NCBI GenBank assembly: GCA_017452265.1
Contig: JAFTMS010000033.1
Coordinates: forward strand, 1 to 64,000
Length of the DNA stretch: 64,000 nt
Direction: 5' to 3'
Source: Bacteroidales bacterium
GTDB taxonomy: Bacteria; Bacteroidota; Bacteroidia; Bacteroidales; UBA932
Positions 1 to 64,000 of the stretch are shown in pieces (positions within the stretch are counted from its first letter, which is position 1; the number at the start of each line of letters is the position of its first letter). Both the position numbers and the translations under genes were made by a program. The notes under the pieces are model-generated. The model was given only the letters and a program-made list of their open reading frames with translations, searched no databases and was not told where the DNA came from.

Positions 1-1
1 G

Positions 2-250
2 TATCGTGGGAGTGCTAAGACCGGAAATACGATATCAGTTGATATCAAGAATAGTGAAGGTACAGTATTGAAGACAGAAAGTCACACAAATCCGGATGCT
101 GCACAGAAGGTTATTCAGGAAACTTCATTTGAAATGAATGTTGCTGGAGATTTTCAGATGGTGATCAATAATGTCAGGTATAATACAAGTAATACTACAA
201 TGGATGCAATTGGTATTATAGATGTTACCTGGACCGGCTATTCAGAATAA
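2..250 (+). CDS. 3' end of an exported or surface protein (partial)
   Basis: The reading frame is open from the first bases of the window to the TAA at 248-250 and has no start inside it, so this is the last 82 codons of a longer gene. The tail alternates hydrophobic and polar residues and is rich in Asn, Thr, Val and Ile, for example FEMNVAGDFQMVINNVRY followed by IIDVTWTG. That is the pattern of a beta-sandwich domain such as those ending Bacteroidales surface or secreted proteins. I cannot name the family. A strong hairpin and a terminator follow directly, so this is the end of its transcription unit. Confidence 0.6.
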   Translation, partial: YRGSAKTGNTISVDIKNSEGTVLKTESHTNPDAAQKVIQETSFEMNVAGDFQMVINNVRYNTSNTTMDAIGIIDVTWTGYSE

Positions 251-299
251 CCGATCCTCATCCTCGACGTGAGGATCCCAAACCGAATGATATTGCAAA

Positions 300-335
300 A
301 GCGGACCGAAGTTCCTCGACTCCGGTCTGCTTTTT
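300..335 (+). terminator. Rho-independent terminator
   Basis: An imperfect stem (AGCGGACCG-A-AGT against ACT-C-CGGTCTGCT) runs into TTTTT. A separate perfect 8-bp hairpin (GATCCTCA / TGAGGATC, 253-277) lies just after the stop codon. Together they end the partial upstream gene. Confidence 0.75.
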
Positions 336-366
336 ACAACTTTTATTTGTACAATTATAAGTTGTA

Positions 367-588
367 CTTAACTTTCGCAAATGCGAAAGACCTTGTATTT
401 CGACCTTGGTCGAGGTTGGTCGCGGGCGATAAGCAAACAGCCCAGTGGGCTTTTGCAGCGAGCAGCTTCCCGAGGAAAGGGATTTTGGGATAGGGACACG
501 TAGACAAAGAAAGTGCGGTGGGGAAAAGTTTCGCAAGCTTCACCAACTTTCAGATTAAGAATAACTTACACTCGCGAAACTTGAGTAA
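367..588. repeat. 222-bp dispersed intergenic repeat, copy A
   Basis: This block recurs in the same orientation at 30479-30700 with no gaps and, by eye, three substitutions. It opens with a perfect hairpin (CTTTCGCA-AA-TGCGAAAG, about 372-389), followed by a second (TCGACC-TT-GGTCGA) and a GCCCA/TGGGC stem. It closes with GTTTCGC and GCGAAAC arms about 40 nt apart. No good ORF explains both copies: the short ORFs that cross it start and stop in flanking DNA. It lies between a terminator and a promoterless-looking antitoxin region. It could be a non-autonomous mobile element or a structured RNA. Confidence 0.85.
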
Positions 589-621
589 GTTGTATATTAT
601 ATTTGTCAAAAAATAGTTACA

Positions 622-687
622 ATGACTTTTGACGATATAACAGACGATGGCAGACTTTGGGCGGTAAGATATGATGGCGAGGTTTGA
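622..687 (+). pseudogene. Truncated 5' stub of a probable toxin gene
   Basis: An ATG at 622 opens a 21-codon frame reading MTFDDITDDGRLWAVRYDGEV and then stops at 685-687. The stop overlaps the spacer just before the ATG (690) of the HTH gene. Sequences starting with this DGRLWAVRYDG pattern are, as far as I recall, the N-termini of longer Bacteroidales proteins encoded just upstream of an HTH partner in toxin-antitoxin-like pairs. The rest of the gene is missing, so I read this as an internal deletion joining the toxin start to the antitoxin start. The family assignment is from memory and unchecked. It could instead be a short leader peptide translationally coupled to the HTH gene. Confidence 0.4.
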
Positions 688-689
688 TT

Positions 690-1085
690 ATGAAGAAAAC
701 AATTGAATTATTGAATAAGCACCGTTCTTCTACACCGTCCAAATGGAGGGAGGAGGCATTGTTCCGCAGGGATAATCGCTTCTGGCTCAGATATTCCCAG
801 GCTATTGCTATGATGACCCTTGATGCAATGGAACATAAGGGATTTACCCAGAAGACTCTTGCTGATAAGATGGGGTGTACCCAGCAGTATGTCTCTAAAT
901 TGCTTAAAGGACAGGAAAATTTATCAATTCAGACCATTGCGAAATTGGAAGAAGCGCTTGACATAGACATAATTGCAGGAGCCCTCGCCCCTGTCTCCGG
1001 CTACACCGCCCCAAATCCCGTCCCTGATTCCGCCAGACAAGTCTACCTGAGCGAACCCGACGCCCCGGAATACGGCACCCGCTGA
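690..1085 (+). CDS. XRE-family HTH protein, probable orphan antitoxin
   Basis: This 131-residue protein has a Cro/C1-type helix-turn-helix at about residues 48-90 (GFTQKTLADKMGCTQQYVSKLLKG, then LSIQTIAKLEEAL). That is the layout of DNA-binding antitoxins that repress their own operon. The TTG at 684 is in frame, but the ATG at 690 gives the better N-terminus (MKKTIELL). The N-terminal 40 residues are a charged helix, and the last 30 are Pro-rich and probably unfolded. The gene follows within 2 nt of a truncated toxin-like frame, so it is probably a surviving antitoxin without its toxin. An ordinary stand-alone repressor is also possible. Confidence 0.7.
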   Translation: MKKTIELLNKHRSSTPSKWREEALFRRDNRFWLRYSQAIAMMTLDAMEHKGFTQKTLADKMGCTQQYVSKLLKGQENLSIQTIAKLEEALDIDIIAGALAPVSGYTAPNPVPDSARQVYLSEPDAPEYGTR

Positions 1086-1090
1086 ATCCT

Positions 1091-1178
1091 GCACTGCTCC
1101 GGAAAAATGGCCCTTATTCCGGATGACCCCTGCAAATAGTGGCACTGCTCCGGAAAAAGAGGCCATTTTCCGGAGCAG
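1091..1178. repeat. Direct plus inverted repeat of a 17-bp unit
   Basis: The unit GCACTGCTCCGGAAAAA occurs at 1091-1107 and again at about 1142-1158. The second copy forms a perfect 13-bp hairpin (CTGCTCCGGAAAA / TTTTCCGGAGCAG, 1145-1178) with its complement. A related ATTCCGGAT lies between them. No U-tract follows, so a terminator role is unclear. It fills the gap between the HTH gene and the GH97 gene. Confidence 0.6.
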
Positions 1179-1219
1179 AAGCGTGGGAGGATTTGAACTT
1201 ATGAATTAAATGCAAGATT

Positions 1220-3250
1220 ATGAAAAGACTTTTGATCCTGGCTTTGCTGGCGGCGGTCTTGCCGGCGATGTCCTCATGCAGTTCTGATGCTGTCCTGAAA
1301 TCTCCGGACGGACGCATCCGTTTTACCGTTTCTGCAGATGCGGAAGGGAAGCCGCAGTACTCTGTCTGTGTCGGAGGTGATGTCCTGATTTCAGCTTCGC
1401 CTCTTGGCCTTGAGGCTTCCGAAACCTCGCTCGGAGACGGATTCAGCATCGTGGGCATCGAGCGGAACAGCAAGAATGAGGTGTGGACGCAGCCTTGGGG
1501 TGAGAACAAGACCATGCGCGACAGGCATGACGAAATGGCGGTCGCACTTGAAAACAAGTCCGGAGTGCGCCTGACGGTCAGAGTCCGTGCATTCGATGAC
1601 GGAATCGGATTCCGATACGAGTATGAGACGCAGGAGGATTCTTTGACTGTCTTGGCCGAAAATACGGCTTTCCGCTTCGCCTCAGACGGCATCTCATGGT
1701 CGATTCCGGCAAATTTTGAGACATACGAGCTTGATGTCCGTGAACAGGCCTTGAGCGCGACAGAAAATGCAAATACGCCTTTCACCTTCAAGGTCGGAGA
1801 CGCGTACGGAAGCATCCATGAGGCTGCCCTGTACGACTTCCCGGAAATGAATCTGTACCAGTCAGACTCCCTCGGCTTCCGCTGTGAGCTCGCTCCGCGC
1901 CAGGACGGCTGCAAGGCACGTGTTCCAGGATGCTTCAAGACGCCGTGGAGAACCATACAGACAGCTCCCGATGCTGTCGGCCTCATAAACTCCTCCCTCA
2001 TTCTCAACCTCAACGAGCCTTCAGTCATCGATGACACGTCATGGATAAAGCCGCAGAAATATGTCGGAGTGTGGTGGGGCATGCATCTGGGAACGCATGG
2101 CTGGATCTGCGACGAACGTCATGGGGCGACGACACAGAATGCATTGAGACACATTGATTTTGCTGCGGAAAACAATATCGGTGGAGTGCTGTTCGAGGGA
2201 TGGAACCAGGGCTGGGAAAGCTGGGGAGGACGTCAGCATTTCAACTATACGGAACCATATCCGGATTTCGACCTGAAGCTTGTAGCTGAATACGCAGCCG
2301 AAAAAGGTGTGGAACTCTGGATGCACAACGAAACAGGCGGCAGCATATTCGAATATGAAGCGGCGCTTGACGAGGCTTTTGCGATGTATGAAGACCTTGG
2401 TGTTAATTATCTCAAGACCGGATATGCGGGAGGTATGCCTGAAAATATAAGGCATCATTCACAGCGTGCCGTCCGGCATTACCAGACTGTGGTCGAGAAG
2501 GCGGCCGGGCACAGGATAATGATAGACGCTCACGAGCCGATAAAGGAGACCGGTATCCGCAGGACATGGCCGAACATGATGACGCGCGAAGGAGCCAAAG
2601 GCATGGAGTGGAATGCCTGGAGCAAGGGCAATTCTTCGGAATATCTCTGTACGATACCGTTTGTGAGGCTGCTGTCGGGGCCGATGGACTACACTCCGGG
2701 AGTGTTCGACATCTATTACAGAAGAGCTGCCGCTTCGCCTCAGAGGCAGGAATGGAACGGCCCGAACTCCGAATGCTACATTAAGACGACCATAGCACGT
2801 CAGATTGCCAACTGGGTGCTGCTCTATTCGCCTCTGCAGATGGCTTGCGACCTTATAGAGAATTACGAAGGCCATCCTGCCTTTCAGTTTTTCCGTGACT
2901 TCGATCCGGACTGCGACTGGTCAAAGGCCGTTGCGGGAGAGATAGGTGATTATATAGTGATTGTTCGTCGCGCCGGAAACCGCTTTTTCCTCGGGGCAGG
3001 AACGGATGCCGAGCCGAGGAATCTGGAAGTGCCTCTGGACTTTCTTGAGCCTGGTGTGACGTATGAAGCGGTCATATACGGAGACGACCTGTCTGCCCCA
3101 TATATCCTTCAGCCCGACGGCACGACAGCTCCGGACAAGACTGCGTATGTGATCCGTACAATAGAAGTGGCCTCCCGCGACATTCTCGACGTTGCCATGG
3201 CGCAGGATGGAGGTCAGGCTGTGATATTTACACCGAAGGAACCGCTTTAG
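1220..3250 (+). CDS. GH97 (SusB-like) alpha-glucosidase lipoprotein
   Basis: This 676-residue protein belongs to glycoside hydrolase family 97, calcium-dependent exo-acting alpha-glycosidases of Bacteroidota. A signal peptide ends in a lipobox-like MSSC with Cys20, so it is probably lipid-anchored in the envelope. The N-terminal beta-sandwich (about 25-260) leads into a TIM barrel. Barrel motifs include WMHNETGG (about 366), YLKTGYAGG, and IMIDAHEP (about 434), whose Glu matches the SusB-type base position, then LLSGPMDYTPG. Having Glu rather than a nucleophilic Asp in that region favours the inverting alpha-glucosidase branch over the retaining alpha-galactosidases. The length is normal for the family. 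There is no susC/susD pair in the window, so its substrate can only be inferred as alpha-glucan oligosaccharides. Confidence 0.9.
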   Translation: MKRLLILALLAAVLPAMSSCSSDAVLKSPDGRIRFTVSADAEGKPQYSVCVGGDVLISASPLGLEASETSLGDGFSIVGIERNSKNEVWTQPWGENKTMRDRHDEMAVALENKSGVRLTVRVRAFDDGIGFRYEYETQEDSLTVLAENTAFRFASDGISWSIPANFETYELDVREQALSATENANTPFTFKVGDAYGSIHEAALYDFPEMNLYQSDSLGFRCELAPRQDGCKARVPGCFKTPWRTIQTAPDAVGLINSSLILNLNEPSVIDDTSWIKPQKYVGVWWGMHLGTHGWICDERHGATTQNALRHIDFAAENNIGGVLFEGWNQGWESWGGRQHFNYTEPYPDFDLKLVAEYAAEKGVELWMHNETGGSIFEYEAALDEAFAMYEDLGVNYLKTGYAGGMPENIRHHSQRAVRHYQTVVEKAAGHRIMIDAHEPIKETGIRRTWPNMMTREGAKGMEWNAWSKGNSSEYLCTIPFVRLLSGPMDYTPGVFDIYYRRAAASPQRQEWNGPNSECYIKTTIARQIANWVLLYSPLQMACDLIENYEGHPAFQFFRDFDPDCDWSKAVAGEIGDYIVIVRRAGNRFFLGAGTDAEPRNLEVPLDFLEPGVTYEAVIYGDDLSAPYILQPDGTTAPDKTAYVIRTIEVASRDILDVAMAQDGGQAVIFTPKEPL

Positions 3251-3309
3251 CCCCGCTGTGGCGCGATTTGTGGAAATGTCCGGGGGAACTTACAAATGGA
3301 CATTTTCAT

Positions 3310-3507
3310 ATGAATACAGGAAAATCAATCTTGGCTTTTGTTGCGGGGGCGGCGGTCGGAGCTGTCGCGGCCCTGCTTATGGCTCCGGATTCGGGTGCGA
3401 AGACACGCGAGAAGATCAGGAGCGGCGCTGCCGATGCGGCCGGCATGGCAAAGGATAAGATCATCGAGGGGCTCGACATGCTTGAGGCCGCTCTTGAGGA
3501 AAAGTGA
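3310..3507 (+). CDS. YtxH domain membrane protein
   Basis: This is a 65-residue protein with one N-terminal Gly/Ala-rich membrane segment (LAFVAGAAVGAVAALLMAP), then the signature GAKTREKIRSGA and an amphipathic helix ending EALEEK-like. That is the YtxH family, small membrane proteins often linked to envelope stress. I chose the ATG at 3310 because upstream in-frame starts add an unrelated hydrophilic stretch. The stop is 1 nt before the next ATG. It is the first gene of a three-gene unit (YtxH, holin-like protein, 50-residue protein) that recurs in Bacteroidales. Its exact role is unknown. Confidence 0.8.
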   Translation: MNTGKSILAFVAGAAVGAVAALLMAPDSGAKTREKIRSGAADAAGMAKDKIIEGLDMLEAALEEK

Positions 3508-3508
3508 C

Positions 3509-3841
3509 ATGCCTGCGCACGGTGACATGAATCAGGAGCTCCGCAGATTTCTGGAACTTCGGATTGACGAAATCAAGCTGAAGGCTGTGGACGGTCTCTC
3601 AGTCGGTGTCAGCAGCGTGCTGGCGCTCATGACCATCATGGCGGTTGGGGCGATTGCCTCGGCCGCCTTTGCATTCGGTCTCGTCGTGCTGCTTGGAGAA
3701 CTAATCGGAAGCTGGGCGGCTGCGGCATTCATAGTCGGAGGGCTCTTCCTCGTACTGCTTGCTGTTCTCATATTCCTCAGAAAGAGGCTTTTCCGCGACC
3801 TTTTTGTGAAACTTTTCATAAGCATCTTCTATGAACAGTGA
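3509..3841 (+). CDS. Phage holin family (putative Actinobacteriophage holin III-like) membrane protein
   Basis: This 110-residue protein has two strong transmembrane helices (about 38-63 and 68-92) separated by a short turn. A charged amphipathic N-terminus (ELRRFLELRIDEIKLKAVDG) precedes them and a basic tail follows. This matches the chromosomal holin_3_6-type proteins paired with YtxH, which are not phage lysis genes in this setting. An in-frame ATG at 3527 (MNQEL) is an alternative start. It follows YtxH almost directly and its last 11 nt overlap the next small gene, so the three are cotranscribed and probably translationally coupled. Confidence 0.75.
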   Translation: MPAHGDMNQELRRFLELRIDEIKLKAVDGLSVGVSSVLALMTIMAVGAIASAAFAFGLVVLLGELIGSWAAAAFIVGGLFLVLLAVLIFLRKRLFRDLFVKLFISIFYEQ

Positions 3842-3983
3842 TTTCTCAGAAATAAAGGATTATGCCTGTCTGAAGGCAAGTCTGAATGCCGTTTCGGCTG
3901 AAATCCGGGAGGAAAACAGGAAGCTGACCTCATGGAAGCATATTCTTCTGCATTTAGTGCGTCGCATGAGGGCAAAGCTATAG
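3831..3983 (+). CDS. Small basic protein of the YtxH/holin operon
   Basis: A 50-codon frame starts at ATG 3831, inside the end of the holin-like gene, and stops at TAG 3981-3983. The product begins MNSDFSEIKDYACLKASLNA and ends WKHILLHLVRRMRAKL. It is amphipathic and basic at the C-terminus, with no clear membrane helix. The 11-nt overlap and the shared operon support it as a real gene. The family is unknown to me; Bacteroidales often have a short third gene here. It probably works with the two membrane proteins upstream. Confidence 0.55.
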   Translation: MNSDFSEIKDYACLKASLNAVSAEIREENRKLTSWKHILLHLVRRMRAKL

Positions 3984-4053
3984 TTTTTCTCCTTGATTTT
4001 TAGTAGATTTGTGCCTGCGGCCGGACCATTGCCGCCCACATACTCTACTTCAT

Positions 4054-7000
4054 ATGAGACACTGGACTCAAACCCTTGTTTTCGCCGCTTTGCTTGCGGC
4101 AGGATGCGCCTCCGAGGCGGTATCATACACAGAATACGTAGACCCTGAGATCGGCACAGGAGGACACGGCCATGTGTTCGTCGGTGCGAATGTGCCTTTC
4201 GGCATGGTGCAGCTCGGGCCGACGAGCATTCCGCAGGAATGGGACTGGACTTCCGGCTATCACGACAGCGACTCGACGGTCATAGGCTTCTCGCACACCC
4301 ATCTCAACGGAACGGGCATAGGAGACCTTTTCGACATCACGGTGATGCCTGTCACAGGCTCAGACCTCACTTTCGCCCGAGGGCACGAGGGAGAACAGCA
4401 GTCGGGATTATGGTCGTACGCAGACCGCTCGCAGGAAATCTGCCGTCCGGGCTACTACAGCGTACCGCTCATACGCTACGGAATCACGGCCGAGCTGACT
4501 GCCACAAACCGCGTCGGAATGCACCGCTACACATTCCCGAAATCCTCGACGGATGCAGGAATCGTCATAGATCTTGAAAACGGCGGATGCTGGGACATGC
4601 CGACGGAGACCTATATCGAGCCATGCGGCGATTCTGCTGTCAGAGGGTACAGATACTCAAAAGGCTGGGCGGATGACCAGCGCATATACTTTTACGCGGA
4701 ATTCTCCAGACCGTTCAAGGATCTGCACGTCCACAGCATCGATTACATGCCGTTGTATGCAAAGGCGGACTTCGACATGGCGGACGGAGGACAGGTGCTG
4801 ATGAAGGTCGCGCTTTCGTCTGTCAGCATGGACGGCGCGGCGGCGAACATGGCTGCAGAACTGCCCGGATGGGACTTCGATGCAGTCGCGGAAGCAGCTG
4901 CAGAGGCATGGGATGCAGAGCTTGGAAGAATACGCATAAATACGTCCGACGAACAGGCCCGGAAGGTGTTCTACACGGCTCTGTATCATCTGATGACAGC
5001 CCCGTCCACCTTCTGTGATGCAGACGGAAGCTATCGCGGAGCCGACGGGAAAACATATGGAGATCCCGGCCATCTGACATACACGACATTCTCCCTTTGG
5101 GACACATACCGCGCCGCCATGCCGCTTTTCAGCATCTTCCAGCCGGAAAGGTACACGGATTTCATCAATACGATGCTTTCGATTTATAGCGAGCAGGGCA
5201 AGCTCCCTGTATGGCATCTGCACGGCTGTGAAACGAACTGCATGGTGGGCAATCCGGGCATTCCGCCTGTGGCTGACGCCATCATGAAGAACCTTCCGGG
5301 CATAGATTATGAGCTTGCATACGAGGCGATGAAGGCTTCGGCGATGAGGCCGGACAGAGGTCAGGACCATAGGATGGAATACGGTTACATCCCGTACGAC
5401 AGATTCAATGAATCAGTGGCCTACGACCTTGAATATGCCCTCGCGGACGGCGCACTTGCAAATGCCGCCAAGGTGCTCGGAAAGGATGACGACTGGCAGT
5501 ATTTTCTGAACCGCAGCAAGTCGTATAAGGCTCTCTTCGATCCGGAACTCCGATTTATCCGCGGAAAGGACAGCCGGGGAGAGTTCCGCAGGGAATACAG
5601 TCCTTTCGCATCGACTCACAGGGCGGACGACTACTGCGAGGGCAACGGCTGGCAGTACACATGGCTGGTGCCTCACGATGTCAAAGGCCTCATCGGGTGC
5701 TTCGGAAGCAAGGATGCATTCATCGGAAAGCTGGATTCGCTCTTCACCGTTTCGTCCGTGATCGAGGGAGGTGAAAGCTCGCCGGACATCTCGGGCCTGA
5801 TAGGTCAATATGCCCACGGAAACGAGCCGAGCCATCATATCCTCTACCTTTATACTATGGCAGGGCAGCCGTGGAAGACGGCGGACAGGGTGCGCGAGGT
5901 GCTCGCTACGCTTTACAGCGCGCAGCCGGACGGCCTTTCGGGCAATGAGGATGTGGGGCAGATGTCGGCGTGGTACATAATGTCTGCGCTTGGATTCTAT
6001 CAGGTGGAGCCGGGCTCGTCACGCTATTGGTTCGGTTCGCCTCTGTTCGATTCAGCAGAGATGGATGTCGCTGGAGGCGTCTTCCGCATCACCGCAGTCG
6101 GAAACAGCCCGGAAAACCGCTATGTCCAGAAGATCACCCTGAACGGAAAGGCATACACGAAAGGATATGTCGAACATAAGGATATTGCTGCCGGGGGAGA
6201 CCTTGTCCTGCATATGGGCCCGGAGCCTAAGGTGTGGTACTGCGCGGAGGAACCTCTTGAATATGAATGCCGACGTCCTCTTCCTCAAGACAGGCTATTC
6301 GTTTCGGAAGCCGTGGAAAAGGAAATGGCAAGGGTTTCGGAAATGCTTGAGAATCCGCGTCTTAAGTGGATGTTCACCAACTGCTATCCCAATACGTTGG
6401 ACACGACAGTGCATCCTGCGGAGAGCGAAGGCGGCCGTCCTGATACATTCGTATATACCGGAGATATTCCGGCGATGTGGCTTCGCGATTCCGGAGCACA
6501 GGTGTGGCCGTATGTGCGCTATGTAAATGAAGACGAAGAACTGAAGAGGATGATTGCCGGAGTGATCAACCGTCAGTTCCGGTGCATCTGCCTCGATCCA
6601 TATGCCAATGCCTTCAATGTGGAGCCGGTCGGCGCGGCGAACAGGACCGACTGGCCTCAGGCCGATCCGTATGTGTTCGAACGTAAATGGGAACTGGATT
6701 CGCATTGCTATCCGATACGCCTTGCATATGAGTACTGGAAGGCCAGCGGAGATGCCTCTGTGTTCGGGGACATATGGCTGGAGGCTATGGGCAATATCCT
6801 GAAAGTCATGCGCGAACAGCAGCGCAAGGACGGGCCGGGCAGCTACCGTTTCCTTCGCGTGACCGACCGTCAGCTCGATACGAAATGCGTCGTAGGGCGG
6901 GGCAATCCTGTGAACCCGGTGGGCCTGATAGCTTCGGCGTTCCGTCCGTCTGACGATGCCACCACCTTCGAATTCCTTGTTCCGTCGAACTTCATGGCAG

Positions 7001-7602
7001 TCACGTCTCTTCGCAAGGCGGCGGAAATCCTCAGGGATGTGAACAAGGACGAGGCTATGGCCCAAGAGTGCCTCAGCCTTGCTGCCGAAGTCGGACAGGC
7101 CTTGAAGGAATATGCCGTGGTGGAGCATCCTGAATACGGAAAGATATATGCCTACGAAGTGGACGGATTCGGCAGCAGATTCCTGATGGATGATGCAAAC
7201 GTCCCTTCTCTTCTGTCCATGAGCTATCTCGGGGATGTCCCGGATGATGATCCGATATATCAGAACACGCGCCGCTTCGTCTGGAGCGAGGCAAATCCAT
7301 ATTTTCATCGTGGCCCGGCCGGTGAGGGCATAGGAGGGCCGCATATATGGTCTGAGGTCATATGGCCTATGAGCATAATGATGAGGGCCTTCACGTCAGA
7401 GGATGACGATGAGATACGTGACTGCATATGCCAGCTCATGACGACCGATGCCGGGACAGGCTTCATGCACGAGTCCTTCCACAAGGAGGACAGCGAGGTC
7501 TTCACACGAGAATGGTTCGCATGGCAGAACACCCTCTTCGGCGAGCTTATCCTCAAAATCATTGATGACGGAAGATTACACGTTTTGAACAGCATCATAT
7601 AA
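4054..7602 (+). CDS. GH92-GH125 fusion: two-domain exo-alpha-mannosidase lipoprotein
   Basis: This 1182-residue lipoprotein (lipobox LLAAGC, Cys18) carries two mannosidase modules. Residues 25-740 are GH92: YVDPEIGTGGHGH at the N-terminus, NVPFGMVQLGP, the general-acid region YCEGNGWQYTW (about 527) and the base region GNEDVGQMSAWY (about 631). GH92 enzymes are calcium-dependent exo-alpha-mannosidases. Residues about 746-1182 are GH125 (formerly DUF1237), exo-alpha-1,6-mannosidases: TGDIPAMWLRDSGAQVWPY, NVEPVGAANRTDWP, DDANVPSLLSMSYLG and WSEVIWPMSIMMRAF. Each module is full length for its family. The start at 4054 places the signal peptide first; the in-frame start at 4009 adds a non-signal leader. 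The stop overlaps the next GH92 start (TAATG). Likely role: trimming N-glycan-type or yeast mannans at the cell surface or in the periplasm. Confidence 0.9.
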   Translation: MRHWTQTLVFAALLAAGCASEAVSYTEYVDPEIGTGGHGHVFVGANVPFGMVQLGPTSIPQEWDWTSGYHDSDSTVIGFSHTHLNGTGIGDLFDITVMPVTGSDLTFARGHEGEQQSGLWSYADRSQEICRPGYYSVPLIRYGITAELTATNRVGMHRYTFPKSSTDAGIVIDLENGGCWDMPTETYIEPCGDSAVRGYRYSKGWADDQRIYFYAEFSRPFKDLHVHSIDYMPLYAKADFDMADGGQVLMKVALSSVSMDGAAANMAAELPGWDFDAVAEAAAEAWDAELGRIRINTSDEQARKVFYTALYHLMTAPSTFCDADGSYRGADGKTYGDPGHLTYTTFSLWDTYRAAMPLFSIFQPERYTDFINTMLSIYSEQGKLPVWHLHGCETNCMVGNPGIPPVADAIMKNLPGIDYELAYEAMKASAMRPDRGQDHRMEYGYIPYDRFNESVAYDLEYALADGALANAAKVLGKDDDWQYFLNRSKSYKALFDPELRFIRGKDSRGEFRREYSPFASTHRADDYCEGNGWQYTWLVPHDVKGLIGCFGSKDAFIGKLDSLFTVSSVIEGGESSPDISGLIGQYAHGNEPSHHILYLYTMAGQPWKTADRVREVLATLYSAQPDGLSGNEDVGQMSAWYIMSALGFYQVEPGSSRYWFGSPLFDSAEMDVAGGVFRITAVGNSPENRYVQKITLNGKAYTKGYVEHKDIAAGGDLVLHMGPEPKVWYCAEEPLEYECRRPLPQDRLFVSEAVEKEMARVSEMLENPRLKWMFTNCYPNTLDTTVHPAESEGGRPDTFVYTGDIPAMWLRDSGAQVWPYVRYVNEDEELKRMIAGVINRQFRCICLDPYANAFNVEPVGAANRTDWPQADPYVFERKWELDSHCYPIRLAYEYWKASGDASVFGDIWLEAMGNILKVMREQQRKDGPGSYRFLRVTDRQLDTKCVVGRGNPVNPVGLIASAFRPSDDATTFEFLVPSNFMAVTSLRKAAEILRDVNKDEAMAQECLSLAAEVGQALKEYAVVEHPEYGKIYAYEVDGFGSRFLMDDANVPSLLSMSYLGDVPDDDPIYQNTRRFVWSEANPYFHRGPAGEGIGGPHIWSEVIWPMSIMMRAFTSEDDDEIRDCICQLMTTDAGTGFMHESFHKEDSEVFTREWFAWQNTLFGELILKIIDDGRLHVLNSII

Positions 7603-9845
7603 TGAAGAGAATATTATTCATCTTATTGACAGCCAGCCTTTTAACTGGCTGCTGCAAAAATGGGCCCGAGCTTGTGACAGAGCCTGCGGACTATGTATCT
7701 ACCCTTGTCGGAACCCTTTCCGAACATTCCTTCTCGACAGGCAATACATATCCGGCAACAGCCCTCCCGTGGGGCATGAACTTCTGGACTCCTGTCACGG
7801 GAAGGATGGGGGACGGCTGGGCATATCGCTACGACGCCCACATGATCCGCGGCTTTGAGCAGACGCACCAGCCTTCGCCGTGGATAAACGACTACGGCCA
7901 GTTCGCAATCATGCCGGTGCGTGATGCCGCCGACGTGGATCAGGACAGCCGCGCGAGCTGGTTTTCGCATAAGTCCGAGACGGCGAGGCCGTATTACTAT
8001 CAGGTGTATCTCGCTGATCACGACATAAATGCAGAAATCGCCCCTTCGGACAGGGCGGCCTCATTGCGGTTCACCTATCCTCTGTCTGAGACTTCCGGTG
8101 TCATTGTGGATGCCTATGATGAAGGCTCGTACGTAAAGGTTCTGCCTGAGCGTCAGGCGGTTGTTGGATATACGACAAAGAACTGCGGCGGCGTTCCGGA
8201 GAATTTCCGAAACTGGTTCGTCGTGGTCTTTGACAAGCCTTTTGAAAGCGTCACCCTCTATGACGGCTCTTCCATGATGCCGGAGGATGTCCTTGAATCT
8301 GAAGGAAATCATGCCCTCGCGGCGGTCCGGTTCCGTACGGAAAGAGGGGAGAAGGTCAATGTGCAGGCTGCCTCTTCATTCATATCGCTGGAGCAGGCGT
8401 GGATTAATCTCAAGGAAATCGAGGGACGTTCGTTCGAGGATGTGAAGACGGCTGCCAAAGACCGCTGGAACGATGTCCTGGGACGCATACAGGTAGGCGG
8501 TGGCACAGAGGAACAGTACCGGACATTCTACTCCTGCCTCTACAGAAGCACACTCTTCCCCCGCAAGTTCTATGAAATCGATGAAGCAGGGAAGCCTGTC
8601 CATTACAGTCCCTACAATGGCAATGTATGCGACGGCTATCTTTATACGGATACGGGATTCTGGGATACGTTCCGCTCGCTGTTTCCTCTGCTGAACCTTG
8701 TCTACCCGTCGGTGAACAGGGAGATACAGATGGGGCTTGCAAACATCGCCCGTGAAAACGAATTCCTGCCTGAATGGGCGAGCCCGGGCCACAGAGGCTG
8801 CATGGTGGGACAGAATTCGGCATCGGTGGTGGCTGATGCCATTGTGAAGGGCGTCACTCCGCAGGAAGAATGGCAGACTCTCTATGACTGCCTTGTGCAC
8901 GGAACGGAGAATGTCCACCCTCAGGTAAGCTCGACAGGCCGTCTCGGCCATGAATATTACAACAGACTCGGATATATCCCATACGATGTGGGCATACACG
9001 AGAACGTGGCCCGGACTCTTGAATATGCATACGACGACTGGTGCATGCTCCGGATTGCGGAAATGCTCGGCAGGCCGCAGGAGGAGCTCGACCGCTGGGA
9101 GCAGCGCTCCCGCAACTGGAGGAACGTCTTCGATCCGTCCCATAACCTCATGAGGGGAAGAAATGCGGACGGAACATTTCAGGAGCCTTTCAGCCCGTAC
9201 AAATGGGGCGGAGCCTTCACGGAAGGCAATTCATGGCATTATACGTGGTCTGTCTTCCATGATGTGGAAGGACTGCGTGAGGCTATGGGCGGCGAGGCCC
9301 GGTTTGCTGAGATGCTGGATTCCGTGTTCGTCGTGCCTCCTGTATATGACGACAGCTATTACGGCTACCGTATCCACGAAATCACGGAAATGCAGGTTGC
9401 GGATATGGGTAACTATGCCCACGGCAATCAGCCGGCACAGCATATGATATATCTGTACAACTGGGCAGGACAGCCACATAAGACACAGAAAAGGGTACGT
9501 GAGGTCATGGACAGGCTGTATGGCGCTGCTCCTGACGGATATTGCGGTGATGAAGACAACGGCCAGACGTCGGCCTGGTATGTGTTCTCGGCCCTCGGAT
9601 TCTATCCGGTATGCCCGGCTTCTGATGAATATGCCGTCGGGGCTCCATTGTTCGGAAAAGCCGTCGTGCATCTTGAAGACGGCGGCGAAATTGTCATCGA
9701 CGCAGCCGGTAACGGCCCGGATTCTCCGTATGTCGGAAGCATGTCTGTGGACGGCAGGAAGAATGAAACGTATTTCCTTAAACATTCGGAGCTGGCGGAC
9801 GGTGCGGATATAGACTTCTCCATGAGCGCCATCCCTTCAATCTAA
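7602..9845 (+). CDS. GH92 exo-alpha-mannosidase lipoprotein
   Basis: This is a 747-residue GH92 enzyme with signal peptide and lipobox LLTGC (Cys16 or Cys17), so lipid-anchored. Family motifs are present: YVSTLVGTLSEHSFSTGNTYP, ALPWGMNFWTP, FTEGNSWHYTW (about 540, general acid Glu) and DEDNGQTSAWYVFSALGFYP (about 650, base Asp pair). The N-terminal substitution of the usual DPxIGTGG by VSTLVGTLSEHSFSTGN marks a different GH92 subgroup from the neighbouring fusion, so the two probably cut different mannose linkages. It is translationally coupled to the GH92-GH125 gene by a 1-nt overlap and ends the operon at a terminator. Confidence 0.92.
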   Translation: MKRILFILLTASLLTGCCKNGPELVTEPADYVSTLVGTLSEHSFSTGNTYPATALPWGMNFWTPVTGRMGDGWAYRYDAHMIRGFEQTHQPSPWINDYGQFAIMPVRDAADVDQDSRASWFSHKSETARPYYYQVYLADHDINAEIAPSDRAASLRFTYPLSETSGVIVDAYDEGSYVKVLPERQAVVGYTTKNCGGVPENFRNWFVVVFDKPFESVTLYDGSSMMPEDVLESEGNHALAAVRFRTERGEKVNVQAASSFISLEQAWINLKEIEGRSFEDVKTAAKDRWNDVLGRIQVGGGTEEQYRTFYSCLYRSTLFPRKFYEIDEAGKPVHYSPYNGNVCDGYLYTDTGFWDTFRSLFPLLNLVYPSVNREIQMGLANIARENEFLPEWASPGHRGCMVGQNSASVVADAIVKGVTPQEEWQTLYDCLVHGTENVHPQVSSTGRLGHEYYNRLGYIPYDVGIHENVARTLEYAYDDWCMLRIAEMLGRPQEELDRWEQRSRNWRNVFDPSHNLMRGRNADGTFQEPFSPYKWGGAFTEGNSWHYTWSVFHDVEGLREAMGGEARFAEMLDSVFVVPPVYDDSYYGYRIHEITEMQVADMGNYAHGNQPAQHMIYLYNWAGQPHKTQKRVREVMDRLYGAAPDGYCGDEDNGQTSAWYVFSALGFYPVCPASDEYAVGAPLFGKAVVHLEDGGEIVIDAAGNGPDSPYVGSMSVDGRKNETYFLKHSELADGADIDFSMSAIPSI

Positions 9846-9846
9846 T

Positions 9847-9882
9847 AAAAAGCTCCGGCAGAATCTCTGTCGGAGCTTTTTA
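9847..9882 (+). terminator. Rho-independent terminator after the mannosidase operon
   Basis: AAAAAGCTCCG pairs with CGGAGCTTTTT around a 12-nt loop and ends in TTTTTATT. It is A/T symmetric, so it can also stop the convergent yebC transcript. Confidence 0.9.
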
Positions 9883-9904
9883 TTATTGCTTGTAAACCAA
9901 ATGC

Positions 9905-10636
9905 TTACGGCTGCATTGTCGTATATACGTTCTGTACGTCGTCGTCTTCCTCGATGCGCTCGATGAGCTTCTCGACGTCTGCCTTTGCGTCGCCTTCGAG
10001 CACCTTGAGGTCTACGTTAGGAAGGCGGGTGAATTCTGCGGCGATGAGCTCGTAGCCGTTGTCCTCGATCCACTTCTGGATGGTATTGAACGCTGTGAAC
10101 TCTCCGTAGAGCACGATTTCCATTTCCTCGTTGTCATTCTCTTCCTCGAAGATTTCCTCCACGCCGTAGTCGATGAGCTCAAGCTCAAGCTCCTCAAGGT
10201 CGTAAGGATTTGCCGACTTCATGCGGAACATGCACTTGCGGTCGAACATGTAGTCCACGCTGCCTGATGTTCCGAGCGATCCGCCGCTCTTCGTGAAATA
10301 TGAACGTACGTTTGCTACAGTACGGTTGTTGTTGTCTGTAGCAGCCTCCACGAGAACAGCGATTCCGTGCGGGCCGTAACCCTCGAATACCACCTCCTTG
10401 TAGTCTGCCTGATCCTTGTCTGTCGCCCTCTTGATCGCGCGCTCGATGTTGTCCTTAGGCATATTCTCGCTTCTTGCAGTCTGAAGAAGTGCGCGAAGAC
10501 GAGGGTTTCCTGTCACATCAGGGCCTCCCTGCTTTACAGCGATGGTGATTTCCTTGCCGATCTTAGTGAAGACGCGGGCCATGTGGCCCCATCTCTTGAA
10601 CTTTCTTTCCTTACGGAACTCAAATGCTCTTCCCAT
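9905..10636 (-). CDS. YebC/PmpR family translation/transcription factor
   Basis: This 243-residue protein starts MGRAFEFRKERKFKRWGHMA, a variant of the MAGHSKWxNIKHRK start usual in the family. It continues with the invariant ENMPKDNIERAIKRA and a three-domain YebC layout: helical N-terminus, then two alpha/beta domains, with SGSVDYMFDRK near 125 and an acidic C-terminus. The TACO1/YebC family was long called a transcriptional regulator. Recent work assigns members to relieving ribosome stalling at proline-rich stretches. It lies 2 nt downstream of the TPR gene and is probably cotranscribed with it. Confidence 0.92.
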   Translation of the reverse strand: MGRAFEFRKERKFKRWGHMARVFTKIGKEITIAVKQGGPDVTGNPRLRALLQTARSENMPKDNIERAIKRATDKDQADYKEVVFEGYGPHGIAVLVEAATDNNNRTVANVRSYFTKSGGSLGTSGSVDYMFDRKCMFRMKSANPYDLEELELELIDYGVEEIFEEENDNEEMEIVLYGEFTAFNTIQKWIEDNGYELIAAEFTRLPNVDLKVLEGDAKADVEKLIERIEEDDDVQNVYTTMQP

Positions 10637-10638
10637 AA

Positions 10639-11307
10639 TTATCTTGCCTCGATACGTCCGATATACTTGTCCACGTCGTATGCCTCCATAGACTGCGGAT
10701 ACTGATCCTTGATCTTCTTGTAGAATGTGAGTGCCTTGGCGTTGTCTCCGAGCTTCTCTGAAACGAGACCTGCCTTGAGAAGATAGCCTGCAGCATACAT
10801 GTTGTCGATTACAGCGGCAGCCTTCTCATAGTATCCGAGGGCCTTTTTGTAATCCTCAAGACCTGCATAAGCGTCACCGATGCATGCTGTTGCGCGTGCG
10901 TTGAGGATGGCGTCCTTGCCCTTGTAGGACTCGAGATACTTGATCGCCTCCTTGTAGTTGCCGAGCTGGAGCTCGCACACACCTGCGTAGAAGTACACCG
11001 AATTGCCTGCCTTTGCGCCGTACTGGTCGAGAACCTGCACGAAACCGAGGTCGTTGCCGTCTCCGTTGAGTGCAAGGTCATAGTCTCCTGCACGGAAATT
11101 CTGCTCTGCAACCGCCATCTGGCCCTGTGCCTCTACTACTTTCGGCTGGTAGGCGAACTTGTACCAGCAGAAGATGCCTGCAGCAATCACAACGACTGCA
11201 ACAAGGATGATTGTGAGGAGCTTACCGTTCTTCTCGAAGAACTGCTCCGTCTTTGAAACCGCCTCGACTACTGCCTCGGCATTCTCATTTTTGATTTCCT
11301 TAGCCAT
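10639..11307 (-). CDS. Membrane-anchored TPR protein
   Basis: This 222-residue protein has one N-terminal transmembrane helix (about 30-51, LLTIILVAVVVIAAGIFCWY) and then tetratricopeptide repeats through to the C-terminus (YKEAIKYLESY, AGLEDYKKALGYYEKAA, LGDNAKALTFYKKIKDQYP). The layout resembles YfgM-type ancillary SecYEG/chaperone proteins: a TM anchor with a periplasmic TPR domain. That resemblance is structural only. Bacteroidales commonly carry this gene near yebC or recF. It is divergent from recF across a 140-nt gap. Confidence 0.8.
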   Translation of the reverse strand: MAKEIKNENAEAVVEAVSKTEQFFEKNGKLLTIILVAVVVIAAGIFCWYKFAYQPKVVEAQGQMAVAEQNFRAGDYDLALNGDGNDLGFVQVLDQYGAKAGNSVYFYAGVCELQLGNYKEAIKYLESYKGKDAILNARATACIGDAYAGLEDYKKALGYYEKAAAVIDNMYAAGYLLKAGLVSEKLGDNAKALTFYKKIKDQYPQSMEAYDVDKYIGRIEAR

Positions 11308-11421
11308 ATCTGAATGTTTTTATATTTGTCAGTGGAAACGCATTCTGGCCCCGTCAGGGCACACTGCGCACAAACAGGCGGCAAATTTAGGAAAAAATGT
11401 CAAAACTGCCAAGAAATTCCT

Positions 11422-11429
11422 TATCTTTG
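11422..11429 (+). promoter_or_regulatory. Probable -7 element of recF
   Basis: TATCTTTG matches the Bacteroidota TAnnTTTG element and lies 18 nt before the recF ATG. No clear TTTG is seen 19 nt upstream. Confidence 0.5.
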
Positions 11430-11447
11430 CCAAGATATAAAAGTGAC

Positions 11448-12545
11448 ATGGCAGTACTCGAGAAAATAGTGATATCGGATTTCAGAAACATTCAGCTTCA
11501 GGAACTGGAGTTTTCGCCCAATGTGAACTGCATCAGCGGAAACAACGGCGAGGGGAAGACGAACCTTCTCGATGCCATCTATTATATGTCGATGACCAAA
11601 AGCGCCTTTGCAGCTTCAGACAAGTTCAATTTCAGGCACGGTACAGATGAGTTTTCTCTTGCCGGTACGTACAGGATGGAGAACGGCCTTTCAAGCCGGT
11701 TCGCCATCAGGATGACGTCCAAGGGGGAAAAGAAGGTAAAGCGTGACGACAAGCCATATAATAAGGTGTCTGAGCATGTGGGAGTGCTGCCGATTGTGCT
11801 TGTCTCGCCATCGGACATCTCGATGGTGAGCGAGTCCGGGGAGGAGCGCCGCCGTTTCGTTAATGCCGTGCTTTCTCAGATGGACAGAGAATACATGACG
11901 TCCCTGCAGCAGTACAACAGGCTTCTTCAGCAGCGCAACAGGATGCTGAAGGATATGTCTCCGGACAGGACGCTTCTTGAGGTAGTGGACATGAGGATGT
12001 CGGCTCTGGCAGGCCCGATACATGAGGCCCGCAGACGCTTCGTCGAGGAACTCAAACCTATCGTTTCCGAATATTACAAGGCGCTTTCAGGCGGCTCCGA
12101 GGATGTGGACATAGAATATGAGTCAGACCTTTCAAAGGCTCAGTTGGAGCAGCTTCTCGATTCTTCATACGAGAAGGACCGCATATTCAGATACACGACC
12201 TGCGGCATCCAGAGGGACGATTTCGCCTTCAGGATGAACGGCTGGCCGATACGGCGCTGCGGTTCGCAGGGCCAGCAGAAGTCCTTCCTCGTGTCGCTCA
12301 AGTTCGCCCAGTACGAAATCATGAAGAAGAACTACGGCTTCGCTCCTATCCTGCTGCTCGACGATGTGTTCGACAAACTGGATATGGGACGCATCTCGAA
12401 CCTGCTGCAGATGGTGTCCGGCAAGGATTTCGGTCAGATCTTCATCACGGACAGCAACAAGGTGCGCATGGCCGGAATCGTGGACGGACTCACGCAGGAT
12501 AGGGCGTATTATGAAACCGTAGCAGGCACATTCACAAGAATTTAG
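11448..12545 (+). CDS. recF: DNA replication and repair protein RecF
   Basis: This 365-residue SMC-like ATPase loads RecA at gaps together with RecO and RecR. Visible: the N-terminal ISDFRNIQLQELEF strand pair, Walker A GNNGEGKTN (about 30-38), a central coiled region, the signature stretch CGSQGQQKSFLVSLK and Walker B LLLDDVFDKLD (about 301-311). An in-frame ATG at 11397 precedes the promoter-like TATCTTTG, so the ATG at 11448 is the better start. The normal order recF, then dciA (DUF721), follows with 2 nt between. Confidence 0.93.
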   Translation: MAVLEKIVISDFRNIQLQELEFSPNVNCISGNNGEGKTNLLDAIYYMSMTKSAFAASDKFNFRHGTDEFSLAGTYRMENGLSSRFAIRMTSKGEKKVKRDDKPYNKVSEHVGVLPIVLVSPSDISMVSESGEERRRFVNAVLSQMDREYMTSLQQYNRLLQQRNRMLKDMSPDRTLLEVVDMRMSALAGPIHEARRRFVEELKPIVSEYYKALSGGSEDVDIEYESDLSKAQLEQLLDSSYEKDRIFRYTTCGIQRDDFAFRMNGWPIRRCGSQGQQKSFLVSLKFAQYEIMKKNYGFAPILLLDDVFDKLDMGRISNLLQMVSGKDFGQIFITDSNKVRMAGIVDGLTQDRAYYETVAGTFTRI

Positions 12546-12547
12546 CA

Positions 12548-12883
12548 ATGGGATACGGAGACAATAAGCTGCGCCGCAAGGAGGCAGTCGGGATGGAAGT
12601 CCTGATAGAGCAGTACATCCGCGAGATGAAGCTCGCGGCAGGTCTGAACCGTCAGAGGGTGTCGGAGGCCTGGGATGTGGTGTCGGGGGCTGCACGCTAT
12701 ACGGTGGACCGCTTCTTCCGTGACGGCATATTGTATTGTACCATAGGCTCTTCCGTGGTGAGGAACCAGCTGTATTTCCAGAGAACGTACCTCATAGACA
12801 AGATAAACGAATATCTGGAGAAGGACGGCAGTTTCATAAAGGAAACATCCGGCCCTCCCGTAAAGAACATAATCCTGAAATGA
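12548..12883 (+). CDS. DciA-like DUF721 helicase-operator protein
   Basis: This 111-residue protein has the DUF721/DciA domain: an N-terminal helix (LIEQYIREMKLAAGLNRQRV), the SEAWDVVSGAARYTV turn and strands LYCTIGSSVVRNQL. DciA is the ancestral loader of the replicative helicase DnaB in bacteria without DnaC. Bacteroidota have this gene beside recF, as here. Its TGA overlaps the pdxB ATG (ATGA), indicating translational coupling. Confidence 0.85.
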   Translation: MGYGDNKLRRKEAVGMEVLIEQYIREMKLAAGLNRQRVSEAWDVVSGAARYTVDRFFRDGILYCTIGSSVVRNQLYFQRTYLIDKINEYLEKDGSFIKETSGPPVKNIILK

Positions 12884-13914
12884 AGATTGTAGCAGACATC
12901 GACGTGCCTTTTCTCAAAGGCGTATTCGAACCATATGCAGAGGTGGTCTATATGAAAGGCCCGCAGATAGGCCATGAAGACATCAGGGACGCAGATGCAC
13001 TGATAACGCGCACACGCACAAAATGCAATGCTGAGCTTCTGGAGGGCACTTCCGTGAAGATGATTGCCACGGCGACCATCGGAACGGACCATATAGACCT
13101 GGACTATTGTTCCGCTAACGGCATCGAGGTGCACAATTCCGAAGGATGCAACGCCGGGGGAGTGATGCAGTACGTATTTTCTGCGCTTTACGGAGTGGCG
13201 GCCCGCAAGGCCATAAAGCTGGACGGATTCAATTTCGGTATCATCGGCGTAGGGCATGTGGGAAGCAAGGTGGAGGCTATGGCGAGGTATCTGGGATTCA
13301 ATGTGCTGCGTTGTGATCCGCCTCGTGCAGCTGCGGAAGGCCCGGAGGGCTTCTGCCCGCTGGAGGACCTGCTGGAGCAGTCGCAGATCGTGACGATGCA
13401 TGTCCCGCTTGACGAGAGTACAAGGGGCATGGCAGGGGAGAACTTCTTCACGATGATGCAGCCCGGTTCGATATTCATAAATGCCTCACGCGGAGAGGTC
13501 GTGGACGAAAGCGCTATGAAGGTGGCCATGCCGAAGTTCGGTGCCGTCGTGATAGATACATGGTGCCATGAACCTGATGTTGATGAGGTACTTCTTGATA
13601 TGGTGGATATCGCGACGCCTCATATTGCAGGATATTCGTATCAGGGAAAACAGAACGGAACCGCAGCGGCTGTGCAGGCGGTGGCAAGGCATTTCGGCAT
13701 TGAAGCCCTGTATGATTTCTATCCTGAGGCAGACATACCGGATCATGAGCCTGTGCTTCTGGATCTGAAAGGAAAAAAACAGGGAGAGATTGCAGCGGTT
13801 TTCCAATATAATTATCCTATCTTTACAGACGATTTCCGTTTCCGCATGGAGCCGCACAAGTTCGAGAAGCTTAGGGCCGAGTATCAGTACCGCAGGGAAA
13901 TTTATGTGGAATAG
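12880..13914 (+). CDS. pdxB: 4-phosphoerythronate dehydrogenase
   Basis: This 344-residue D-2-hydroxyacid dehydrogenase performs the second step of DXP-dependent pyridoxal phosphate synthesis. The NAD-binding GVGHVGSK lies near residue 123. ASRGEVVDE carries the catalytic Arg, and TPHIAGYSYQGK the catalytic His with the PdxB-specific YSYQGK. A C-terminal dimerisation domain typical of PdxB follows (about 280-344). The start is the ATG overlapping the dciA stop; the longer frame upstream is a shadow. pdxA, a later enzyme of the same pathway, is at 46.7 kb. Confidence 0.93.
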   Translation: MKIVADIDVPFLKGVFEPYAEVVYMKGPQIGHEDIRDADALITRTRTKCNAELLEGTSVKMIATATIGTDHIDLDYCSANGIEVHNSEGCNAGGVMQYVFSALYGVAARKAIKLDGFNFGIIGVGHVGSKVEAMARYLGFNVLRCDPPRAAAEGPEGFCPLEDLLEQSQIVTMHVPLDESTRGMAGENFFTMMQPGSIFINASRGEVVDESAMKVAMPKFGAVVIDTWCHEPDVDEVLLDMVDIATPHIAGYSYQGKQNGTAAAVQAVARHFGIEALYDFYPEADIPDHEPVLLDLKGKKQGEIAAVFQYNYPIFTDDFRFRMEPHKFEKLRAEYQYRREIYVE

Positions 13915-13952
13915 CTGCCCTGAGGTATCGGTTTTGATTATGAAATAAACTA

Positions 13953-15551
13953 ATGACCAAAATAAATATTATGTTTAGGAAAGAAGACATCGCGCAGATC
14001 GAGCAGAGAGGCTCGTCGGTGCATACCGTGGAAGAGCAGGTGGAGCGCTTTAAGAAAGGCTTCCCTTGGATGAAGATTGTGGCTCCTGCAACGCCTCAGA
14101 AGGGCATACAGGTGCTTGATGAGGCAGCTGTCGAGGCAGCCGTGAAATACTACGAAGGCGCGCAGATTGCCGGCAAGTGCAAGTTTGTGCCTGCTTCAGG
14201 TGCCGCCTCACGCATGTTCAAGGATCTTTTCGGTGGTCTGGATGCCTTGAAGGCCGGAAAGGATCTCGCGGATGACGCGCCTGCCGCAAAATTCGTCGAC
14301 CACATCGCGGAATTCGCGTTCTACACTCCGGAACTTTTCGGTGAGAAGAGCTGCAAGTGCCCTGAGTACCGCAAGGACGTGCTTTCAAGGACACTCACCG
14401 ACGATGGACTCGGATACGGCTCAAAGCCAAAGGGTGTCCTGAAGTTCCATAAATATACAGACGGCGAAATACGCACGGCATTTGCGGAGCATCTCGTTGA
14501 GGCTCAGAATTATATGCGCAATGAGGACGGCACGGCAAATCTCGTCGTGACCATATCTCCGGAGCATCAGCATCTTTTCGAAGAAGCTTATGCACAGGTG
14601 AAGGACGCTTATGAAAGGAAATATGGCGTGAAATACAACATCTCCTTCACATTCCAGGACAAGGCGACTGACACTGTGGCTGTGGATGTGGACAACAAGC
14701 CTTTCAGGACAGAAACTGATTCTCTTCTCTTCCGTCCTGCAGGTCATGGCGCGTTGATATACAATCTCAACAAGATCGAGGAAGAGGTGGTTTCGATAAA
14801 GAACATCGACAATGTCGCGAACGAAAGGCTTCTTCCGGATACGGCGACATGGAAGAAGGTGCTTCTCGGAAAGGCACTCGAACTTCGTGACACCCTTCAC
14901 GGCTATCTTCGTGAACTGGATGCGGTATGCTGCCCTCTTCAGGGTTCAAGAAACACGACTGCAGGTGTTCCCGGATATGATCCTGTATACGAGGATCTTG
15001 CCGCGACTCCTGAGGCTATGGCTCTTTGTGACGATATCGAGGCCTATCTCAGGAATGTGCTCTGCATAGAGATGCCTCTTGCCGAGACTCCTAAGGAGCG
15101 TGTGGCAGCCCTTCGCGCAAAGCTGAACCGCCCTGTCCGCGTGGCAGGAATGGTGAAGAATCAGGGCGAGCCGGGCGGCGGACCTTTCATCATCGCGGAG
15201 AAGGACGGATCCACATCGCTTCAGGTCCTTGAAAGCGTGCAGATAAACATGTCCGACGAACATGCCCGCAATGCCCTCGCATCGGCAACCCACTTCAATC
15301 CTGTGGACATCGTATGCTGCCTCCATGACTACAAGGGGCAGAGCTTCGACCTTCTCAAATATGTGGATGAGGATGCCGGCTTCATAAGCTCGAAGAGCTA
15401 TCAGGGACGCGAGCTCAAGGCACTCGAGCTTCCGGGGCTCTGGAACGGTGCCATGAGCAACTGGAACACCCTCTTTGTCGAGGTTCCGCTCGCAACATTC
15501 AACCCTGTGAAGGTAGTCCTCGACCTCCTTCGTCCTGCCCACCGGAACTAA
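13953..15551 (+). CDS. DUF4301 family protein
   Basis: This 532-residue protein belongs to DUF4301, a family largely confined to Bacteroidota and without known function. Conserved-looking segments are FVPASGAASRMFKDLF (about 76-91), PKGVLKFHKY, RPAGHGALIYNLN and MVKNQGEPGGGPFI. The motif PASGAASRMFK and a Gly-rich loop recall nucleotidyltransferase-like sugar-phosphate uridylyltransferases (GxGxGTR-like), which is only an inference. A second ATG at 13971 (MFRKED) is an alternative start. Its stop overlaps the stop of the convergent gene by a few nt. Confidence 0.75.
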   Translation: MTKINIMFRKEDIAQIEQRGSSVHTVEEQVERFKKGFPWMKIVAPATPQKGIQVLDEAAVEAAVKYYEGAQIAGKCKFVPASGAASRMFKDLFGGLDALKAGKDLADDAPAAKFVDHIAEFAFYTPELFGEKSCKCPEYRKDVLSRTLTDDGLGYGSKPKGVLKFHKYTDGEIRTAFAEHLVEAQNYMRNEDGTANLVVTISPEHQHLFEEAYAQVKDAYERKYGVKYNISFTFQDKATDTVAVDVDNKPFRTETDSLLFRPAGHGALIYNLNKIEEEVVSIKNIDNVANERLLPDTATWKKVLLGKALELRDTLHGYLRELDAVCCPLQGSRNTTAGVPGYDPVYEDLAATPEAMALCDDIEAYLRNVLCIEMPLAETPKERVAALRAKLNRPVRVAGMVKNQGEPGGGPFIIAEKDGSTSLQVLESVQINMSDEHARNALASATHFNPVDIVCCLHDYKGQSFDLLKYVDEDAGFISSKSYQGRELKALELPGLWNGAMSNWNTLFVEVPLATFNPVKVVLDLLRPAHRN

Positions 15552-16051
15552 GAGACGACCTTATGAGATTTTGAGATCCCTGTCATGGATGCGATGTCGT
15601 CTGTGGCAGGGATTGCTGTTCCGGCCACACCTTCAGCAAGAAGCAGCTTCTTCATCTCGGCCTTGTGCATCATCAGGGCCTCGTTCAGTCGCTCGATTCC
15701 GCGCGGCAAGAACTTGCGGAACTCGCGGAGTGTGTCGCACATGATTTCGCAGCTGAACATGATGTTCTTCATGTCGTCGAGTATCACCGGCTTCACTATA
15801 TATGTCTCCATCATCGCTGCATTCGAAGCCTCCAGGAAAAGGTCGTAGACTTCTTCCTCTATTGAAAAGAAAAGCCTGATGGACAAAATGTTCTCTTCGT
15901 ATTCGAGGACTCCGATATTATCGTCTATCCCGAACTGGATGTGGGTCTTCTCGAATGTGGGGTAATATCCTTCCTCCATCATGCATCTGAAAATGCTTCT
16001 CATGTTCAGACTGCTGCGGCCTGTTGCGGCCTTGTTGTTCTTCTTTTCCAT
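15548..16051 (-). CDS. Conserved hypothetical protein (YbjN-like fold possible)
   Basis: This 167-residue protein starts MEKKNNKAATGRSSL; a frame 10 codons longer exists but adds an unlikely leader. The pattern FEKTHIQFGIDDNIGVLEYEENILSIRLFFSIEEE is alternating strands, followed by helices (YDLFLEASNAAMMET, TLREFRKFLPRGIERLNEAL) and a charged C-terminal helix. This resembles the YbjN/type III chaperone-like fold seen in other Bacteroidales proteins, but I do not recognise the family. No signal peptide, so cytoplasmic. It converges on the DUF4301 gene. Confidence 0.6.
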   Translation of the reverse strand: MEKKNNKAATGRSSLNMRSIFRCMMEEGYYPTFEKTHIQFGIDDNIGVLEYEENILSIRLFFSIEEEVYDLFLEASNAAMMETYIVKPVILDDMKNIMFSCEIMCDTLREFRKFLPRGIERLNEALMMHKAEMKKLLLAEGVAGTAIPATDDIASMTGISKSHKVVS

Positions 16052-16162
16052 ATCCGAAATTCTTGGTTCAATGTCCGGCACATAGGCATAATCAGTGCCG
16101 CAGAATGGTTTCCCGCCCGATATCGCGAAATCTTTTTTTTAAAATTCGGCTGATATATCGTA

Positions 16163-16179
16163 TACTTTTGCTAAATTTG
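16163..16179 (+). promoter_or_regulatory. Two overlapping -7 elements before the glycine cleavage operon
   Basis: TACTTTTG (16163-16170) and TAAATTTG (16172-16179) both fit TAnnTTTG, 33 and 42 nt before the first ATG of the lipoate ligase-gcv operon. No clear -33 element is visible. Confidence 0.45.
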
Positions 16180-16211
16180 GTGGATTTTATAAGACTTGCA
16201 TCTGCAGAACC

Positions 16212-16928
16212 ATGATCAACGTAGTCTTACCCGACATCGGTCAGCGCAGACTGACATTCTATCTCGCTATGGAGGAATTCGTGGCGAGGGAGTTCGAGGG
16301 TGAGACTTTTTTCGTGTGGCAGTCTGAGCCGACGGTGATAATAGGACGTAATCAAGTTCTTGAGAATGAGGTGAATATGGATTTTTGTCGGGCTCATGAA
16401 ATAGATGTCTGCCGTCGTCGCAGCGGTGGAGGATGCGTGTATTCGGACAAAGGCAACATCATGATTTCATACGTCTCGCGCAGGGGAGATGCTGCCGATG
16501 TCTTTGACAGATATCTGTCCGCTCTTTCGGATTGTCTCCGTTCTTTCGGACTGCCGGCAGGAAGGTCGGAGAGGAATGATGTCATGGTGGAGGGAAGAAA
16601 GGTCAGCGGAAATGCGTTCCACATGCTGCCGGACAGGAGTATAGTTCATGGGACGTTGCTGTATTCCGTTGATATGGAGGCGCTTGTGGAGGCGATAAGG
16701 CCGCCGGTGGAGAAACTGCAGCGGCACGGGGTGGAGTCTGTCCGGCAGAGGGTGATGAACATCTCGGAATGGATTGAAGGAAAGGAACATATACACGATG
16801 CCCTGCGCTCGGCCGAAGCGCTGAAGGAGCATCTGGTGAGCTTTTTCTGTGATGAGACGGTAACCCTGACGCCGGAGCAGATCGCAGAGGTGGAAAAGCT
16901 GCAAATGGCATACGATGACCTGATATGA
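16212..16928 (+). CDS. Lipoate-protein ligase A-like (single-domain) enzyme
   Basis: This 238-residue member of the biotin/lipoate transferase fold has GRNQVLENEVN, the RRSGGGCVYSDKGNIMISY lipoyl-binding loop (about 58-76) and GRKVSGNAFH with the catalytic Lys (about 125). It should attach a lipoyl group to GcvH. At 238 residues it lacks the roughly 100-residue C-terminal accessory domain that E. coli LplA uses for lipoate activation. It could therefore need a separate LplB, be an amidotransferase, or act by itself with low activity. It sits first in the gcv operon, 17 nt before gcvT, which points to GcvH as its substrate. Confidence 0.82.
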   Translation: MINVVLPDIGQRRLTFYLAMEEFVAREFEGETFFVWQSEPTVIIGRNQVLENEVNMDFCRAHEIDVCRRRSGGGCVYSDKGNIMISYVSRRGDAADVFDRYLSALSDCLRSFGLPAGRSERNDVMVEGRKVSGNAFHMLPDRSIVHGTLLYSVDMEALVEAIRPPVEKLQRHGVESVRQRVMNISEWIEGKEHIHDALRSAEALKEHLVSFFCDETVTLTPEQIAEVEKLQMAYDDLI

Positions 16929-16945
16929 TATAAAACATTGAAACA

Positions 16946-18049
16946 ATGGAAGATAACCTTTTTAAAACCTGTCTGTACGACAAGCACATCGCCCTTGGGG
17001 CGCAGATGAGTCCTTTCGGCGGCTTCATCATGCCGATACAGTATACCAACATCACAGATGAGCACAACGCTGTGCGTCATAAGGCCGGAATGTTCGACGT
17101 TTCGCACATGGGCGAGATTTTCGTCAGCGGCCCGGATGCCGAAAGGTTTGTGGAGCATGTGTTCTCAAACAAAGTGGCCGGAATGGAGCCCGGAAAGATC
17201 CTTTACGGCATGATGCTGTATCCGAACGGCACCACAGTGGACGATCTCCTTGTGTACAGGGAGTTTGAGCCGGATCATTATCTTCTTGTGGTAAACGCAT
17301 CAAACATAGCTAAGGATTACGACTGGCTGTGCGCACAGAAGGAAGGCTTCGACGTGACGGTCGTGAACGAGTCCGATTCGTGGGGACAGATTGCCCTGCA
17401 GGGGCCGGAGGCGGAGAAATATGCCGTGGAGACGCTCGGACTGGCCAAAGCGGCTGGCCTTGCATTTTATACATATTATAATGACCATACAGCAGAAGGA
17501 TCTCGTATCATCATCAGCCGCACAGGCTACACCGGCGAGGACGGTTTCGAGATATACGCACCGCACGATGTCATAAACACGATGTGGGATACCCTTCTTG
17601 CGGCCGGTGTCGTTCCTTGCGGCTTAGGCTGTCGCGACACCCTCCGTTTTGAGGCCGGCCTTCCGCTTTACGGCCATGAGCTCAGTGATGAAATAACGCC
17701 TCTGGAGGCAGGCCTGGGCATGTTTGCGAAGGTGAAGGACAAGGATTTCATCGGAAGGGATGCTCTTGCGGCGCAGAAGGAGGCCGGGCTTGCAAGGAAG
17801 AGCGTCGGCATCGAGCTGCAGGACAAGGCGATTCCGCGTGCAGGCTACCCTGTGGAGGTGGGCGGAGTGCAGGTGGGAGTCGTGACCACGGGCTACCGTT
17901 CGATTTCGACAGAGCGAAGCGTGTGCGTTGCGATGGTGGACAAGGCATACACGGAACTTGGCACGCAGGTGGAGATACGCATCCGCAAGAAGGTCTTCCC
18001 GGGCATAGTGACAAAAAGACGCTTTTACGAAACAAACTATAAAAAATAA
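16946..18049 (+). CDS. gcvT: Glycine cleavage system T protein (aminomethyltransferase)
   Basis: This 367-residue folate-dependent enzyme takes the aminomethyl group from lipoyl-GcvH, releases ammonia and forms 5,10-methylene-tetrahydrofolate. Motifs: FGGFIMPIQY, AGMFDVSHMGEI, ISRTGYTGEDGFEIY, CGLGCRDTLRFEAGLPLYGHEL and the C-terminal barrel with the late KRRFYETNYKK. Length and order match the family. It lies 6 nt upstream of gcvH in the operon. Confidence 0.96.
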   Translation: MEDNLFKTCLYDKHIALGAQMSPFGGFIMPIQYTNITDEHNAVRHKAGMFDVSHMGEIFVSGPDAERFVEHVFSNKVAGMEPGKILYGMMLYPNGTTVDDLLVYREFEPDHYLLVVNASNIAKDYDWLCAQKEGFDVTVVNESDSWGQIALQGPEAEKYAVETLGLAKAAGLAFYTYYNDHTAEGSRIIISRTGYTGEDGFEIYAPHDVINTMWDTLLAAGVVPCGLGCRDTLRFEAGLPLYGHELSDEITPLEAGLGMFAKVKDKDFIGRDALAAQKEAGLARKSVGIELQDKAIPRAGYPVEVGGVQVGVVTTGYRSISTERSVCVAMVDKAYTELGTQVEIRIRKKVFPGIVTKRRFYETNYKK

Positions 18050-18055
18050 CTTGAT

Positions 18056-18439
18056 ATGGCAAAGACAGTAGACGGACTCTATTACAGCGAGTCACACGAA
18101 TGGGTAAAGGTTGAAGGAAATGTTGCAGTGATCGGCATCACCGATTTTGCACAGCACGCTATGGGCGACCTCTCTTATGTGGATATGCCTGAGGTGGACG
18201 ACGAACTCGAAAAAGGCGAGGAATTCGGTGCGGTCGAGAGCGTGAAGGCAGCAAGCGATCTCTATTGCCCTGTATCAGGAACAGTTATCGAAATCAACGA
18301 GGAACTTGAAGACGCTCCGGAGCTTCTCAATCAGGATGCTTTCGCAAACTGGATCATGAAGGTGGAGATGAGCGATCCGTCTGAGCTTGAGTCCCTTATG
18401 GATGCCGCCGCCTACGAGGCAATGTGTGCAGACGCATAA
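18056..18439 (+). CDS. gcvH: Glycine cleavage system H protein
   Basis: This 127-residue lipoyl carrier shuttles the aminomethyl intermediate between the P, T and L proteins. The lipoylated lysine is Lys64 in GAVESVKAASD. The HEWVKVEG and ITDFAQHAMGDLSYVDMP segments are typical. The length is normal. It stops 11 nt before gcvPA. Confidence 0.96.
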   Translation: MAKTVDGLYYSESHEWVKVEGNVAVIGITDFAQHAMGDLSYVDMPEVDDELEKGEEFGAVESVKAASDLYCPVSGTVIEINEELEDAPELLNQDAFANWIMKVEMSDPSELESLMDAAAYEAMCADA

Positions 18440-18450
18440 AATCAGTGCAT

Positions 18451-19779
18451 ATGGCTTTTGCATATTTCCCTCATACAGAGGATGATATACGGCAGATGCT
18501 GGACAGAATCGGAGTGGATTCCCTTGAGGACCTCTACTCCGATGTTCCGCAGGATGTCATCTACAGAAAGGAATACGACCTGCCTGATGCAATGTCCGAA
18601 CTTGAGGCGCGCCGATATTTCGAAGGCCTTGCATCGCAGAACCGCAAGATGCTCTGCCTCTGCGGCTTGGGCGCGTATGACCATTATTCTCCGGCCGTGA
18701 TTCCGTCCATAATCTCGCGCTCGGAATTTCTGACCGCCTACACTCCGTATCAGCCTGAAGTGTCGCAGGGTACGCTCCGTTATATATTCGAGTATCAGTC
18801 TATGATAGCCGAACTGACGGGCATGGACTGCACCAATGCTTCGATGTACGACGGTGCGACGGCAGCTGCTGAGGCCATGATGATGGCTATGGCTGCGACA
18901 AAGAAGAAGACGCGTGTATTGCTTTCCGAGGGCCTGCTTCCGCAGGTTCTTGAAGTGGTGAAGACCTATGCGAAGTTCAACGGCGTGGAGCTTGGCTTTG
19001 TGCCTTGCATCGACGGCGTGACATCGTATGGCGCTCTTGTCGCCGAGCTTGCTGCAGGTGATGTGGCCGGTGTCCTTGTGCCGGGTATAAACAGGTACGG
19101 AATCATTGAGGATATGACAGGATTTGCAGATGCTGTTCATGCTCAGAAAGGTCTGCTGATGGTATATTCGGATCCGTCTTCGCTTGCTGTAATCAAGACT
19201 CCAGGCGAGTGGGGTGCGGATGTCGTATGCGGAGATTCTCAGTCTCTTGGTGTTCCTCTATGCTTCGGCGGCCCGTATGTCGGCTTCCTTACATGTACGA
19301 AGGAGCTTGTCCGCAAGCTTCCGGGACGTATTGTCGGAGAAACGAAAGACGTGGACGGAAAGCGTGCCTATGTGCTCACGCTTCAGGCCCGCGAGCAGCA
19401 TATACGCCGTGAGAAGGCGACCAGCAACATATGCTCGAACCAGTCTCTTATGGCTCTGTATGTGACTGTATATCTGTCTCTTATGGGCTCGAAAGGTCTT
19501 CGTGACGTGAATGAGCTAAGCTATGGTGCCGCTCATTATCTCCATGACAGCCTTCTTGCGACCGGGCTTTTTGAAAAGGCGTTTGACAAGCCGTTCCTTA
19601 AGGAGTTCACGCTTAAGCCGCTTGTGCCTGTGGCTGATCTGCAGGAAGCGCTTCATGCGGAAGGCATCTTCGGAGCCGTCGAGGTGGAGCCGGGGCTTGT
19701 AAACTTCTGTGCGACTGAAAAGATACGCAAGGAGGATATTGAATATGTTGTATCAGTAATAAAGAAGTTCAAGGCATGA
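18451..19779 (+). CDS. gcvPA: Glycine dehydrogenase (decarboxylating) subunit 1
   Basis: This 442-residue N-terminal half of the split P protein forms a heterotetramer with GcvPB. Visible: [12 protein letters not shown] at the N-terminus, SFLGCG-like [52 protein letters not shown] and the degenerate PLP-fold domain. This half lacks the PLP lysine, as expected. A frame opening 9 codons earlier exists, but the ATG at 18451 matches known N-termini. Its TGA overlaps the gcvPB ATG (4-nt ATGA). Confidence 0.95.
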
Positions 19780-21239
19780 AATATTACGACAAACTGATCT
19801 TTGAACTTTCCAAGGAAGGACGATGCGGATATTCATTGCCTTCCAATGGCTGGGACGCCTCTCTGACCGAACTGCCTGCTGGCCTCGCTCGTGCTAAAGA
19901 ACCGGCATTGCCTCAGGTGAGCGAGCCGGACGTCGTGCGTCATTATACAAATCTTTCCCAGATGAACTTCGGAGTGGATTCCGGATTCTATCCTCTCGGC
20001 AGCTGTACGATGAAGTACAATCCGAAGATCAACGAGGAAATATCGGCGCATCCCGGTTTTGCCGGCCTGCATCCTCTTCAGCCAGCATCTACCGTTCAGG
20101 GAGCCTTGAGGCTGTATCGTGACCTCTCTCATGCTCTTTCGGCAATAACCGGGATGGCGGAGTTCACGCTAAATCCGTTTGCAGGTGCTCATGGCGAACT
20201 GACCGGCCTCATGGTGATACGTCGGTATCATATGTCACGAGGAGATTCCAGAAGGACGCGCATCATCGTTCCGGACAGTGCACATGGCACAAATCCGGCT
20301 TCTGCGGCTGTCTGCGGCCTTGAAATCGTAGTCGTGAAGTCCAAGGAAAACGGCCTTGTGGATGTGGACGACCTTCGTCCTCTGCTCGATGATACGATTG
20401 CCGGAATCATGATGACGAATCCTAATACGCTCGGACTTTTCGAAAAGGATATAAAGGAGATTGCCGCCCTCGTTCATGAATGCGGAGGCCTCCTGTATTA
20501 TGACGGAGCGAACATGAACCCTCTGATGGGCGTCGTGCGTCCAGGAGACATGGGTTTTGACGTGATGCATCTGAACCTTCACAAGACATTCTCGACGCCT
20601 CATGGCGGCGGTGGTCCAGGTGCCGGACCAGTGGGTGTAGCTGCTCATCTTGTTCAGCATCTCCCTGCTCCAAAGGTTATGGAGGCGGAGGACGGTTCGC
20701 TGTATGTGGCCGGAGATGACGGTCAGGCATGTGGCCGCATATCAGGATTCATGGGCAATTTCGGTGTGCTTCTGAGGGCATATACATACATACTTATGAT
20801 CGGAAGGCAGAACATCAGGATGGTCGGCCCACTGTCTGTCCTCGGGGCGAACTATGTCAAGGAATCGCTCAGGGACTGCTTCAGGCTTCCTGTTCCGACC
20901 GTCTGCAAGCATGAATTCGTGTTTGACGGACTGCTCGACCAGTCGACGGGAGTGACGACTCTCGATGTCGCCAAGAGGCTTCTGGACTATGGCTTCCATG
21001 CGCCTACGATATACTTCCCGCTTCTGTTCCATCAGGCTATCATGATCGAGCCGACGGAAACGGAGTCGAAGGAGACGCTGGACTGCTTCATAAATATGAT
21101 GAGGCATATTGCTGCTGAAGCATTGTCGGATCCTGATACCCTCAAGACGGCGCCTCACACGACGCCTGTACGACGCCTTGACGAAACCACCGCGGCCCGC
21201 CAGCCCGTGCTCCGCTATCATTCCGAAACGTCATTCTGA
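19776..21239 (+). CDS. gcvPB: Glycine dehydrogenase (decarboxylating) subunit 2
   Basis: This is the 487-residue catalytic half of the split P protein. The PLP lysine is in [18 protein letters not shown] (Lys about 270). [14 protein letters not shown] and [17 protein letters not shown] are typical of GcvPB. It decarboxylates glycine and passes the methylamine to lipoyl-GcvH. The last codons (ETSF) run into a dispersed repeat (GTCATTCTGA), so the C-terminus may have been altered by the repeat. It is translationally coupled to gcvPA. Confidence 0.95.
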
Positions 21240-21255
21240 ATCAAGAGAAGAATCC
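21229..21255. repeat. Dispersed GTCATTCTGA...GAATCC repeat
   Basis: CGTCATTCTGAATC, then AGAGAAGAATCC, resembles the short intergenic repeat GTCATTCTGA(N)GAAGAATCT found in many bacterial genomes. Another relative lies at 53791-53830. Here it spans the gcvPB stop codon and the gap before lpd. Confidence 0.5.
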
Positions 21256-21267
21256 GATACCTTTGAT

Positions 21268-22611
21268 ATGAAGATAATAATAATAGGCGCCGGCCCCGGC
21301 GGATACGAAACTGCTCTTCTTGCAGCCAGAAGGGGAGTGGAAGTGGTTCTGGTGGAATCCGGACACGTCGGCGGCACATGCCTCAACGAAGGCTGCATCC
21401 CGACAAAGTCCTTCTGCCGTAATGCACAGATTCTCGACGAACTGCGCGCTGCTTCCGCCTTCGGAGTCACCGACCTTTCGTATGGCTTTGATTTCAGCGC
21501 TGTCCGGGCACGAAAGGATGCTGTTGTGGAGCAGCTCCGTGGCGGTGTGGAAGGCCTGCTGAACCATAAGAACATCACTCTGGTCAGAGGCAAGGCCTCC
21601 TTCAAGGATGCGCACACCATAATCGTGGATGATGAAGAGTACTCGGCCGACTATATTATCATAGCCACAGGCTCCGTTTCCGCCTCCCTTCCGATTCCCG
21701 GAGCAGATCTTCCGGATGTGCTGACTTCCCGTGAAATCCTTGATATAGAGGAAGTTCCCAAGAGGCTGTGCGTCATCGGCGGAGGCGTCATAGGTCTTGA
21801 ATTCGCCTCGATATTCCGCAGTTTCGGAAGCGAGGTCACGGTGCTGGAATATTGCAGGGATATTCTCCCGCATTTCGATTCAGACTTGGCAAAACGCTTG
21901 AAGCAGAGCCTCGGAAAACGTGGAATTGATATGGTTACGCAGGCTCAGGTGCTTTCAATCACTAAGGACGCATCTTGTCTTGTGACTTATTCTCGTAAAG
22001 GCAAGGAGGAGACTGTCGTGGCCGACAAGGTGCTCATGGCTGTCGGACGCCGTGCCAATGTGTCGTCTCTGAATCTTGCGGACATCGGCCTGGAATTCAC
22101 TCCTAAGGGAATATCTGTCAATGATGTGATGCAGACGAACCTGCCGCATATTTATGCAGTCGGAGACATAAACGGAAAGATGATGCTCGCACATGCGGCG
22201 ACCTTCCAGGGTGTCGTTGCCCTTGACCATATCATGGGTGTCAGCAACGGAATAGACCTTTCTGTGATGCCGGCTGCCGTGTTCACGTCACCGGAAGCTG
22301 CTTCCGTCGGCATGACCGAAGATGAGTGCAAGGAGAAAGGATTGGCGGTGAAGTGCCTCAAGTCATTCTTCAGAGCGAACGGAAAGGCTGTCGCCATGGG
22401 CGAGACCGATGGCTTCTGCAAGCTTGTCGTGGAACTCTCCGGCCGCATCCTCGGCTGCCACATCTATGGCCCTCATGCTTCCGACATAGTACAGGAAGCC
22501 TGCGCCATGATTAGCCGTGGAGCGTCTCTTGAAGAATTCCAGAACATCATCCATGCCCACCCGACGCTGACGGAAGTCCTTCAGAGCGCTTCGGCCATGA
22601 TGGAGATATGA
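21268..22611 (+). CDS. lpdA: Dihydrolipoyl dehydrogenase (L protein)
   Basis: This 447-residue FAD disulfide oxidoreductase reoxidises dihydrolipoyl-GcvH with NAD. The FAD fingerprint GAGPGGYETALLAARRG opens at residue 7. The redox pair Cys38/Cys43 is in GGTCLNEGC, the NAD motif in GGGVIGLEFAS, and IYAVGDINGK binds FAD. The C-terminal interface has HAHPTLTEV with the catalytic His. The frame extends 53 codons upstream, but that part is a shadow of gcvPB; ATG 21268 starts at the FAD strand. Its position makes it the dedicated E3 of the glycine cleavage system. Confidence 0.94.
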   Translation: MKIIIIGAGPGGYETALLAARRGVEVVLVESGHVGGTCLNEGCIPTKSFCRNAQILDELRAASAFGVTDLSYGFDFSAVRARKDAVVEQLRGGVEGLLNHKNITLVRGKASFKDAHTIIVDDEEYSADYIIIATGSVSASLPIPGADLPDVLTSREILDIEEVPKRLCVIGGGVIGLEFASIFRSFGSEVTVLEYCRDILPHFDSDLAKRLKQSLGKRGIDMVTQAQVLSITKDASCLVTYSRKGKEETVVADKVLMAVGRRANVSSLNLADIGLEFTPKGISVNDVMQTNLPHIYAVGDINGKMMLAHAATFQGVVALDHIMGVSNGIDLSVMPAAVFTSPEAASVGMTEDECKEKGLAVKCLKSFFRANGKAVAMGETDGFCKLVVELSGRILGCHIYGPHASDIVQEACAMISRGASLEEFQNIIHAHPTLTEVLQSASAMMEI

Positions 22612-22644
22612 TTCTCTGCTGGTGGCCGAAGCGGCTTCCGCATG

Positions 22645-24798
22645 TCATTCCGTAAATTCCATTTCTTCGAACAGATACTCCGCACCTCCGATCTTTTCGA
22701 TGGTGAAGAGGACATATCTTATGTCGAGAGCTATGTTTCTGCATATTTCGGGATCGAACACGATGTCGCTCATGGTTCCTTCCCAGACGCGGTCGAAGTT
22801 GAGGCCTATGAGGTCGCCGTCTGCATTGATGACTGGACTTCCTGAATTGCCGCCGGTGGTGTGGTTGGTGGCGATGAAGCATACGGGCACTTCGCCGGAA
22901 GCGTCTGCCCAGCGTCCGTAATCCTTTGAGGCATATGCGTCACGAAGCCTCTGCGGGATGTTGTAGTCGAATATGTCCGGATTGTCCTTCTCCATGATTC
23001 CCTTTATCGTCGACGAAGGAGTGTAATATATTCCGTCGGCAGGGGAGTAGCCCTTCACATGACCGTATGCCACTCTAAGGGTGAGGTTCGCGTCCGGGTA
23101 GAAGTCCTTTGCAATACGCTGGGTGCGGGAATATGTCATCTGTCCGCGCATGTAGTCCCTGTAGGCGAGCTGAAGCTCCTGGTTCAGTCTGCGTGTGTGG
23201 GGACGGATGCTTCCTGTATACCATTTGAGGTATTCGCTGAAGAATACGGCTGCCTTGTCGTTCATGACCGCCTCCTTGTCCTCTGCCGTCAGTGCCGCCA
23301 CTTTGGACGGGTCTGTGAATATGGTGCTGCTGAAGAGGTCTTCCGCCCAGGCCTGCGTGTTCCCGTACTTCTTCATCTGTGCCTTGTGGTATTCCGGCTT
23401 GAAATCCTCGGGAACGTTTCTGTCGAAGGCGTCCACAAGTGCTATGAATGATTCCTTGTCGACAGGCATATGATAATCCTTGTAGAAGGCTGCCGCAATC
23501 TCATCGGCCCTCTTCCTGTCGAATGAGGCGGCGACGGCACCTGTGCTGTCGGTCAGTTCGGTGTACTGGCTGCCGAAGCTGTTTGCAAATGCTGCGATTT
23601 CAATGCTTCTGACGGTCTCGCTGTAATAGTCCGTGGCGAACTGGTATGGCTCCAGCTCTGCGTATATTCCTGCAATCTTCTCCACGATGCCGTCGAATTC
23701 TCCGCCTTCAGCCCAGCTTCTGAAGGCTTTTTCATATTCCTGCTTCGTACGCACCGTGTTCATCTTCCTGATGCCCTTCACCTCTCCCTGCCACTTCTTC
23801 CATGCGTTCGAGACGTTGGCGTTCTTCGACGAATATTGTATGCGCACCTTCTGGCTTTCGGCCTGATGTCTGTTCATTATGTCCAGACGGAGGGTACGGA
23901 GCGCTATCTTGTGCGGATCTCCGATTTCCTCGATATAGCGTACGCCTTCGGAATGGATATATTCCTGTGTCCTGCCGGGGAAGCCGTAAATGAATGTAAA
24001 ATCGCCTTCCTGCACGCCTGCAGTGGATATCTTGAAATATTTCTTAGGTCTGTACGGAACGTTGTCCTCTGAATACGGAGCAGGGTTGTTGTCCTTGTCG
24101 GCATATATCCTGAATATAGAGAAATCGCCTGTATGGCGCGGCCACATCCAGTTGTCCGTATCTCCGCCGAACTTTCCGATTGATGAAGGCGGCGCACCGA
24201 CCAGACGTACGTCGGCATATTCACGATACAGGAACAGGAAATACTGGTTTCCGTAATACAGGGCCTCGACCGTTGCCCTCATGCCTTTGCCTTCGGCTGT
24301 GGCCTCCTTGATGAGCGCTTCCGAATTGCGCTTCACCAGCTCCACCCTCTGTTCTTCGCTCATTTCCGGAGCATAACCCTCCAGAACCTGTGCTGTCACG
24401 TCCTCCATACGCTCCAGAAAGCTCACTGTCAGCCCTTTGTTTGGCAGTTCTTCCTCTCGGCTCATTGCCCAGAAGCCGTCGCGCAGATAGTCGTGCTCCA
24501 CGCTGCTGTGGCGCTGGATCTGGCCGTATCCGCAGTGATGGTTGGTCAGAAGCAGACCTTCCGGCGAAACAAGCTCTCCGGTGCAGCCCCGTCCGAACAG
24601 GACGACGGCATCCTTGAGCGATGCCTGGTTCACGCTGTAGATGTCCTCCGCATCGAGACTGAAGCCCTTCTCCTGCATGTCCACAATCCTCTGTGAGATG
24701 AGGGACGGAAGCCACATGCCTTCGTCGGCCCTTGCGAATGCTGCTGCCGCCATACCCATGACGGCGGTCATAAGAACTTTGAAATGTCTGATATTCAT
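22645..24798 (-). CDS. S46 dipeptidyl peptidase, DPP11-like (Asp/Glu-specific)
   Basis: This 717-residue periplasmic serine peptidase releases N-terminal dipeptides. The signal peptide ends near AFARADEG. The chymotrypsin-like triad includes His in LTNHHCGYG (87/88) and Ser652 in TGGNSGSPV. The residue 18 after the nucleophile is Arg (Arg670, in NFDRVWEG). In Porphyromonas this site is Arg673 in DPP11 (acidic P1) and Gly in DPP7, so acidic specificity is expected. GMWLPSLI at the mature N-terminus is the S46 amino-binding region. The start is the ATG at 24798: the longer frame crosses the upstream gene and a repeat. It follows the glycosylase gene by 4 nt. Confidence 0.9.
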   Translation of the reverse strand: MNIRHFKVLMTAVMGMAAAAFARADEGMWLPSLISQRIVDMQEKGFSLDAEDIYSVNQASLKDAVVLFGRGCTGELVSPEGLLLTNHHCGYGQIQRHSSVEHDYLRDGFWAMSREEELPNKGLTVSFLERMEDVTAQVLEGYAPEMSEEQRVELVKRNSEALIKEATAEGKGMRATVEALYYGNQYFLFLYREYADVRLVGAPPSSIGKFGGDTDNWMWPRHTGDFSIFRIYADKDNNPAPYSEDNVPYRPKKYFKISTAGVQEGDFTFIYGFPGRTQEYIHSEGVRYIEEIGDPHKIALRTLRLDIMNRHQAESQKVRIQYSSKNANVSNAWKKWQGEVKGIRKMNTVRTKQEYEKAFRSWAEGGEFDGIVEKIAGIYAELEPYQFATDYYSETVRSIEIAAFANSFGSQYTELTDSTGAVAASFDRKRADEIAAAFYKDYHMPVDKESFIALVDAFDRNVPEDFKPEYHKAQMKKYGNTQAWAEDLFSSTIFTDPSKVAALTAEDKEAVMNDKAAVFFSEYLKWYTGSIRPHTRRLNQELQLAYRDYMRGQMTYSRTQRIAKDFYPDANLTLRVAYGHVKGYSPADGIYYTPSSTIKGIMEKDNPDIFDYNIPQRLRDAYASKDYGRWADASGEVPVCFIATNHTTGGNSGSPVINADGDLIGLNFDRVWEGTMSDIVFDPEICRNIALDIRYVLFTIEKIGGAEYLFEEMEFTE

Positions 24799-24802
24799 AT
24801 TG

Positions 24803-25543
24803 TTAATATTTTGTCTTGTTGTTTGGGATTGCCACGCCGCTATGCTCCTCGCAATGACGTGCTTTGCGAGGGCTTGCAAGCAATCCTTCCGCTTCGTACA
24901 TCCTGCGGTACAGTTCCGCCTTCTTTTCAAGCGGCAGCGGATATGCCCGTGACGAGGACGGCATTCTCCAAAGCCTGAGGTATCGCGTGCACTTTTCCTG
25001 CAAAACTGCTCCTGGTGCCTCCGGATTTTGGGGTACCGCGAGCATTTCAGCATCAAAACTGCACTCGGCCCATCCACCGACTGCCGGCTCGCTGCATCCG
25101 AATGCCTCGCATATGACTTCGGTCGCCTTCTGCCCGGTCGTCACTATGGCCTGGCACGAAGGAATACGTGCGAGCAGAGCATGCAGATCCGTGGCGCGCA
25201 CCACTTCCAGAAACTTGTCGGAAGCGTTGTCCTTCAGCCTCCTCACCTCGCACGCCGTGTCGTAAAGCGCAATGCCTTTCTGTGAACAGAATTCCATTAT
25301 CCTCTCCCTGTCGAACCGCTTCAGCTTACGTCCCAGCTCGTCTTCCGCCACGAAATGCTCCCTGTCTCCGTAGAAGATCAGCCCGTCGATCCTCCAGTGG
25401 TCGTTGATCCAGTTCGGATAGAAGAAGTCCATGGACCATCTCTCCCGTTTCGGAGGAAAGCTCCCGAGCATGAGAATCCGCGCCTCTTCCGGAAGAAAAG
25501 GCTCAAGAGGATGCTTCTCGACAGGTGTCACAAGATGTTCCAT
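24803..25543 (-). CDS. Uracil-DNA glycosylase superfamily protein
   Basis: This is a 246-residue protein of the uracil/hypoxanthine-DNA glycosylase superfamily. The active-site-like loop LMLGSFPPKRERWSMDFFYPN is near residue 22, DTACEVRRLKDNASD near 109, the glycosylase-type strand IVTTGQKATEVI near 145, and SSRAYPLPLEKKAELYRRMY late. It probably excises deaminated bases. The start at ATG 25543 is supported by a -7 promoter element 4 nt upstream; the ATG at 25579 would lie upstream of it. The last about 20 residues (RHCEEHSGVAIPNNKTKY) are translated from a dispersed repeat rather than family sequence. Confidence 0.75.
   Translation of the reverse strand: MEHLVTPVEKHPLEPFLPEEARILMLGSFPPKRERWSMDFFYPNWINDHWRIDGLIFYGDREHFVAEDELGRKLKRFDRERIMEFCSQKGIALYDTACEVRRLKDNASDKFLEVVRATDLHALLARIPSCQAIVTTGQKATEVICEAFGCSEPAVGGWAECSFDAEMLAVPQNPEAPGAVLQEKCTRYLRLWRMPSSSRAYPLPLEKKAELYRRMYEAEGLLASPRKARHCEEHSGVAIPNNKTKY
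24825..24886. repeat. Dispersed GGATTGCC...CTCGCAATGACG repeat overlapping a gene end
   Basis: GGGATTGCCACGCC followed by GCTCCTCGCAATGACG resembles a short repeat common between bacterial genes. Read on the minus strand it gives the familiar HCEEHSGVAIP peptide. It forms the 3' end of the glycosylase gene and is followed by a GGCTTGCAAGCAATCC segment. Confidence 0.6.
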
Positions 25544-25547
25544 GACA

Positions 25548-25555
25548 CAAATATA
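25548..25555 (-). promoter_or_regulatory. -7 element giving a leaderless glycosylase mRNA
   Basis: On the minus strand TATATTTG ends 4 nt before the ATG at 25543. Transcription would begin at or within a few nt of the start codon. The same spacing occurs at the LysR gene at 33670. Confidence 0.55.
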
Positions 25556-25576
25556 CGTATTTTTTCCATATAAAGA

Positions 25577-25610
25577 CATCCGCCCGGAGAATCACTTCTG
25601 CGGGCGGATG
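25577..25610 (-). terminator. Hairpin between thioredoxin and glycosylase genes
   Basis: A perfect 10-bp stem CATCCGCCCG / CGGGCGGATG with a 14-nt loop is followed on the minus strand by TCTTTATATGG. It probably ends the thioredoxin transcript. I see no gene in the rest of 25544-25697. Confidence 0.6.
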
Positions 25611-25697
25611 CAGTCCGTTCAATATTTATGTCTGACATCTAAATGCACACTCATAAGACGCATGAACTGTGCCAAATGCTACAAGATGCCGTAAAAT

Positions 25698-26168
25698 TCA
25701 TTTCTTTTCCAGCAGAATCGTTTCGATTTCGGTCTTGAAGCGGGATTTGTCGCGTGAGCCTACCGTAAGCGTCGGCTCTCCATCGAGCGGAATATACAAT
25801 ATGGCCGGAATCGAGCTTATGCCGAATGCCTTGGCCAGTTCGGGATCCTTGTCGATGTCCACCTTGTATATGACCACTTTCCCGTCGTATTCTGCCGCAA
25901 GTTCGTTCATTATCGGTGCTATCCTCTGGCATGGGCCGCACCATGTCGCATAGAAGTCCACAACGGCCGGTTTGTCACCGAGGTATGTCAGCTCCTGTGC
26001 GCTGATGTCATAGACCTTGGCCGCGAACTCCTGTGCATTGAGTTCGGTGACCTTCCTGATTTCTTTCATTTCCTTTTCCTTCTTGTTTTCCGCGCCGGCG
26101 TTTCCGCATGATGCAAAACTCAGGATTGAGATGACAGCCAGCGCCGCAGTCATATAAATCGTCTTCAT
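25698..26168 (-). CDS. Thioredoxin-fold lipoprotein
   Basis: This 156-residue protein has a lipoprotein signal (LSFASC, Cys21) and a thioredoxin domain from about 55. The active site is ATWCGPCQRIAP (Cys77, Cys80), the cis-proline is in ISSIPAILYIP, and VVIYKVDIDKDPELAKAFGI is the usual strand-helix. It should act as a periplasmic or inner-membrane-facing thiol reductase. Its neighbours are catalase and a metal exporter, so an oxidative-stress role is plausible. Its own promoter-like element lies upstream. Confidence 0.88.
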   Translation of the reverse strand: MKTIYMTAALAVISILSFASCGNAGAENKKEKEMKEIRKVTELNAQEFAAKVYDISAQELTYLGDKPAVVDFYATWCGPCQRIAPIMNELAAEYDGKVVIYKVDIDKDPELAKAFGISSIPAILYIPLDGEPTLTVGSRDKSRFKTEIETILLEKK

Positions 26169-26184
26169 ATCGTTTGAATTTTTG

Positions 26185-26192
26185 CAAATATA
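26185..26192 (-). promoter_or_regulatory. -7 element of the thioredoxin gene
   Basis: TATATTTG on the minus strand, 16 nt before the ATG at 26168, in the AT-rich gap after catalase. Confidence 0.5.
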
Positions 26193-26198
26193 CCATTT

Positions 26199-27704
26199 TT
26201 ATTTCAACTCGTCTACCGGATCCTTCGCCATAAGCGCTTCGTCAAGACTGATTCCCAGCGCTGAAGCCATGCAGATGCCGTAGGCCGGATCCGCCATATA
26301 GCAGTTGCGCGTATGCCTCTGCTTTATGAACAGCGGACTGTCTCCCATCGCACGTGCCGTATTTGCACATGTAGCCTTCTGATCCTCTTCGGACATGAGC
26401 CTCCACAGCTTGCCCGGCTGGGTGTAGTAGTCATCATCATATTCACGCTCGTCATAATTGTACACATCGCCTCCAGGAAGCGGCGGCTCCTTCATTTCAG
26501 GCGACTCCTTCCATTCTCCGAAGCTGTTCGGCTCATACGGAACCGTGCCTCCGTAGTTGTCGTCCGTACGCATCTGGCCGTCCCTATGGTATGAATGGAA
26601 AGGACAGCGCGGCTTGTTCACCGGGATGAGATTGTGATTCACGCCGAGCCTGTAACGCTGTGCGTCTCCGTATGAGAAAAGCCTGCCCTGCAGCATCTTG
26701 TCCGGCGAAAATCCGATTCCGTCGATGATGTTCATGGGGTTGAACGCAGCCTGCTCCACTTCTGCGAAGAAGTTTTCGGGATTTCGGTTCAGTTCGAGTA
26801 TGCCCACATCTATGAGCGGAAAATCCCCGTGGTACCACACTTTCGTAAGGTCGAACGGATTCACTTTGTAATTCCTTGCCTCTTCCTCTGTCATAAGCTG
26901 CACCTGCATGAGCCAGCGCGGATAATTGCCGCGCTCGATTGCCTCGTAAAGGTCCCTCTGATGCGATTCCCTGTCCTTCGCTATCAGAGCCTCCGCTTCT
27001 TCGTCAGTCAGGTTCTTTATGCCCTGGAGCGTGCGAAGATGGAACTTCACCCATGTACGTTCGTTCTTTTCATTGAGGAAGCTGTAGGTGTGACTGCCGA
27101 ATCCGTGCATATGCCTGAAAGAGAATGGGATGCCGCGAGGGCTCATGGTGATTGTCACCTGGTGGAGGGTTTCGGGAAGAAGTGTCCAGAAATCCCAGTT
27201 GTTTGTGGCGCTGCGCATACCTGTGCGCGGATCACGCTTGATGGCATGGTTCAGGTCGGGAAACTTGAGCGGATCGCGGAGGAAGAATACCGGTGTGTTG
27301 TTTCCGACAAGATCCCAGTTGCCGGTGTCGGTGTAGAACTTCATAGCAAAGCCTCTGATGTCTCTTTCCGCATCGGCGGCTCCGCGTTCCCCTGCAACGG
27401 TCGAAAACCTCACGAAACATTCCGTCTGTTTGCCTACATGGGCGAAGATCGAGGCACGTGTCCATTTCGTTATGTCGTTCGTGATCGTGAAAGTGCCGTA
27501 TGCTCCTGAACCTTTTGCGTGCATGCGTCTTTCTGGGATGACCTCCCGGTCGAAATGCGCCAGCTTCTCGATGAGCCAGGGGTCCTGCATTGTTACAGAG
27601 CCTGGCCTTCCGGCAGTCTGTGTGTTCTGGTTGTCTGCAATCGGACGTCCGTTTTCAGATGTGAGTCCGTGCACATGCTTTGGGGATGACTTCATATCTT
27701 TCAT
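26199..27704 (-). CDS. katA: Monofunctional haem catalase
   Basis: This 501-residue clade 3-like catalase converts hydrogen peroxide to water and oxygen. The distal His is in [12 protein letters not shown] (about 60), the Asn in [14 protein letters not shown], and the proximal haem Tyr in [17 protein letters not shown] (about 340). [27 protein letters not shown] is the signature block. The length matches small-subunit catalases. No signal peptide, so cytoplasmic. Aerotolerance of an otherwise anaerobic lineage (it also carries pyruvate:ferredoxin oxidoreductase) is the likely purpose. Confidence 0.96.
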
Positions 27705-27758
27705 GATCTAAGAGATTATGTCACCCCGCAATCCAAATCGAATGCCAGAATGCCGGAG

Positions 27759-28955
27759 CTACATTATGAGCATGGCTGCAAAAGCCGCAATGAGGGCCAC
27801 AGCGCAGTTGATGACCTTGGCCCAGAGGAAGCTCTTCTTGCTTTCGGCAATGAGCGGAAGGGAGGCATGTCCGTCCTGTGAGATGCAACTCGCAAGAAGT
27901 ACCGGGAACGGCACGACACCGGCGGCATAGAGCGTGACGAATATCATGTGAGGGCCGGATTCCGGGATTATGCCTATGGCTGTCGCGAGAAGGATCATCA
28001 GCACGGTGTTGTCGCTTATCCAGCTGCTTATGTCCATGAACTGGAGCAGGACGCCGATGACCAGAAGCACGCCGAAGGTCCACGCGAATATCGTCGGAAG
28101 ATGCTTTTTCACGATGTGGTTCCACATGTGTTCCTCGACGAAATGGTCTGATGCAAACAGGAGGACAAAGAGTACTATTATGCTGAGACCGGCAAACAGC
28201 ACGTTCATCCAGTCCTCGCTGAGAAGGTCTATGGTGAATGCCGCTTCGTGTTCATGCTCATGCGTATGTCCATCGCACGTGCACTCTGCCGTGTGCTCAT
28301 GACTTTCGTGCGCATGTCCCTCATGTACGCTGTGGTCATGTCCGAGGTGTCCGCTGGCGAGGGCGGCGATGAATACGGCAAGGCCCATGAACATGACGAT
28401 GCGCTTCCAGCCGTAATGACGCTTCTTTGCTTCATCTTCCGCCTTCTCCGCTTCCTGATGATGGTGGTGCTCATGACAGCCGTCTCCTTCATGCACTGCA
28501 TATCCGTCGCTGCATTCTCCTGCCTCTCCGCAGTCCGTATGGTCATGTTTGTGGCAGTGCCTTTTGTGCAGCCTGTCTCCGATGGCGTCCGTCAGTATGC
28601 CGACGACGACCGCAATGACGAACAGCACGACGAACAGGATAAGCGCCTGTTCGGGAATCATCGCAAGCATCATGAAGGCCTCGTCACCCGATGACGCTAT
28701 CATCATTGCGACCAGGGCGCCGAAACTGAACAGACGATGCGTATAAAGAGAGACTGTCGCGAATCCTCCCATGCATCCCGGCACAGAGCCGAGAAGGGCC
28801 GCTATCACGACCTGTCCCACCTTTGTCTTGCGGAGGCCCCTGAAGACCATGCCTCGTGATTCGATGTTGAGGGATTCGATCATCATCATCATCACGACCA
28901 CGAGGCCTGTGATGAGGATGGAATTTCGGAGTATGTCTATGAACAGATGCAGCAT
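27759..28955 (-). CDS. Putative 10-TM heavy-metal exporter with His-rich loops
   Basis: This 398-residue polytopic protein has about ten membrane helices (about 12-27, 48-72, 78-103, 107-128, 187-203, 255-275, 290-310, 318-335, 340-360, 380-398). It matches the putative manganese/heavy-metal transporter family (ArsP_2-like), with LGSVPGCMGGFATVSLY and IIPESGPHMIFVTLYAAGVVPFPVLLAS as paired repeats. Two cytoplasmic or periplasmic loops are packed with His, Cys, Asp and Glu: HCHKHDHTDC...HEHHHHQ (about 131-167) and GHDHSVHEGHAHESHEH (about 209-240). These suggest zinc, cobalt, nickel or manganese. It follows DUF1573 by 10 nt and precedes catalase. The metal cannot be told from sequence. Confidence 0.8.
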   Translation of the reverse strand: MLHLFIDILRNSILITGLVVVMMMMIESLNIESRGMVFRGLRKTKVGQVVIAALLGSVPGCMGGFATVSLYTHRLFSFGALVAMMIASSGDEAFMMLAMIPEQALILFVVLFVIAVVVGILTDAIGDRLHKRHCHKHDHTDCGEAGECSDGYAVHEGDGCHEHHHHQEAEKAEDEAKKRHYGWKRIVMFMGLAVFIAALASGHLGHDHSVHEGHAHESHEHTAECTCDGHTHEHEHEAAFTIDLLSEDWMNVLFAGLSIIVLFVLLFASDHFVEEHMWNHIVKKHLPTIFAWTFGVLLVIGVLLQFMDISSWISDNTVLMILLATAIGIIPESGPHMIFVTLYAAGVVPFPVLLASCISQDGHASLPLIAESKKSFLWAKVINCAVALIAAFAAMLIM

Positions 28956-28965
28956 GAGTCGCGTA

Positions 28966-30063
28966 TTATTCCAGCCAGCCGGCTATGAAAAGGTTTACAA
29001 TGGGACGAAGCGGTGAGTTTGTCGTGAGAGTTACGATCGTGAGCGTTTCTCCGACGGGCATGGAGGATGTGTCTACGTGCACTCTGAAGCTCACTTCCTC
29101 GCCCGGTCTGGCCACCGGTATATCGCTGTGCGACCAACAACATGCGTCTGTATTCACTTGATATACACGGAAATCCTGCTGTCCTTCGTTCTTGAAGCTG
29201 AATGTCGCGTGCACTTCCTGTCCTCGCTTTATCTTGCCGAAGGAAAAAGTGCTGTTCTCGAACATCGGACGTGCTCCCTTGGACTTCTCTTCGTGGGTCA
29301 TGTTGTCGAAATTCTCTTTGGTGAACGCCCATATGCCTATACTGCTGCTTCCATCCGCATTCTTATATGCCTTTCCGTCCACAAGGGGAGTGGCCCAGTA
29401 CGTGTTTTTCCCCCAGATGCTTCTGTCTGCAGTCACCGTGAAGGACATTTCAGCCGTCTCTCCGGCCGGTATCGGATTTGGGGATACAGATATGTCCAGA
29501 TGCTCGGAAACATCCTTGAAGGATACTCTGACCGGCTTCTGGGACAGATTCGCGACCATTACCGATTCGCTCTTCCGGCCGCCCTGCTCAAGATTGCCGC
29601 ATTTGATGAGAGCTTCCTTCAGTCCAAGGCCGCCGTAGCTGACGGGATACATTTCTGCGAGAGGTTTCTTTTCGCTCATGGAAACGCCTCGCAGCTTCAG
29701 GATCACCGGCTTCTTCACGTCAGAAAAATATACAGTAAGGCTTTTGTCGAAAGGATACGGTCCCTCGTCATTTGAATATGTGGCCGAAATCTTTCCCGTC
29801 TTGCCTGGGAGGATGGGTTCGCGTGTCCATTTCACGTCCGTGCAGCCGCATGTAGTGGTGACATTGTATATAAGTGCAGGCTTCGAACCGGTGTTTGTCA
29901 CCGTGAATGTACATGAAACGGGGCCGCTGTCCAGCATTATATCCCCGAAGTTATGCACCATACGGTCTATCTCAAGCCCGTCACCGATCTTTTCCTGAGC
30001 TGCAATGGAGCCGGATAAGACCGTCAGCAGGAAAGCCGTCAAAAGAACTCTTATATTATACAT
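28966..30063 (-). CDS. Exported DUF1573 protein
   Basis: This 365-residue secreted protein has a signal peptide (about 1-22, cleavage after SIAAQ) and two or three Ig-like DUF1573 domains. The first carries the hallmark VHNFGDIMLDSGPVSCTFTVTNTGSKPALIYNVTTTCGCTDVKWTREPILPGKTGKISATY. The C-terminal one repeats it as FSFGKIKRGQEVHATFSFKNEG. DUF1573 proteins are abundant in Bacteroidota and likely periplasmic or surface-exposed; their function is unknown. It heads the operon with the metal exporter. Confidence 0.85.
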   Translation of the reverse strand: MYNIRVLLTAFLLTVLSGSIAAQEKIGDGLEIDRMVHNFGDIMLDSGPVSCTFTVTNTGSKPALIYNVTTTCGCTDVKWTREPILPGKTGKISATYSNDEGPYPFDKSLTVYFSDVKKPVILKLRGVSMSEKKPLAEMYPVSYGGLGLKEALIKCGNLEQGGRKSESVMVANLSQKPVRVSFKDVSEHLDISVSPNPIPAGETAEMSFTVTADRSIWGKNTYWATPLVDGKAYKNADGSSSIGIWAFTKENFDNMTHEEKSKGARPMFENSTFSFGKIKRGQEVHATFSFKNEGQQDFRVYQVNTDACCWSHSDIPVARPGEEVSFRVHVDTSSMPVGETLTIVTLTTNSPLRPIVNLFIAGWLE

Positions 30064-30091
30064 AATGGTCTGAATCTTTTAATTGCAGACA

Positions 30092-30099
30092 CAAAGATA
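30092..30099 (-). promoter_or_regulatory. -7 element of the DUF1573 gene
   Basis: TATCTTTG on the minus strand, 28 nt before the ATG at 30063. It lies back to back with the ferredoxin promoter. Confidence 0.5.
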
Positions 30100-30133
30100 A
30101 CACAAAACATCCGATAAAACATTCGACGGGTGG

Positions 30134-30163
30134 TTTGATTATTGAAAATATTGACTAAATTTG
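30134..30163 (+). promoter_or_regulatory. Promoter of the ferredoxin gene
   Basis: TTTG (30134-30137), an 18-nt spacer and TAAATTTG (30156-30163) form one of the best matches in the window to the Bacteroidota promoter. It lies 44 nt before the ferredoxin ATG. Confidence 0.75.
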
Positions 30164-30207
30164 CCACGCAAAACATAATGGCAACTTAACTTTAAAAGGA
30201 TAAAGAA

Positions 30208-30378
30208 ATGGCTTACAGAATTACAGAAGACTGCGCAGCTTGCGGTACTTGCATGGGTGAGTGCCCTACAGGCTCGATTTCAGAGGGCGACATCTACAAG
30301 ATCGACCCTAACACATGCATTGACTGCGGCGCTTGCGCTGACGCTTGCCCTATGGGTGCAATCGTACCGGGCGAATAA
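30208..30378 (+). CDS. 2[4Fe-4S] ferredoxin
   Basis: This 56-residue bacterial-type ferredoxin has two CxxCxxCxxxCP clusters: CAACGTCMGECP (about 9-20) and CIDCGACADACP (about 39-50). It is of clostridial type and should accept electrons from pyruvate:ferredoxin oxidoreductase (encoded at 35.3-38.9 kb). The gene is monocistronic, with a strong promoter and a strong terminator, as expected for an abundant carrier. Confidence 0.95.
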   Translation: MAYRITEDCAACGTCMGECPTGSISEGDIYKIDPNTCIDCGACADACPMGAIVPGE

Positions 30379-30399
30379 TCTTTGCATAAAGCAACAGAT

Positions 30400-30446
30400 G
30401 GGAGTGACTAAAAAGTCTTATTGACTGATTAGTCACTCCCTTTTTA
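30400..30446 (+). terminator. Rho-independent terminator of the ferredoxin gene
   Basis: GGGAGTGACTA pairs with TAGTCACTCCC around a 19-nt loop, and TTTTTATTTA follows. Confidence 0.9.
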
Positions 30447-30478
30447 TTTATATTTTACCTCCTGTGTAATATAAAAAT

Positions 30479-30700
30479 CTTAACTTTCGCAAATGCGAAA
30501 GACCTTGTATTTCGACCTTGGTCGAGGTTGGTCGCGAGCGATAAGCAAACAGCCCAGTGGGCTTTTGCAGCGAGCAGCTTCCCGAGGAAAGGGATTTAGG
30601 GATAGGGACACGTAGACAAAGAAAGTGCGGTGGGGAAAAGTTTCGCAAGCTTCACCAACTTTCAGATTAAGAATAACTTACACTTGCGAAACTTGAGTAA
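30479..30700. repeat. 222-bp dispersed intergenic repeat, copy B
   Basis: This copy aligns gap-free to 367-588 with three substitutions by eye, one in each third. The match stops sharply at both ends: the flanks (ATAAAAAT upstream, AAATGAAAAG downstream) differ from copy A. Both copies sit in intergenic DNA shortly after a terminator. It shares copy A's hairpins. There is no gene in this gap from 30379 to 30771. Confidence 0.88.
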
Positions 30701-30710
30701 AAATGAAAAG

Positions 30711-30749
30711 AGGCTGACCTCAAAGTCAATTTGACTTTTTAGTCAGCCT
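30711..30749 (-). terminator. Terminator of the M16 protease gene
   Basis: AGGCTGAC pairs with GTCAGCCT, with an inner AAAGTCAA/TTGACTTT stem. On the minus strand it is followed by TCTTTTCATTTTT. It is 22 nt after the M16 stop. Confidence 0.75.
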
Positions 30750-30771
30750 TATTCAAGATATGTAATAATGA

Positions 30772-33567
30772 TTATTCTTCAGGGAATGATGTGAGGTTGA
30801 TTACATTGCCCTGTGACAGAATTTCCTGAAGGGCAGCCTTGACATCCTCTGCAGTGAGTGAATTTACGGCAGCTTCATGCTCCGCATTACGGTCGATGCC
30901 GTACTGATACCATGTCTGTAGGCATCCGAGCCAGTAGCTGTTGTTGATACGTGACTCAGGGATGTTCTTCTTCATATTCTCGATAGCCATGTTGAAATGC
31001 TCTGTCGTAGGGCCGTTTTCAGCAAGTTCCTTGAGCCCCTTGACTGCAAGTGCGCTGAGCTTTTCCACAGACTCAGGGTTCGTGTTGAAGTAGACCTGTG
31101 CGATAAGACGCTCCTCAGGATTCCTCTGTGCAACGATGGATGTGCCGACGCCGTATGTGCCTCCCTCATCCTCACGGATCGTCTTAGTGTAGATCATGTC
31201 GAGGATATAGTTTGCGGCGTCAAGGGCAACGCTCTTCTTTGTGTCCACCGGAGTGTAGGCGGTGTAGAGCTGGAGCACTGTAGACTTAGGAGCCTCCATC
31301 TTGAGCTTCACGGTCTCGTTCACCTCACCCTTTGCGAAGGAGATGATGTTCTCCTTGTTCACCTCAGTAGCCTTCTTGCCCTTAGGAAGAGCACCGATGT
31401 ACTTCTCGACAAGAGGCTTGAGTGTCGCAAGGTCCACGTTTCCGACGATAGTCACTGTCGCACCTGCGGCATCCTTGAAGAGTTCACGGTATACACGCTC
31501 GATAGTAGCAAGATCAGCCTTTGCAAGAGTCTCATCAGTGAGATCGACAACACGCGGATTGCCACCGTAGAGAACCTTGCTCATTTCGATAGAGAACTGG
31601 AAATCCGGATCGGACTTGAGGTTCGGGAGAAGAGCGTTGATCTGGTTGATGCCGGTCATGTACTCGCTCTCGTCGAAGCGTGGGGCCGTGAAGTAGAGAT
31701 ATGCAATCTGGAGTGCAGTTTCAATATCCTTAGGCGTACTCTGTCCGCTCACTCCATGACGTGTGCTGCCGATGTAAGGCTCGACGGCAAGCGACTTTCC
31801 TGCAAGCATCTTAGGCACGGTCTTGCCTGCGAACTTCGATATACCTGAATTCTGGAGGTAGAGTCCCCAGATGTTGTCCTCGAATGACGGCATGTCTTCG
31901 GTAGCGATGAGTGTCTTTCCTCCCTCCTTGGAGATATTGAAGAGAATCTGATCCTTCTTGTGCTGTGTCGGAAGCACGACTACCTTCACACCGTTCTTGA
32001 GAGTCCACTCTGTCGCTCCGTAGATGCTCTGCGACTCCTTCGTCACCTTCGAACCCTTGAGCTTGCCGCTGATGAAAGGCTCGTTTACGCTTTCCTCGAC
32101 ATTAGCCTGGATTTCAGCAGTCTTTGCAGCTTCAAGGACACCCCTGATCTCCTGCTCTGTAGGGATTATCGAACCCTCCTTTGACGGGCCGTAGTAGATT
32201 ACTACGAGGTTCTCGTCGGTGATGAGCTCGGCAGCAAGCTGGTTGAGCAACTGGGCGTTGAACTGACTGGTAATCATCTGTACAAGCTGAAGGGCAGTCT
32301 CCGGCTCAAGATAAGGCTCGTTGTCGTAGAAATTGTTGAGCAGAGGCTGCACGAAGTCGCTGTTCTTACGCGTAGAAGCTGCCTCGACCGCCTTTTCGTA
32401 TCTGTTTATGATGTTGTCGGTGGCACGCTGTACCTCGCTGTCATTGAAGCCGAACCTCTTCATCTTCTCGATTTCCGTCATGAATGCTTCGAGTGCATTG
32501 ACTGTCTCGCCTTCCTTGAACATCACCTGTCCGTTCAGGGCGTCGCATTCGTCGCAGATAGGGTAGAAGTACAGACCGGCCTGGATGAAAGGAGATGTCG
32601 GATCGGAAGCGATGTCAGTGAATCTCTCGTCCATGATCTGCTCCACATATTCCTTGATGAGGTTTGTCATGAAGCCCACGTCGGTGCTGTTGTACTCTTC
32701 CGGCATAGGTTCGCTCTTCCATGCAAGTTCCACATATGAATACTGGGCCTCAGGGTCTGTGACTATGCCGACAATCGGCTCTGCATTGTCCGCAATCTTC
32801 ACGACAGGCTTGTCGTTAGGAGTCGTAGGCACAGGAATCTCGCTGAAGAGAGTCTTGATCTTTGCCTCCACTGCGTCAACGTCGATGTCTCCAACTACGA
32901 TTACTGCCTGATTGTCAGGCCTGTACCACTTCTCGTGGAAGTCCGTAAGACTCTTGTATTCAAAGTTTGCAAGCTGATCGTAGCTTCCGATGAGGGTGCG
33001 CTTTGCATATGGAGTGTCCCCGAAATAGTATTGACGTGCCGCCATGTACATCCTCCAGTCCGCTCCGTCCCTTGAACGCTTTTCCTCTGTGATGACACCG
33101 CGCTCCGCATCGATTTCAGCAGGATCGCATGTCACGAAGCCTGACCAGTCGTGAAGAACGAGAAGGCATGAGTCCACGATGCTCTCCCTTACGACAGGGA
33201 TGTTGTTCAGCATGTACTGGGTTACCTCGAAGCCTGTAGATGCGTTGATGTTGCGGCCGAACTCGGCGCCGATGCTCTGGAGATACTCCAGCATCGATTT
33301 GCCCGGGAAGTTCTTCGTGCCATTGAAGCACATGTGCTCGAAGAAGTGGGCGAGACCGTCCTGATGGTCTTCCTCCTGATGCGCTCCTGCGTTTGTGGCA
33401 AGCCAGAATTCAGCCCTCTGTGCAGGCTGCTCGTTGTGGCGGATGTAGTATGTCAGTCCGTTCTCAAGCTTTCCCACCCTTACGGCAGGGTCGTTTGGAA
33501 GCGGTGTCTGACCGAATGCAACCGCAGCGGCAAAGATAGCCGCGATGAAAGTAAAGATTCTTTTCAT
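30772..33567 (-). CDS. M16 family zinc metallopeptidase (pitrilysin-like, secreted)
   Basis: This 931-residue protein has a signal peptide (about 1-19, AVAFGQ). The inverted zinc motif HxxEH is at 74-78 (HFFEHMCFNGT), and the second ligand Glu is expected near 150 (DAERGVITEEKRSRDG). Four homologous M16 domains follow; the second half (about 510-931) is the inactive pair, with RxxY-like GGTYGVGTSIVAQRNP near 810. It probably degrades peptides in the periplasm. It has its own terminator and is divergent from a LysR-type regulator. Confidence 0.92.
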   Translation of the reverse strand: MKRIFTFIAAIFAAAVAFGQTPLPNDPAVRVGKLENGLTYYIRHNEQPAQRAEFWLATNAGAHQEEDHQDGLAHFFEHMCFNGTKNFPGKSMLEYLQSIGAEFGRNINASTGFEVTQYMLNNIPVVRESIVDSCLLVLHDWSGFVTCDPAEIDAERGVITEEKRSRDGADWRMYMAARQYYFGDTPYAKRTLIGSYDQLANFEYKSLTDFHEKWYRPDNQAVIVVGDIDVDAVEAKIKTLFSEIPVPTTPNDKPVVKIADNAEPIVGIVTDPEAQYSYVELAWKSEPMPEEYNSTDVGFMTNLIKEYVEQIMDERFTDIASDPTSPFIQAGLYFYPICDECDALNGQVMFKEGETVNALEAFMTEIEKMKRFGFNDSEVQRATDNIINRYEKAVEAASTRKNSDFVQPLLNNFYDNEPYLEPETALQLVQMITSQFNAQLLNQLAAELITDENLVVIYYGPSKEGSIIPTEQEIRGVLEAAKTAEIQANVEESVNEPFISGKLKGSKVTKESQSIYGATEWTLKNGVKVVVLPTQHKKDQILFNISKEGGKTLIATEDMPSFEDNIWGLYLQNSGISKFAGKTVPKMLAGKSLAVEPYIGSTRHGVSGQSTPKDIETALQIAYLYFTAPRFDESEYMTGINQINALLPNLKSDPDFQFSIEMSKVLYGGNPRVVDLTDETLAKADLATIERVYRELFKDAAGATVTIVGNVDLATLKPLVEKYIGALPKGKKATEVNKENIISFAKGEVNETVKLKMEAPKSTVLQLYTAYTPVDTKKSVALDAANYILDMIYTKTIREDEGGTYGVGTSIVAQRNPEERLIAQVYFNTNPESVEKLSALAVKGLKELAENGPTTEHFNMAIENMKKNIPESRINNSYWLGCLQTWYQYGIDRNAEHEAAVNSLTAEDVKAALQEILSQGNVINLTSFPEE

Positions 33568-33637
33568 GCTTTATTGGATTATGTTAATTCGTTTTCGTCT
33601 TTGTTTACCATAAGACGCACTTTTGCGCCTAAAGCTG

Positions 33638-33665
33638 CAAAGGTAATGAAAAAATTGTATCTTTG
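33638..33665. promoter_or_regulatory. Overlapping divergent promoters of the M16 and LysR genes
   Basis: TACCTTTG on the minus strand (33638-33645) points to the M16 gene, and TATCTTTG on the plus strand (33658-33665) to the LysR gene. The -33 regions would overlap each other's cores. The plus element ends 4 nt before the LysR ATG. Confidence 0.55.
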
Positions 33666-33669
33666 CCTC

Positions 33670-34284
33670 ATGTTTGAGGATTCAAGACTTAATATATTTG
33701 TCGCCGTGGCGAAGGAAGGCAGTTTCACAAAGGCTGCCGCTTCGCTCGGGATATCCCAGCCTTCCGTCAGTCAGAATGTCGCTGACATAGAGAAGGCGAC
33801 GGGCATGAGGCTTTTCGAAAGGAGGAGGGGAGAGGTTGTGCTGACACCTCAGGGGGAGATATTCATGAAATACGCTGCTGAAATCCTCGGTTCATATGCC
33901 CGGACGGAAAGAACTTTCACGAAAACGTCGCCGGCCACAGTGAGGATCTCTGCTTCTGAAGAAATATATACCTATATAATAGGGCCTGTCCTTGACGATT
34001 TCATGAAACTGCATCCGGAAGTGCTCTTCGAACGCTGTCTGTGGGATGATGCGGACTTGAGGCTTCAACTGGCTCCTTCCGCGAAGTCTCCTTTCGAAAT
34101 ACGTGAAGACTGCATCGCAAAGATCAGGATGGCGCTGAGTCCGGCACCAAAGGAAATGGGTGACTTTTCAACCACCCATGAAACTGTTTCCTATTTCGAC
34201 CTTCTGTTCCAGCCCTCGCAGTCCTTCTCCTGCACAAGACTCTGTCGCCTCATCGAGGAATTCTTCGTTTCAGCTATTTCCTGA
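33670..34284 (+). CDS. Short LysR-type transcriptional regulator
   Basis: This 204-residue protein has a full LysR helix-turn-helix (RLNIFVAVAKEGSFTKAAASLGISQPSVSQNVADIEKATGMRLFERR, about 5-52) and the linker helix. The effector domain is only about 110 residues, against about 200 in the usual 300-residue LysR proteins, so it is roughly half a periplasmic-binding-like domain. The HTH is well preserved, so it should bind DNA. The ATG at 33670 follows a -7 element by 4 nt; the earlier in-frame ATG at 33646 lies upstream of that element. The 3' end overlaps the convergent esterase gene by 11 nt. It could control the divergent M16 gene. Confidence 0.8.
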   Translation: MFEDSRLNIFVAVAKEGSFTKAAASLGISQPSVSQNVADIEKATGMRLFERRRGEVVLTPQGEIFMKYAAEILGSYARTERTFTKTSPATVRISASEEIYTYIIGPVLDDFMKLHPEVLFERCLWDDADLRLQLAPSAKSPFEIREDCIAKIRMALSPAPKEMGDFSTTHETVSYFDLLFQPSQSFSCTRLCRLIEEFFVSAIS

Positions 34285-35293
34285 GGTCTTTGAGCCAGCG
34301 CTCGAGCGAAGCCTCGAATTGAGGACGTGCATATGAAAACACGTCATTGCCCTTTCCTTTGAACTTTTCCGACGAGAAGCCCCAGCCGTGTCCGCCCTTA
34401 GGGAAGATGTGCATCTCCACCGGAACCTTGCAGTCGAGAAGCCTCATGTAATAGTTGATGCTGTTTGCAACCGGGACGACTGTGTCGTCGGTGCAGTGAG
34501 CAATGAATGACGTCGGCGTGTTTTCTGTGATCTGGTTCTGGAGGGTGTAATGCTTAAGCAGTTCAGCATGCTTGTTCTGTGCTGCTTCGTATTCCGTCAC
34601 CTTCACGTCCTTGTCGTTCCATATTTCATCCTTTCCGATCAGTCTGCTTCTTGTGCCTTCATGAGTGATGCCATGCTCAAGTGAGATCACCGGATATATG
34701 AGGATTGAGAAGTCCGGCCTTGTGACGTCATCGACATACAGGTTCGTGGCACTTGCGGCAAGATGTCCTCCTGCGGAGAATCCCATCACGCCGATCTGGT
34801 CCACTCCCCATTCCTGCGCATGTGCACGGCAGTAGCGTAAAGCGTTCTGGACGTCTGCAAGAGGCACTTCCCAATGGCCGTTCGGAAGCCTGTACTTCAC
34901 CACGCATACGGTTATGCCTTTGCTGAGGAACCAGTCGGCGACATATGTTCCTTCATTGTATGACGATACGATTCCGTATCCGCCGCCGGGACATACTATC
35001 ACCATCTGACCGTTGGGCTTCTTAGGGAAATAGAGGTCGCATCTGGCAAGGTCAGAGATGTTTCCGAGGTTTCCGTTTGCCGGCAGTGTCTCCGAGCCTG
35101 CAAGACCGTTTGCCTCTGTCATTTCAAATCCTGCGTAAATGATTTTTTCTCCATATACGGCATCGATGTTTCCGTCGAAACTGTCAGAATAAAGGAGTAC
35201 GGTTTCGTCCGGACGGAGCTTCGTGTTCGGCTGTGCGTATGCCGATGATACTGCCATTACCAGGGCTGCAAATATGCTTGCTGTACGTTTCAT
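34274..35293 (-). CDS. Secreted alpha/beta hydrolase (esterase)
   Basis: This 339-residue protein has a signal peptide (AYAQ, about 1-21) and an alpha/beta hydrolase fold of the acetylesterase/BD-FAE type. The oxyanion loop is CPGGGYGIVSSYNEG (about 97), the nucleophile Ser is in MGFSAGGHLAA (about 175), the acid Asp in AHCTDDTVVPV (about 273), and His in FPKGGHGWGF (about 309). It probably removes acyl groups from sugars. It is bounded by the nifJ terminator upstream. Confidence 0.88.
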   Translation of the reverse strand: MKRTASIFAALVMAVSSAYAQPNTKLRPDETVLLYSDSFDGNIDAVYGEKIIYAGFEMTEANGLAGSETLPANGNLGNISDLARCDLYFPKKPNGQMVIVCPGGGYGIVSSYNEGTYVADWFLSKGITVCVVKYRLPNGHWEVPLADVQNALRYCRAHAQEWGVDQIGVMGFSAGGHLAASATNLYVDDVTRPDFSILIYPVISLEHGITHEGTRSRLIGKDEIWNDKDVKVTEYEAAQNKHAELLKHYTLQNQITENTPTSFIAHCTDDTVVPVANSINYYMRLLDCKVPVEMHIFPKGGHGWGFSSEKFKGKGNDVFSYARPQFEASLERWLKDLRK

Positions 35294-35310
35294 GTCTGTT
35301 CATATTAAGG

Positions 35311-35337
35311 AAAAGCCCCGTTTGATGCGGGGCTTTT
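35311..35337 (-). terminator. Rho-independent terminator of nifJ
   Basis: AAAAGCCCCG and CGGGGCTTTT form a perfect 10-bp stem with a 7-nt loop, just after the nifJ stop on the minus strand. Confidence 0.88.
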
Positions 35338-35348
35338 CGTATGGTTGA

Positions 35349-38300
35349 TTACTGAGCTGCAAGTCTCTTGTAGGTTTCGAGACGTACCTTTGCGAATTCC
35401 TCTGTCTTCTGGAGAAGTTCGTCGGCGCTCTCCGGGAACATCTTGTAGAGGGATGCGAAACGTACCTCGCCTTTGAGGAAGTCCTGGAACTTGCTCCAGT
35501 CTGGCTCCTTGCTGTCGAGAGTGAAAGGATTCTTTCCTGTACCCTCAAGAGCAGGATTGTACCTGTAGAGGTGCCAGTATCCGCACTCGACTGCGAGCTT
35601 CTCCTCCTTCTGGCTGAGTCCCATGCCGGCCTTGAGACCGTGGTTGATACATGGAGCGTAGCAGATCACGAGTGACGGTCCGTCGTATGCCTCAGCCTCC
35701 TTGATAGCGTTGAAGTACTGTGCCGGTGATGCACCCATCGCCACCTGTGCGACGTATACATATCCGTAGCTCATCGCCATCATTCCGAGATCCTTCTTGC
35801 GAACCCTCTTTCCTGAGGCTGCGAACTTCGCGATCGCACCTGCAGGAGTTGCCTTTGATGACTGTCCGCCGGTATTTGAATATACCTCAGTGTCGAGAAC
35901 GAGGATGTTTACATTCTCACCTGAAGCGAGCACGTGGTCGAGTCCGCCGTATCCGATGTCGTATGAAGCACCGTCACCGCCGATGATCCACTGGCTGCGT
36001 GCCGGGATGAACGTCTTGTACTCCACAAGGCCCTTGCAGACGTCGCATCCGCATGCCTCGCAGAGAGGAATGAGCTGGTCTGCAACCTCGCGTGTAACCT
36101 TTGCGTCGTTCTTGTTCTCAAGCCACTTTGTGAAGAGGGCCTTCATTTCGTCTGTGCAGCAGCTGCAGCTTAGTCCCTGCTCCATGAGCTTCGCAACCGT
36201 CATTCTTGCCCTGTCTGAACCGAGCTTCATACCGAGACCGAACTCGCAGAAGTCCTCGAAGAGTGAGTTTGCCCATGCAGGTCCGTGTCCGTTTGCGTCT
36301 GTGCAGTAAGGAGCTGCCGGGAATGATGCACCGTAGATAGAAGAGCATCCTGTTGCGTTGGCAATCATCATGTGGTCACCGAAGAGCTGTGTGATGGTCT
36401 TGATGTATGGTGTCTCACCGCAGCCTGCACATGCTCCCGAGTACTCGAAGAGAGGCTGTGCGAACTGAGCGTTCTTGATGTTTCCTGTCTTAGGCTGCAC
36501 GTTGTCCTTGTAGCCGATGTGCGAGTGGAGCCAGTCGAAGTTCTTCTGCTCTTCCTCCTGCGTGCCGAGAGGCTTCATCACGAGAGCCTTCTCCTTTGAA
36601 GGACAGACGTCGGCACAGTTGCCGCAGCCTGTACAGTCGAGGACAGATACGCTGATGCCGAACTTGTACTCCTTGAATACGGCCTTGCCCTGCTGGAGCT
36701 TTACACCCTCAGGTGCGTTTGCCGCCTCTTCTTCAGTAAGGAGGAACGGACGGATTGCAGCGTGAGGGCAGACGAATGCACAGTTGTTGCACTGGATACA
36801 GTTCTCAGCCTGCCACTCAGGAACCTTCACTGCCACACCGCGCTTCTCATAAGCTGTTGTGCCTGCCGGGATTGTTCCGTCTGCCTGATCCTTGAATGCG
36901 CTTACAGGAAGAGTGTCGCCGCACTGTGCGTTCACGGCATCTGCGATGTTCTTCACGAATTCAGGAGCAAGACGGTCTTTGTTAGGGTTCTCGAACTTCG
37001 CTGTGATGTTCTTCCAGTCGGCAGGAATCTCCACCTTGGTGTACTCACCGCCTCTGTCGACGGCAGCGTAGTTCATGTTCACGATGTGCTCACCCTTCTT
37101 GCCGTAGCTCTTCACGATGGCCTTCTTCATGTATGCCACAGCCTCCTCGTAAGGGATGATGCCAGTGATCTTGAAGAATGCAGACTGGAGGATTGTGTTT
37201 GTACGTCCGCCGAGTCCGATCTCAGCAGCGATCTTTGTCGCGTTGATGATATAGAGGGTGATGTTCTTCTTTCCGATGATTGCCTTGCAGTGGTCAGGAA
37301 TTCTCTTGAGGGTTTCTTCCTCATCCCAGAGACTGTTGAGAAGGAGAGTGCCGTTCTCCTTGATGCCCTTGAGCACGTCATACTTTGTGAGGTATGAAGG
37401 CACATGGCAGGCAACGAAATCAGGAGTACCTACGAGGTAAGGAGCCTTGATAGGGGCGTCGCCGAAACGCAGGTGAGAGCAGGTGTATCCGCCTGACTTC
37501 TTTGAGTCGTAGTCGAAATATGCCTGGCAGTACTTAGGAGTATGCTCACCGATGATCTTGATGGTGTTCTTGTTGGCTCCGACCGTACCGTCCGAACCGA
37601 GACCGTAGAACTTGCACTCTGTTGTGCCCGGCTTCACGATAGAGAACTCTTCCTTCTGAGGGAGGGACTTGAATGTGACATCGTCCACGATGCCGAGCGT
37701 GAATCCGTCCTTAGGCTCTGCGAGCTCGAGGTTTTCGTATACTGAAACAATCTGTGCCGGAGTCGTGTCCTTTGATGAGAGACCATAACGGCCGCCTACT
37801 ACGAGCGGTGCGTTCTCCGCGCCCTGGAAGAGGGCCTTGATGTCGAGGTAGAGAGGCTCTGCAAGTGCGCCCGGCTCCTTTGTCCTGTCGAGGACGGCGA
37901 TCCTCTTCACGCTCTTCGGGAGGGCCTTCATGAAATACTTCGCTGAGAAAGGCCTGTAAAGACGTACGATCATGACGCCGACCTTCTTTCCCTGTGATGC
38001 GAGGTAGTCGATTGTCTCCTTGATTGTCTCGGTCACTGAGCCCATTGCGATGATGATGTTCTCTGCCTCAGGATCTCCGTAGTAGTCGAAAGGACGATAC
38101 TCGCGGCCTGTAAGCTCGCTGATCTCGCCCATGTAGCGTGCCACTACGTCAGGAACTGCATCGTAATACTGGTTGCATGCTTCGCGTGCCTGGAAATACA
38201 CGTCGCTGTTCTGTGCAGTGCCTCGTGTCACAGGAGCGTCCGGTGAAAGCGCCTTTGCGCGGAACTTTGCGAGTGACTTGGTGCTTACCATTCCCTTGAG

Positions 38301-38876
38301 AGCCTCCTCGTCGATAAGCTCGATCTTCTGGATCTCGTGTGAAGTACGGAAACCGTCGAAGAAATGGAGGAAAGGAATGCTTGACTTGATGGTCGAAAGA
38401 TGAGCGACAGCTGCCATGTCAAGAGCCTCCTGTACAGAAGCGGATGCGAGCATTGCGAAGCCTGTCTGGCGGCATGCCATCACGTCCTGATGGTCGCCGA
38501 ATATGGAGAGGGCGTGCGATGCAAGTGCACGTGCCGACACGTGGAACACGGTCGGAAGCATCTCGCCGGCAATCTTGTACATGTTAGGGATCATAAGGAG
38601 AAGACCCTGCGATGCGGTGAATGTCGTTGTAAGGGCGCCTGCCTGGAGCGAGCCGTGTACTGCGCCGGCAGCACCGCCTTCACTCTGCATCTCGGTTACC
38701 TTCACGACCTCGCCGAAGAGGTTCTTCTTGCCCTGAGCCGCCCACTCGTCCACGTACTCTGCCATGGTCGATGAAGGCGTGATTGGGTAAATGGCTGCGT
38801 GCTCGCTGAAGAGATACGCGATGTGCGCTGCAGCCCAGTTACCGTCACAAGTGACGAATTTCTTTTCGTTTGCCAT
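35349..38876 (-). CDS. nifJ: Pyruvate:ferredoxin (flavodoxin) oxidoreductase
   Basis: This 1175-residue single-chain enzyme oxidises pyruvate with CoA to acetyl-CoA and CO2, passing electrons to ferredoxin. Domain order: pyruvate-binding domain I (AYLFSEHAAIYPITPSSTMAE at the start), domain II, CoA-binding domain III, domain V with two [4Fe-4S] motifs (CIQCNNCAFVCP about 694, CTGCGNCADVCP about 750), then thiamine-diphosphate domain VI with CAGCGETPYIKT and GDGASYDIGYGGLDHVL. The C-terminal Cys-containing domain VII is present. Length is normal. It is the core anaerobic energy enzyme here, and the ferredoxin at 30.2 kb is the probable partner. Confidence 0.97.
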   Translation of the reverse strand: MANEKKFVTCDGNWAAAHIAYLFSEHAAIYPITPSSTMAEYVDEWAAQGKKNLFGEVVKVTEMQSEGGAAGAVHGSLQAGALTTTFTASQGLLLMIPNMYKIAGEMLPTVFHVSARALASHALSIFGDHQDVMACRQTGFAMLASASVQEALDMAAVAHLSTIKSSIPFLHFFDGFRTSHEIQKIELIDEEALKGMVSTKSLAKFRAKALSPDAPVTRGTAQNSDVYFQAREACNQYYDAVPDVVARYMGEISELTGREYRPFDYYGDPEAENIIIAMGSVTETIKETIDYLASQGKKVGVMIVRLYRPFSAKYFMKALPKSVKRIAVLDRTKEPGALAEPLYLDIKALFQGAENAPLVVGGRYGLSSKDTTPAQIVSVYENLELAEPKDGFTLGIVDDVTFKSLPQKEEFSIVKPGTTECKFYGLGSDGTVGANKNTIKIIGEHTPKYCQAYFDYDSKKSGGYTCSHLRFGDAPIKAPYLVGTPDFVACHVPSYLTKYDVLKGIKENGTLLLNSLWDEEETLKRIPDHCKAIIGKKNITLYIINATKIAAEIGLGGRTNTILQSAFFKITGIIPYEEAVAYMKKAIVKSYGKKGEHIVNMNYAAVDRGGEYTKVEIPADWKNITAKFENPNKDRLAPEFVKNIADAVNAQCGDTLPVSAFKDQADGTIPAGTTAYEKRGVAVKVPEWQAENCIQCNNCAFVCPHAAIRPFLLTEEEAANAPEGVKLQQGKAVFKEYKFGISVSVLDCTGCGNCADVCPSKEKALVMKPLGTQEEEQKNFDWLHSHIGYKDNVQPKTGNIKNAQFAQPLFEYSGACAGCGETPYIKTITQLFGDHMMIANATGCSSIYGASFPAAPYCTDANGHGPAWANSLFEDFCEFGLGMKLGSDRARMTVAKLMEQGLSCSCCTDEMKALFTKWLENKNDAKVTREVADQLIPLCEACGCDVCKGLVEYKTFIPARSQWIIGGDGASYDIGYGGLDHVLASGENVNILVLDTEVYSNTGGQSSKATPAGAIAKFAASGKRVRKKDLGMMAMSYGYVYVAQVAMGASPAQYFNAIKEAEAYDGPSLVICYAPCINHGLKAGMGLSQKEEKLAVECGYWHLYRYNPALEGTGKNPFTLDSKEPDWSKFQDFLKGEVRFASLYKMFPESADELLQKTEEFAKVRLETYKRLAAQ

Positions 38877-38917
38877 AATCGTTAATTGTTTATGTTGTAT
38901 TATAATTTGTCATAATC

Positions 38918-38957
38918 CCGTGTACGTGCACGGTGAAAACAATATCGTACAAATTTA
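38918..38957 (-). promoter_or_regulatory. Promoter and palindromic site in the nifJ leader
   Basis: TAAATTTG on the minus strand (38950-38957) is a -7 element. Downstream, in the transcribed leader, is the near-perfect 16-bp palindrome CCGTGTACGTGCACGG (38918-38933). It could be an operator or an RNA hairpin controlling nifJ. Confidence 0.5.
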
Positions 38958-38980
38958 GGTATTTTTTGCCGATAATCGTT

Positions 38981-39027
38981 AAAAAAAAAGAAAAAGTTCC
39001 AGAACCGGTAAGGGAACGGTCTGGAAC
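38981..39027 (-). terminator. Rho-independent terminator of fabD
   Basis: On the minus strand GTTCCAGACCG pairs with CGGTTCTGGAAC (one bulge) and is followed by TTTTTCTTTTTTTTT, 18 nt after the fabD stop. Confidence 0.88.
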
Positions 39028-39045
39028 TCAGTTTCGGATGCCTTT

Positions 39046-39930
39046 CTACAAGCTCTGATGGCCTTCGATTGCGACCGGCTCGGTGGCGATTTTTGCCACG
39101 AGTCCCTGAAGCACCTTGCCAGGGCCGAGCTCGATGAAATGGTCTGCCCCGTCGGCAATCATGTTCTTCACGCTCTGCGTCCAGCGTACCGGAGATGTAA
39201 GCTGTGCAAGGAGGTTTGCCTTGATTTCTTCGGGATCGGTCGACGGCTGTGCAGTGACATTCTGATATACAGGGCAGATAGGCGTGCTGAATACGGCCTT
39301 CTCGGTGCCTTCCGCAAGCTCTGCGCGGGCCGGCTCCATGAGAGGGGAGTGGAATGCACCGCCGACAGGAAGCGGAAGTGCGCGTTTTGCGCCGGCTTCC
39401 TTCATCTTCACGCATGCTGCCTCGACAGCCTCCTTCTCGCCTGAAATCACGATCTGGCCGTCGCAGTTGTAGTTTGCCGCCACGACAACTCCTTCTGTCT
39501 CAGCGCAGATCTGCTCCACCTTTTCCGTCGGAAGGGCTATGACGGCTGCCATTGTGCCCGGTGTGATCTCGCAAGCCTTCTGCATTGCCTGTGCGCGGAT
39601 CGACACGAGCTTGAGTCCCTCTTCGAAGTCCATGGCGCCGGCGGCGACAAGGGCTGAGAACTCGCCGAGCGAGTGGCCGGCCACCATGTCCGGAGCAAAG
39701 TCCGGAAGGCATTTTGCCAGCAGGACGGAGTGCAGGAAGATGGCCGGCTGGGTGACTTTTGTCTGCTTGAGGTCGTCAGCAGTGCCTTCGAACATTATGT
39801 CAGTGATTCTGAATCCGAGGATTTCGTTTGCCTTTTCGAGCATCGCGTGTGCTACGGTGTTGTTCTCGTAAAGGTCTTTGGCCATACCCGGGAACTGTGA
39901 TCCCTGGCCGGGAAAAACGTATGATTTCAT
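39046..39930 (-). CDS. fabD: Malonyl-CoA:ACP transacylase
   Basis: This 294-residue enzyme moves malonyl from CoA to acyl carrier protein in fatty acid synthesis. The start FPGQGSQFPGMAKDLY is the family signature. The nucleophile Ser is in AGHSLGEFSAL (about 89-92), the Arg in RAQAMQ, and the catalytic His in GAFHSPLMEPA (about 200). ELGPGKVLQGL near the end is typical. It is monocistronic with its own promoter and terminator. fabD is more often in an acyl carrier/fab cluster, so its isolation here is a little unusual. Confidence 0.95.
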   Translation of the reverse strand: MKSYVFPGQGSQFPGMAKDLYENNTVAHAMLEKANEILGFRITDIMFEGTADDLKQTKVTQPAIFLHSVLLAKCLPDFAPDMVAGHSLGEFSALVAAGAMDFEEGLKLVSIRAQAMQKACEITPGTMAAVIALPTEKVEQICAETEGVVVAANYNCDGQIVISGEKEAVEAACVKMKEAGAKRALPLPVGGAFHSPLMEPARAELAEGTEKAVFSTPICPVYQNVTAQPSTDPEEIKANLLAQLTSPVRWTQSVKNMIADGADHFIELGPGKVLQGLVAKIATEPVAIEGHQSL

Positions 39931-39957
39931 AATGACTTTGTGTGTAATTTACGGATG

Positions 39958-39965
39958 CAAAGGTA
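39958..39965 (-). promoter_or_regulatory. -7 element of fabD
   Basis: TACCTTTG on the minus strand, 27 nt before the ATG at 39930. Confidence 0.5.
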
Positions 39966-40046
39966 TAAAATATTGTTTTGCTGCGCGAAAGTTTCGCCCC
40001 ATTGCGGAATAATTGACAATAATGTGGCGAAATCGTCAAAAATTGC

Positions 40047-40054
40047 TACCTTTG
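40047..40054 (+). promoter_or_regulatory. -7 element of the tRNA-Arg gene
   Basis: TACCTTTG lies 11 nt before the mature tRNA 5' end. No clear -33 element is seen at the expected distance. Confidence 0.5.
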
Positions 40055-40065
40055 CAAAGATATCC

Positions 40066-40137
40066 GGCCCTATAGTTTAATGGATAGAATTTCAGATTCC
40101 GGTTCTGACGGTTGCGGTTCGATTCCGCATGGGGCTA
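40066..40137 (+). tRNA. tRNA-Arg (CCG anticodon)
   Basis: All four arms fold: acceptor GGCCCTA with TGGGGCT (one G-U at the end), D arm GTTT/GAAT, anticodon stem TCAGA/TCTGA with loop TTCCGGT (anticodon CCG, reading CGG), T stem TGCGG/CCGCA with loop TTCGATT, discriminator A. CCA is not encoded. It is 72 nt long with a short variable loop. Confidence 0.95.
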
Positions 40138-40145
40138 CAACATCA

Positions 40146-40177
40146 ATCCCCGGCCTGGCCGGGGATTTCTTTTTTTA
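40146..40177 (+). terminator. Terminator of the tRNA-Arg gene
   Basis: ATCCCCGGCC and GGCCGGGGAT form a long stem followed by TTCTTTTTTT. It overlaps the last codon of the convergent repressor gene. Confidence 0.88.
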
Positions 40178-40855
40178 CAGGTTCTGGATCAGCACTCCGA
40201 CGACCCTGAATATGTTTATGATTTCTTCACGCGGAAGTTCGAAATCCGGAAAGTGATCCTTGTTTTCAGCTATGCATCGGAGCGTTGCCCCGTTGTCTAC
40301 AATCCTGCGGACCACCATGCCTTGCGACATCGTGTCGATGACGTAGATCTCACCGTTGATTATGGTTGAGTCCATCTGAATCTTGCGAAGTGCAAGAAGG
40401 TAGCCTCTGCATATCCTCGGCGCCATTGCATCGCCCGGGCAGGTCGCAAACAGGTCATGCTTCTGGAAATGCGGCACCGGCGGGAGACGGTCAACGAGTT
40501 CCGAATTGGTCACATATTCATATATGTTTATTTCAGGGGCTCTGAAAAGCCTTGCCGGGATTACGGGAATATACTCGTCATGGCTCAGTTCCGGGTGGCT
40601 TTCCGTATGGTCTTCCGGATGAGCGGAGGCTTTTGTGTCGAACATTGGTCCTTCGCCTGTGAGCAGCCAGTTCACCCTGAAACCGAACGCCTTGTTCCAT
40701 TTTGCAGCGGAATTCTTGCCGAACGGTCTTCCGTTCAGCTGGTTGCTTACAGCTGCCTGCTGGACTTCAAGAACCTTTGCGACTTCCTGCTGGGACATGC
40801 CCATTTCCGCAAAATACTCCTTTATTTTCTTGCCGATGGCTATGGTTGGTATCAT
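40175..40855 (-). CDS. XRE/S24-type repressor with lost protease residues
   Basis: This 226-residue protein has an N-terminal HTH (IKEYFAEMGMSQQEVAKVLEVQQAAVSNQLNGR, about 11-43) and a C-terminal LexA/CI-like S24 domain (about 95-226). In LexA-type proteins the nucleophile is the Ser of GDSM and the base is the Lys of VKR. Here these read GDAM (Ala143) and VVRR (Arg183). Both catalytic residues appear replaced, so RecA-induced self-cleavage is not expected and it may respond to a ligand or partner instead. A 13-bp inverted repeat lies in its promoter region, probably its own operator. It is not in an obvious prophage. Confidence 0.82.
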   Translation of the reverse strand: MIPTIAIGKKIKEYFAEMGMSQQEVAKVLEVQQAAVSNQLNGRPFGKNSAAKWNKAFGFRVNWLLTGEGPMFDTKASAHPEDHTESHPELSHDEYIPVIPARLFRAPEINIYEYVTNSELVDRLPPVPHFQKHDLFATCPGDAMAPRICRGYLLALRKIQMDSTIINGEIYVIDTMSQGMVVRRIVDNGATLRCIAENKDHFPDFELPREEIINIFRVVGVLIQNL

Positions 40856-40883
40856 TTTATTTACAAATTTTGTATAAAAAGTG

Positions 40884-40948
40884 TTGTTTATTACAAAATC
40901 GGTGTTATATTTGCGAGGTCAATCGCTAATCCGAGGCAAATATAACAC
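40884..40948. promoter_or_regulatory. Symmetric operator with opposed promoters
   Basis: The 13-bp arms GTGTTATATTTGC (40902-40914) and GCAAATATAACAC (40936-40948) are perfect inverted copies 21 nt apart. Each contains a TATATTTG -7 element, so the right arm drives the repressor gene (minus) and the left arm drives the small gene at 41008 (plus). A TTG at 40884-40886 is 19 nt before the left -7. AAAAAGTGTT and AACACTTTTT flank the region. Confidence 0.65.
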
Positions 40949-41007
40949 TTTTTGGCGACGCGTAGACAAAAAAGTAACAAAAATAGTAATTTCAAGCTGT
41001 TGACGTG

Positions 41008-41178
41008 ATGGAAAAGATTCTTTCAGGATTATGTTTTATTGCAGGTGCGGTATTCTTCATCATCGCATTGCTCGGTGCGTGGCGTTATTTCTTCACAATG
41101 GCTTTCTGCTTTGCCGGAGGCATCCTCATTTCCGAAAACGAAACGAGCAGGACTCCCATGAACAGAGACAGGAAGTAG
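41008..41178 (+). CDS. Small two-helix membrane protein
   Basis: A 56-codon frame starts at ATG 41008. The product has two hydrophobic helices (about 5-24, LSGLCFIAGAVFFIIALLGA, and about 27-43, FFTMAFCFAGGILIS) and a short hydrophilic tail ETSRTPMNRDRK. The frame lies directly downstream of a promoter arm in the symmetric operator, so it may be controlled by the S24-type repressor. I do not recognise it. Shortness and the absence of any other evidence keep confidence moderate. Confidence 0.5.
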   Translation: MEKILSGLCFIAGAVFFIIALLGAWRYFFTMAFCFAGGILISENETSRTPMNRDRK

Positions 41179-41221
41179 GTGTCCCCACTTCCTGCCTGAT
41201 ATCCATGTTCCTGCCTGACAT

Positions 41222-43510
41222 CTATCTGCACCACTGATCCAGCCATCTGAAATATTCCCTGTGCCACATCAGCGCGTTCTGCGGCTTCAGTATCCAGTGA
41301 TTCTCATCAGGGAAAATAAGCAGTCTTGACGGCACTCCCATCATCTGTGCCGCATTGTAGGCAGCCATTCCTTCATCCACAGGCACCCTGTAGTCCATTC
41401 CTCCGTGTATTACCATGAGCGGCGTATGCCATCTGGTCACGAGCTTGTGCGGCGAGAGGGCATAATGACGCACGGCCTTAGGCTCGCTGCTCCATGGTGA
41501 ACCTCCCTGCCTGATTCCTCCGAACGTCACTCCGTCACCGGCCGGGCCGACAGGAGCATCAGCGGTTCCGACGCGTGGATCGATTTCAGCCTCGTGAACT
41601 CCTCCGTTGTCGAAATTCGGGAACCACATTTCCTCGGTCGTCATATACATATGCTCCTCATTGAATATGCCTGCATGCGCGATGAATGCGTCAAATGTGT
41701 TTTCGTGTGTTCCGCAGAGATAGTATACGGAATATCCGCCGTAGCTTGCTCCGCATGCCGCCATCTTTCCTACATACTGCTCCGCCTTCAGTTCACGCGC
41801 CGCAGCGAGGTAGTCCTGCATGTTGAGTCCCGGATAATCGCCGGATATCTGTTCCGTCCATTCCTGTCCGAAGGCTGTCGTTCCGCGTCTGTTCGGCAGC
41901 ACGACCACATATCCCTGAGCTGCCATGAGGCGGTAGTTCCATCGGTACGACCATCCCTGGCTTATCGTGCCCTGAGGGCCTCCGAGGCAGATGAGGATTG
42001 ACGGATATTCCTTTGAAGGGTCGAACTTCGGCGGGTAGAGCACCCATGTGAGCATGTCTTTGCCGTCGACTGTCTTCACGTAACGTGCCTCGGTCTGATG
42101 TGGTGCAAGCTGTGAAAGTATATGGTCGTTCTCAGTGGTTACAGGAGTATATGTCACTGAGCTTCCGATGTTTACAGCTACAAGCTCCGTCGGGAAGTCC
42201 AGGCTGCACCAGGTCGTGTAGAGAGTCCTGGTGCCGTCTTCTGATTCTGCAACATGGAAAGGCGAGCCGAAGTCGTTCCAGCGGTCTTCTTCCGTAAGGC
42301 GTATGATTTCCCATCCCTCGGCCTCGCAGACTGCTTCGAAGATGCCCTGAAGGCCTTCCGCAAGCGAATTGAAGTAAATGCTCTTCGAATCTTCTGCCCA
42401 TACGGGACCTGCCGCATTGTACTTGAAGTCGTTCGTGATGTCGAGTATGTTGCTGAACGAAGGCATGCCCGAGCTCCAGTCCACGTCCGCAACGATGAGC
42501 CTCTGCTTGTCTGCCTCATATCCGTCGCGCTCCATGCTGATCCAGCATATCCTGCTGCCGTCCGGGCTCCAGACAGGATCCGTGTCGTAACCTCCGCCCA
42601 TCTCGATGACCTCTGTCTGCGCCGTCTCTATATTATAGATGTATATCTCTGTGTCTGTGGAAAAGGCGTATCTCTTTCCCGTGAGCTTGCGGCACGAATA
42701 GGCTATGAACCTGCTGTCCGGGCTCCATGCGAGCTGTTCGATGCCGCTGAACGGCTCTGTCGGAAGCTCATAAAGCTCATCTTCTCCGGCCAGGATGTCC
42801 GTCGAGTTCGATGGCTCTATGGTCTTCGTGCCGTCGAAGCTGAAGTCTGCGATGAATGTGTGCGGAATTTCCATGACGGTGTGGTCCCAATGGCGATACA
42901 TCAGGTCGTCTGTCGTATATGCCGTTGCCTTGTCGAGATCTCCGTAGCAGTCTGCAGGGGATTTTACGGCGCTCTTCACGGTGCTCACGTACATGAGCTT
43001 CTTCTGGTCCGGTGAAAGCTTGAAATCGCTGATTCCAGCCGGTACTTCGCTGACCTTCTGCACTTTGGAGAGCTTCCACGAGCCTTTCCGGCAGCTTGTT
43101 TCAGCGGTGTACAGCTGTCCGCCCATGAGGAAGGCCAGGTGCCTGCCGTCTGCGCTCCATCTCGCATTTGAAATGCTCTTGCCGGATTCCGTAAGCTGCT
43201 GCTGGTCAGAGCCGTCGAGATTGCAGACGAACAGGTTGCGGCATGACCGGTTGTCTTCCACGGATGTGTAGCTTACTCCATATAATATGTGTTTCCCATC
43301 CGGGGATACTTGCGGGTCCGAAAGTCTGCCGAAAGCGAGAAGTGCCTCCGGTGTCATATGCCCGTCCTCGATGCTGATGCTGCTTCTGGCGATGTATCCC
43401 TCGCCGTCAAATGGTTTTTCCTCCTTCTTCATGACCATTACGATTCCGATTGCGATTCCAACGAGTATCAGCAGTCTGATCACCCTGGAAATTGTCGATG
43501 ATTTCTTCAT
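41222..43510 (-). CDS. S9 family serine peptidase (prolyl oligopeptidase-like), membrane-anchored
   Basis: This 762-residue peptidase has an N-terminal membrane anchor (about 10-26, IRLLILVGIAIGIVMVM), a seven-bladed beta-propeller with repeated SPDGKHILY, SADGRHLAFL, SPDSRFIAYS and SPDGSRICW blades, and an alpha/beta hydrolase domain (about 480-762). The triad is Ser in AACGASYGGYS (about 590), Asp in HGGMDYRVPV and His in DENHWIL. It resembles DPP5/acylaminoacyl peptidases and should release dipeptides from peptides in the periplasm. It ends the recG-WYL-S9 operon, 2 nt after the WYL gene. Confidence 0.9.
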   Translation of the reverse strand: MKKSSTISRVIRLLILVGIAIGIVMVMKKEEKPFDGEGYIARSSISIEDGHMTPEALLAFGRLSDPQVSPDGKHILYGVSYTSVEDNRSCRNLFVCNLDGSDQQQLTESGKSISNARWSADGRHLAFLMGGQLYTAETSCRKGSWKLSKVQKVSEVPAGISDFKLSPDQKKLMYVSTVKSAVKSPADCYGDLDKATAYTTDDLMYRHWDHTVMEIPHTFIADFSFDGTKTIEPSNSTDILAGEDELYELPTEPFSGIEQLAWSPDSRFIAYSCRKLTGKRYAFSTDTEIYIYNIETAQTEVIEMGGGYDTDPVWSPDGSRICWISMERDGYEADKQRLIVADVDWSSGMPSFSNILDITNDFKYNAAGPVWAEDSKSIYFNSLAEGLQGIFEAVCEAEGWEIIRLTEEDRWNDFGSPFHVAESEDGTRTLYTTWCSLDFPTELVAVNIGSSVTYTPVTTENDHILSQLAPHQTEARYVKTVDGKDMLTWVLYPPKFDPSKEYPSILICLGGPQGTISQGWSYRWNYRLMAAQGYVVVLPNRRGTTAFGQEWTEQISGDYPGLNMQDYLAAARELKAEQYVGKMAACGASYGGYSVYYLCGTHENTFDAFIAHAGIFNEEHMYMTTEEMWFPNFDNGGVHEAEIDPRVGTADAPVGPAGDGVTFGGIRQGGSPWSSEPKAVRHYALSPHKLVTRWHTPLMVIHGGMDYRVPVDEGMAAYNAAQMMGVPSRLLIFPDENHWILKPQNALMWHREYFRWLDQWCR

Positions 43511-43512
43511 AT

Positions 43513-44421
43513 TTATTCTGTCTTTATATACATCTGTGCGGCCTTTGCAAGCTCTTGCGCCACGGCTTCCCGGACCGGTTCCGGCGAGAGGACCTCAAGC
43601 CTGCTTCCGTATTTGCAGAACTCCATGATGAGGTTGTCGTTCGGGCATACGAATATGCTGAACGTCACGGAATCCCCGTCTGAGGATATCTCCGTCTGGC
43701 TGCGGTGGATGGGCAGGTCACGGAGGAAACGTGCCTCCGTCTGCGATGTCCTGAATGTGATCTTCTGCCCCGGGCCTTCGGGAAGGTATATGCCGAAACT
43801 GGTGGCGAACAGCTCGTCCACATCGAAGCCCTTCTTCATGCGGAAGGTCCTGTCCGTTATTTCAAGACTCATCACCCTGTCCAGACCGTAAACGCGCATG
43901 GCCTCTCTCTCGACGCAGTATGCGACTATGTACCAGCGCTTTGCAAATTCCTTTACGGCATACGGACGAAGGGTGTAGCGGCTTTCCTGCGAGCTTGTGT
44001 ATTTCCTGTATCCGATTATGATCTCATGCCCTTCAGTCATGGCTTCCATGACGTTCGTCAGGTAGCTGTGGCCCGAAGGTATGTCCTCCACCGATACTCT
44101 TCCGGAGAGCCTTTCCTTGCCGAGCGATAGCATGTTGCTGACCGTGAACGTGTTTATGAGCCATGCCGCGTTGGCATTCTCATCCGACACATCTTCCGAA
44201 TATTCGATGTAATAGCGGTTCGTGCTGCGGTCACAGCCTATCTTTATGCCGAACACCTCCTCGATGCTGATACGGTGGTTGTTGAATGTGCGGCGTGAAT
44301 ACGGAGTGTCGAAACGGTTCTCCCATCTGTCCATGATTTCGTCAAGGCTCAGTCCGCGCTCACCGGCACGGATAAAGGTCTGCACAAGCCATATATATTT
44401 CTTAAGCAGTTCTGTTACCAT
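43513..44421 (-). CDS. WYL-domain transcriptional regulator
   Basis: This 302-residue protein has an N-terminal winged helix (about 1-70, LDEIMDRWENRFDTPYSRRTFNNHRISIEEVFG) and a WYL ligand-sensing domain (about 125-210, LRPYAVKEFAKRWYIVAYCVERE, with a conserved WYIVAYC), then the WCX C-terminal domain. This class binds nucleic acid or nucleotide ligands and controls DNA-damage, CRISPR or stress genes. It starts 2 nt after recG stops. Its own targets cannot be told; operon partner recG hints at DNA stress. Confidence 0.85.
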   Translation of the reverse strand: MVTELLKKYIWLVQTFIRAGERGLSLDEIMDRWENRFDTPYSRRTFNNHRISIEEVFGIKIGCDRSTNRYYIEYSEDVSDENANAAWLINTFTVSNMLSLGKERLSGRVSVEDIPSGHSYLTNVMEAMTEGHEIIIGYRKYTSSQESRYTLRPYAVKEFAKRWYIVAYCVEREAMRVYGLDRVMSLEITDRTFRMKKGFDVDELFATSFGIYLPEGPGQKITFRTSQTEARFLRDLPIHRSQTEISSDGDSVTFSIFVCPNDNLIMEFCKYGSRLEVLSPEPVREAVAQELAKAAQMYIKTE

Positions 44422-44423
44422 CT

Positions 44424-46532
44424 CTAACTTATTTTGCTGTAATCCTTTATCTGGTATTTGTCTTTACGCAGTTCCTTCCTGAGGAGCTGGTTGCGGTCCG
44501 AGTGCAGCGTCGGATCCTCCTTCAGCACGGCGTCGGCGCAGTCCCTCGCGGCATTGAGGATGAGTCCGTCCTTGGCTATGGACGCTATGTTCAGGCTTAT
44601 CGGCAGACCGCTCTGCTGCGTTCCCTCGAGGTCTCCCGGCCCGCGCATCTTCATGTCTTCCTCCGCCAGTTCGAATCCGTTCTCCGTGGCGCACATCAGC
44701 TCGATGCGGTGGCGTGACTCCTTGCTCAGCTTGTGCCCCGTCATCAGTACGCAGTATGACTTCTCGCTGCCTCGCCCCACACGTCCGCGCAGCTGGTGCA
44801 GCTGGCTCAGCCCGAATCGTTCCGCGCTTTCGATGACCATGACCGAAGCGTTGGGCACATCCACTCCCACCTCTATCACAGAAGTGGCGATGAGTATGTC
44901 CGCCCTTCCTGCCGCAAAAGCGTCCATGTTGAACTGCTTGACGTCGTTGAGCTGCTTTCCGTGCACTACGGCTGTCTTGTACGGCGGAAAAGGGAAGTTT
45001 CTTATGATTTCTTCGGCTCCAGCTTCAAGGCTTTGATAGTCAAGCTTCTCTGTTTCGTTTATAAGGGGATATACGACGAATATCTGCCTTCCGAGAGCGA
45101 TCTGGTCCTTCATGAACTTATAAAGCGCCGGCCTCTTTCCGTCTGTTGCGTGAATGGTCTGCACAGGCTTTCTGCCCGGGGGCAGTTCGTCGATCACCGA
45201 CACGTCCAGATCCCCGTATAGAGTCATTGCAAGGGTGCGCGGAATAGGTGTTGCCGTCATCACGAGCACGTGCGGAGGTGCGCCGCAGGTGGATTTGCGC
45301 CACAGCTTGGAGCGTTGCTCCACGCCGAACCTGTGCTGCTCGTCTATGATGGCCAGCCCGAGATTTCTGAATATCACATTGTCCTCGATGAGGGCATGAG
45401 TGCCTACGATAATGCCTATGGAACCGTCCTCAAGGCCGGCATGGACTTCCCGGCGCTCGGACGTCTTCGAACTTCCGGTCAGCAGGGCGGAACGCACGCC
45501 TGTCGGCGCGAGGAACTTCTGTATGTTCTTGAAATGCTGCTGCGCGAGGACTTCCGTCGGTGCCATGATGCAGGCCTGATATCCGTTTCCTATGGCGATC
45601 AGGGCGCTCAGCACGGCTACCATGGTCTTCCCGCTTCCCACATCCCCCTGAAGCAGCCTGTTCATCTGGTGGCCGCTCTTCATGTCGTTGCGGATCTCGG
45701 TTATTACCCTTTTCTGCGCCCCTGTGAGAGGGAATGGCAGCGATTCGTAGCAGCGGTTGAACTCTTCGCCCACACGGGGCATCTGTATGCCGTGCTCTCC
45801 GCGGCTTCTGACGTATTTCTGTTTCAGAAGGGAAAGCTGCAGATAGAAGAGCTCCTCGAACTTGAGCCTGTATTTCGCCTTCTCGAGGGCCTGCATGTCT
45901 TTCGGGAAATGTATGTTCCTCAGTGCGAAATGTATCGGCACGAGTCCGCACTGCCTCATTATGTATTCGGGAAGCGATTCCTCCACGTATCCGAGGCATC
46001 TTTCGAGCGCCGTCTCCATCATCTTCGTCATCGCCTTGCCCGTGACCCCGGCGTTCTTGAGCTTCTCCGTGCTTGTGTATACACCTGTCATGCCTCCTGT
46101 CACCGTACTGCCGCTCCCTGCCACCGACACCGCATCCACCTCAGGATGCACGAGGTTCACGCGCCCGTTGAAGGCCGTCGGCTTCCCGAAGAACACGAAC
46201 TCGCTTCCGACCGTAAGCTTCTCCTGCATCCATTTGATTCCCTTGAAATACACCGTCTCCATCTCCCCGGAACCGTCTCCGATCCATACGCTCATCCTCC
46301 GCATGTCGTGCATCTCCACCCTCAGCACCTGCGCCCGTATCTGCACATACGCCATGTCCGGCCTCGCGTCCGCTATCCTCACGAACGAGCTTCTGTCGAT
46401 ATAGCGGAACGGGTACAGACGGAGAAGCTCCCCGGCCGTCTCCACGCCGAGTTCCTTCTTCAGCAGGGCCGCCCGCTTGGGGCCGACTCCCGGAAGAAAC
46501 TGTATGCTCATGTCAAGTCCGTCATGTCCCAT
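44424..46532 (-). CDS. recG: ATP-dependent DNA helicase RecG
   Basis: This is a roughly 702-residue branch-migration helicase for stalled forks. N-terminal wedge/OB domain (LPGVGPKRAALLKKELG at the start, VQIRAQVLRVEMHDMRRMSV), then helicase domains: Walker A LLQGDVGSGKTMVAVLSAL, DEQH box AIIDEQHRFGVEQRSKLW, TATPIPRT, VYPLINETEKLD and QLHQLRGRVGRGSEKSYCVL. ATG 46532 gives a 12-residue lead before GVGP. ATG 46511 (MSIQF) and TTG 46541 are alternatives. It is the first gene of the minus-strand operon. Confidence 0.93.
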   Translation of the reverse strand: MGHDGLDMSIQFLPGVGPKRAALLKKELGVETAGELLRLYPFRYIDRSSFVRIADARPDMAYVQIRAQVLRVEMHDMRRMSVWIGDGSGEMETVYFKGIKWMQEKLTVGSEFVFFGKPTAFNGRVNLVHPEVDAVSVAGSGSTVTGGMTGVYTSTEKLKNAGVTGKAMTKMMETALERCLGYVEESLPEYIMRQCGLVPIHFALRNIHFPKDMQALEKAKYRLKFEELFYLQLSLLKQKYVRSRGEHGIQMPRVGEEFNRCYESLPFPLTGAQKRVITEIRNDMKSGHQMNRLLQGDVGSGKTMVAVLSALIAIGNGYQACIMAPTEVLAQQHFKNIQKFLAPTGVRSALLTGSSKTSERREVHAGLEDGSIGIIVGTHALIEDNVIFRNLGLAIIDEQHRFGVEQRSKLWRKSTCGAPPHVLVMTATPIPRTLAMTLYGDLDVSVIDELPPGRKPVQTIHATDGKRPALYKFMKDQIALGRQIFVVYPLINETEKLDYQSLEAGAEEIIRNFPFPPYKTAVVHGKQLNDVKQFNMDAFAAGRADILIATSVIEVGVDVPNASVMVIESAERFGLSQLHQLRGRVGRGSEKSYCVLMTGHKLSKESRHRIELMCATENGFELAEEDMKMRGPGDLEGTQQSGLPISLNIASIAKDGLILNAARDCADAVLKEDPTLHSDRNQLLRKELRKDKYQIKDYSKIS

Positions 46533-46561
46533 GGTCTGCAAATCAAATCAAGCACGTAAAG

Positions 46562-46618
46562 ATAATAAAAATACTTGTAAGGCAAATAAAAATACTTGAA
46601 GTAAAATAAAATCACTTA
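46562..46618. repeat. Three tandem AT-rich repeats between recG and pdxA
   Basis: The unit ATAAAAATACTTG recurs at about 46562 and 46584 and, less exactly (ATAAAATCACTT), at about 46605, with a period close to 21 nt (two helical turns). It lies in the divergent region between recG and pdxA. Spacing on one face of the helix suggests a regulator-binding array; it could also be simple AT-rich promoter DNA. Confidence 0.45.
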
Positions 46619-46633
46619 TCCGTTAACTTTTAT

Positions 46634-46641
46634 TATATTTG
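46634..46641 (+). promoter_or_regulatory. -7 element of the pdxA operon
   Basis: TATATTTG is followed by GCAGGTTGTTTGCAGGTT, which has a direct repeat GCAGGTT. The same TATATTTGCAGGTTGT block occurs at the secA promoter at 50416. It is 57 nt before the pdxA ATG. Confidence 0.6.
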
Positions 46642-46698
46642 CAGGTTGTTTGCAGGTTAACAGCGCAAACCATCGTCAATTTCATAAAGGAAAGTCAC

Positions 46699-47781
46699 AT
46701 GGCAAAGAAATTAGTAGTAGGAATCACTCAGGGTGACGGCAACGGAATCGGTTACGAGGTGATCATCAAGGCCCTCGCCGACGAGCGTATGCTCGATCTC
46801 TGCACACCGGTGATATACGGTTCGTCAAAGATATTCGGATTCTACAGGAAGCAGATCCACAACATCGAGCAGGTGGGCACCAACGTCATCAATTCGGCGA
46901 AGGACGTGCACCCGAAGAGGATAAACATCGTCAACTGCCTGCCGGAGAACGTGTTCGTTGAGCCTGGCCAGCCGACGCCGGAGTCCGCCAAGTCGGCGAT
47001 GACCTCCCTCCACAGGGCCGTCGACGACATAAAGAACGGCTACATCGACGTCCTCGTCACGGCTCCGATCAACAAGAGGGCCATGGTCGGCGAAGGATTC
47101 GGATATACGGGCCACACGGAGTATCTGGAACAGGAGTTCGGCGTGGACGAGGTCGCCATGATAATGGTCTGCGACCAGCTCAAGGTGGGTGTCGTGACAG
47201 GCCACATTCCGCTCAAGGACGTTCCGGGAAGGATCACGACAGAGAACATACTCAAGAAGCTCCGCATAATGAAGTCTTCGCTCCGGCGGGATTTCGGAAT
47301 CGACGCTCCGAAGATTGCGGTGCTCGGTCTGAATCCTCACTGCGGCGACGGCGGCCTTCTCGGAGACGAGGAGCAGCAGATTATCCTGCCGGCCGTGAAG
47401 GCTGCGAACGAGGAGGGCATCATGGCGTTCGGCCCTTATTCTCCGGACGGATTCTTCGGCCTGGGAAATTACGCGAAGTACGATGCCGTGCTTGCGATGT
47501 ATCACGACCAGGGCCTCACCCCGTTCAAGGCGATAGCTTTCGAGGAAGGCGTCAACTATACGGCAGGTCTTCCTATCGTAAGGACGTCTCCGGATCACGG
47601 AACCGCATACGAAATGGCAGGGCGCGACATGGCGGATCCGCGCTCGATGATGTCCGCAATATACACAGCCATAGATATTTACAATCGTCGTGCGGATTAT
47701 GACGACCTTGTGGAGAACCGCATGCGCATAAAGATGCCGGATACTGAAATCAAGCCTCGCGGCGGAAGGATCATCGAGTGA
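46699..47781 (+). CDS. pdxA: 4-hydroxythreonine-4-phosphate dehydrogenase
   Basis: This 360-residue NAD-dependent enzyme makes the aminoacetone phosphate precursor of pyridoxal phosphate. Motifs: TQGDGNGIGYEVI near the start, VLVTAPINKRAMVG, YTGHTEYLEQ, VTGHIPLKDVPGRITTENI with metal-binding His, LGLNPHCGDGGLLGDEE and YHDQGLTPFKAIAFEEGVNYTAGLPIVRTSPDHGTAYEMAG with the catalytic Asp/His pair. The ATG at 46699 is the family-like start; 20 codons upstream are an unlikely leader. It heads pdxA-rnhA-rfbC-rfbD-like-OMP. Confidence 0.95.
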   Translation: MAKKLVVGITQGDGNGIGYEVIIKALADERMLDLCTPVIYGSSKIFGFYRKQIHNIEQVGTNVINSAKDVHPKRINIVNCLPENVFVEPGQPTPESAKSAMTSLHRAVDDIKNGYIDVLVTAPINKRAMVGEGFGYTGHTEYLEQEFGVDEVAMIMVCDQLKVGVVTGHIPLKDVPGRITTENILKKLRIMKSSLRRDFGIDAPKIAVLGLNPHCGDGGLLGDEEQQIILPAVKAANEEGIMAFGPYSPDGFFGLGNYAKYDAVLAMYHDQGLTPFKAIAFEEGVNYTAGLPIVRTSPDHGTAYEMAGRDMADPRSMMSAIYTAIDIYNRRADYDDLVENRMRIKMPDTEIKPRGGRIIE

Positions 47782-48293
47782 TGGCGGAGAATTCCCAGCA
47801 GGCAAGGCCGCCCATATTCCTTTATACGGACGGCGCTTCGAGCGGCAATCCCGGCCCCGGAGGCTATGGTGTCGTGCTGAAATGTGCCGGCCGTGTCATG
47901 GAGATGTCAGAGGGCTTCAGCCTTACGACCAACAACAGGATGGAGCTTCTGGCCGTGATAAAGGGACTGGAGGCCATCAGATGGCAGAATGCGGAGGTGC
48001 ATGTCTACAGCGATTCGTCCTATGTGGTGAACGCCATAAACAAGGGCTGGCTGGAGGGATGGATACGCAAGGGCTTCGCTAAGGTGAAGAATCCTGATCT
48101 GTGGATGCGTTTCGCGCCGCTGATGCATAAGCACAGGGTGGCATTCCATTGGATAAAGGGTCATGCGGGCCATCCGGAGAACGAACGGTGCGATGCCCTG
48201 GCCGTCGCTGCGGGAGCGGGCGCGGTCGCCGCAGGAAGGCAGCTTCCGCCCGACCCGGGTTATAAACCAGATGAAAACAACGTATTGATATGA
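47781..48293 (+). CDS. rnhA: Ribonuclease HI
   Basis: This 170-residue RNase H has the acidic quartet: Asp in LYTDGASSGNPGPGGYG (about 15), Glu in NNRMELLAVIKGLEAI (about 55), Asp in VYSDSSYVVNAINKGW (about 77) and Asp in HPENERCDALAV (about 138). HWIKGHAGHPENE is the basic/His loop. It removes RNA from RNA-DNA hybrids. A short C-terminal tail (about 25 residues, Gly/Ala/Pro-rich) extends beyond the fold. The ATG overlaps the pdxA stop by 1 nt. Confidence 0.95.
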   Translation: MAENSQQARPPIFLYTDGASSGNPGPGGYGVVLKCAGRVMEMSEGFSLTTNNRMELLAVIKGLEAIRWQNAEVHVYSDSSYVVNAINKGWLEGWIRKGFAKVKNPDLWMRFAPLMHKHRVAFHWIKGHAGHPENERCDALAVAAGAGAVAAGRQLPPDPGYKPDENNVLI

Positions 48294-48853
48294 ATGTAAT
48301 TAAGACGGAAATACCTGGCGTCGTGATAATCGAGCCAAGGATATTCGGAGACAGCAGAGGCTATTTCTTCGAATCTTTTTCAGAGCGCGACTTCTGCGCT
48401 GACGTAAAGGAAGTCAGGTTCGTGCAGGACAATGAGAGCAAGTCCTGCTACGGAGTCATCCGCGGCCTGCATTTCCAGAAGCCGCCTCATGCTCAGAGCA
48501 AGCTGGTGCGCGTCGTGAAGGGACGGGTGCTCGACGTTGCGGTGGATGTGCGCAGAGGCTCTCCGACCTTCGGGAAGCATGTGGCCGTGGAGCTCACGGA
48601 AGAGAACCACAGGCAGTTCTTCATCCCCCGCGGTTTCGCGCACGGATTCGCGGTGCTGAGCGATGAGGCCGTGTTCCAGTACAAGTGCGACAACTACTAT
48701 GCTCCTCAGAGCGAGGGCGCGATAGCCTGGGACGACCCCGACCTCGGAATCGACTGGGGTGTGCCGGCGGACAAGGCCATCCTTTCGGGGAAGGATCTGA
48801 AGCATCCGCGCCTGAAGGATGCACAATGGCTTTTTGAGTATAACGAAGAATAG
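48290..48853 (+). CDS. rfbC: dTDP-4-dehydrorhamnose 3,5-epimerase
   Basis: This 187-residue cupin epimerises dTDP-4-dehydro-6-deoxyglucose at C3 and C5 in dTDP-L-rhamnose synthesis. Motifs: FGDSRGYFFESFSERDF, VRFVQDNESKSCYGVIRGLHFQKPPHAQSKLVRV with the catalytic His, VVKGRVLDVAVDVRRGSPTFGKH, FIPRGFAHGFAVLSDEAVFQYKCDNYYAPQSEG. It overlaps rnhA by 4 nt. rfbA and rfbB are not beside it in this window; an rfbB fragment lies at 57.1 kb. Confidence 0.95.
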   Translation: MNVIKTEIPGVVIIEPRIFGDSRGYFFESFSERDFCADVKEVRFVQDNESKSCYGVIRGLHFQKPPHAQSKLVRVVKGRVLDVAVDVRRGSPTFGKHVAVELTEENHRQFFIPRGFAHGFAVLSDEAVFQYKCDNYYAPQSEGAIAWDDPDLGIDWGVPADKAILSGKDLKHPRLKDAQWLFEYNEE

Positions 48854-48861
48854 ATACCGAC

Positions 48862-49614
48862 ATGAACATCTTGATGACAGGCTGCGGCGGACAGCCGGGA
48901 CGTGAACTGGTCAGGGCATCACACGGCTACGACCATACCTATATATATACATGCGGCGACGGTCTCTTCGCATTGGATGTCACCGATGCTTCGGCTGTGG
49001 AGAGGCTTGTCATGGAGAACGGAGTCGATGTCATCATCAGCTGCGGTGAAGATACCTGCGGAATCCGCATCCTCGCCGGTGCGGCTGCAAAGACCGGAGC
49101 CCTTCTCATGCTGGTGTCTGCGGCCGGGGATTCCGAAGCCGGGCAGGCGGTCATGGATTCGGGATGCAGGTACATGATCTTCCGCACCTCATGGCTCTAC
49201 GGCGACGGAGCGGACAGCCCGCTGAAGGCCCTCGCGGACAAGACGGCCTCCGTGCCGGTTCTGGACGTCCCGTGTGACCGTATAGGCTCGCCGACGTATG
49301 TCCCGGATCTTGCCGACGCCATCTTCGCGGTGATAGAGAGCGGAAAACTGGACCGTACCGGTGTGTACGACGTCACGGACGAAGGCGTGTGCTCGTGTTA
49401 CGACTTCGTGAAGGAGGCCTGCGACATCACGGGCCATCTCTGCGAAATACATCCGTGCTCGGGTGCGGAGTGCCCTCCGTACTCCCGCGTGCCGCAGTCG
49501 GCGGTGTCCGACAATTCCTTGATAAGGAACACCTTCGGCATCATCATGCCGCATTGGAGGGATTCCCTTTCGTTCTGCTTGAGCAGGATGGCGGGAAAGG
49601 GCCTTCTTGATTAG
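48862..49614 (+). CDS. dTDP-4-dehydrorhamnose reductase-like protein, catalytic motif missing
   Basis: This 250-residue SDR-fold protein should reduce dTDP-4-dehydrorhamnose, as it follows rfbC by 8 nt. The NAD(P) glycine loop GCGGQPGRELV is at 8-18 and the strand IFRTSWLYGDG (RfbD-typical) near 108. The central YGKTKLAGE-type segment, which carries the catalytic Tyr-xxx-Lys, is not found: LLMLVSAAGDSEAGQAVMDSG sits where it should be. The protein is about 35 residues shorter than usual. It may be inactive or act in a divergent manner; a sequencing or annotation error is unlikely since the frame is intact. Confidence 0.75.
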   Translation: MNILMTGCGGQPGRELVRASHGYDHTYIYTCGDGLFALDVTDASAVERLVMENGVDVIISCGEDTCGIRILAGAAAKTGALLMLVSAAGDSEAGQAVMDSGCRYMIFRTSWLYGDGADSPLKALADKTASVPVLDVPCDRIGSPTYVPDLADAIFAVIESGKLDRTGVYDVTDEGVCSCYDFVKEACDITGHLCEIHPCSGAECPPYSRVPQSAVSDNSLIRNTFGIIMPHWRDSLSFCLSRMAGKGLLD

Positions 49615-49637
49615 TGAAACATTTAAAGAACAGTGAT

Positions 49638-50384
49638 ATGAAGAGATTTTCTATCTGTATTCTGGCGGCTGTCCTTGCGCTCGCCACATCGGCAGGAGCT
49701 TCCGCAAGAGGCTTCCGTTCCGGCGGAGTGGGGACCGGCATAAACTTCGGCTATCTCAATTCGGCCTACAGGACCGTGGACTGGGCCACAGACGAACTGA
49801 CCGACAAGAGCGGCATGAACGGCCTCTACGTGGGCATGAACCATGACGCCACCCTGATACACGATGCCCTCTACCTTGAGACGGGACTCTACTACACCTT
49901 CCTGAACGAGGCCAGAAGGGAGACGCTTACATTCCTCAGCAACAAGCTGATAGGCGACAGGACGGAGCATTATCTGAACCTTCCCGTGCGCGTGAAGTAC
50001 TCCTTCCCTGTGTCCCACTGGCTCAAGGTCTTCGCATACGGCGGCCCCACGATGTCCATCGGCCTTTCGTCGAAGCTGAACTACAGGACGAGGCTCACGG
50101 ACGACCAGGCAGCAAGGATATCATACAACTATTACAACGGCGACATCCAGTCCAAGAACATGCCTGAAGGGGCTCTGACGTGGTTCGACGACCAGCTTCC
50201 GCCGTCACAGTACAGGCGCTTCGACGTACTGCTCGGCGGCGCCTTAGGAGCTGAATTCTTCGACATGCTGGAAGTCCACATCGGCTATGACTGGGGCCTG
50301 ATCAACCGTAACAAGGGAGACTACGCCGAAGACTTCAAGACGAGGAGGAACCAGTTCTATTTCAGCGTCGGCCTCCGTTTCTGA
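49638..50384 (+). CDS. Outer-membrane beta-barrel protein (porin-family type)
   Basis: This 248-residue protein has a signal peptide (about 1-22, AGASARG) and eight or so amphipathic strands of an OMP_b-brl-type barrel, e.g. VGTGINFGYLNSAYR, ALYLETGLYYTFL, YLNLPVRVKYSF, WLKVFAYGGPTMSIGLSSKLNY, LGGALGAEFFDMLEVHIGYDWGL, ending YFSVGLRF with the C-terminal Phe used by BAM. No ligand is evident. ATG 49638 is chosen for the signal peptide; ATG 49614 adds eight residues. It lies just before secA but a separate promoter intervenes. Confidence 0.8.
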   Translation: MKRFSICILAAVLALATSAGASARGFRSGGVGTGINFGYLNSAYRTVDWATDELTDKSGMNGLYVGMNHDATLIHDALYLETGLYYTFLNEARRETLTFLSNKLIGDRTEHYLNLPVRVKYSFPVSHWLKVFAYGGPTMSIGLSSKLNYRTRLTDDQAARISYNYYNGDIQSKNMPEGALTWFDDQLPPSQYRRFDVLLGGALGAEFFDMLEVHIGYDWGLINRNKGDYAEDFKTRRNQFYFSVGLRF

Positions 50385-50391
50385 TTTGTTT

Positions 50392-50447
50392 TTTGGATAA
50401 ATCACAGATTGTCACTATATTTGCAGGTTGTCTGCGCCATGTGCGCA
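50392..50447 (+). promoter_or_regulatory. Promoter and leader hairpin of secA
   Basis: TTTG (50392-50395), a 20-nt spacer and TATATTTG (50416-50423) form the promoter. A CTGCGC/GCGCAG hairpin (50432-50447) lies near the RNA 5' end, followed by GCCTGCATTTTT. The TATATTTGCAGGTTGT block is shared with pdxA. Confidence 0.65.
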
Positions 50448-50504
50448 GGCGGCCTGCATTTTTGAAATACAAACCTGCATTTTGGAAAAATAAAAATATA
50501 CGAT

Positions 50505-53500
50505 ATGTCATTTACAGACGTTTTCAAGAAACTTTTCGGTACCAAGGCGGACCGTGACATGAAGGCCCTCAGGCCGACGCTCAACAAGGTGCTCGAAGCA
50601 TACAAGACCATAGACGCACTTACCGACGACCAGCTGAGGGAAAGGTGTCAGGGGCTTAAGAACAGGATTCAGGAGGCCATCGCGGCAGATGAAGGCCGTA
50701 TAGCCCGGATCAGGGAGGAACTGGAGCAGGAAATCCCGCTCAGTCAGAAGGAGGCTCTTGCCACTGAGCAGGACAAGCTCGTCAAGAAGGTAGATGAAAC
50801 GATCGAGAAGGTTCTCGATGAGATACTTCCGGATGCTTTCGCGATAATGAAGTCGACTGCACGCCGCTTCAAGGAGAATGAGGTCATATGGGTGAAGGCG
50901 ACGGATTTCGACCGTAACCTCAGCGCGACAAAGGACTTCGTGACCATAGAGGGCGGCTATGCTGTATGGAAGAACCACTGGATGGCAGGCGGAAACGAGG
51001 TCACATGGGACATGGTGCATTATGACGTGCAGCTCATCGGCGGTATAGTCCTGCATCAGGGAAAGATTGCCGAGATGGCGACAGGTGAAGGAAAGACCCT
51101 CGTGGCGACCCTTCCTGTATTCCTCAATGCATTGGCCGGCAAAGGCGTGCATGTGGTGACCGTGAACGACTACCTCTCCAAGCGAGACTCAGAGTGGATG
51201 GGCCCTCTCTACATGTTCCACGGCCTTTCGGTGGACTGCATCGACAAGCATCAGCCGAACAGCGACGCCCGCAGGAAGGCATACGCCTGCAACATCACCT
51301 TCGGTACCAACAACGAGTTCGGTTTCGACTACCTTCGTGACAACATGGCCACGTCCATGAACGACCTCGTGCAGCGCAAGCATCATTATGCCATCGTCGA
51401 CGAGGTGGACTCCGTGCTCATCGACGACGCACGTACCCCTCTCATCATCTCCGGCCCGGTGCCTAAGGGCGAGGATCAGCAGTTCATGGAGTACAAGCCG
51501 CTTGTGGAGCGTCTCTACAGCATGCAGAAGACCCTCGTGAACCAGCTTCTCAACGATGCGAAGAGGCTTATTGCGGACGGCAACGAGAAGGACGGAGGCG
51601 TGCTTCTGTTCAGGGCGTTCAAGGGTTATCCTAAATACAAGCCGCTCATCAAGTTCCTCAGTGAGCCGGGTATGAAGCAGCTTCTGCAGAAGGTCGAGAA
51701 CTACTATATTCAGGACAACGAGCGCGAAATGCCGTTCATCACCGACGAGCTGTACTTCGTCATCAACGAGAAGCAGCACTCTGTAGACATGACCGACAAG
51801 GGACGCGACCTCATAACCGGCAATCTGTCGGATTCCAACTTCTTCGTGCTTCCGGACGTGGGAGCGGCCATCGCCGAGGTGCAGAAATCATGCATGACTC
51901 CGGAGGACAAGCAGGCGAAGAAGGACGAGATCCTTGCCGATTTCGCCCTCAAGTCCGAGCGCGTGCACACGGTGAACCAGCTCCTCAAGGCCTACACGAT
52001 GTTCGACAAGGAGATCGACTACATCATCCAGGACGGCAAGGTGAAGATCGTGGACGAGCAGACAGGCCGTATCATGGAGGGACGCCGCTGGAGCGACGGA
52101 CTGCATCAGGCGGTCGAGGCCAAGGAGAACGTGAAGGTGGAGGCGGCGACGCAGACGTTCGCGACCATCACCCTTCAGAACTATTTCCGCATGTACCACA
52201 AGCTTGCCGGAATGACAGGTACCGCCGAGACGGAGGCAGGCGAGTTCTGGTCGATCTACAAGCTCGATGTGGTGGTGATCCCGACCAACAGGCCGATCGC
52301 CCGCATAGACCAGAACGACCTTATCTATAAGACGAAGAAGGCCAAGTACGAGGCCGTGATCAACAATGTCGTCGAACTTACGGAGCAGGGAAGGCCTGTG
52401 CTCGTGGGTACGACCGACGTGGAGACTTCCGAACTCCTCAGCCGTATGCTCCGCCTGCGCGGAATCCAGCATCAGGTGCTGAACGCCAAGCAGCACGCAC
52501 GTGAGGCCGAAGTCGTCAAACATGCCGGTGAACCTTCTACGGTGACCATCGCGACGAACATGGCCGGCCGTGGTACCGACATCAAGCTTCCGGACGAGGT
52601 GAAGGAAGCCGGCGGACTCGCCATCATCGGTACGGAACGCCACGACAGCCGCCGTGTGGACCGTCAGCTCCGTGGTCGTGCAGGACGTCAGGGAGACCCG
52701 GGTTCGTCAATCTTCTATGTGTCTCTTGAGGACAAGCTCATGCGTCTGTTCGGTGCGGAGAGAATCGCCGGAATGGTGGACAAGATGGGAATGCGGGACG
52801 ATGAGGCTCTGGAGGCTTCGATGCTCAACAGCTCGATAGAGAGGGCGCAGAAGAAGGTCGAGGAGAACAACTTCGGAATACGTAAGAGACTCCTTGAATA
52901 CGACGACGTCATGAATTCGCAGCGTGAGGTCATCTATACGAAAAGACGCAACGCCCTTTCTGGAGAGAGAGTGGAGATCGACGTGATGAACATGATGCAG
53001 GACACTGCGCAGATTCTTGTCGAAAAATCGGAAGGAATGGATTACGACTCATTCTCGGCTGCGGTCATGATGGCCCTTTCGACCGACCTCGGCTTCGAGG
53101 AGGACTTCTACAGCTCGGCCAAGCCGAAGGAACTGACGGAAAGGCTTCATGCACATATGCTTGAGACATATCAGCGCCGCATGGACGCAATGGTCCAGAG
53201 GGCTTATCCTATCATCAAGGACGTGTATGAGAAGCAGGGAGCCATCTATCAGAACATCGCGATTCCGATTTCGGACGGCCGCAAGATGCTGACCCTTTCC
53301 GTGAACCTCAAGAAGGCTTACGAGAATGAGGGCAAGGAGATTGCGAGGGCCTTGAGCAAGACCATCACCCTCTGGCAGATCGACGAGAAGTGGAAGGAGC
53401 ATCTCCGCGACATGGACGACCTCAAGCAGTCCGTCCAGAATGCGACATACGAGCAGAAGGATCCGCTCCTCATCTACAAGTTCGAGAGCTTCAACCTCTT

Positions 53501-53789
53501 CAGCCAGATGCTGGAGAATCTCAACAAGGACGTGCTTTCGTTCCTCCTCCGCGCATTCATTCCGCTGCGTGATGCCAATGAGGCTCCGCGCCAGCAGCTC
53601 CAGCAGGCTCCGCCGCAGCGCAGGCCTGACATGAGCCAGATGCAGACCTCGCGTACGGATCTCGTGACCAACGGAGGCCAGCAGAGAAGCAATGCGCCGG
53701 TGCATGTGGAGAAGCAGGTGGGACGTAACGACCCATGTCCGTGCGGTTCGGGAAAGAAGTATAAGAACTGCCACGGCAAACAGGCGTAG
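50505..53789 (+). CDS. secA: Preprotein translocase ATPase SecA
   Basis: This 1094-residue motor drives secretory proteins through SecYEG. The order is normal: Walker [15 protein letters not shown] (about 192), preprotein cross-linking domain, [15 protein letters not shown] box (about 300), helicase domain 2 with [11 protein letters not shown] and [15 protein letters not shown], helical scaffold, and a C-terminal zinc-binding SEC-C motif [14 protein letters not shown] (about 1076-1090). The longer size than in E. coli (901) is the Bacteroidota type, with an insert near the N-terminus (about 60-110). Promoter upstream; stop followed by a dispersed repeat. Confidence 0.97.
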
Positions 53790-53790
53790 C

Positions 53791-53830
53791 CGTCATTCTG
53801 AGGAACCGCGAAGCGGCGACGTGAGAATCT
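53791..53830. repeat. Dispersed GTCATTCTGAGG...GAGAATCT repeat
   Basis: CGTCATTCTGAGGAACCGCG, then AAGCGGCGACGTGAGAATCT, is of the widespread short intergenic type GTCATTCTGA...GAATCT. It lies 1 nt after the secA stop and 25 nt before the bactofilin ATG. A relative is at 21229. Confidence 0.65.
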
Positions 53831-53854
53831 AATGTAATTATAAATATAAGTAAT

Positions 53855-54277
53855 ATGGCAAAGACAGAACCCGTAGTGAATGCAAATTCCATCAGCAGGA
53901 TATCGGCTGGTACAGTGATCAAGGGCGAAATCATATCGCCGAACGACCTGCGTATCGACGGCACCTTCGAAGGCAAGATCCAGAGCAAGGGCCGCGTCGT
54001 GATAGGCGAGAGCGCCAACATCAAGGGCGACGTGGTCTGCGAGAACGTGGATCTCTGGGGCAAGCTCGAAGGCAACGTGTTCGTGAAGGCCACCCTTGCC
54101 CTCAAGGAAGGATGCGAGGTGAACGGCAATCTCCATGTTAAGAAGCTTTCGGTAGACCTTGGAGCCACTTTCAACGGCACCTGCAAGATGATTTCAGAAT
54201 CGGATTTCGACAAGATTGTAGGCGTAGAGGCCAAGGCACAGCAGAAGTCTGCACAGGTTTCCGCACCGGCTAACTGA
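53855..54277 (+). CDS. Bactofilin (polymer-forming cytoskeletal protein)
   Basis: This 140-residue protein has the bactofilin core (about 12-118): ISAGTVIKGEIISPNDLRIDGTFEGKIQSKGRVVIGESANIKGDVVCENVDLWGKLEGNVFVKATLALKEGCEVNGNLHVKKLSVDLGATF. The hexapeptide-like six-residue periodicity of a right-handed beta-helix is plain. Bactofilins polymerise without nucleotide and position envelope enzymes. The flanks are short and unstructured. A tRNA-Val follows. Confidence 0.93.
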   Translation: MAKTEPVVNANSISRISAGTVIKGEIISPNDLRIDGTFEGKIQSKGRVVIGESANIKGDVVCENVDLWGKLEGNVFVKATLALKEGCEVNGNLHVKKLSVDLGATFNGTCKMISESDFDKIVGVEAKAQQKSAQVSAPAN

Positions 54278-54331
54278 GAAATCATTTCCTGATGGTTTGC
54301 TTGATAAGTGCGACAAAAAACTGCAAAAAGT

Positions 54332-54362
54332 TTTGGATATTCAAAAATTGTCCGTATATTTG
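54332..54362 (+). promoter_or_regulatory. Promoter of the tRNA-Val gene
   Basis: TTTG (54332-54335), a 19-nt spacer and TATATTTG (54355-54362) form an exact match to the Bacteroidota promoter. It ends 12 nt before the tRNA. Confidence 0.8.
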
Positions 54363-54374
54363 CAGTCCTGTTTC

Positions 54375-54449
54375 GGGAGCGTAGCTCAGTTGGTTCAGAG
54401 CGTCTGCCTTACAAGCAGAGGGTCGGGGGTTCGAATCCCTCCGCTCCCA
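54375..54449 (+). tRNA. tRNA-Val (TAC anticodon)
   Basis: Acceptor GGGAGCG with CGCTCCC, D arm AGCTCAGTTGGTTCAGAGC, anticodon stem TCTGC/GCAGA with loop CTTACAA (anticodon TAC), T stem GGGGG/CCCTC with loop TTCGAAT, discriminator A. CCA is not encoded. It is 75 nt. Confidence 0.96.
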
Positions 54450-54455
54450 CACAAG

Positions 54456-54492
54456 AAAGACCGCCTTTCCATATCGGAGAGGCGGTCTTTTG
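54456..54492 (+). terminator. Terminator of the tRNA-Val gene
   Basis: AAAGACCGCCT and AGGCGGTCTTT form a perfect stem followed by TTTGTCTT, 7 nt after the tRNA. Confidence 0.88.
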
Positions 54493-54530
54493 TCTTCTTC
54501 AAGTTGCCATAAACCAATGACTTACAGATT

Positions 54531-55436
54531 ATGGCATCATCAAAGACTCAAGGATTGTTCTGCTATATGGAGCAGATCATCATGCTTTACCGCAATCGCG
54601 GACAGCACCGCACGTGCGAGACCTATGAGACCACATTGAACAGCTTCAGAAGATTCCGTGACGGCACAGATATTCCGCTTTCAGAAATCGATTCAGGCCT
54701 GCTCGAAGACTATCAGCAGCATCTGATGAGGCTCGAACTTTCTCCCAACACGATCTCCTTCTACCACAAGCATCTCCGTGCCGTCTACAACCGCGCCGTC
54801 GACGAGGGGCTTGTTGCCGACAGCCGCCCTTTCCGACGCGTCAGCACGTCCGTGGAGAAGACGGTCAAGCGCGCCGTCCCGCTGAATGTCATCCGGCGGC
54901 TGAAGTCGATGAAGCTCGCCCCCGGCTCGTCCGACGCCCTTGCACGTGACATCTTCCTTTTCAGCTTCTACACCCGCGGCATGTCCTTCATCGACATCGC
55001 GTATCTCCGGAAGAAAGATCTCTGTGACGGCATACTTCGCTACCGCCGGCAGAAGACCGGACAGCTTCTGATGATGCGTTGGGAACCATGTATGCAGGGA
55101 ATTCTCGACAAACATGCGTCCGTTCCCTCTTCGCCCTATCTTTTTTCCCTGATAAAGGACCCGTCCGGCGATGTCCGCCATCAGTATCAGAATGCCCTCT
55201 TCCTTGTGAACCGCCATATAAAGTCCCTGGGGCGACGTCTCGGCCTGGACCAGCCGCTTACATTGTACTGTGCGCGCCATTCATGGGCCAGCATCGCACG
55301 TGAAAACGGCATTCCGGTCTCAGTGATAAGCGAAGGAATGGGACATGGCTCCGAAAAGACCACGCAAATCTATCTTGCCTCGCTGAAGACGGAAGTCATC
55401 GACAAGGCGAACAGGAAGATACTCAGGCTGCTGTGA
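54531..55436 (+). CDS. Tyrosine recombinase (probable promoter invertase)
   Basis: This 301-residue phage-integrase family protein has an N-terminal SAM-like DNA-binding domain (about 1-100, LYRNRGQHRTCETYETTLNSFRRF) and a catalytic domain. Catalytic residues: Arg in FYTRGMSFIDIAYL (about 151), Arg/His in YCARHSWASIA (about 248-251), His in EGMGHGSEKTTQIYL and the nucleophile Tyr281. Bacteroidales use similar small recombinases beside capsule loci to flip promoters. Its stop is 27 nt before a 25-bp inverted repeat whose partner lies 139 bp away, flanking a promoter that points into upxY. It sits 82 nt after a tRNA-Val gene. Confidence 0.92.
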   Translation: MASSKTQGLFCYMEQIIMLYRNRGQHRTCETYETTLNSFRRFRDGTDIPLSEIDSGLLEDYQQHLMRLELSPNTISFYHKHLRAVYNRAVDEGLVADSRPFRRVSTSVEKTVKRAVPLNVIRRLKSMKLAPGSSDALARDIFLFSFYTRGMSFIDIAYLRKKDLCDGILRYRRQKTGQLLMMRWEPCMQGILDKHASVPSSPYLFSLIKDPSGDVRHQYQNALFLVNRHIKSLGRRLGLDQPLTLYCARHSWASIARENGIPVSVISEGMGHGSEKTTQIYLASLKTEVIDKANRKILRLL

Positions 55437-55463
55437 CAATGGAGGGTTTCGTGAGGGGAAGGT

Positions 55464-55488
55464 GTCAATCTTCTGTGAGAAGATTGAC
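55464..55488 (+). repeat. Left inverted repeat of the promoter switch (IRL)
   Basis: This is an 11-bp palindrome (GTCAATCTTCT / AGAAGATTGAC) around the 3-nt centre GTG. Its partner at 55626-55650 has the same arms around CAC. Apart from the outermost base pair it is an exact inverted copy, so recombination between the two would flip the 137-bp segment between them. Confidence 0.92.
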
Positions 55489-55497
55489 TTTTAAAAC

Positions 55498-55530
55498 GGA
55501 TGTCTGTAATACAGGATGTTACAGACATCC
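55498..55530. repeat. Hairpin inside the invertible segment
   Basis: A perfect 12-bp stem GGATGTCTGTAA / TTACAGACATCC with a 9-nt loop, then a CCGCAATGCGG palindrome. On the minus strand it is followed by GTTTTAAAA, terminator-like. Its place relative to the flanking genes changes with orientation. Confidence 0.7.
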
Positions 55531-55609
55531 GCAATGCGGAAATCCCTTATGGAGGCGTGTGAGGTCAAGATTTTCCTCCTCGGATGTAGCAATATTCAAT
55601 ATTAATTCC

Positions 55610-55617
55610 TATTTTTG
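55610..55617 (+). promoter_or_regulatory. -7 element of the invertible promoter, ON orientation
   Basis: TATTTTTG matches TAnnTTTG and lies 9 nt before the right inverted repeat. In the sequenced orientation it reads into upxY (ATG 55665). Inversion would point it at the 3' end of the recombinase gene. The -33 region is weak. Confidence 0.75.
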
Positions 55618-55625
55618 CAGATGAC

Positions 55626-55650
55626 ATCAATCTTCTCACAGAAGATTGAT
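55626..55650 (-). repeat. Right inverted repeat of the promoter switch (IRR)
   Basis: 11-bp arms ATCAATCTTCT / AGAAGATTGAT around CAC; the inverted partner of 55464-55488. As transcription from the switch starts just upstream, this repeat would form a hairpin at the 5' end of the upxY mRNA. Confidence 0.92.
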
Positions 55651-55664
55651 ATCTCCAGTGTGAT

Positions 55665-56312
55665 ATGGATATTGTGGAGAGAACAGGATTGTGTGTGATG
55701 GAAAGTAATGGCTTGGAATTATCTAATGGCCTGAAACTCAGCGCTAAAAGCTCGGTTTCGGGGAGCCAGAGGAACGCCCGTGAGGCTCTGGAGTGGTTCG
55801 CGATGAGCGCTACTTTCGGCCGCGCCCTCAAGGCAAAGGAAACAATCGAAAGCCACTCCATCCGTTGCTTCGTCCCGATGAAATATGCCATCGTTTCCGA
55901 CCATAGACAAGGCAAGGTCAGACGCCTCGTCCCCGCAATCAGCAATCTCATCTTCGTCTACACCACCAAGACCATCATCCAGAATCTCAAATCCTCCATT
56001 CCCTGGCTACAATATCTGACAAGACACGATGACGGCCGTAATGTCCCCATCATCGTTCCGGAGTACCAGATGCAGCAGTTCATGGCCGTATGCGAGACTC
56101 ACGATGAACATCTCGTGTACCTTGCCCCCGAAGAGGTCAATCTCGAAGCTGGAACACCGGTCAGAATAGTCGGAACCCCGTTCGACGGTGTTGAGGGCAC
56201 TTTTGTAAAGGTGGAGAAGAGCCATAGGAAGCGCGTCGTCGTGCTGGTGCAGGGAGTCGCCGCAGTCATGATCACAGAACTCACAGACGGTTACTTGCAG
56301 GTCTTGGATTGA
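55665..56312 (+). CDS. UpxY-type NusG paralogue (capsule antiterminator)
   Basis: This 215-residue protein has a NusG N-terminal domain (about 43-130: EWFAMSATFGRALKAKETIESHSIRCFVPMKYAIVSDHRQGKVRRLVPAISNLIFVYTT) and a C-terminal KOW domain (about 160-200: GTPVRIVGTPFDGVEGTFVKV). Such proteins head Bacteroides capsule operons and keep RNA polymerase from stopping in the long untranslated leader of their own locus. The start could also be ATG 55698 (MESNGLE). It is the first gene under the invertible promoter. The hypothetical gene after it begins 8 nt later. Confidence 0.88.
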   Translation: MDIVERTGLCVMESNGLELSNGLKLSAKSSVSGSQRNAREALEWFAMSATFGRALKAKETIESHSIRCFVPMKYAIVSDHRQGKVRRLVPAISNLIFVYTTKTIIQNLKSSIPWLQYLTRHDDGRNVPIIVPEYQMQQFMAVCETHDEHLVYLAPEEVNLEAGTPVRIVGTPFDGVEGTFVKVEKSHRKRVVVLVQGVAAVMITELTDGYLQVLD

Positions 56313-56319
56313 AAAGCGT

Positions 56320-56712
56320 ATGTTCAACGAAGTCAACCGGTTGTTTGCCACCAAGCTGAAGAAGATCCTACGGCTTGAGCTCCACAACGAAGACAGAATC
56401 AACCTCTACTGCGTAGGGGAGTATTGGGCCGCCTTCGATAAATCGGCATACATGCTCGAGCGCCTCGTACCCGACGCCGACCCACCTATGGTCCTCAACG
56501 TCAAAGGCTACCCCTTCCCCCTCGTCATGTACAACGTCTACTACCGCACCATCGACGAGATGTGCTACCGCTGCGCGATGGCCCGGAGGAATCTCGAATA
56601 CATCCAGTTCCTCACCACCCCCATCGACGACACCTCCTACAACCTCTGGTACGATCAGATCCTCGCCAACGAAACCGACGAGGACGACGAGGACGACGAC
56701 CACCTCAGCTGA
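56320..56712 (+). CDS. Hypothetical protein downstream of upxY
   Basis: This 130-residue protein begins MFNEVNRLFATKLKKILRLEL and has a balanced composition (Tyr, Met, Cys, Arg), e.g. YCVGEYWAAFDKSAYMLERLV and GYPFPLVMYNVYYRTIDEMCYRCAMARRN. The end is a strongly acidic tail, DEDDEDDDHLS. I do not recognise it with certainty; it resembles small proteins seen near IS66-type elements in Bacteroidales, and its position suggests it could be a UpxZ-like partner. It starts 8 nt after upxY. An open frame on the opposite strand (56368-56922) is explained in part by a separate fragment. Confidence 0.6.
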   Translation: MFNEVNRLFATKLKKILRLELHNEDRINLYCVGEYWAAFDKSAYMLERLVPDADPPMVLNVKGYPFPLVMYNVYYRTIDEMCYRCAMARRNLEYIQFLTTPIDDTSYNLWYDQILANETDEDDEDDDHLS

Positions 56713-56922
56713 CCTGCCAGATTCAATCGCCAGCGTCACCGCAAGGTAACCTGCCGCCAAGCATTCCCTGCACCACCATAGGATCGCCTTGTAATTGGAG
56801 ATGCCGTTAGTGTCGCAAAAGCACTTGAATGATAAACGCTCCGGACTGGACAGTACCGCCGCCCGATAGGCTTCGACGATCTGACGACGACCCTCGCTTG
56901 ATATTGAATCGAATGTTTGCAT
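56713..56922 (-). pseudogene. Possible 5' fragment of a transposon accessory HTH protein
   Basis: On the minus strand a frame opens at 56922 with MQTFDSISSEGRRQIVEAYR and FKCFCDTNGISNYKAILWW. That is helix-turn-helix-like and reminiscent of small IS66-type accessory proteins. The frame then continues as antisense of the gene at 56320, with low-complexity sequence, so only the first about 70 codons look coding. I read it as a truncated remnant. It could be non-coding. Confidence 0.3.
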
Positions 56923-57067
56923 ATCTGAAAAAAGATTAGAGATGCAAAGCTAAAGGATCAGTCGCCATACATCAAGACGTAACTCTGGAGACGCTTACAG
57001 CTTACACGACCCACGACGAAGCCTCTGAAAATCAGAGACTAAGCGTTAGCTCGCGGAATTGTGGACG

Positions 57068-57202
57068 TGTACCAGCCTTCAGTTCGAGGAAGGCATCGAA
57101 AAGACTGTGCGCTGGTATCTCGACAACCAGGAGTGGATGGACAACATAACTTCTGGGGAGTATGAGAAGTATTATCAGGAAATGTATAATGGAAAAAACT
57201 AG
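57068..57202 (+). pseudogene. 3' remnant of rfbB (dTDP-glucose 4,6-dehydratase)
   Basis: The frame reads LQFEEGIEKTVRWYLDNQEW followed by [20 protein letters not shown], stopping at TAG 57200-57202. This is the C-terminal tail of Bacteroidales RfbB (FEEGIxKTVxWYLxNxxW, ending SGEYxxYYxxMY). Only about 45 codons remain; the frame is blocked by a stop at 57047-57049. It overlaps the start of fcl by 14 nt. It is the scar of a lost rhamnose/capsule gene replaced by the fucose cassette. 56923-57067 contains nothing else I can recognise. Confidence 0.8.
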
Positions 57203-58130
57203 TAAAATTTATGTGGCAGGGCACCGCGGAATGGTGGGCTCTGCCATTGTGCGTGAATTGAAGCGCCATGGATATGAGAATATCATCACCCGTACACATA
57301 AGGAACTTGACCTGACAAGACAGGCCGAAGTCGAAGCCTTCTTCCAACAGGAGAAACCCGAGTACGTCTTCCTGGCAGCAGCCAAGGTCGGTGGCATCAT
57401 AGCCAACCAGACCGCACTGGCCGACTTCATGTACGACAACATGATACTCGAAATGAACGTCATCCATGCAGCATGGCAGAACGGCTGCAAGAAACTCGAA
57501 TTCCTCGGTTCCAGCTGCATCTACCCTCGCATGGCCCCACAGCCTATGCCCGAGAGTTGCCTGCTCACTTCCGAACTCGAAAAGACCAACGAGGCATACG
57601 CACTGGCCAAAATCAGCGGCCTTAAATACTGCGAATACCTCAACTGCCAGTACGGCACCGACTTCATCAGCCTCATGCCCACCAACCTCTACGGCCCCAA
57701 CGACAACTACCACCCTGAGCACTCCCACGTGCTCCCGGCCCTCATCCGTCGTTTCCACGAAGCCAAAGAGGCAGGCCTTGCCGAAGTCACCTGCTGGGGA
57801 GACGGCAGCCCGCTCCGTGAATTCCTCTATGTGGACGACCTTGCCAACCTATGTGTCTTCCTCATGAACAACTACAGCGGCAACGAGACCGTCAATGCCG
57901 GCACCGGCAAGGAAATCACCATCAAAGGCCTCACAGAACTCGTGGCCAAAGTAGTAGGCTTCACAGGCGAAATCAAGTGGGACACCACCCGTCCTAACGG
58001 CACCCCACGCAAGCTCCTCGACGTATCCAAAGCCAAATCACTTGGCTGGACCTACAAGACCGAGCTCGAAGACGGCATCCGTCTGGCCTACGACGACTTC
58101 CTCCACAACCCAATGCGAGCAGAACGATAA
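57189..58130 (+). CDS. fcl: GDP-L-fucose synthase
   Basis: This 313-residue SDR enzyme epimerises and reduces GDP-4-dehydro-6-deoxymannose to GDP-L-fucose. NADPH loop [13 protein letters not shown] at the start, [23 protein letters not shown], the catalytic [12 protein letters not shown] (Tyr-xxx-Lys, about 137-141), [31 protein letters not shown] and [19 protein letters not shown] 57189 is chosen; the frame extends 9 codons into the rfbB scar. It forms a pair with gmd 17 nt downstream. Confidence 0.95.
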
Positions 58131-58147
58131 TAAAACCTCCAAAATAG

Positions 58148-59266
58148 ATGAAGAACATAGCCCTAATAACAGGTGTTACCGGACAAGACGGTTCCTACCT
58201 CAGTGAGTTTCTCCTTGAAAAAGGATATGATGTGCACGGCATCATCCGCCGAAGTTCAGTAGATTACCGCGAACGAATCGCCCATCTTGAAGGCACCCCT
58301 AACTTCCACCTCCACTATGCCGACATGTCCGACTCCATGTCGCTCGTCAAGCTCGTGGGCAAGGTACAGCCAACCGAGATCTACAACCTTGCGGCCCAGT
58401 CCCACGTGCAGGTATCCTTCGATGCCCCTGAGTTCACAGCCGATGTCGATGCCGTAGGCGTTCTTCGCCTCCTCGAAGCCGTCCGCACCAACCACCTGGA
58501 GAAGACCTGCAAGATCTATCAGGCATCCACCTCCGAACTCTACGGCAAGGTAGAAGAGGTTCCTCAGAACGAGAACACCCCATTCCACCCTTACTCACCA
58601 TACGCTGTAGCCAAGCTCTACGGCTTCTGGATTGTCAAAGAGTATCGTGAAGCCTACAACATGTATTGCTGCTCAGGTATCCTCTTCAACCACGAGTCTG
58701 AGAGAAGAGGCGAAACCTTCGTAACTCGTAAGATCACCCTTGCAGCAGCACGTATCGCCCAGGGCAAGCAGGACTGCCTCTATCTCGGCAATATGGACTC
58801 CCTTCGCGACTGGGGTTATGCCAAGGACTATGTAGAGTGCATGTGGCTCATCCTCCAGCAGGAGAAGCCAGAGGACTTCGTCATTGCAACTGGCGTGCAG
58901 CACTCAGTGCGTGAGTTCACCCAGCTCGCTTTCCACCATGCCGGCATCGAACTCAAGTTTGAAGGCAAGGACATGGACGAAAAAGGTATCTGCGTTTCCG
59001 TCATCAACCCTGCCAACGAGCACCTCATCGGCAAGACCCTCGTAGCCGTGTCCGAAGACTTCTATCGTCCAACAGACGTAGTCAACCTCTGGGGCGACCC
59101 AACCAAAGCCAAGGCCAAGCTCGGCTGGAATCCACAGACCACCTCATTCGAACAGCTCGTCGAGATCATGGTAGAGCACGACATGGCCAAGGTAGCAGCC
59201 GAAGATGTGGCATCAAGGGTGCGCACCAACCTTGCTGAATACCTCGAAAAGGGAATCGTGAAATAA
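58148..59266 (+). CDS. gmd: GDP-mannose 4,6-dehydratase
   Basis: This 372-residue SDR enzyme makes GDP-4-dehydro-6-deoxymannose, the fcl substrate. NADP loop [55 protein letters not shown], the [16 protein letters not shown] and [17 protein letters not shown] catalytic block, and [21 protein letters not shown]. Full length. Codon use from 57.2 to 59.3 kb is more pyrimidine-ending than in upstream genes, which hints at separate acquisition. gmd follows fcl, the reverse of the common gmd-fcl order. Confidence 0.96.
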
Positions 59267-59275
59267 AACACATCT

Positions 59276-60496
59276 ATGAGCAAGGCAATAGAGAAGAAGT
59301 ACATACTTCCGTTCATACTTGTTACAAGCCTCTTCCTTTTATGGGGGCTTGCCAACAATATGACAGATACATTGTTGGCCGCTTTCAAGCGCATCATGGA
59401 TATGACTGACACGCAGACCAGTCTTATCCTTTCTGCTTTCTACGGCTCCTACTTTTGTTTTGCTATACCAGCCGCACTCTTTATCCGTAAGTACAGTTAT
59501 AGAGCCGGAGTTATACTCGGACTTGTCCTGTATGCGATAGGTGCTCTTTTATTTTACCCGGCAGCCCAGGCTGCAAGCTACGGCTTCTACCTGATTGCCA
59601 TATATATAATGGCTGGCGGATGCTCTGTACTCGAGACCACAGCCAACCCTTATATCATGTCTATGGGTATCCCCGAGACAGCTACCCGCAGACTCAACAT
59701 TGCCCAGTCTTTCAACCCTGTCGGCAGTATTGCCGGTATTTTAGCCAGCAAGTACCTCATACTGGATAATATATCTCTATATTCTGTGAGCAAGACATAT
59801 ACTGCTTTAGGGTGCTTACTGCTGCTTATCATAATAATGATGCTTTTTGCTAAAATGCCTCAGGGACGAGATGCTGAAGCAAACGGGTCTCTCAAGGCCA
59901 CCCTTTCCCGTCTCATTCACAACAAGCGCTATGTATATGGCGTCGTTGCCCAATTTTTCTATGTTGGAGCACAAGTTGGAGTATGGTCATATACCATCCG
60001 GATTGTGATGCAGGAGATGAATGTCCTGGAAGCACAAGCAAGTGATATATTCCTAATAAGTATGGTTGCATTCTGCATGTCACGGTTCTTCTATACATGG
60101 TTGATGAAGTGGGTGAAACCAACTAAACTTTTGGCTGTATCCGGAGTTTTGTCAATGGCTTGTTCTGTTGTAGTGGCTTGCTTGGAAGGCAATGGAATAC
60201 TGATGGTCGTTGCGCTAGTTCTCATAAGTCTCTTTATGAGTCTGATGTTTCCTACAATCTATGGTACAGCCTTAGAAAGCATTACTGCCGGATCTTATCC
60301 GGACGACTCCAAGATAGCCGCCAGTATCCTTATCATGTCAATTCTAGGCGGTGCCTTGATACCTTCTTTGCAAGGTCTCTTGTCTGATGCGACAAGTATT
60401 TATGTGTCATATCTTGTGCCGGCATTTTGCTTTGCAGTAGTGCTATGTTACGCAATCAGTGTTATACGAGATGAAAAGATACTGTCAAAGAATTGA
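59276..60496 (+). CDS. fucP: L-fucose:proton symporter (FucP-like MFS)
   Basis: This is a 406-residue MFS permease with 12 membrane helices. The first helix FILVTSLFLLWGLANNMTDTLLAAFK has the N and D residues diagnostic of fucose/glucose-galactose permeases. Also visible: YGSYFCFAIPAALFIRKYSYRAGVILGLVLYAIGALLFYPAA, LETTANPYIMSMGIPETATRRLNIAQSFNPVGS and MFPTIYGTALESI. It imports free L-fucose (or a similar sugar). Its end overlaps the mutarotase gene by 26 nt, so the two are translationally linked. Confidence 0.9.
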   Translation: MSKAIEKKYILPFILVTSLFLLWGLANNMTDTLLAAFKRIMDMTDTQTSLILSAFYGSYFCFAIPAALFIRKYSYRAGVILGLVLYAIGALLFYPAAQAASYGFYLIAIYIMAGGCSVLETTANPYIMSMGIPETATRRLNIAQSFNPVGSIAGILASKYLILDNISLYSVSKTYTALGCLLLLIIIMMLFAKMPQGRDAEANGSLKATLSRLIHNKRYVYGVVAQFFYVGAQVGVWSYTIRIVMQEMNVLEAQASDIFLISMVAFCMSRFFYTWLMKWVKPTKLLAVSGVLSMACSVVVACLEGNGILMVVALVLISLFMSLMFPTIYGTALESITAGSYPDDSKIAASILIMSILGGALIPSLQGLLSDATSIYVSYLVPAFCFAVVLCYAISVIRDEKILSKN

Positions 60497-60806
60497 GTTG
60501 CCGGACAATCAGGAACTGATAGAACAGTATATTGATGTACACAAGAATGTTTGGCCGGAGATAATAGAAGGCCAAAAGGCTGTCGGTATAATCCAGATGC
60601 AGATATTCGGATTGGGTAGAAGTTTCTTCATGATATGTGACACTATAGATTCTTTTGACTGGGAACGCGATATGATGAGGTTGGCAGAAATGCCTAGACA
60701 AGCAGAATGGGAGGCTTATGTGTCTCAGTTTCAGGGATGTGACTCCAATATGCTGTCGAAAGAGAAATGGCAATTGATGGATATGATTTTTGACTCTAAT
60801 CAGTAA
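60471..60806 (+). CDS. L-fucose/L-rhamnose mutarotase (RhaM family)
   Basis: This 111-residue RhaM-type mutarotase interconverts the alpha and beta anomers of 6-deoxysugars. Family features: MKRYCQRIELPDNQELIEQY at the start, HKNVWPEIIEGQKAVGIIQMQIFGLGRSFFMI (catalytic His in VHKNVWPE), a middle DSFDWERDM and a C-terminal KEKWQLMDMIFDS. The ATG at 60471 matches family N-termini; the frame opens 4 codons earlier. Position between fucP and a sugar kinase suggests fucose as the substrate. Confidence 0.85.
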   Translation: MKRYCQRIELPDNQELIEQYIDVHKNVWPEIIEGQKAVGIIQMQIFGLGRSFFMICDTIDSFDWERDMMRLAEMPRQAEWEAYVSQFQGCDSNMLSKEKWQLMDMIFDSNQ

Positions 60807-60809
60807 TTT

Positions 60810-62060
60810 ATGCCTAAAAAAGTTTTTGTTTCAGGATGTTATGACCTTCTGCATAGCGGACATGTTGAATTCTTTCACCAGGCCTCGCAGTTTGGTGATC
60901 TATATGTCGGTATAGGATCTGATGCTACCTATTTAGAGTATAAGCACCGCAAACCTATGTTTCCACAAGAGGAGCGTCTCTTTATGGTACTCAACATCAA
61001 AGCAGTCAAGGAGGCCTATATAAATGAAGGAAGCGGTGTCATCGACTTCATCCCAACACTCGATATCGTGAAGCCAGATATTTTTGTCGTCAATGCTGAA
61101 GGGGGCAGTCAGGCTAAGCGTCAACTCTGTGAGGATAGGGGCATCCAATATATCGAACTGGAGCGCACCCCACATGCCGGCCTCCAAGCCCGCAGTTCCA
61201 GCAGCCTCAAAGCTGCATTGAACCAAGAGCAACCAATGGCCGCCAATAGCCAAAAGCCAACAGCCAATAGCGCGATTCCAACAAGGTTGGATCTCGCCGG
61301 CACCTGGATCGATCAACCCTACGTCAGCCAGCACCACCCCGGATGGGCACTCACCATCTCCTTGGAACCCACCTTCGAAGTGCGCGACCGTTGTGGCCTC
61401 AGCACCAGCACCCGCAAGATGATCCAGAAGATCTGGCCTATGAAGCTCCCCAAGATGGATCCCGAGATGCTTGCCCGCTTGGTCTTCTGCTTCGAGAACA
61501 ACCCCGAGCGCGAAGACGGGCTCATCTCTGGAGCACAAGACGCCATCGGCATCTGCGTCCCCGGCCTCTGCCGTCACTATTACGACAATAACTTCTGGCC
61601 AAAGAAGATAGAGAGTACCACCGACGAGATGACCCTCCGTTTCCTCGAAGAACACCTCGTTATGGTACCCCTCGAACCTCGAGCCCTCGGCTGCAGTGTG
61701 GTAGAAGGCAAAGACATCACCCCATCCAAGGTCAAAGCCCTTGCCGATGCTGCCGATGCCTGCTGGAGCGCCATCATGGCCAAAGACCTTACCGCCTTTG
61801 CAGCAGCCTACCGAGCCTCTTTTGAGGCACAGGTATCCATGTTTCCGGGAATGGTGCATCCCACATACCTTGACCACCCCGAAACAGACGGCAGCTATAT
61901 AGCCGATGCCATAGCACATTATAGTGCTATGCCCGAAGTCCTTGCTTGGAAGATGCCCGGAGCAGGAGGTGGCGGATACCTTGCTTTGGTCGTGGAAGAT
62001 GCCAAGGCATTTGTGAAGAAACATCCAGAGGCGTTTGAGTTGAGGATTAGAAGGGAATAA
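60810..62060 (+). CDS. Nucleotidyltransferase-GHMP kinase fusion
   Basis: This 416-residue protein has a cytidylyltransferase-fold N-terminus (about 1-135; GCYDLLHSGHVEFFHQA holds the HxGH motif) and a GHMP-kinase-like C-terminus (about 158-416; RLDLAGTWIDQP, GLISGAQDAIGICVPGL, KMPGAGGGGYLALV). The domain order nucleotidyltransferase then kinase is like Fkp (fucokinase/GDP-fucose pyrophosphorylase), but Fkp is about 950 residues with a different nucleotidyltransferase fold. Given fcl, gmd, fucP and the mutarotase, it probably phosphorylates and activates fucose or a related deoxysugar. The linker (about 137-156) contains a 7-bp tandem repeat that could shift the frame. It is a type seen in Bacteroidota surface-glycan loci. 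Confidence 0.8.
   Translation: MPKKVFVSGCYDLLHSGHVEFFHQASQFGDLYVGIGSDATYLEYKHRKPMFPQEERLFMVLNIKAVKEAYINEGSGVIDFIPTLDIVKPDIFVVNAEGGSQAKRQLCEDRGIQYIELERTPHAGLQARSSSSLKAALNQEQPMAANSQKPTANSAIPTRLDLAGTWIDQPYVSQHHPGWALTISLEPTFEVRDRCGLSTSTRKMIQKIWPMKLPKMDPEMLARLVFCFENNPEREDGLISGAQDAIGICVPGLCRHYYDNNFWPKKIESTTDEMTLRFLEEHLVMVPLEPRALGCSVVEGKDITPSKVKALADAADACWSAIMAKDLTAFAAAYRASFEAQVSMFPGMVHPTYLDHPETDGSYIADAIAHYSAMPEVLAWKMPGAGGGGYLALVVEDAKAFVKKHPEAFELRIRRE
61242..61269 (+). repeat. 7-bp tandem repeat (4 units) in the fusion linker
   Basis: GCCAATA, GCCAAAA, GCCAACA and GCCAATA in tandem. The unit is not a multiple of three, so loss or gain of one copy would shift the frame between the two enzyme domains. 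Confidence 0.8.
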
Positions 62061-62064
62061 TGAT

Positions 62065-62092
62065 TGTCATCCCGAACTTGTTTCGGGATCTG
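62065..62092. repeat. Dispersed GTCATCCCGAACTTG...CGGGATCT repeat
   Basis: ATCCCGAA and TTCGGGAT form a hairpin, typical of a common intergenic bacterial repeat. Read in frame it gives VIPNLFRDL, so the ATG at 62060 is not a real start for the next gene. Confidence 0.7.
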
Positions 62093-62149
62093 TACAACCC
62101 GTTTCAGCATCTGCCCCAACCGTCAACTGTCAGAACTGTAAGAAATTCA

Positions 62150-62374
62150 ATGACAAACTCCGACAACTGGCAAACCAACTTCGAAGCCCTCGAGGCCCAT
62201 GTAGCCCAGACGGGACACTTTCCTAACAAGCACACCAAACTGAACAACTGGTGTCGTTATCAGCGGAAAAGGATAAAAGCTGGGACAATGCCTATAGAAC
62301 AGAAAGTCCTGTTTGAAGCCTTGGCATCCAGCCGTTCGAACGAACATACGGGAGGGAGGAATAAGAAAAATTAG
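62150..62374 (+). CDS. Small helicase-associated (HA) domain protein
   Basis: This 74-residue protein is one HA (helicase-associated) repeat: NWQTNFEALEAHVAQTGHFP, then KLNNWCRYQRKRIKAGTMPIEQKVLFEAL. HA domains are DNA-binding and usually occur at the ends of large phage-type or conjugative helicases. As a stand-alone unit it is an orphan or remnant. The ATG at 62150 is preferred; the earlier in-frame ATG at 62060 lies in a dispersed repeat. Confidence 0.65.
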   Translation: MTNSDNWQTNFEALEAHVAQTGHFPNKHTKLNNWCRYQRKRIKAGTMPIEQKVLFEALASSRSNEHTGGRNKKN

Positions 62375-62452
62375 AGTTACGCGTTAACAGTTAATATCTG
62401 TTTAAAAAGTTGATAGTGCACAAGTCATAAACACCATTAAAGAATCAAACTT

Positions 62453-62947
62453 ATGAAACGTCAAGTGTTTTTTAGTTTTCATTATGATAGGGATGTTTGG
62501 AGAGCTTCTCAAATTAGAAATATGGGAAAAGTGGATAATAGTTCTACTTTTAGCGATAATGATTGGGAAGAAGTAAGATATAAGTCTGATGCTAAGATAA
62601 AGGAGTGGATAGATAGTCAATTGGCTATGCGTTCTTGTTTAGTTGTTCTTGTAGGTTATGAAACATCTCAGCGCAAATGGGTTAAGTACGAGATTGAACA
62701 AGCAATGAAATTACGCAAAGGGATTGTTGGTATTCGAATAAATCGCTTAAAAGACAGAAAAGACAATCAAGACCCCATGGGAAGTAACCCTTTTTATAAC
62801 ATCTTAACGTCATCAGGCAACAGATTGTCGAATTATGTGAAACTATTCGAATCTGGCTATAGCACAAGTACATATGTTTATGATGATATAAAGAATAACA
62901 TCGAAAGTTTAATAGAAGATGCTATTTCTCATAAGTGGGATTACTAA
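62453..62947 (+). CDS. TIR-like protein of the ThsB (DUF1863) family
   Basis: This 164-residue protein starts MKRQVFFSFHYDRDVWRASQ, the hallmark of the ThsB/DUF1863 TIR family of Thoeris anti-phage systems. Conserved features: the SFHY loop, WIDSQLAMRSCLVVLVGYETSQRKWVKYEIEQAM with an expected catalytic Glu, and a flexible end. TIR proteins of this class degrade NAD to make signal nucleotides that activate an effector. A membrane protein follows by 23 nt, the probable effector or partner. The region is AT-rich relative to the rest of the window, as expected for horizontally acquired defence genes. Confidence 0.85.
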   Translation: MKRQVFFSFHYDRDVWRASQIRNMGKVDNSSTFSDNDWEEVRYKSDAKIKEWIDSQLAMRSCLVVLVGYETSQRKWVKYEIEQAMKLRKGIVGIRINRLKDRKDNQDPMGSNPFYNILTSSGNRLSNYVKLFESGYSTSTYVYDDIKNNIESLIEDAISHKWDY

Positions 62948-62970
62948 ATTTAACTCAGCTACCGCAGGTT

Positions 62971-63495
62971 ATGAATAAGTTTGAGTATTCTGAAGATGAC
63001 CGCTTGTATCTCCAAATGATGCAAGACAATATTTCACGCATGGCCTCTAATAGTGCTAACTGCAAAACATGGACAGTCACTATTGTAGCAGCATTCCTTG
63101 CCATTGGTTGTGGAGTAGATAAACTGAATGGTTGGATTGCTTTGGCGTTTATTCCAATCGTAGTTTTCTGGTATTTGGATACCTTTTATTTGCATTTGGA
63201 ACGTGGAATGAGGAATCGGCAAAAGGATTTTCTGAATAAGGCAAAAGAATTATTATCTCTGAACACCAATGCGGCAGATGAACAAGTAATAGATGACTAT
63301 AATAAAGCACTATTCCAGTTTGCTCCGTTAGTCTCTGTTGAAGAAGATAAAACAAAAGGTATCGTTTCCACAACAGACAGATTCTTTTCCAAGTCGATAG
63401 CTCCTTTTTATGGTAGTATTGCCATTTGTGTGTTAGTTGTCTTATTGGTACTTAATTGGGAACTATTACTCCAATTGTTATGCTGTTCAGATTAG
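62971..63495 (+). CDS. Multi-pass membrane protein, candidate TIR effector
   Basis: This 174-residue protein has a hydrophilic start (MNKFEYSEDDRLYLQMMQDNISRMASNSANCKTW), then two adjacent membrane helices (about 38-53, TVTIVAAFLAIGCGV, and 58-75, GWIALAFIPIVVFWYLD), an acidic helical loop (about 85-140) and a third helix near the C-terminus (about 146-168, IAICVLVVLLVLNWELL). It resembles widespread standalone 2TM proteins of unknown function with a SLATT-like profile that sit beside TIR or nucleotide-sensing genes. No Macro or SIR2 domain is evident. I infer a pore-forming effector. ATG 62971 is chosen since it is outside the TIR gene. Confidence 0.65.
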   Translation: MNKFEYSEDDRLYLQMMQDNISRMASNSANCKTWTVTIVAAFLAIGCGVDKLNGWIALAFIPIVVFWYLDTFYLHLERGMRNRQKDFLNKAKELLSLNTNAADEQVIDDYNKALFQFAPLVSVEEDKTKGIVSTTDRFFSKSIAPFYGSIAICVLVVLLVLNWELLLQLLCCSD

Positions 63496-63500
63496 TATAG

Positions 63501-64000
63501 ATGTCCATTTTTTATCGTAAACAGAATCATCGGGATTTGCTCTTTAAGAAGGACTTGCATCTTAAAAGACGTACAAAGGAGATTTTGGAAGTTCTTCCTG
63601 CTGAATATGGATTCGATGACTTTTTACAGGCTTTTATAGATTGCTACCCGGCAGCTTGGGAAGACATCATCAATTATTGTACTGAGAGAAGGAGTGATTT
63701 TTATCGCAGAAGGAATAAGGGACTTCGTACAGTGCCTTTTTATTCACCACCTTTGTATTTGAAAAGAAACTGTGGTTGGAATAGAAGACGTATTGAAGTA
63801 TTGTCTGATGGGGAACGACAGAACAGATATAACAAACTGGTAGAAAAGGGGCAGAAGAAAAAATCACAACGGGATACGAGAATAATGAAGAATCTGGAAA
63901 GAGTACAGGAAGTAACCCCTTCGTATGTGAGAGATTTGATTACTGCTTATTTCCAGACTCGGGAAAAAGATACCTTGAATATCAATGCTCGTTATTTGAT
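63501..64000 (+). CDS. Unknown gene after the TIR module (3' end outside window)
   Basis: An ATG at 63501 opens a frame without stops for 166 codons to the window end. The product is basic and helical: MSIFYRKQNHRDLLFKKDLH, CYPAAWEDIINYCTERRSDFYRRR, then SDGERQNRYNKLVEKGQKKKSQRDT and EVTPSYVRDLIT. I do not recognise a domain. It starts 5 nt after the membrane protein and shares its AT-rich composition, so it belongs to the same operon or island. Confidence 0.7.
   Translation, partial: MSIFYRKQNHRDLLFKKDLHLKRRTKEILEVLPAEYGFDDFLQAFIDCYPAAWEDIINYCTERRSDFYRRRNKGLRTVPFYSPPLYLKRNCGWNRRRIEVLSDGERQNRYNKLVEKGQKKKSQRDTRIMKNLERVQEVTPSYVRDLITAYFQTREKDTLNINARYL

Follow-up and report, generated by a model that had tools for sequence, protein, structure and literature searches.

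A probable recombinase-linked invertible promoter ahead of upxY in a Bacteroidales genome, and the arm and centre pattern of its sites

Introduction

In Bacteroides fragilis, the tyrosine recombinase Tsr19 inverts a local polysaccharide promoter as well as a second promoter far from it, and many loci are targets of two additional master invertases, as set out in the parts of PMC4747536 drawn on here. The same parts report an effect of inverted repeats (IRs) between promoter and gene and describe Mpi of B. fragilis, which also inverts capsule promoters. UpxY-linked invertons with nearby invertases have further been catalogued in gut Bacteroidota (PMC11892184, tyrosine-type; PMC8748976; both considered in part), and UpxY is described in the part of PMC7819879 used here as preventing premature termination within the 5′ leader.

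Here, we analyse a locus of this known kind in a stretch of 64,000 nucleotides from a Bacteroidales genome (the window), which adds a well-bounded capsule switch from outside the model species. We infer with high confidence, from sequence comparison, that the locus is a phase-variation switch, the upxY capsule promoter of which is now ON and is inverted in this organism by the adjoining tyrosine recombinase. Its nearest described relative is the Tsr19 system, where a tyrosine recombinase likewise lies just upstream of an inverted polysaccharide promoter with a TAnnTTTG −7 box; the distant promoter inverted by Tsr19 would have its counterpart in another upxY locus on contig C13 of the same genome as a putative second target (compared with parts of PMC4747536). 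In contrast to the window enzyme, which is a tyrosine recombinase, Mpi is a serine recombinase according to the same parts of PMC4747536. The invertons of PMC11892184 and PMC8748976 resemble the window in combining an invertase, an inverton with a Bacteroides promoter and upxY as the first gene of a glycan operon, whereas the parts of these papers that were compared do not describe the arms of the window sites or the rule of shared arms and matched centres presented below. This rule was not found in the titles and abstract openings of the literature searched either; the B. fragilis site sequences lie outside this comparison, and we make no claim of novelty. A further counterpart is the integrase-UpxY region of the pMMCAT plasmids (NZ_CP072253.1, NZ_CP072238.1 and others), which shares with the window promoters bounded by IRs and a upxY gene directly downstream but differs in having two tandem invertons and other site arms; in the records with enough flank, a gene for a MraY-type glycosyltransferase follows upxY. 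Searching Rfam returned sub-threshold matches only.

Results and Discussion

Sites and promoter of the probably invertible segment

The initial annotation, which was made from the window alone, described two inverted 25-bp palindromes with matching arms and opposite centres between a recombinase gene and upxY. The left, recombinase-side site (55464..55488, + strand) reads GTCAATCTTCT-GTG-AGAAGATTGAC, and the right, upxY-side site (55626..55650, + strand) reads ATCAATCTTCT-CAC-AGAAGATTGAT. Their 23-bp cores (55465-55487 and 55627-55649) are exact reverse complements without any mismatch, which bears this description out, and the coordinates of the invertible promoter segment between the 25-bp sites (55489..55625, ON here) agree with the 137 bp given for it, the interval between the 23-bp cores being 139 bp. 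For gaps of 60-600, no exact inverted repeat in the region 54300-56500 is longer than the 23-bp pair, while 200 dinucleotide shuffles of this region yielded at most 13 bp (mean 9.6) at the same gaps. No inverted 14-mer at the spacing of the site pair (gaps 60-600) was found elsewhere in the 64-kb window.

The −7 element placed within the segment was likewise recovered: a TAnnTTTG box reading TATTTTTG lies at 55610..55617 (+ strand), is directed outward to upxY; 12 nt separate its end from the ATCTTCT core of the right site. From its position, transcription would start near 55624, at the inner edge of the right site, which fits the constant spacing of 12–14 nt between box and site in all six modules described below. 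No TTTG-like −33 element was seen by eye in the window promoter. Because the transcript would begin at the inner edge of the right site, its 5′ end should carry this site, which is predicted to fold as a stable hairpin in the ON mRNA.

A second hairpin lies inside the segment (55497..55531) and had been described with arms of 12 bp; the hairpin is indeed present, but its exact arms measure 13 bp. It is predicted to be very stable (−21.3 kcal/mol, z −7.1), and a TTTTAAAA run adjoins it on the leftward side only. We considered it as an orientation-dependent terminator that would face upxY in the OFF state and keep this idea as a lead only. No comparable hairpin was found in the five other modules, and the predictions of a terminator scan did not include it.

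The recombinase gene

The gene at 54531..55436 (+ strand) codes for a protein of 301 aa with the SAM-like core-binding and catalytic domains of tyrosine recombinases (PF13102 and PF00589). As previously noted, it ends 27 nt before the left site. The catalytic set R149, K175, R249, H272 and Y281 is present, and these residues as well as Y246 are invariant in an alignment of ten sequences (the window protein and nine others); a His is usual in the tyrosine recombinase motif at the position of Y246. No serine recombinase domain was detected in the enzyme, the family matches of which are of the tyrosine recombinase/integrase type only. Its upstream neighbour is a tRNA-Val (tac) gene at 54375..54450 (+ strand, predicted by ARAGORN), and the terminator scan placed a terminator-like hairpin at 54455-54491, 3′ of this tRNA gene.

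Relatives of the recombinase occur in 26 of 151 genomes of the genus. At the threshold used, an inverted repeat was present just downstream of the recombinase gene, with other arms, in 8 of the 20 larger genus loci fetched; the corresponding count for loci of the order, at the threshold used, was 5 of 12. As judged by eye, genus relatives of the recombinase also adjoin other types of genes (L044-L047 and L051), namely an operon containing a tubulin-like ORF (L044), operons of fimbria-like (L045 and L047) and capsule-like (L051) type and, in L046, a very long ORF that resembles restriction or helicase genes, each located behind the recombinase gene.

Homologous modules in both orientations

Scanning one genome per species (GTDB 220) for the site pattern CAATCTTCT-NNN-AGAAGATTG yielded 16 stretches, four of which are from Bacteroidales (L068, L069, L073 and L078). 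All four contain a partner site at 168–282 bp with 1–4 mismatches to the arm pattern and a matched centre, together with a recombinase of 63–65% identity adjoining this site pair and a upxY gene (54–69%), in the same order as in the window. No partner site with up to four mismatches was found within the fetched stretches of the other 12 (the site of L066 lies at the edge of its stretch), and two viral stretches with the arm pattern were unpaired. With the window and the C13 locus, this gives six modules that have site pairs, upxY and a leader element in common. The promoter is ON in the window, L068 and L073 and OFF in C13, L069 and L078, so related modules exist in three ON and three OFF states instead of one fixed orientation.

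The arm core ATCTTCT-NNN-AGAAGAT was detected in 15 of 393 genomes of the order; the 14 besides the window genome contain a single copy each. The window segment itself had no match in any other of 61 genomes, except for a 26-bp piece in G017 that corresponds to promoter sequence before tRNA-like genes.

A second site pair and the pairing of centres

Allowing up to three mismatches, the arm pattern has five occurrences in the window genome. Besides the two window sites and a pair on contig C13, there is one site on contig C29, which has three mismatches, lies inside a secDF-like gene and was taken as a chance match. The C13 sites (19332-19354 and 19498-19520) have the same arms as the window sites with one arm mismatch and the centres CCG and CGG, and match each other in 22 of 23 bp. 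They lie upstream of another upxY gene (70% identical over the aligned part), from which the promoter points away (OFF). Three UpxY-family genes of this genome score above the cut-off, the third of which is located on contig C39; no inverted repeat longer than 10 bp was present in the 0.9 kb examined there (~800 nt upstream of the gene).

The centres vary between the loci. The left sites of the six modules contain GTG, CCG, AAA, CAA, CGG and TTG, which form four classes if the strand is ignored, and the partner carries the reverse complement in 6/6 cases. We then compared a second, related site family, CTCTT-NNN-AAGAG, for which pairs were sought at a fixed spacing while the centre was left unconstrained. 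Such pairs exist in 2 of 180 genus and 6 of 295 order genomes, amounting to 19 pairs by counts. The centres matched in all 17 pairs fetched; of the two remaining ones, both on G178, one reads as matched and the other was not fully listed. Taken over both site families, the centres are matched within 23/23 pairs, and an outward TAnnTTTG box lies 12–17 nt from one site in 21 of these; one further pair has it at 26 nt, and another lacks it.

Because the arms are common between loci while the centre is variable and yet matched within each pair tested, the centre would be the part that paired sites must share. A shared centre is expected for strand exchange by tyrosine recombinases. The claim that only the 3-nt centre confers polarity fits both the palindromic arms and the matching in 23/23 pairs. 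We also considered whether different centres were selected to keep the loci apart: the seven listed pairs of G178 fall into five reverse-complement classes, two of which are used twice, and a chance draw would give about 6.4 of 32 classes by our own calculation. We thus claim the matching within pairs and not a selection for differences between loci. The tandem plasmid invertons (see below) were dropped as proof of an address rule because their centres differ in length.

The initial annotation took the window for a self-contained switch, which would mean that the recombinase acts on its own two sites only and that C13 is silent or served by a recombinase outside the assembly. The recombinase gene does lie only 27 nt from a site and adjoins the site pair in the four Bacteroidales relatives with these arms, and the assembly is 84% complete, so a recombinase may be missing from it. 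Against this stand the shared arms of the C13 sites with their mutual match of 22/23 bp, the failure of tblastn to detect a recombinase relative in the 19.5 kb of sequence fetched for this locus (best E 2.9), and the identity of only 34% of the one further genomic match that the recombinase has at E ≤ 1e-20. In the CTCTT-NNN-AAGAG family, 13 of 17 pairs likewise are without a recombinase relative within flanks of ~1.5 kb (tblastn, E ≤ 1e-4). Given a further site pair in this genome that no recombinase gene adjoins, the switch is unlikely to be self-contained, and we regard this part of the annotation as doubtful and a recombinase confined to its own sites as rather unlikely. The comparison of sites favours the reading that the window recombinase also flips the C13 upxY promoter, which we consider probable.

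A more far-reaching and tentative idea, to which we give somewhat less than an even chance, is a two-part code in which the symmetric arms name the recombinase and the centre, free to vary between loci but matched within a pair, serves as the address of the locus; the window enzyme would then govern two capsule loci, that of the window on contig C31 (ON) and that on C13 (OFF), the UpxY proteins of which would read the same kind of leader. If true, one recombinase could flip several capsule promoters without joining sites of different loci, and should a three-base mismatch prevent such exchange, many switches could be run by a single invertase without the chromosome being rearranged. For these switches, this provides a testable rule: arms common between loci and a centre matched within each locus. 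Two genomes with several CTCTT-NNN-AAGAG invertons, G178 with seven and G387 with five, contain one recombinase relative each at E ≤ 1e-90, a candidate master tyrosine invertase; no recombinase relative was found in the flanks of the ten loci fetched from them (G178 5/7, G387 5/5).

Inversion beside a related recombinase on plasmids

Recombinase relatives at E ≤ 1e-60 are present in 25 plasmid records, 21 of which were fetched (NZ_OY725773.1, NZ_CP103120.1, NZ_AP023050.1 and NZ_OY725772.1 were left out), and all of these but L167 were probed with sequences from the two invertons of a pMMCAT-type plasmid. This plasmid type carries a recombinase of 53.7% identity, followed by two invertons and then upxY. 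Both invertons were found in 14 of the 20 probed plasmids, with upxY as the next gene in the annotated ones. The first inverton has a single orientation in 14/14 plasmids, and the second is flipped in one of them, L176 (NZ_CP072238.1, B. uniformis): its 216-bp segment is the exact reverse complement of that in NZ_CP072215.1, without a difference in the other 3,263 bases, and its promoter points to upxY. Among the 13 other plasmids, eleven show no more than one base of mutual difference across the stretch compared, while L179 differs downstream and L183 more widely. A segment beside a plasmid recombinase 54% identical to that of the window, with site arms different from those of the window, has thus been inverted in nature. 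As judged from box and probe direction, both tandem promoters point away from upxY in 13 of the 14 pMMCAT-type plasmids (within L165-L183). In three of the six plasmids without the probe sequences (L177, L178 and L180), the annotation places a transposase gene immediately after that of the recombinase.

It is very improbable that the window segment is a relic that flipped once and is now locked in the ON state. This assembly shows a single orientation, and the window recombinase is short of the ~100 N-terminal residues that three of its four close relatives have in addition, but its catalytic residues are present, the 23-bp sites are free of mutual mismatches, and the recombinase of L073 is similarly short (323 aa). 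A reading in which the palindromes flank a fixed promoter and act as terminators, attenuators or binding sites for proteins instead of as recombination sites has next to no probability. It would draw on the stable hairpin predicted for the right site, on the four T that come after the left site and on the six T after the upxY-side site of C13. Against it, all 23 pairs have asymmetric centres that are exact inversions of each other, the segment occurs in both orientations among homologous modules, and neither site appears in the output of the terminator scan; a role of a hairpin after initiation would be compatible with recombination and is no alternative to it. The annotation as a recombinase-linked invertible upxY promoter in the ON orientation therefore holds, given the catalytic residues, the modules in both orientations and the flipped segment beside a related recombinase on a plasmid.

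Proposed mechanism, leader element and likely switched genes

In the promoter inversion that we favour, the recombinase would bind both 25-bp sites at their symmetric arms, and strand exchange across the shared centre would invert the 137-bp segment, with the matched centre fixing the polarity. In the ON state, the TAnnTTTG promoter would fire towards upxY and give an mRNA with the right-site hairpin, a leader consisting of a hairpin and GAGCCA, upxY, a upxZ-like gene and the sugar-nucleotide/capsule genes, in this order; in the OFF state, it would face back into the recombinase gene. UpxY made from the ON message would help the polymerase through the capsule operon, probably by antitermination at the leader.

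The upxY ORF is listed with 215 aa at 55665..56312 (+ strand; NF033644, 138 bits at a cut-off of 100), and the family match begins at residue 44. A conserved leader element (55723..55776, + strand), TAA..CCTGAAAC-loop-GTTTCGGG followed by GAGCCANNGGAA, lies within the proposed N-terminus (55665-55793). Because of this location and because no in-frame ATG, GTG or TTG was seen in the window sequence between the element and the family match, the start codon is uncertain: the ORF is listed from 55665, 14 nt past the right site as previously stated, but the ATG at this position is doubtful as the true start.

In the form TAA..CCTGAAAC-loop-GTTTCAGG followed by GAGCCA..RGAA, the leader is present in 6/6 modules, where it follows the right site and precedes the conserved upxY region. 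In the six-module alignment, 47 of 48 cells of its 8-bp stem are paired, with changes on both sides at three pairs; shuffles reached this pairing together with the both-side changes in 7 of 500 cases, and a third measure (further pair types) in 50 of 500. Folded as single sequences, the leaders differ only modestly from shuffles in five of six modules and not at all clearly in L010 (z −0.4 to −3.1).

A model built from the six modules gave one convincing outside match (L113, 25.4 bits), located ~50 nt upstream of a upxY gene without a neighbouring recombinase relative. The leader was found in 2 of 61 genomes of the genus sample, namely at the two loci of the window genome and as one weak match in a coding frame, and in 3 of 295 genomes of the order sample besides its own, namely in L113 and twice inside coding frames, where all three weak matches lie. 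The GGAGCC core was not enriched in 25 other UpxY upstream regions (30 fetched, five cut off), whereas an enrichment of GGTACGC in such regions looks like the Trp-Tyr-Ala codons of upxY itself. We therefore rejected the leader as a general UpxY feature and regard it as the mark of a UpxY subgroup, for which it is a plausible recognition site. According to Saba et al. (2024), UpxY is reportedly recruited to paused polymerase, aided by leader hairpins. The conserved leader offers a concrete candidate sequence by which UpxY may recognise its own operon.

An ORF of 130 aa follows at 56320..56712 (+ strand) and is called upxZ by position only, as it had no family match in Pfam or NCBIfam; ORFs of 124–133 aa also follow upxY in L068, L069, L073 and L078. 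The GDP-fucose type genes further downstream (57162..62060, + strand), comprising fcl, gmd, fucP, a weakly mutarotase-like ORF and a nucleotidyltransferase-like gene, are likely the switched operon. Between the upxZ-position ORF and fcl, a 3′-end remnant of a dTDP-glucose 4,6-dehydratase gene (57056-57190) is taken to reflect past operon exchange. From the promoter, the series of + strand genes continues as far as two genes at 62453-63495 that match a candidate phage-defence pair (ThsB-type TIR/PDC-M50B, and PDC-M50A); because they share their direction with the capsule genes, capsule and defence might be phase-switched together.
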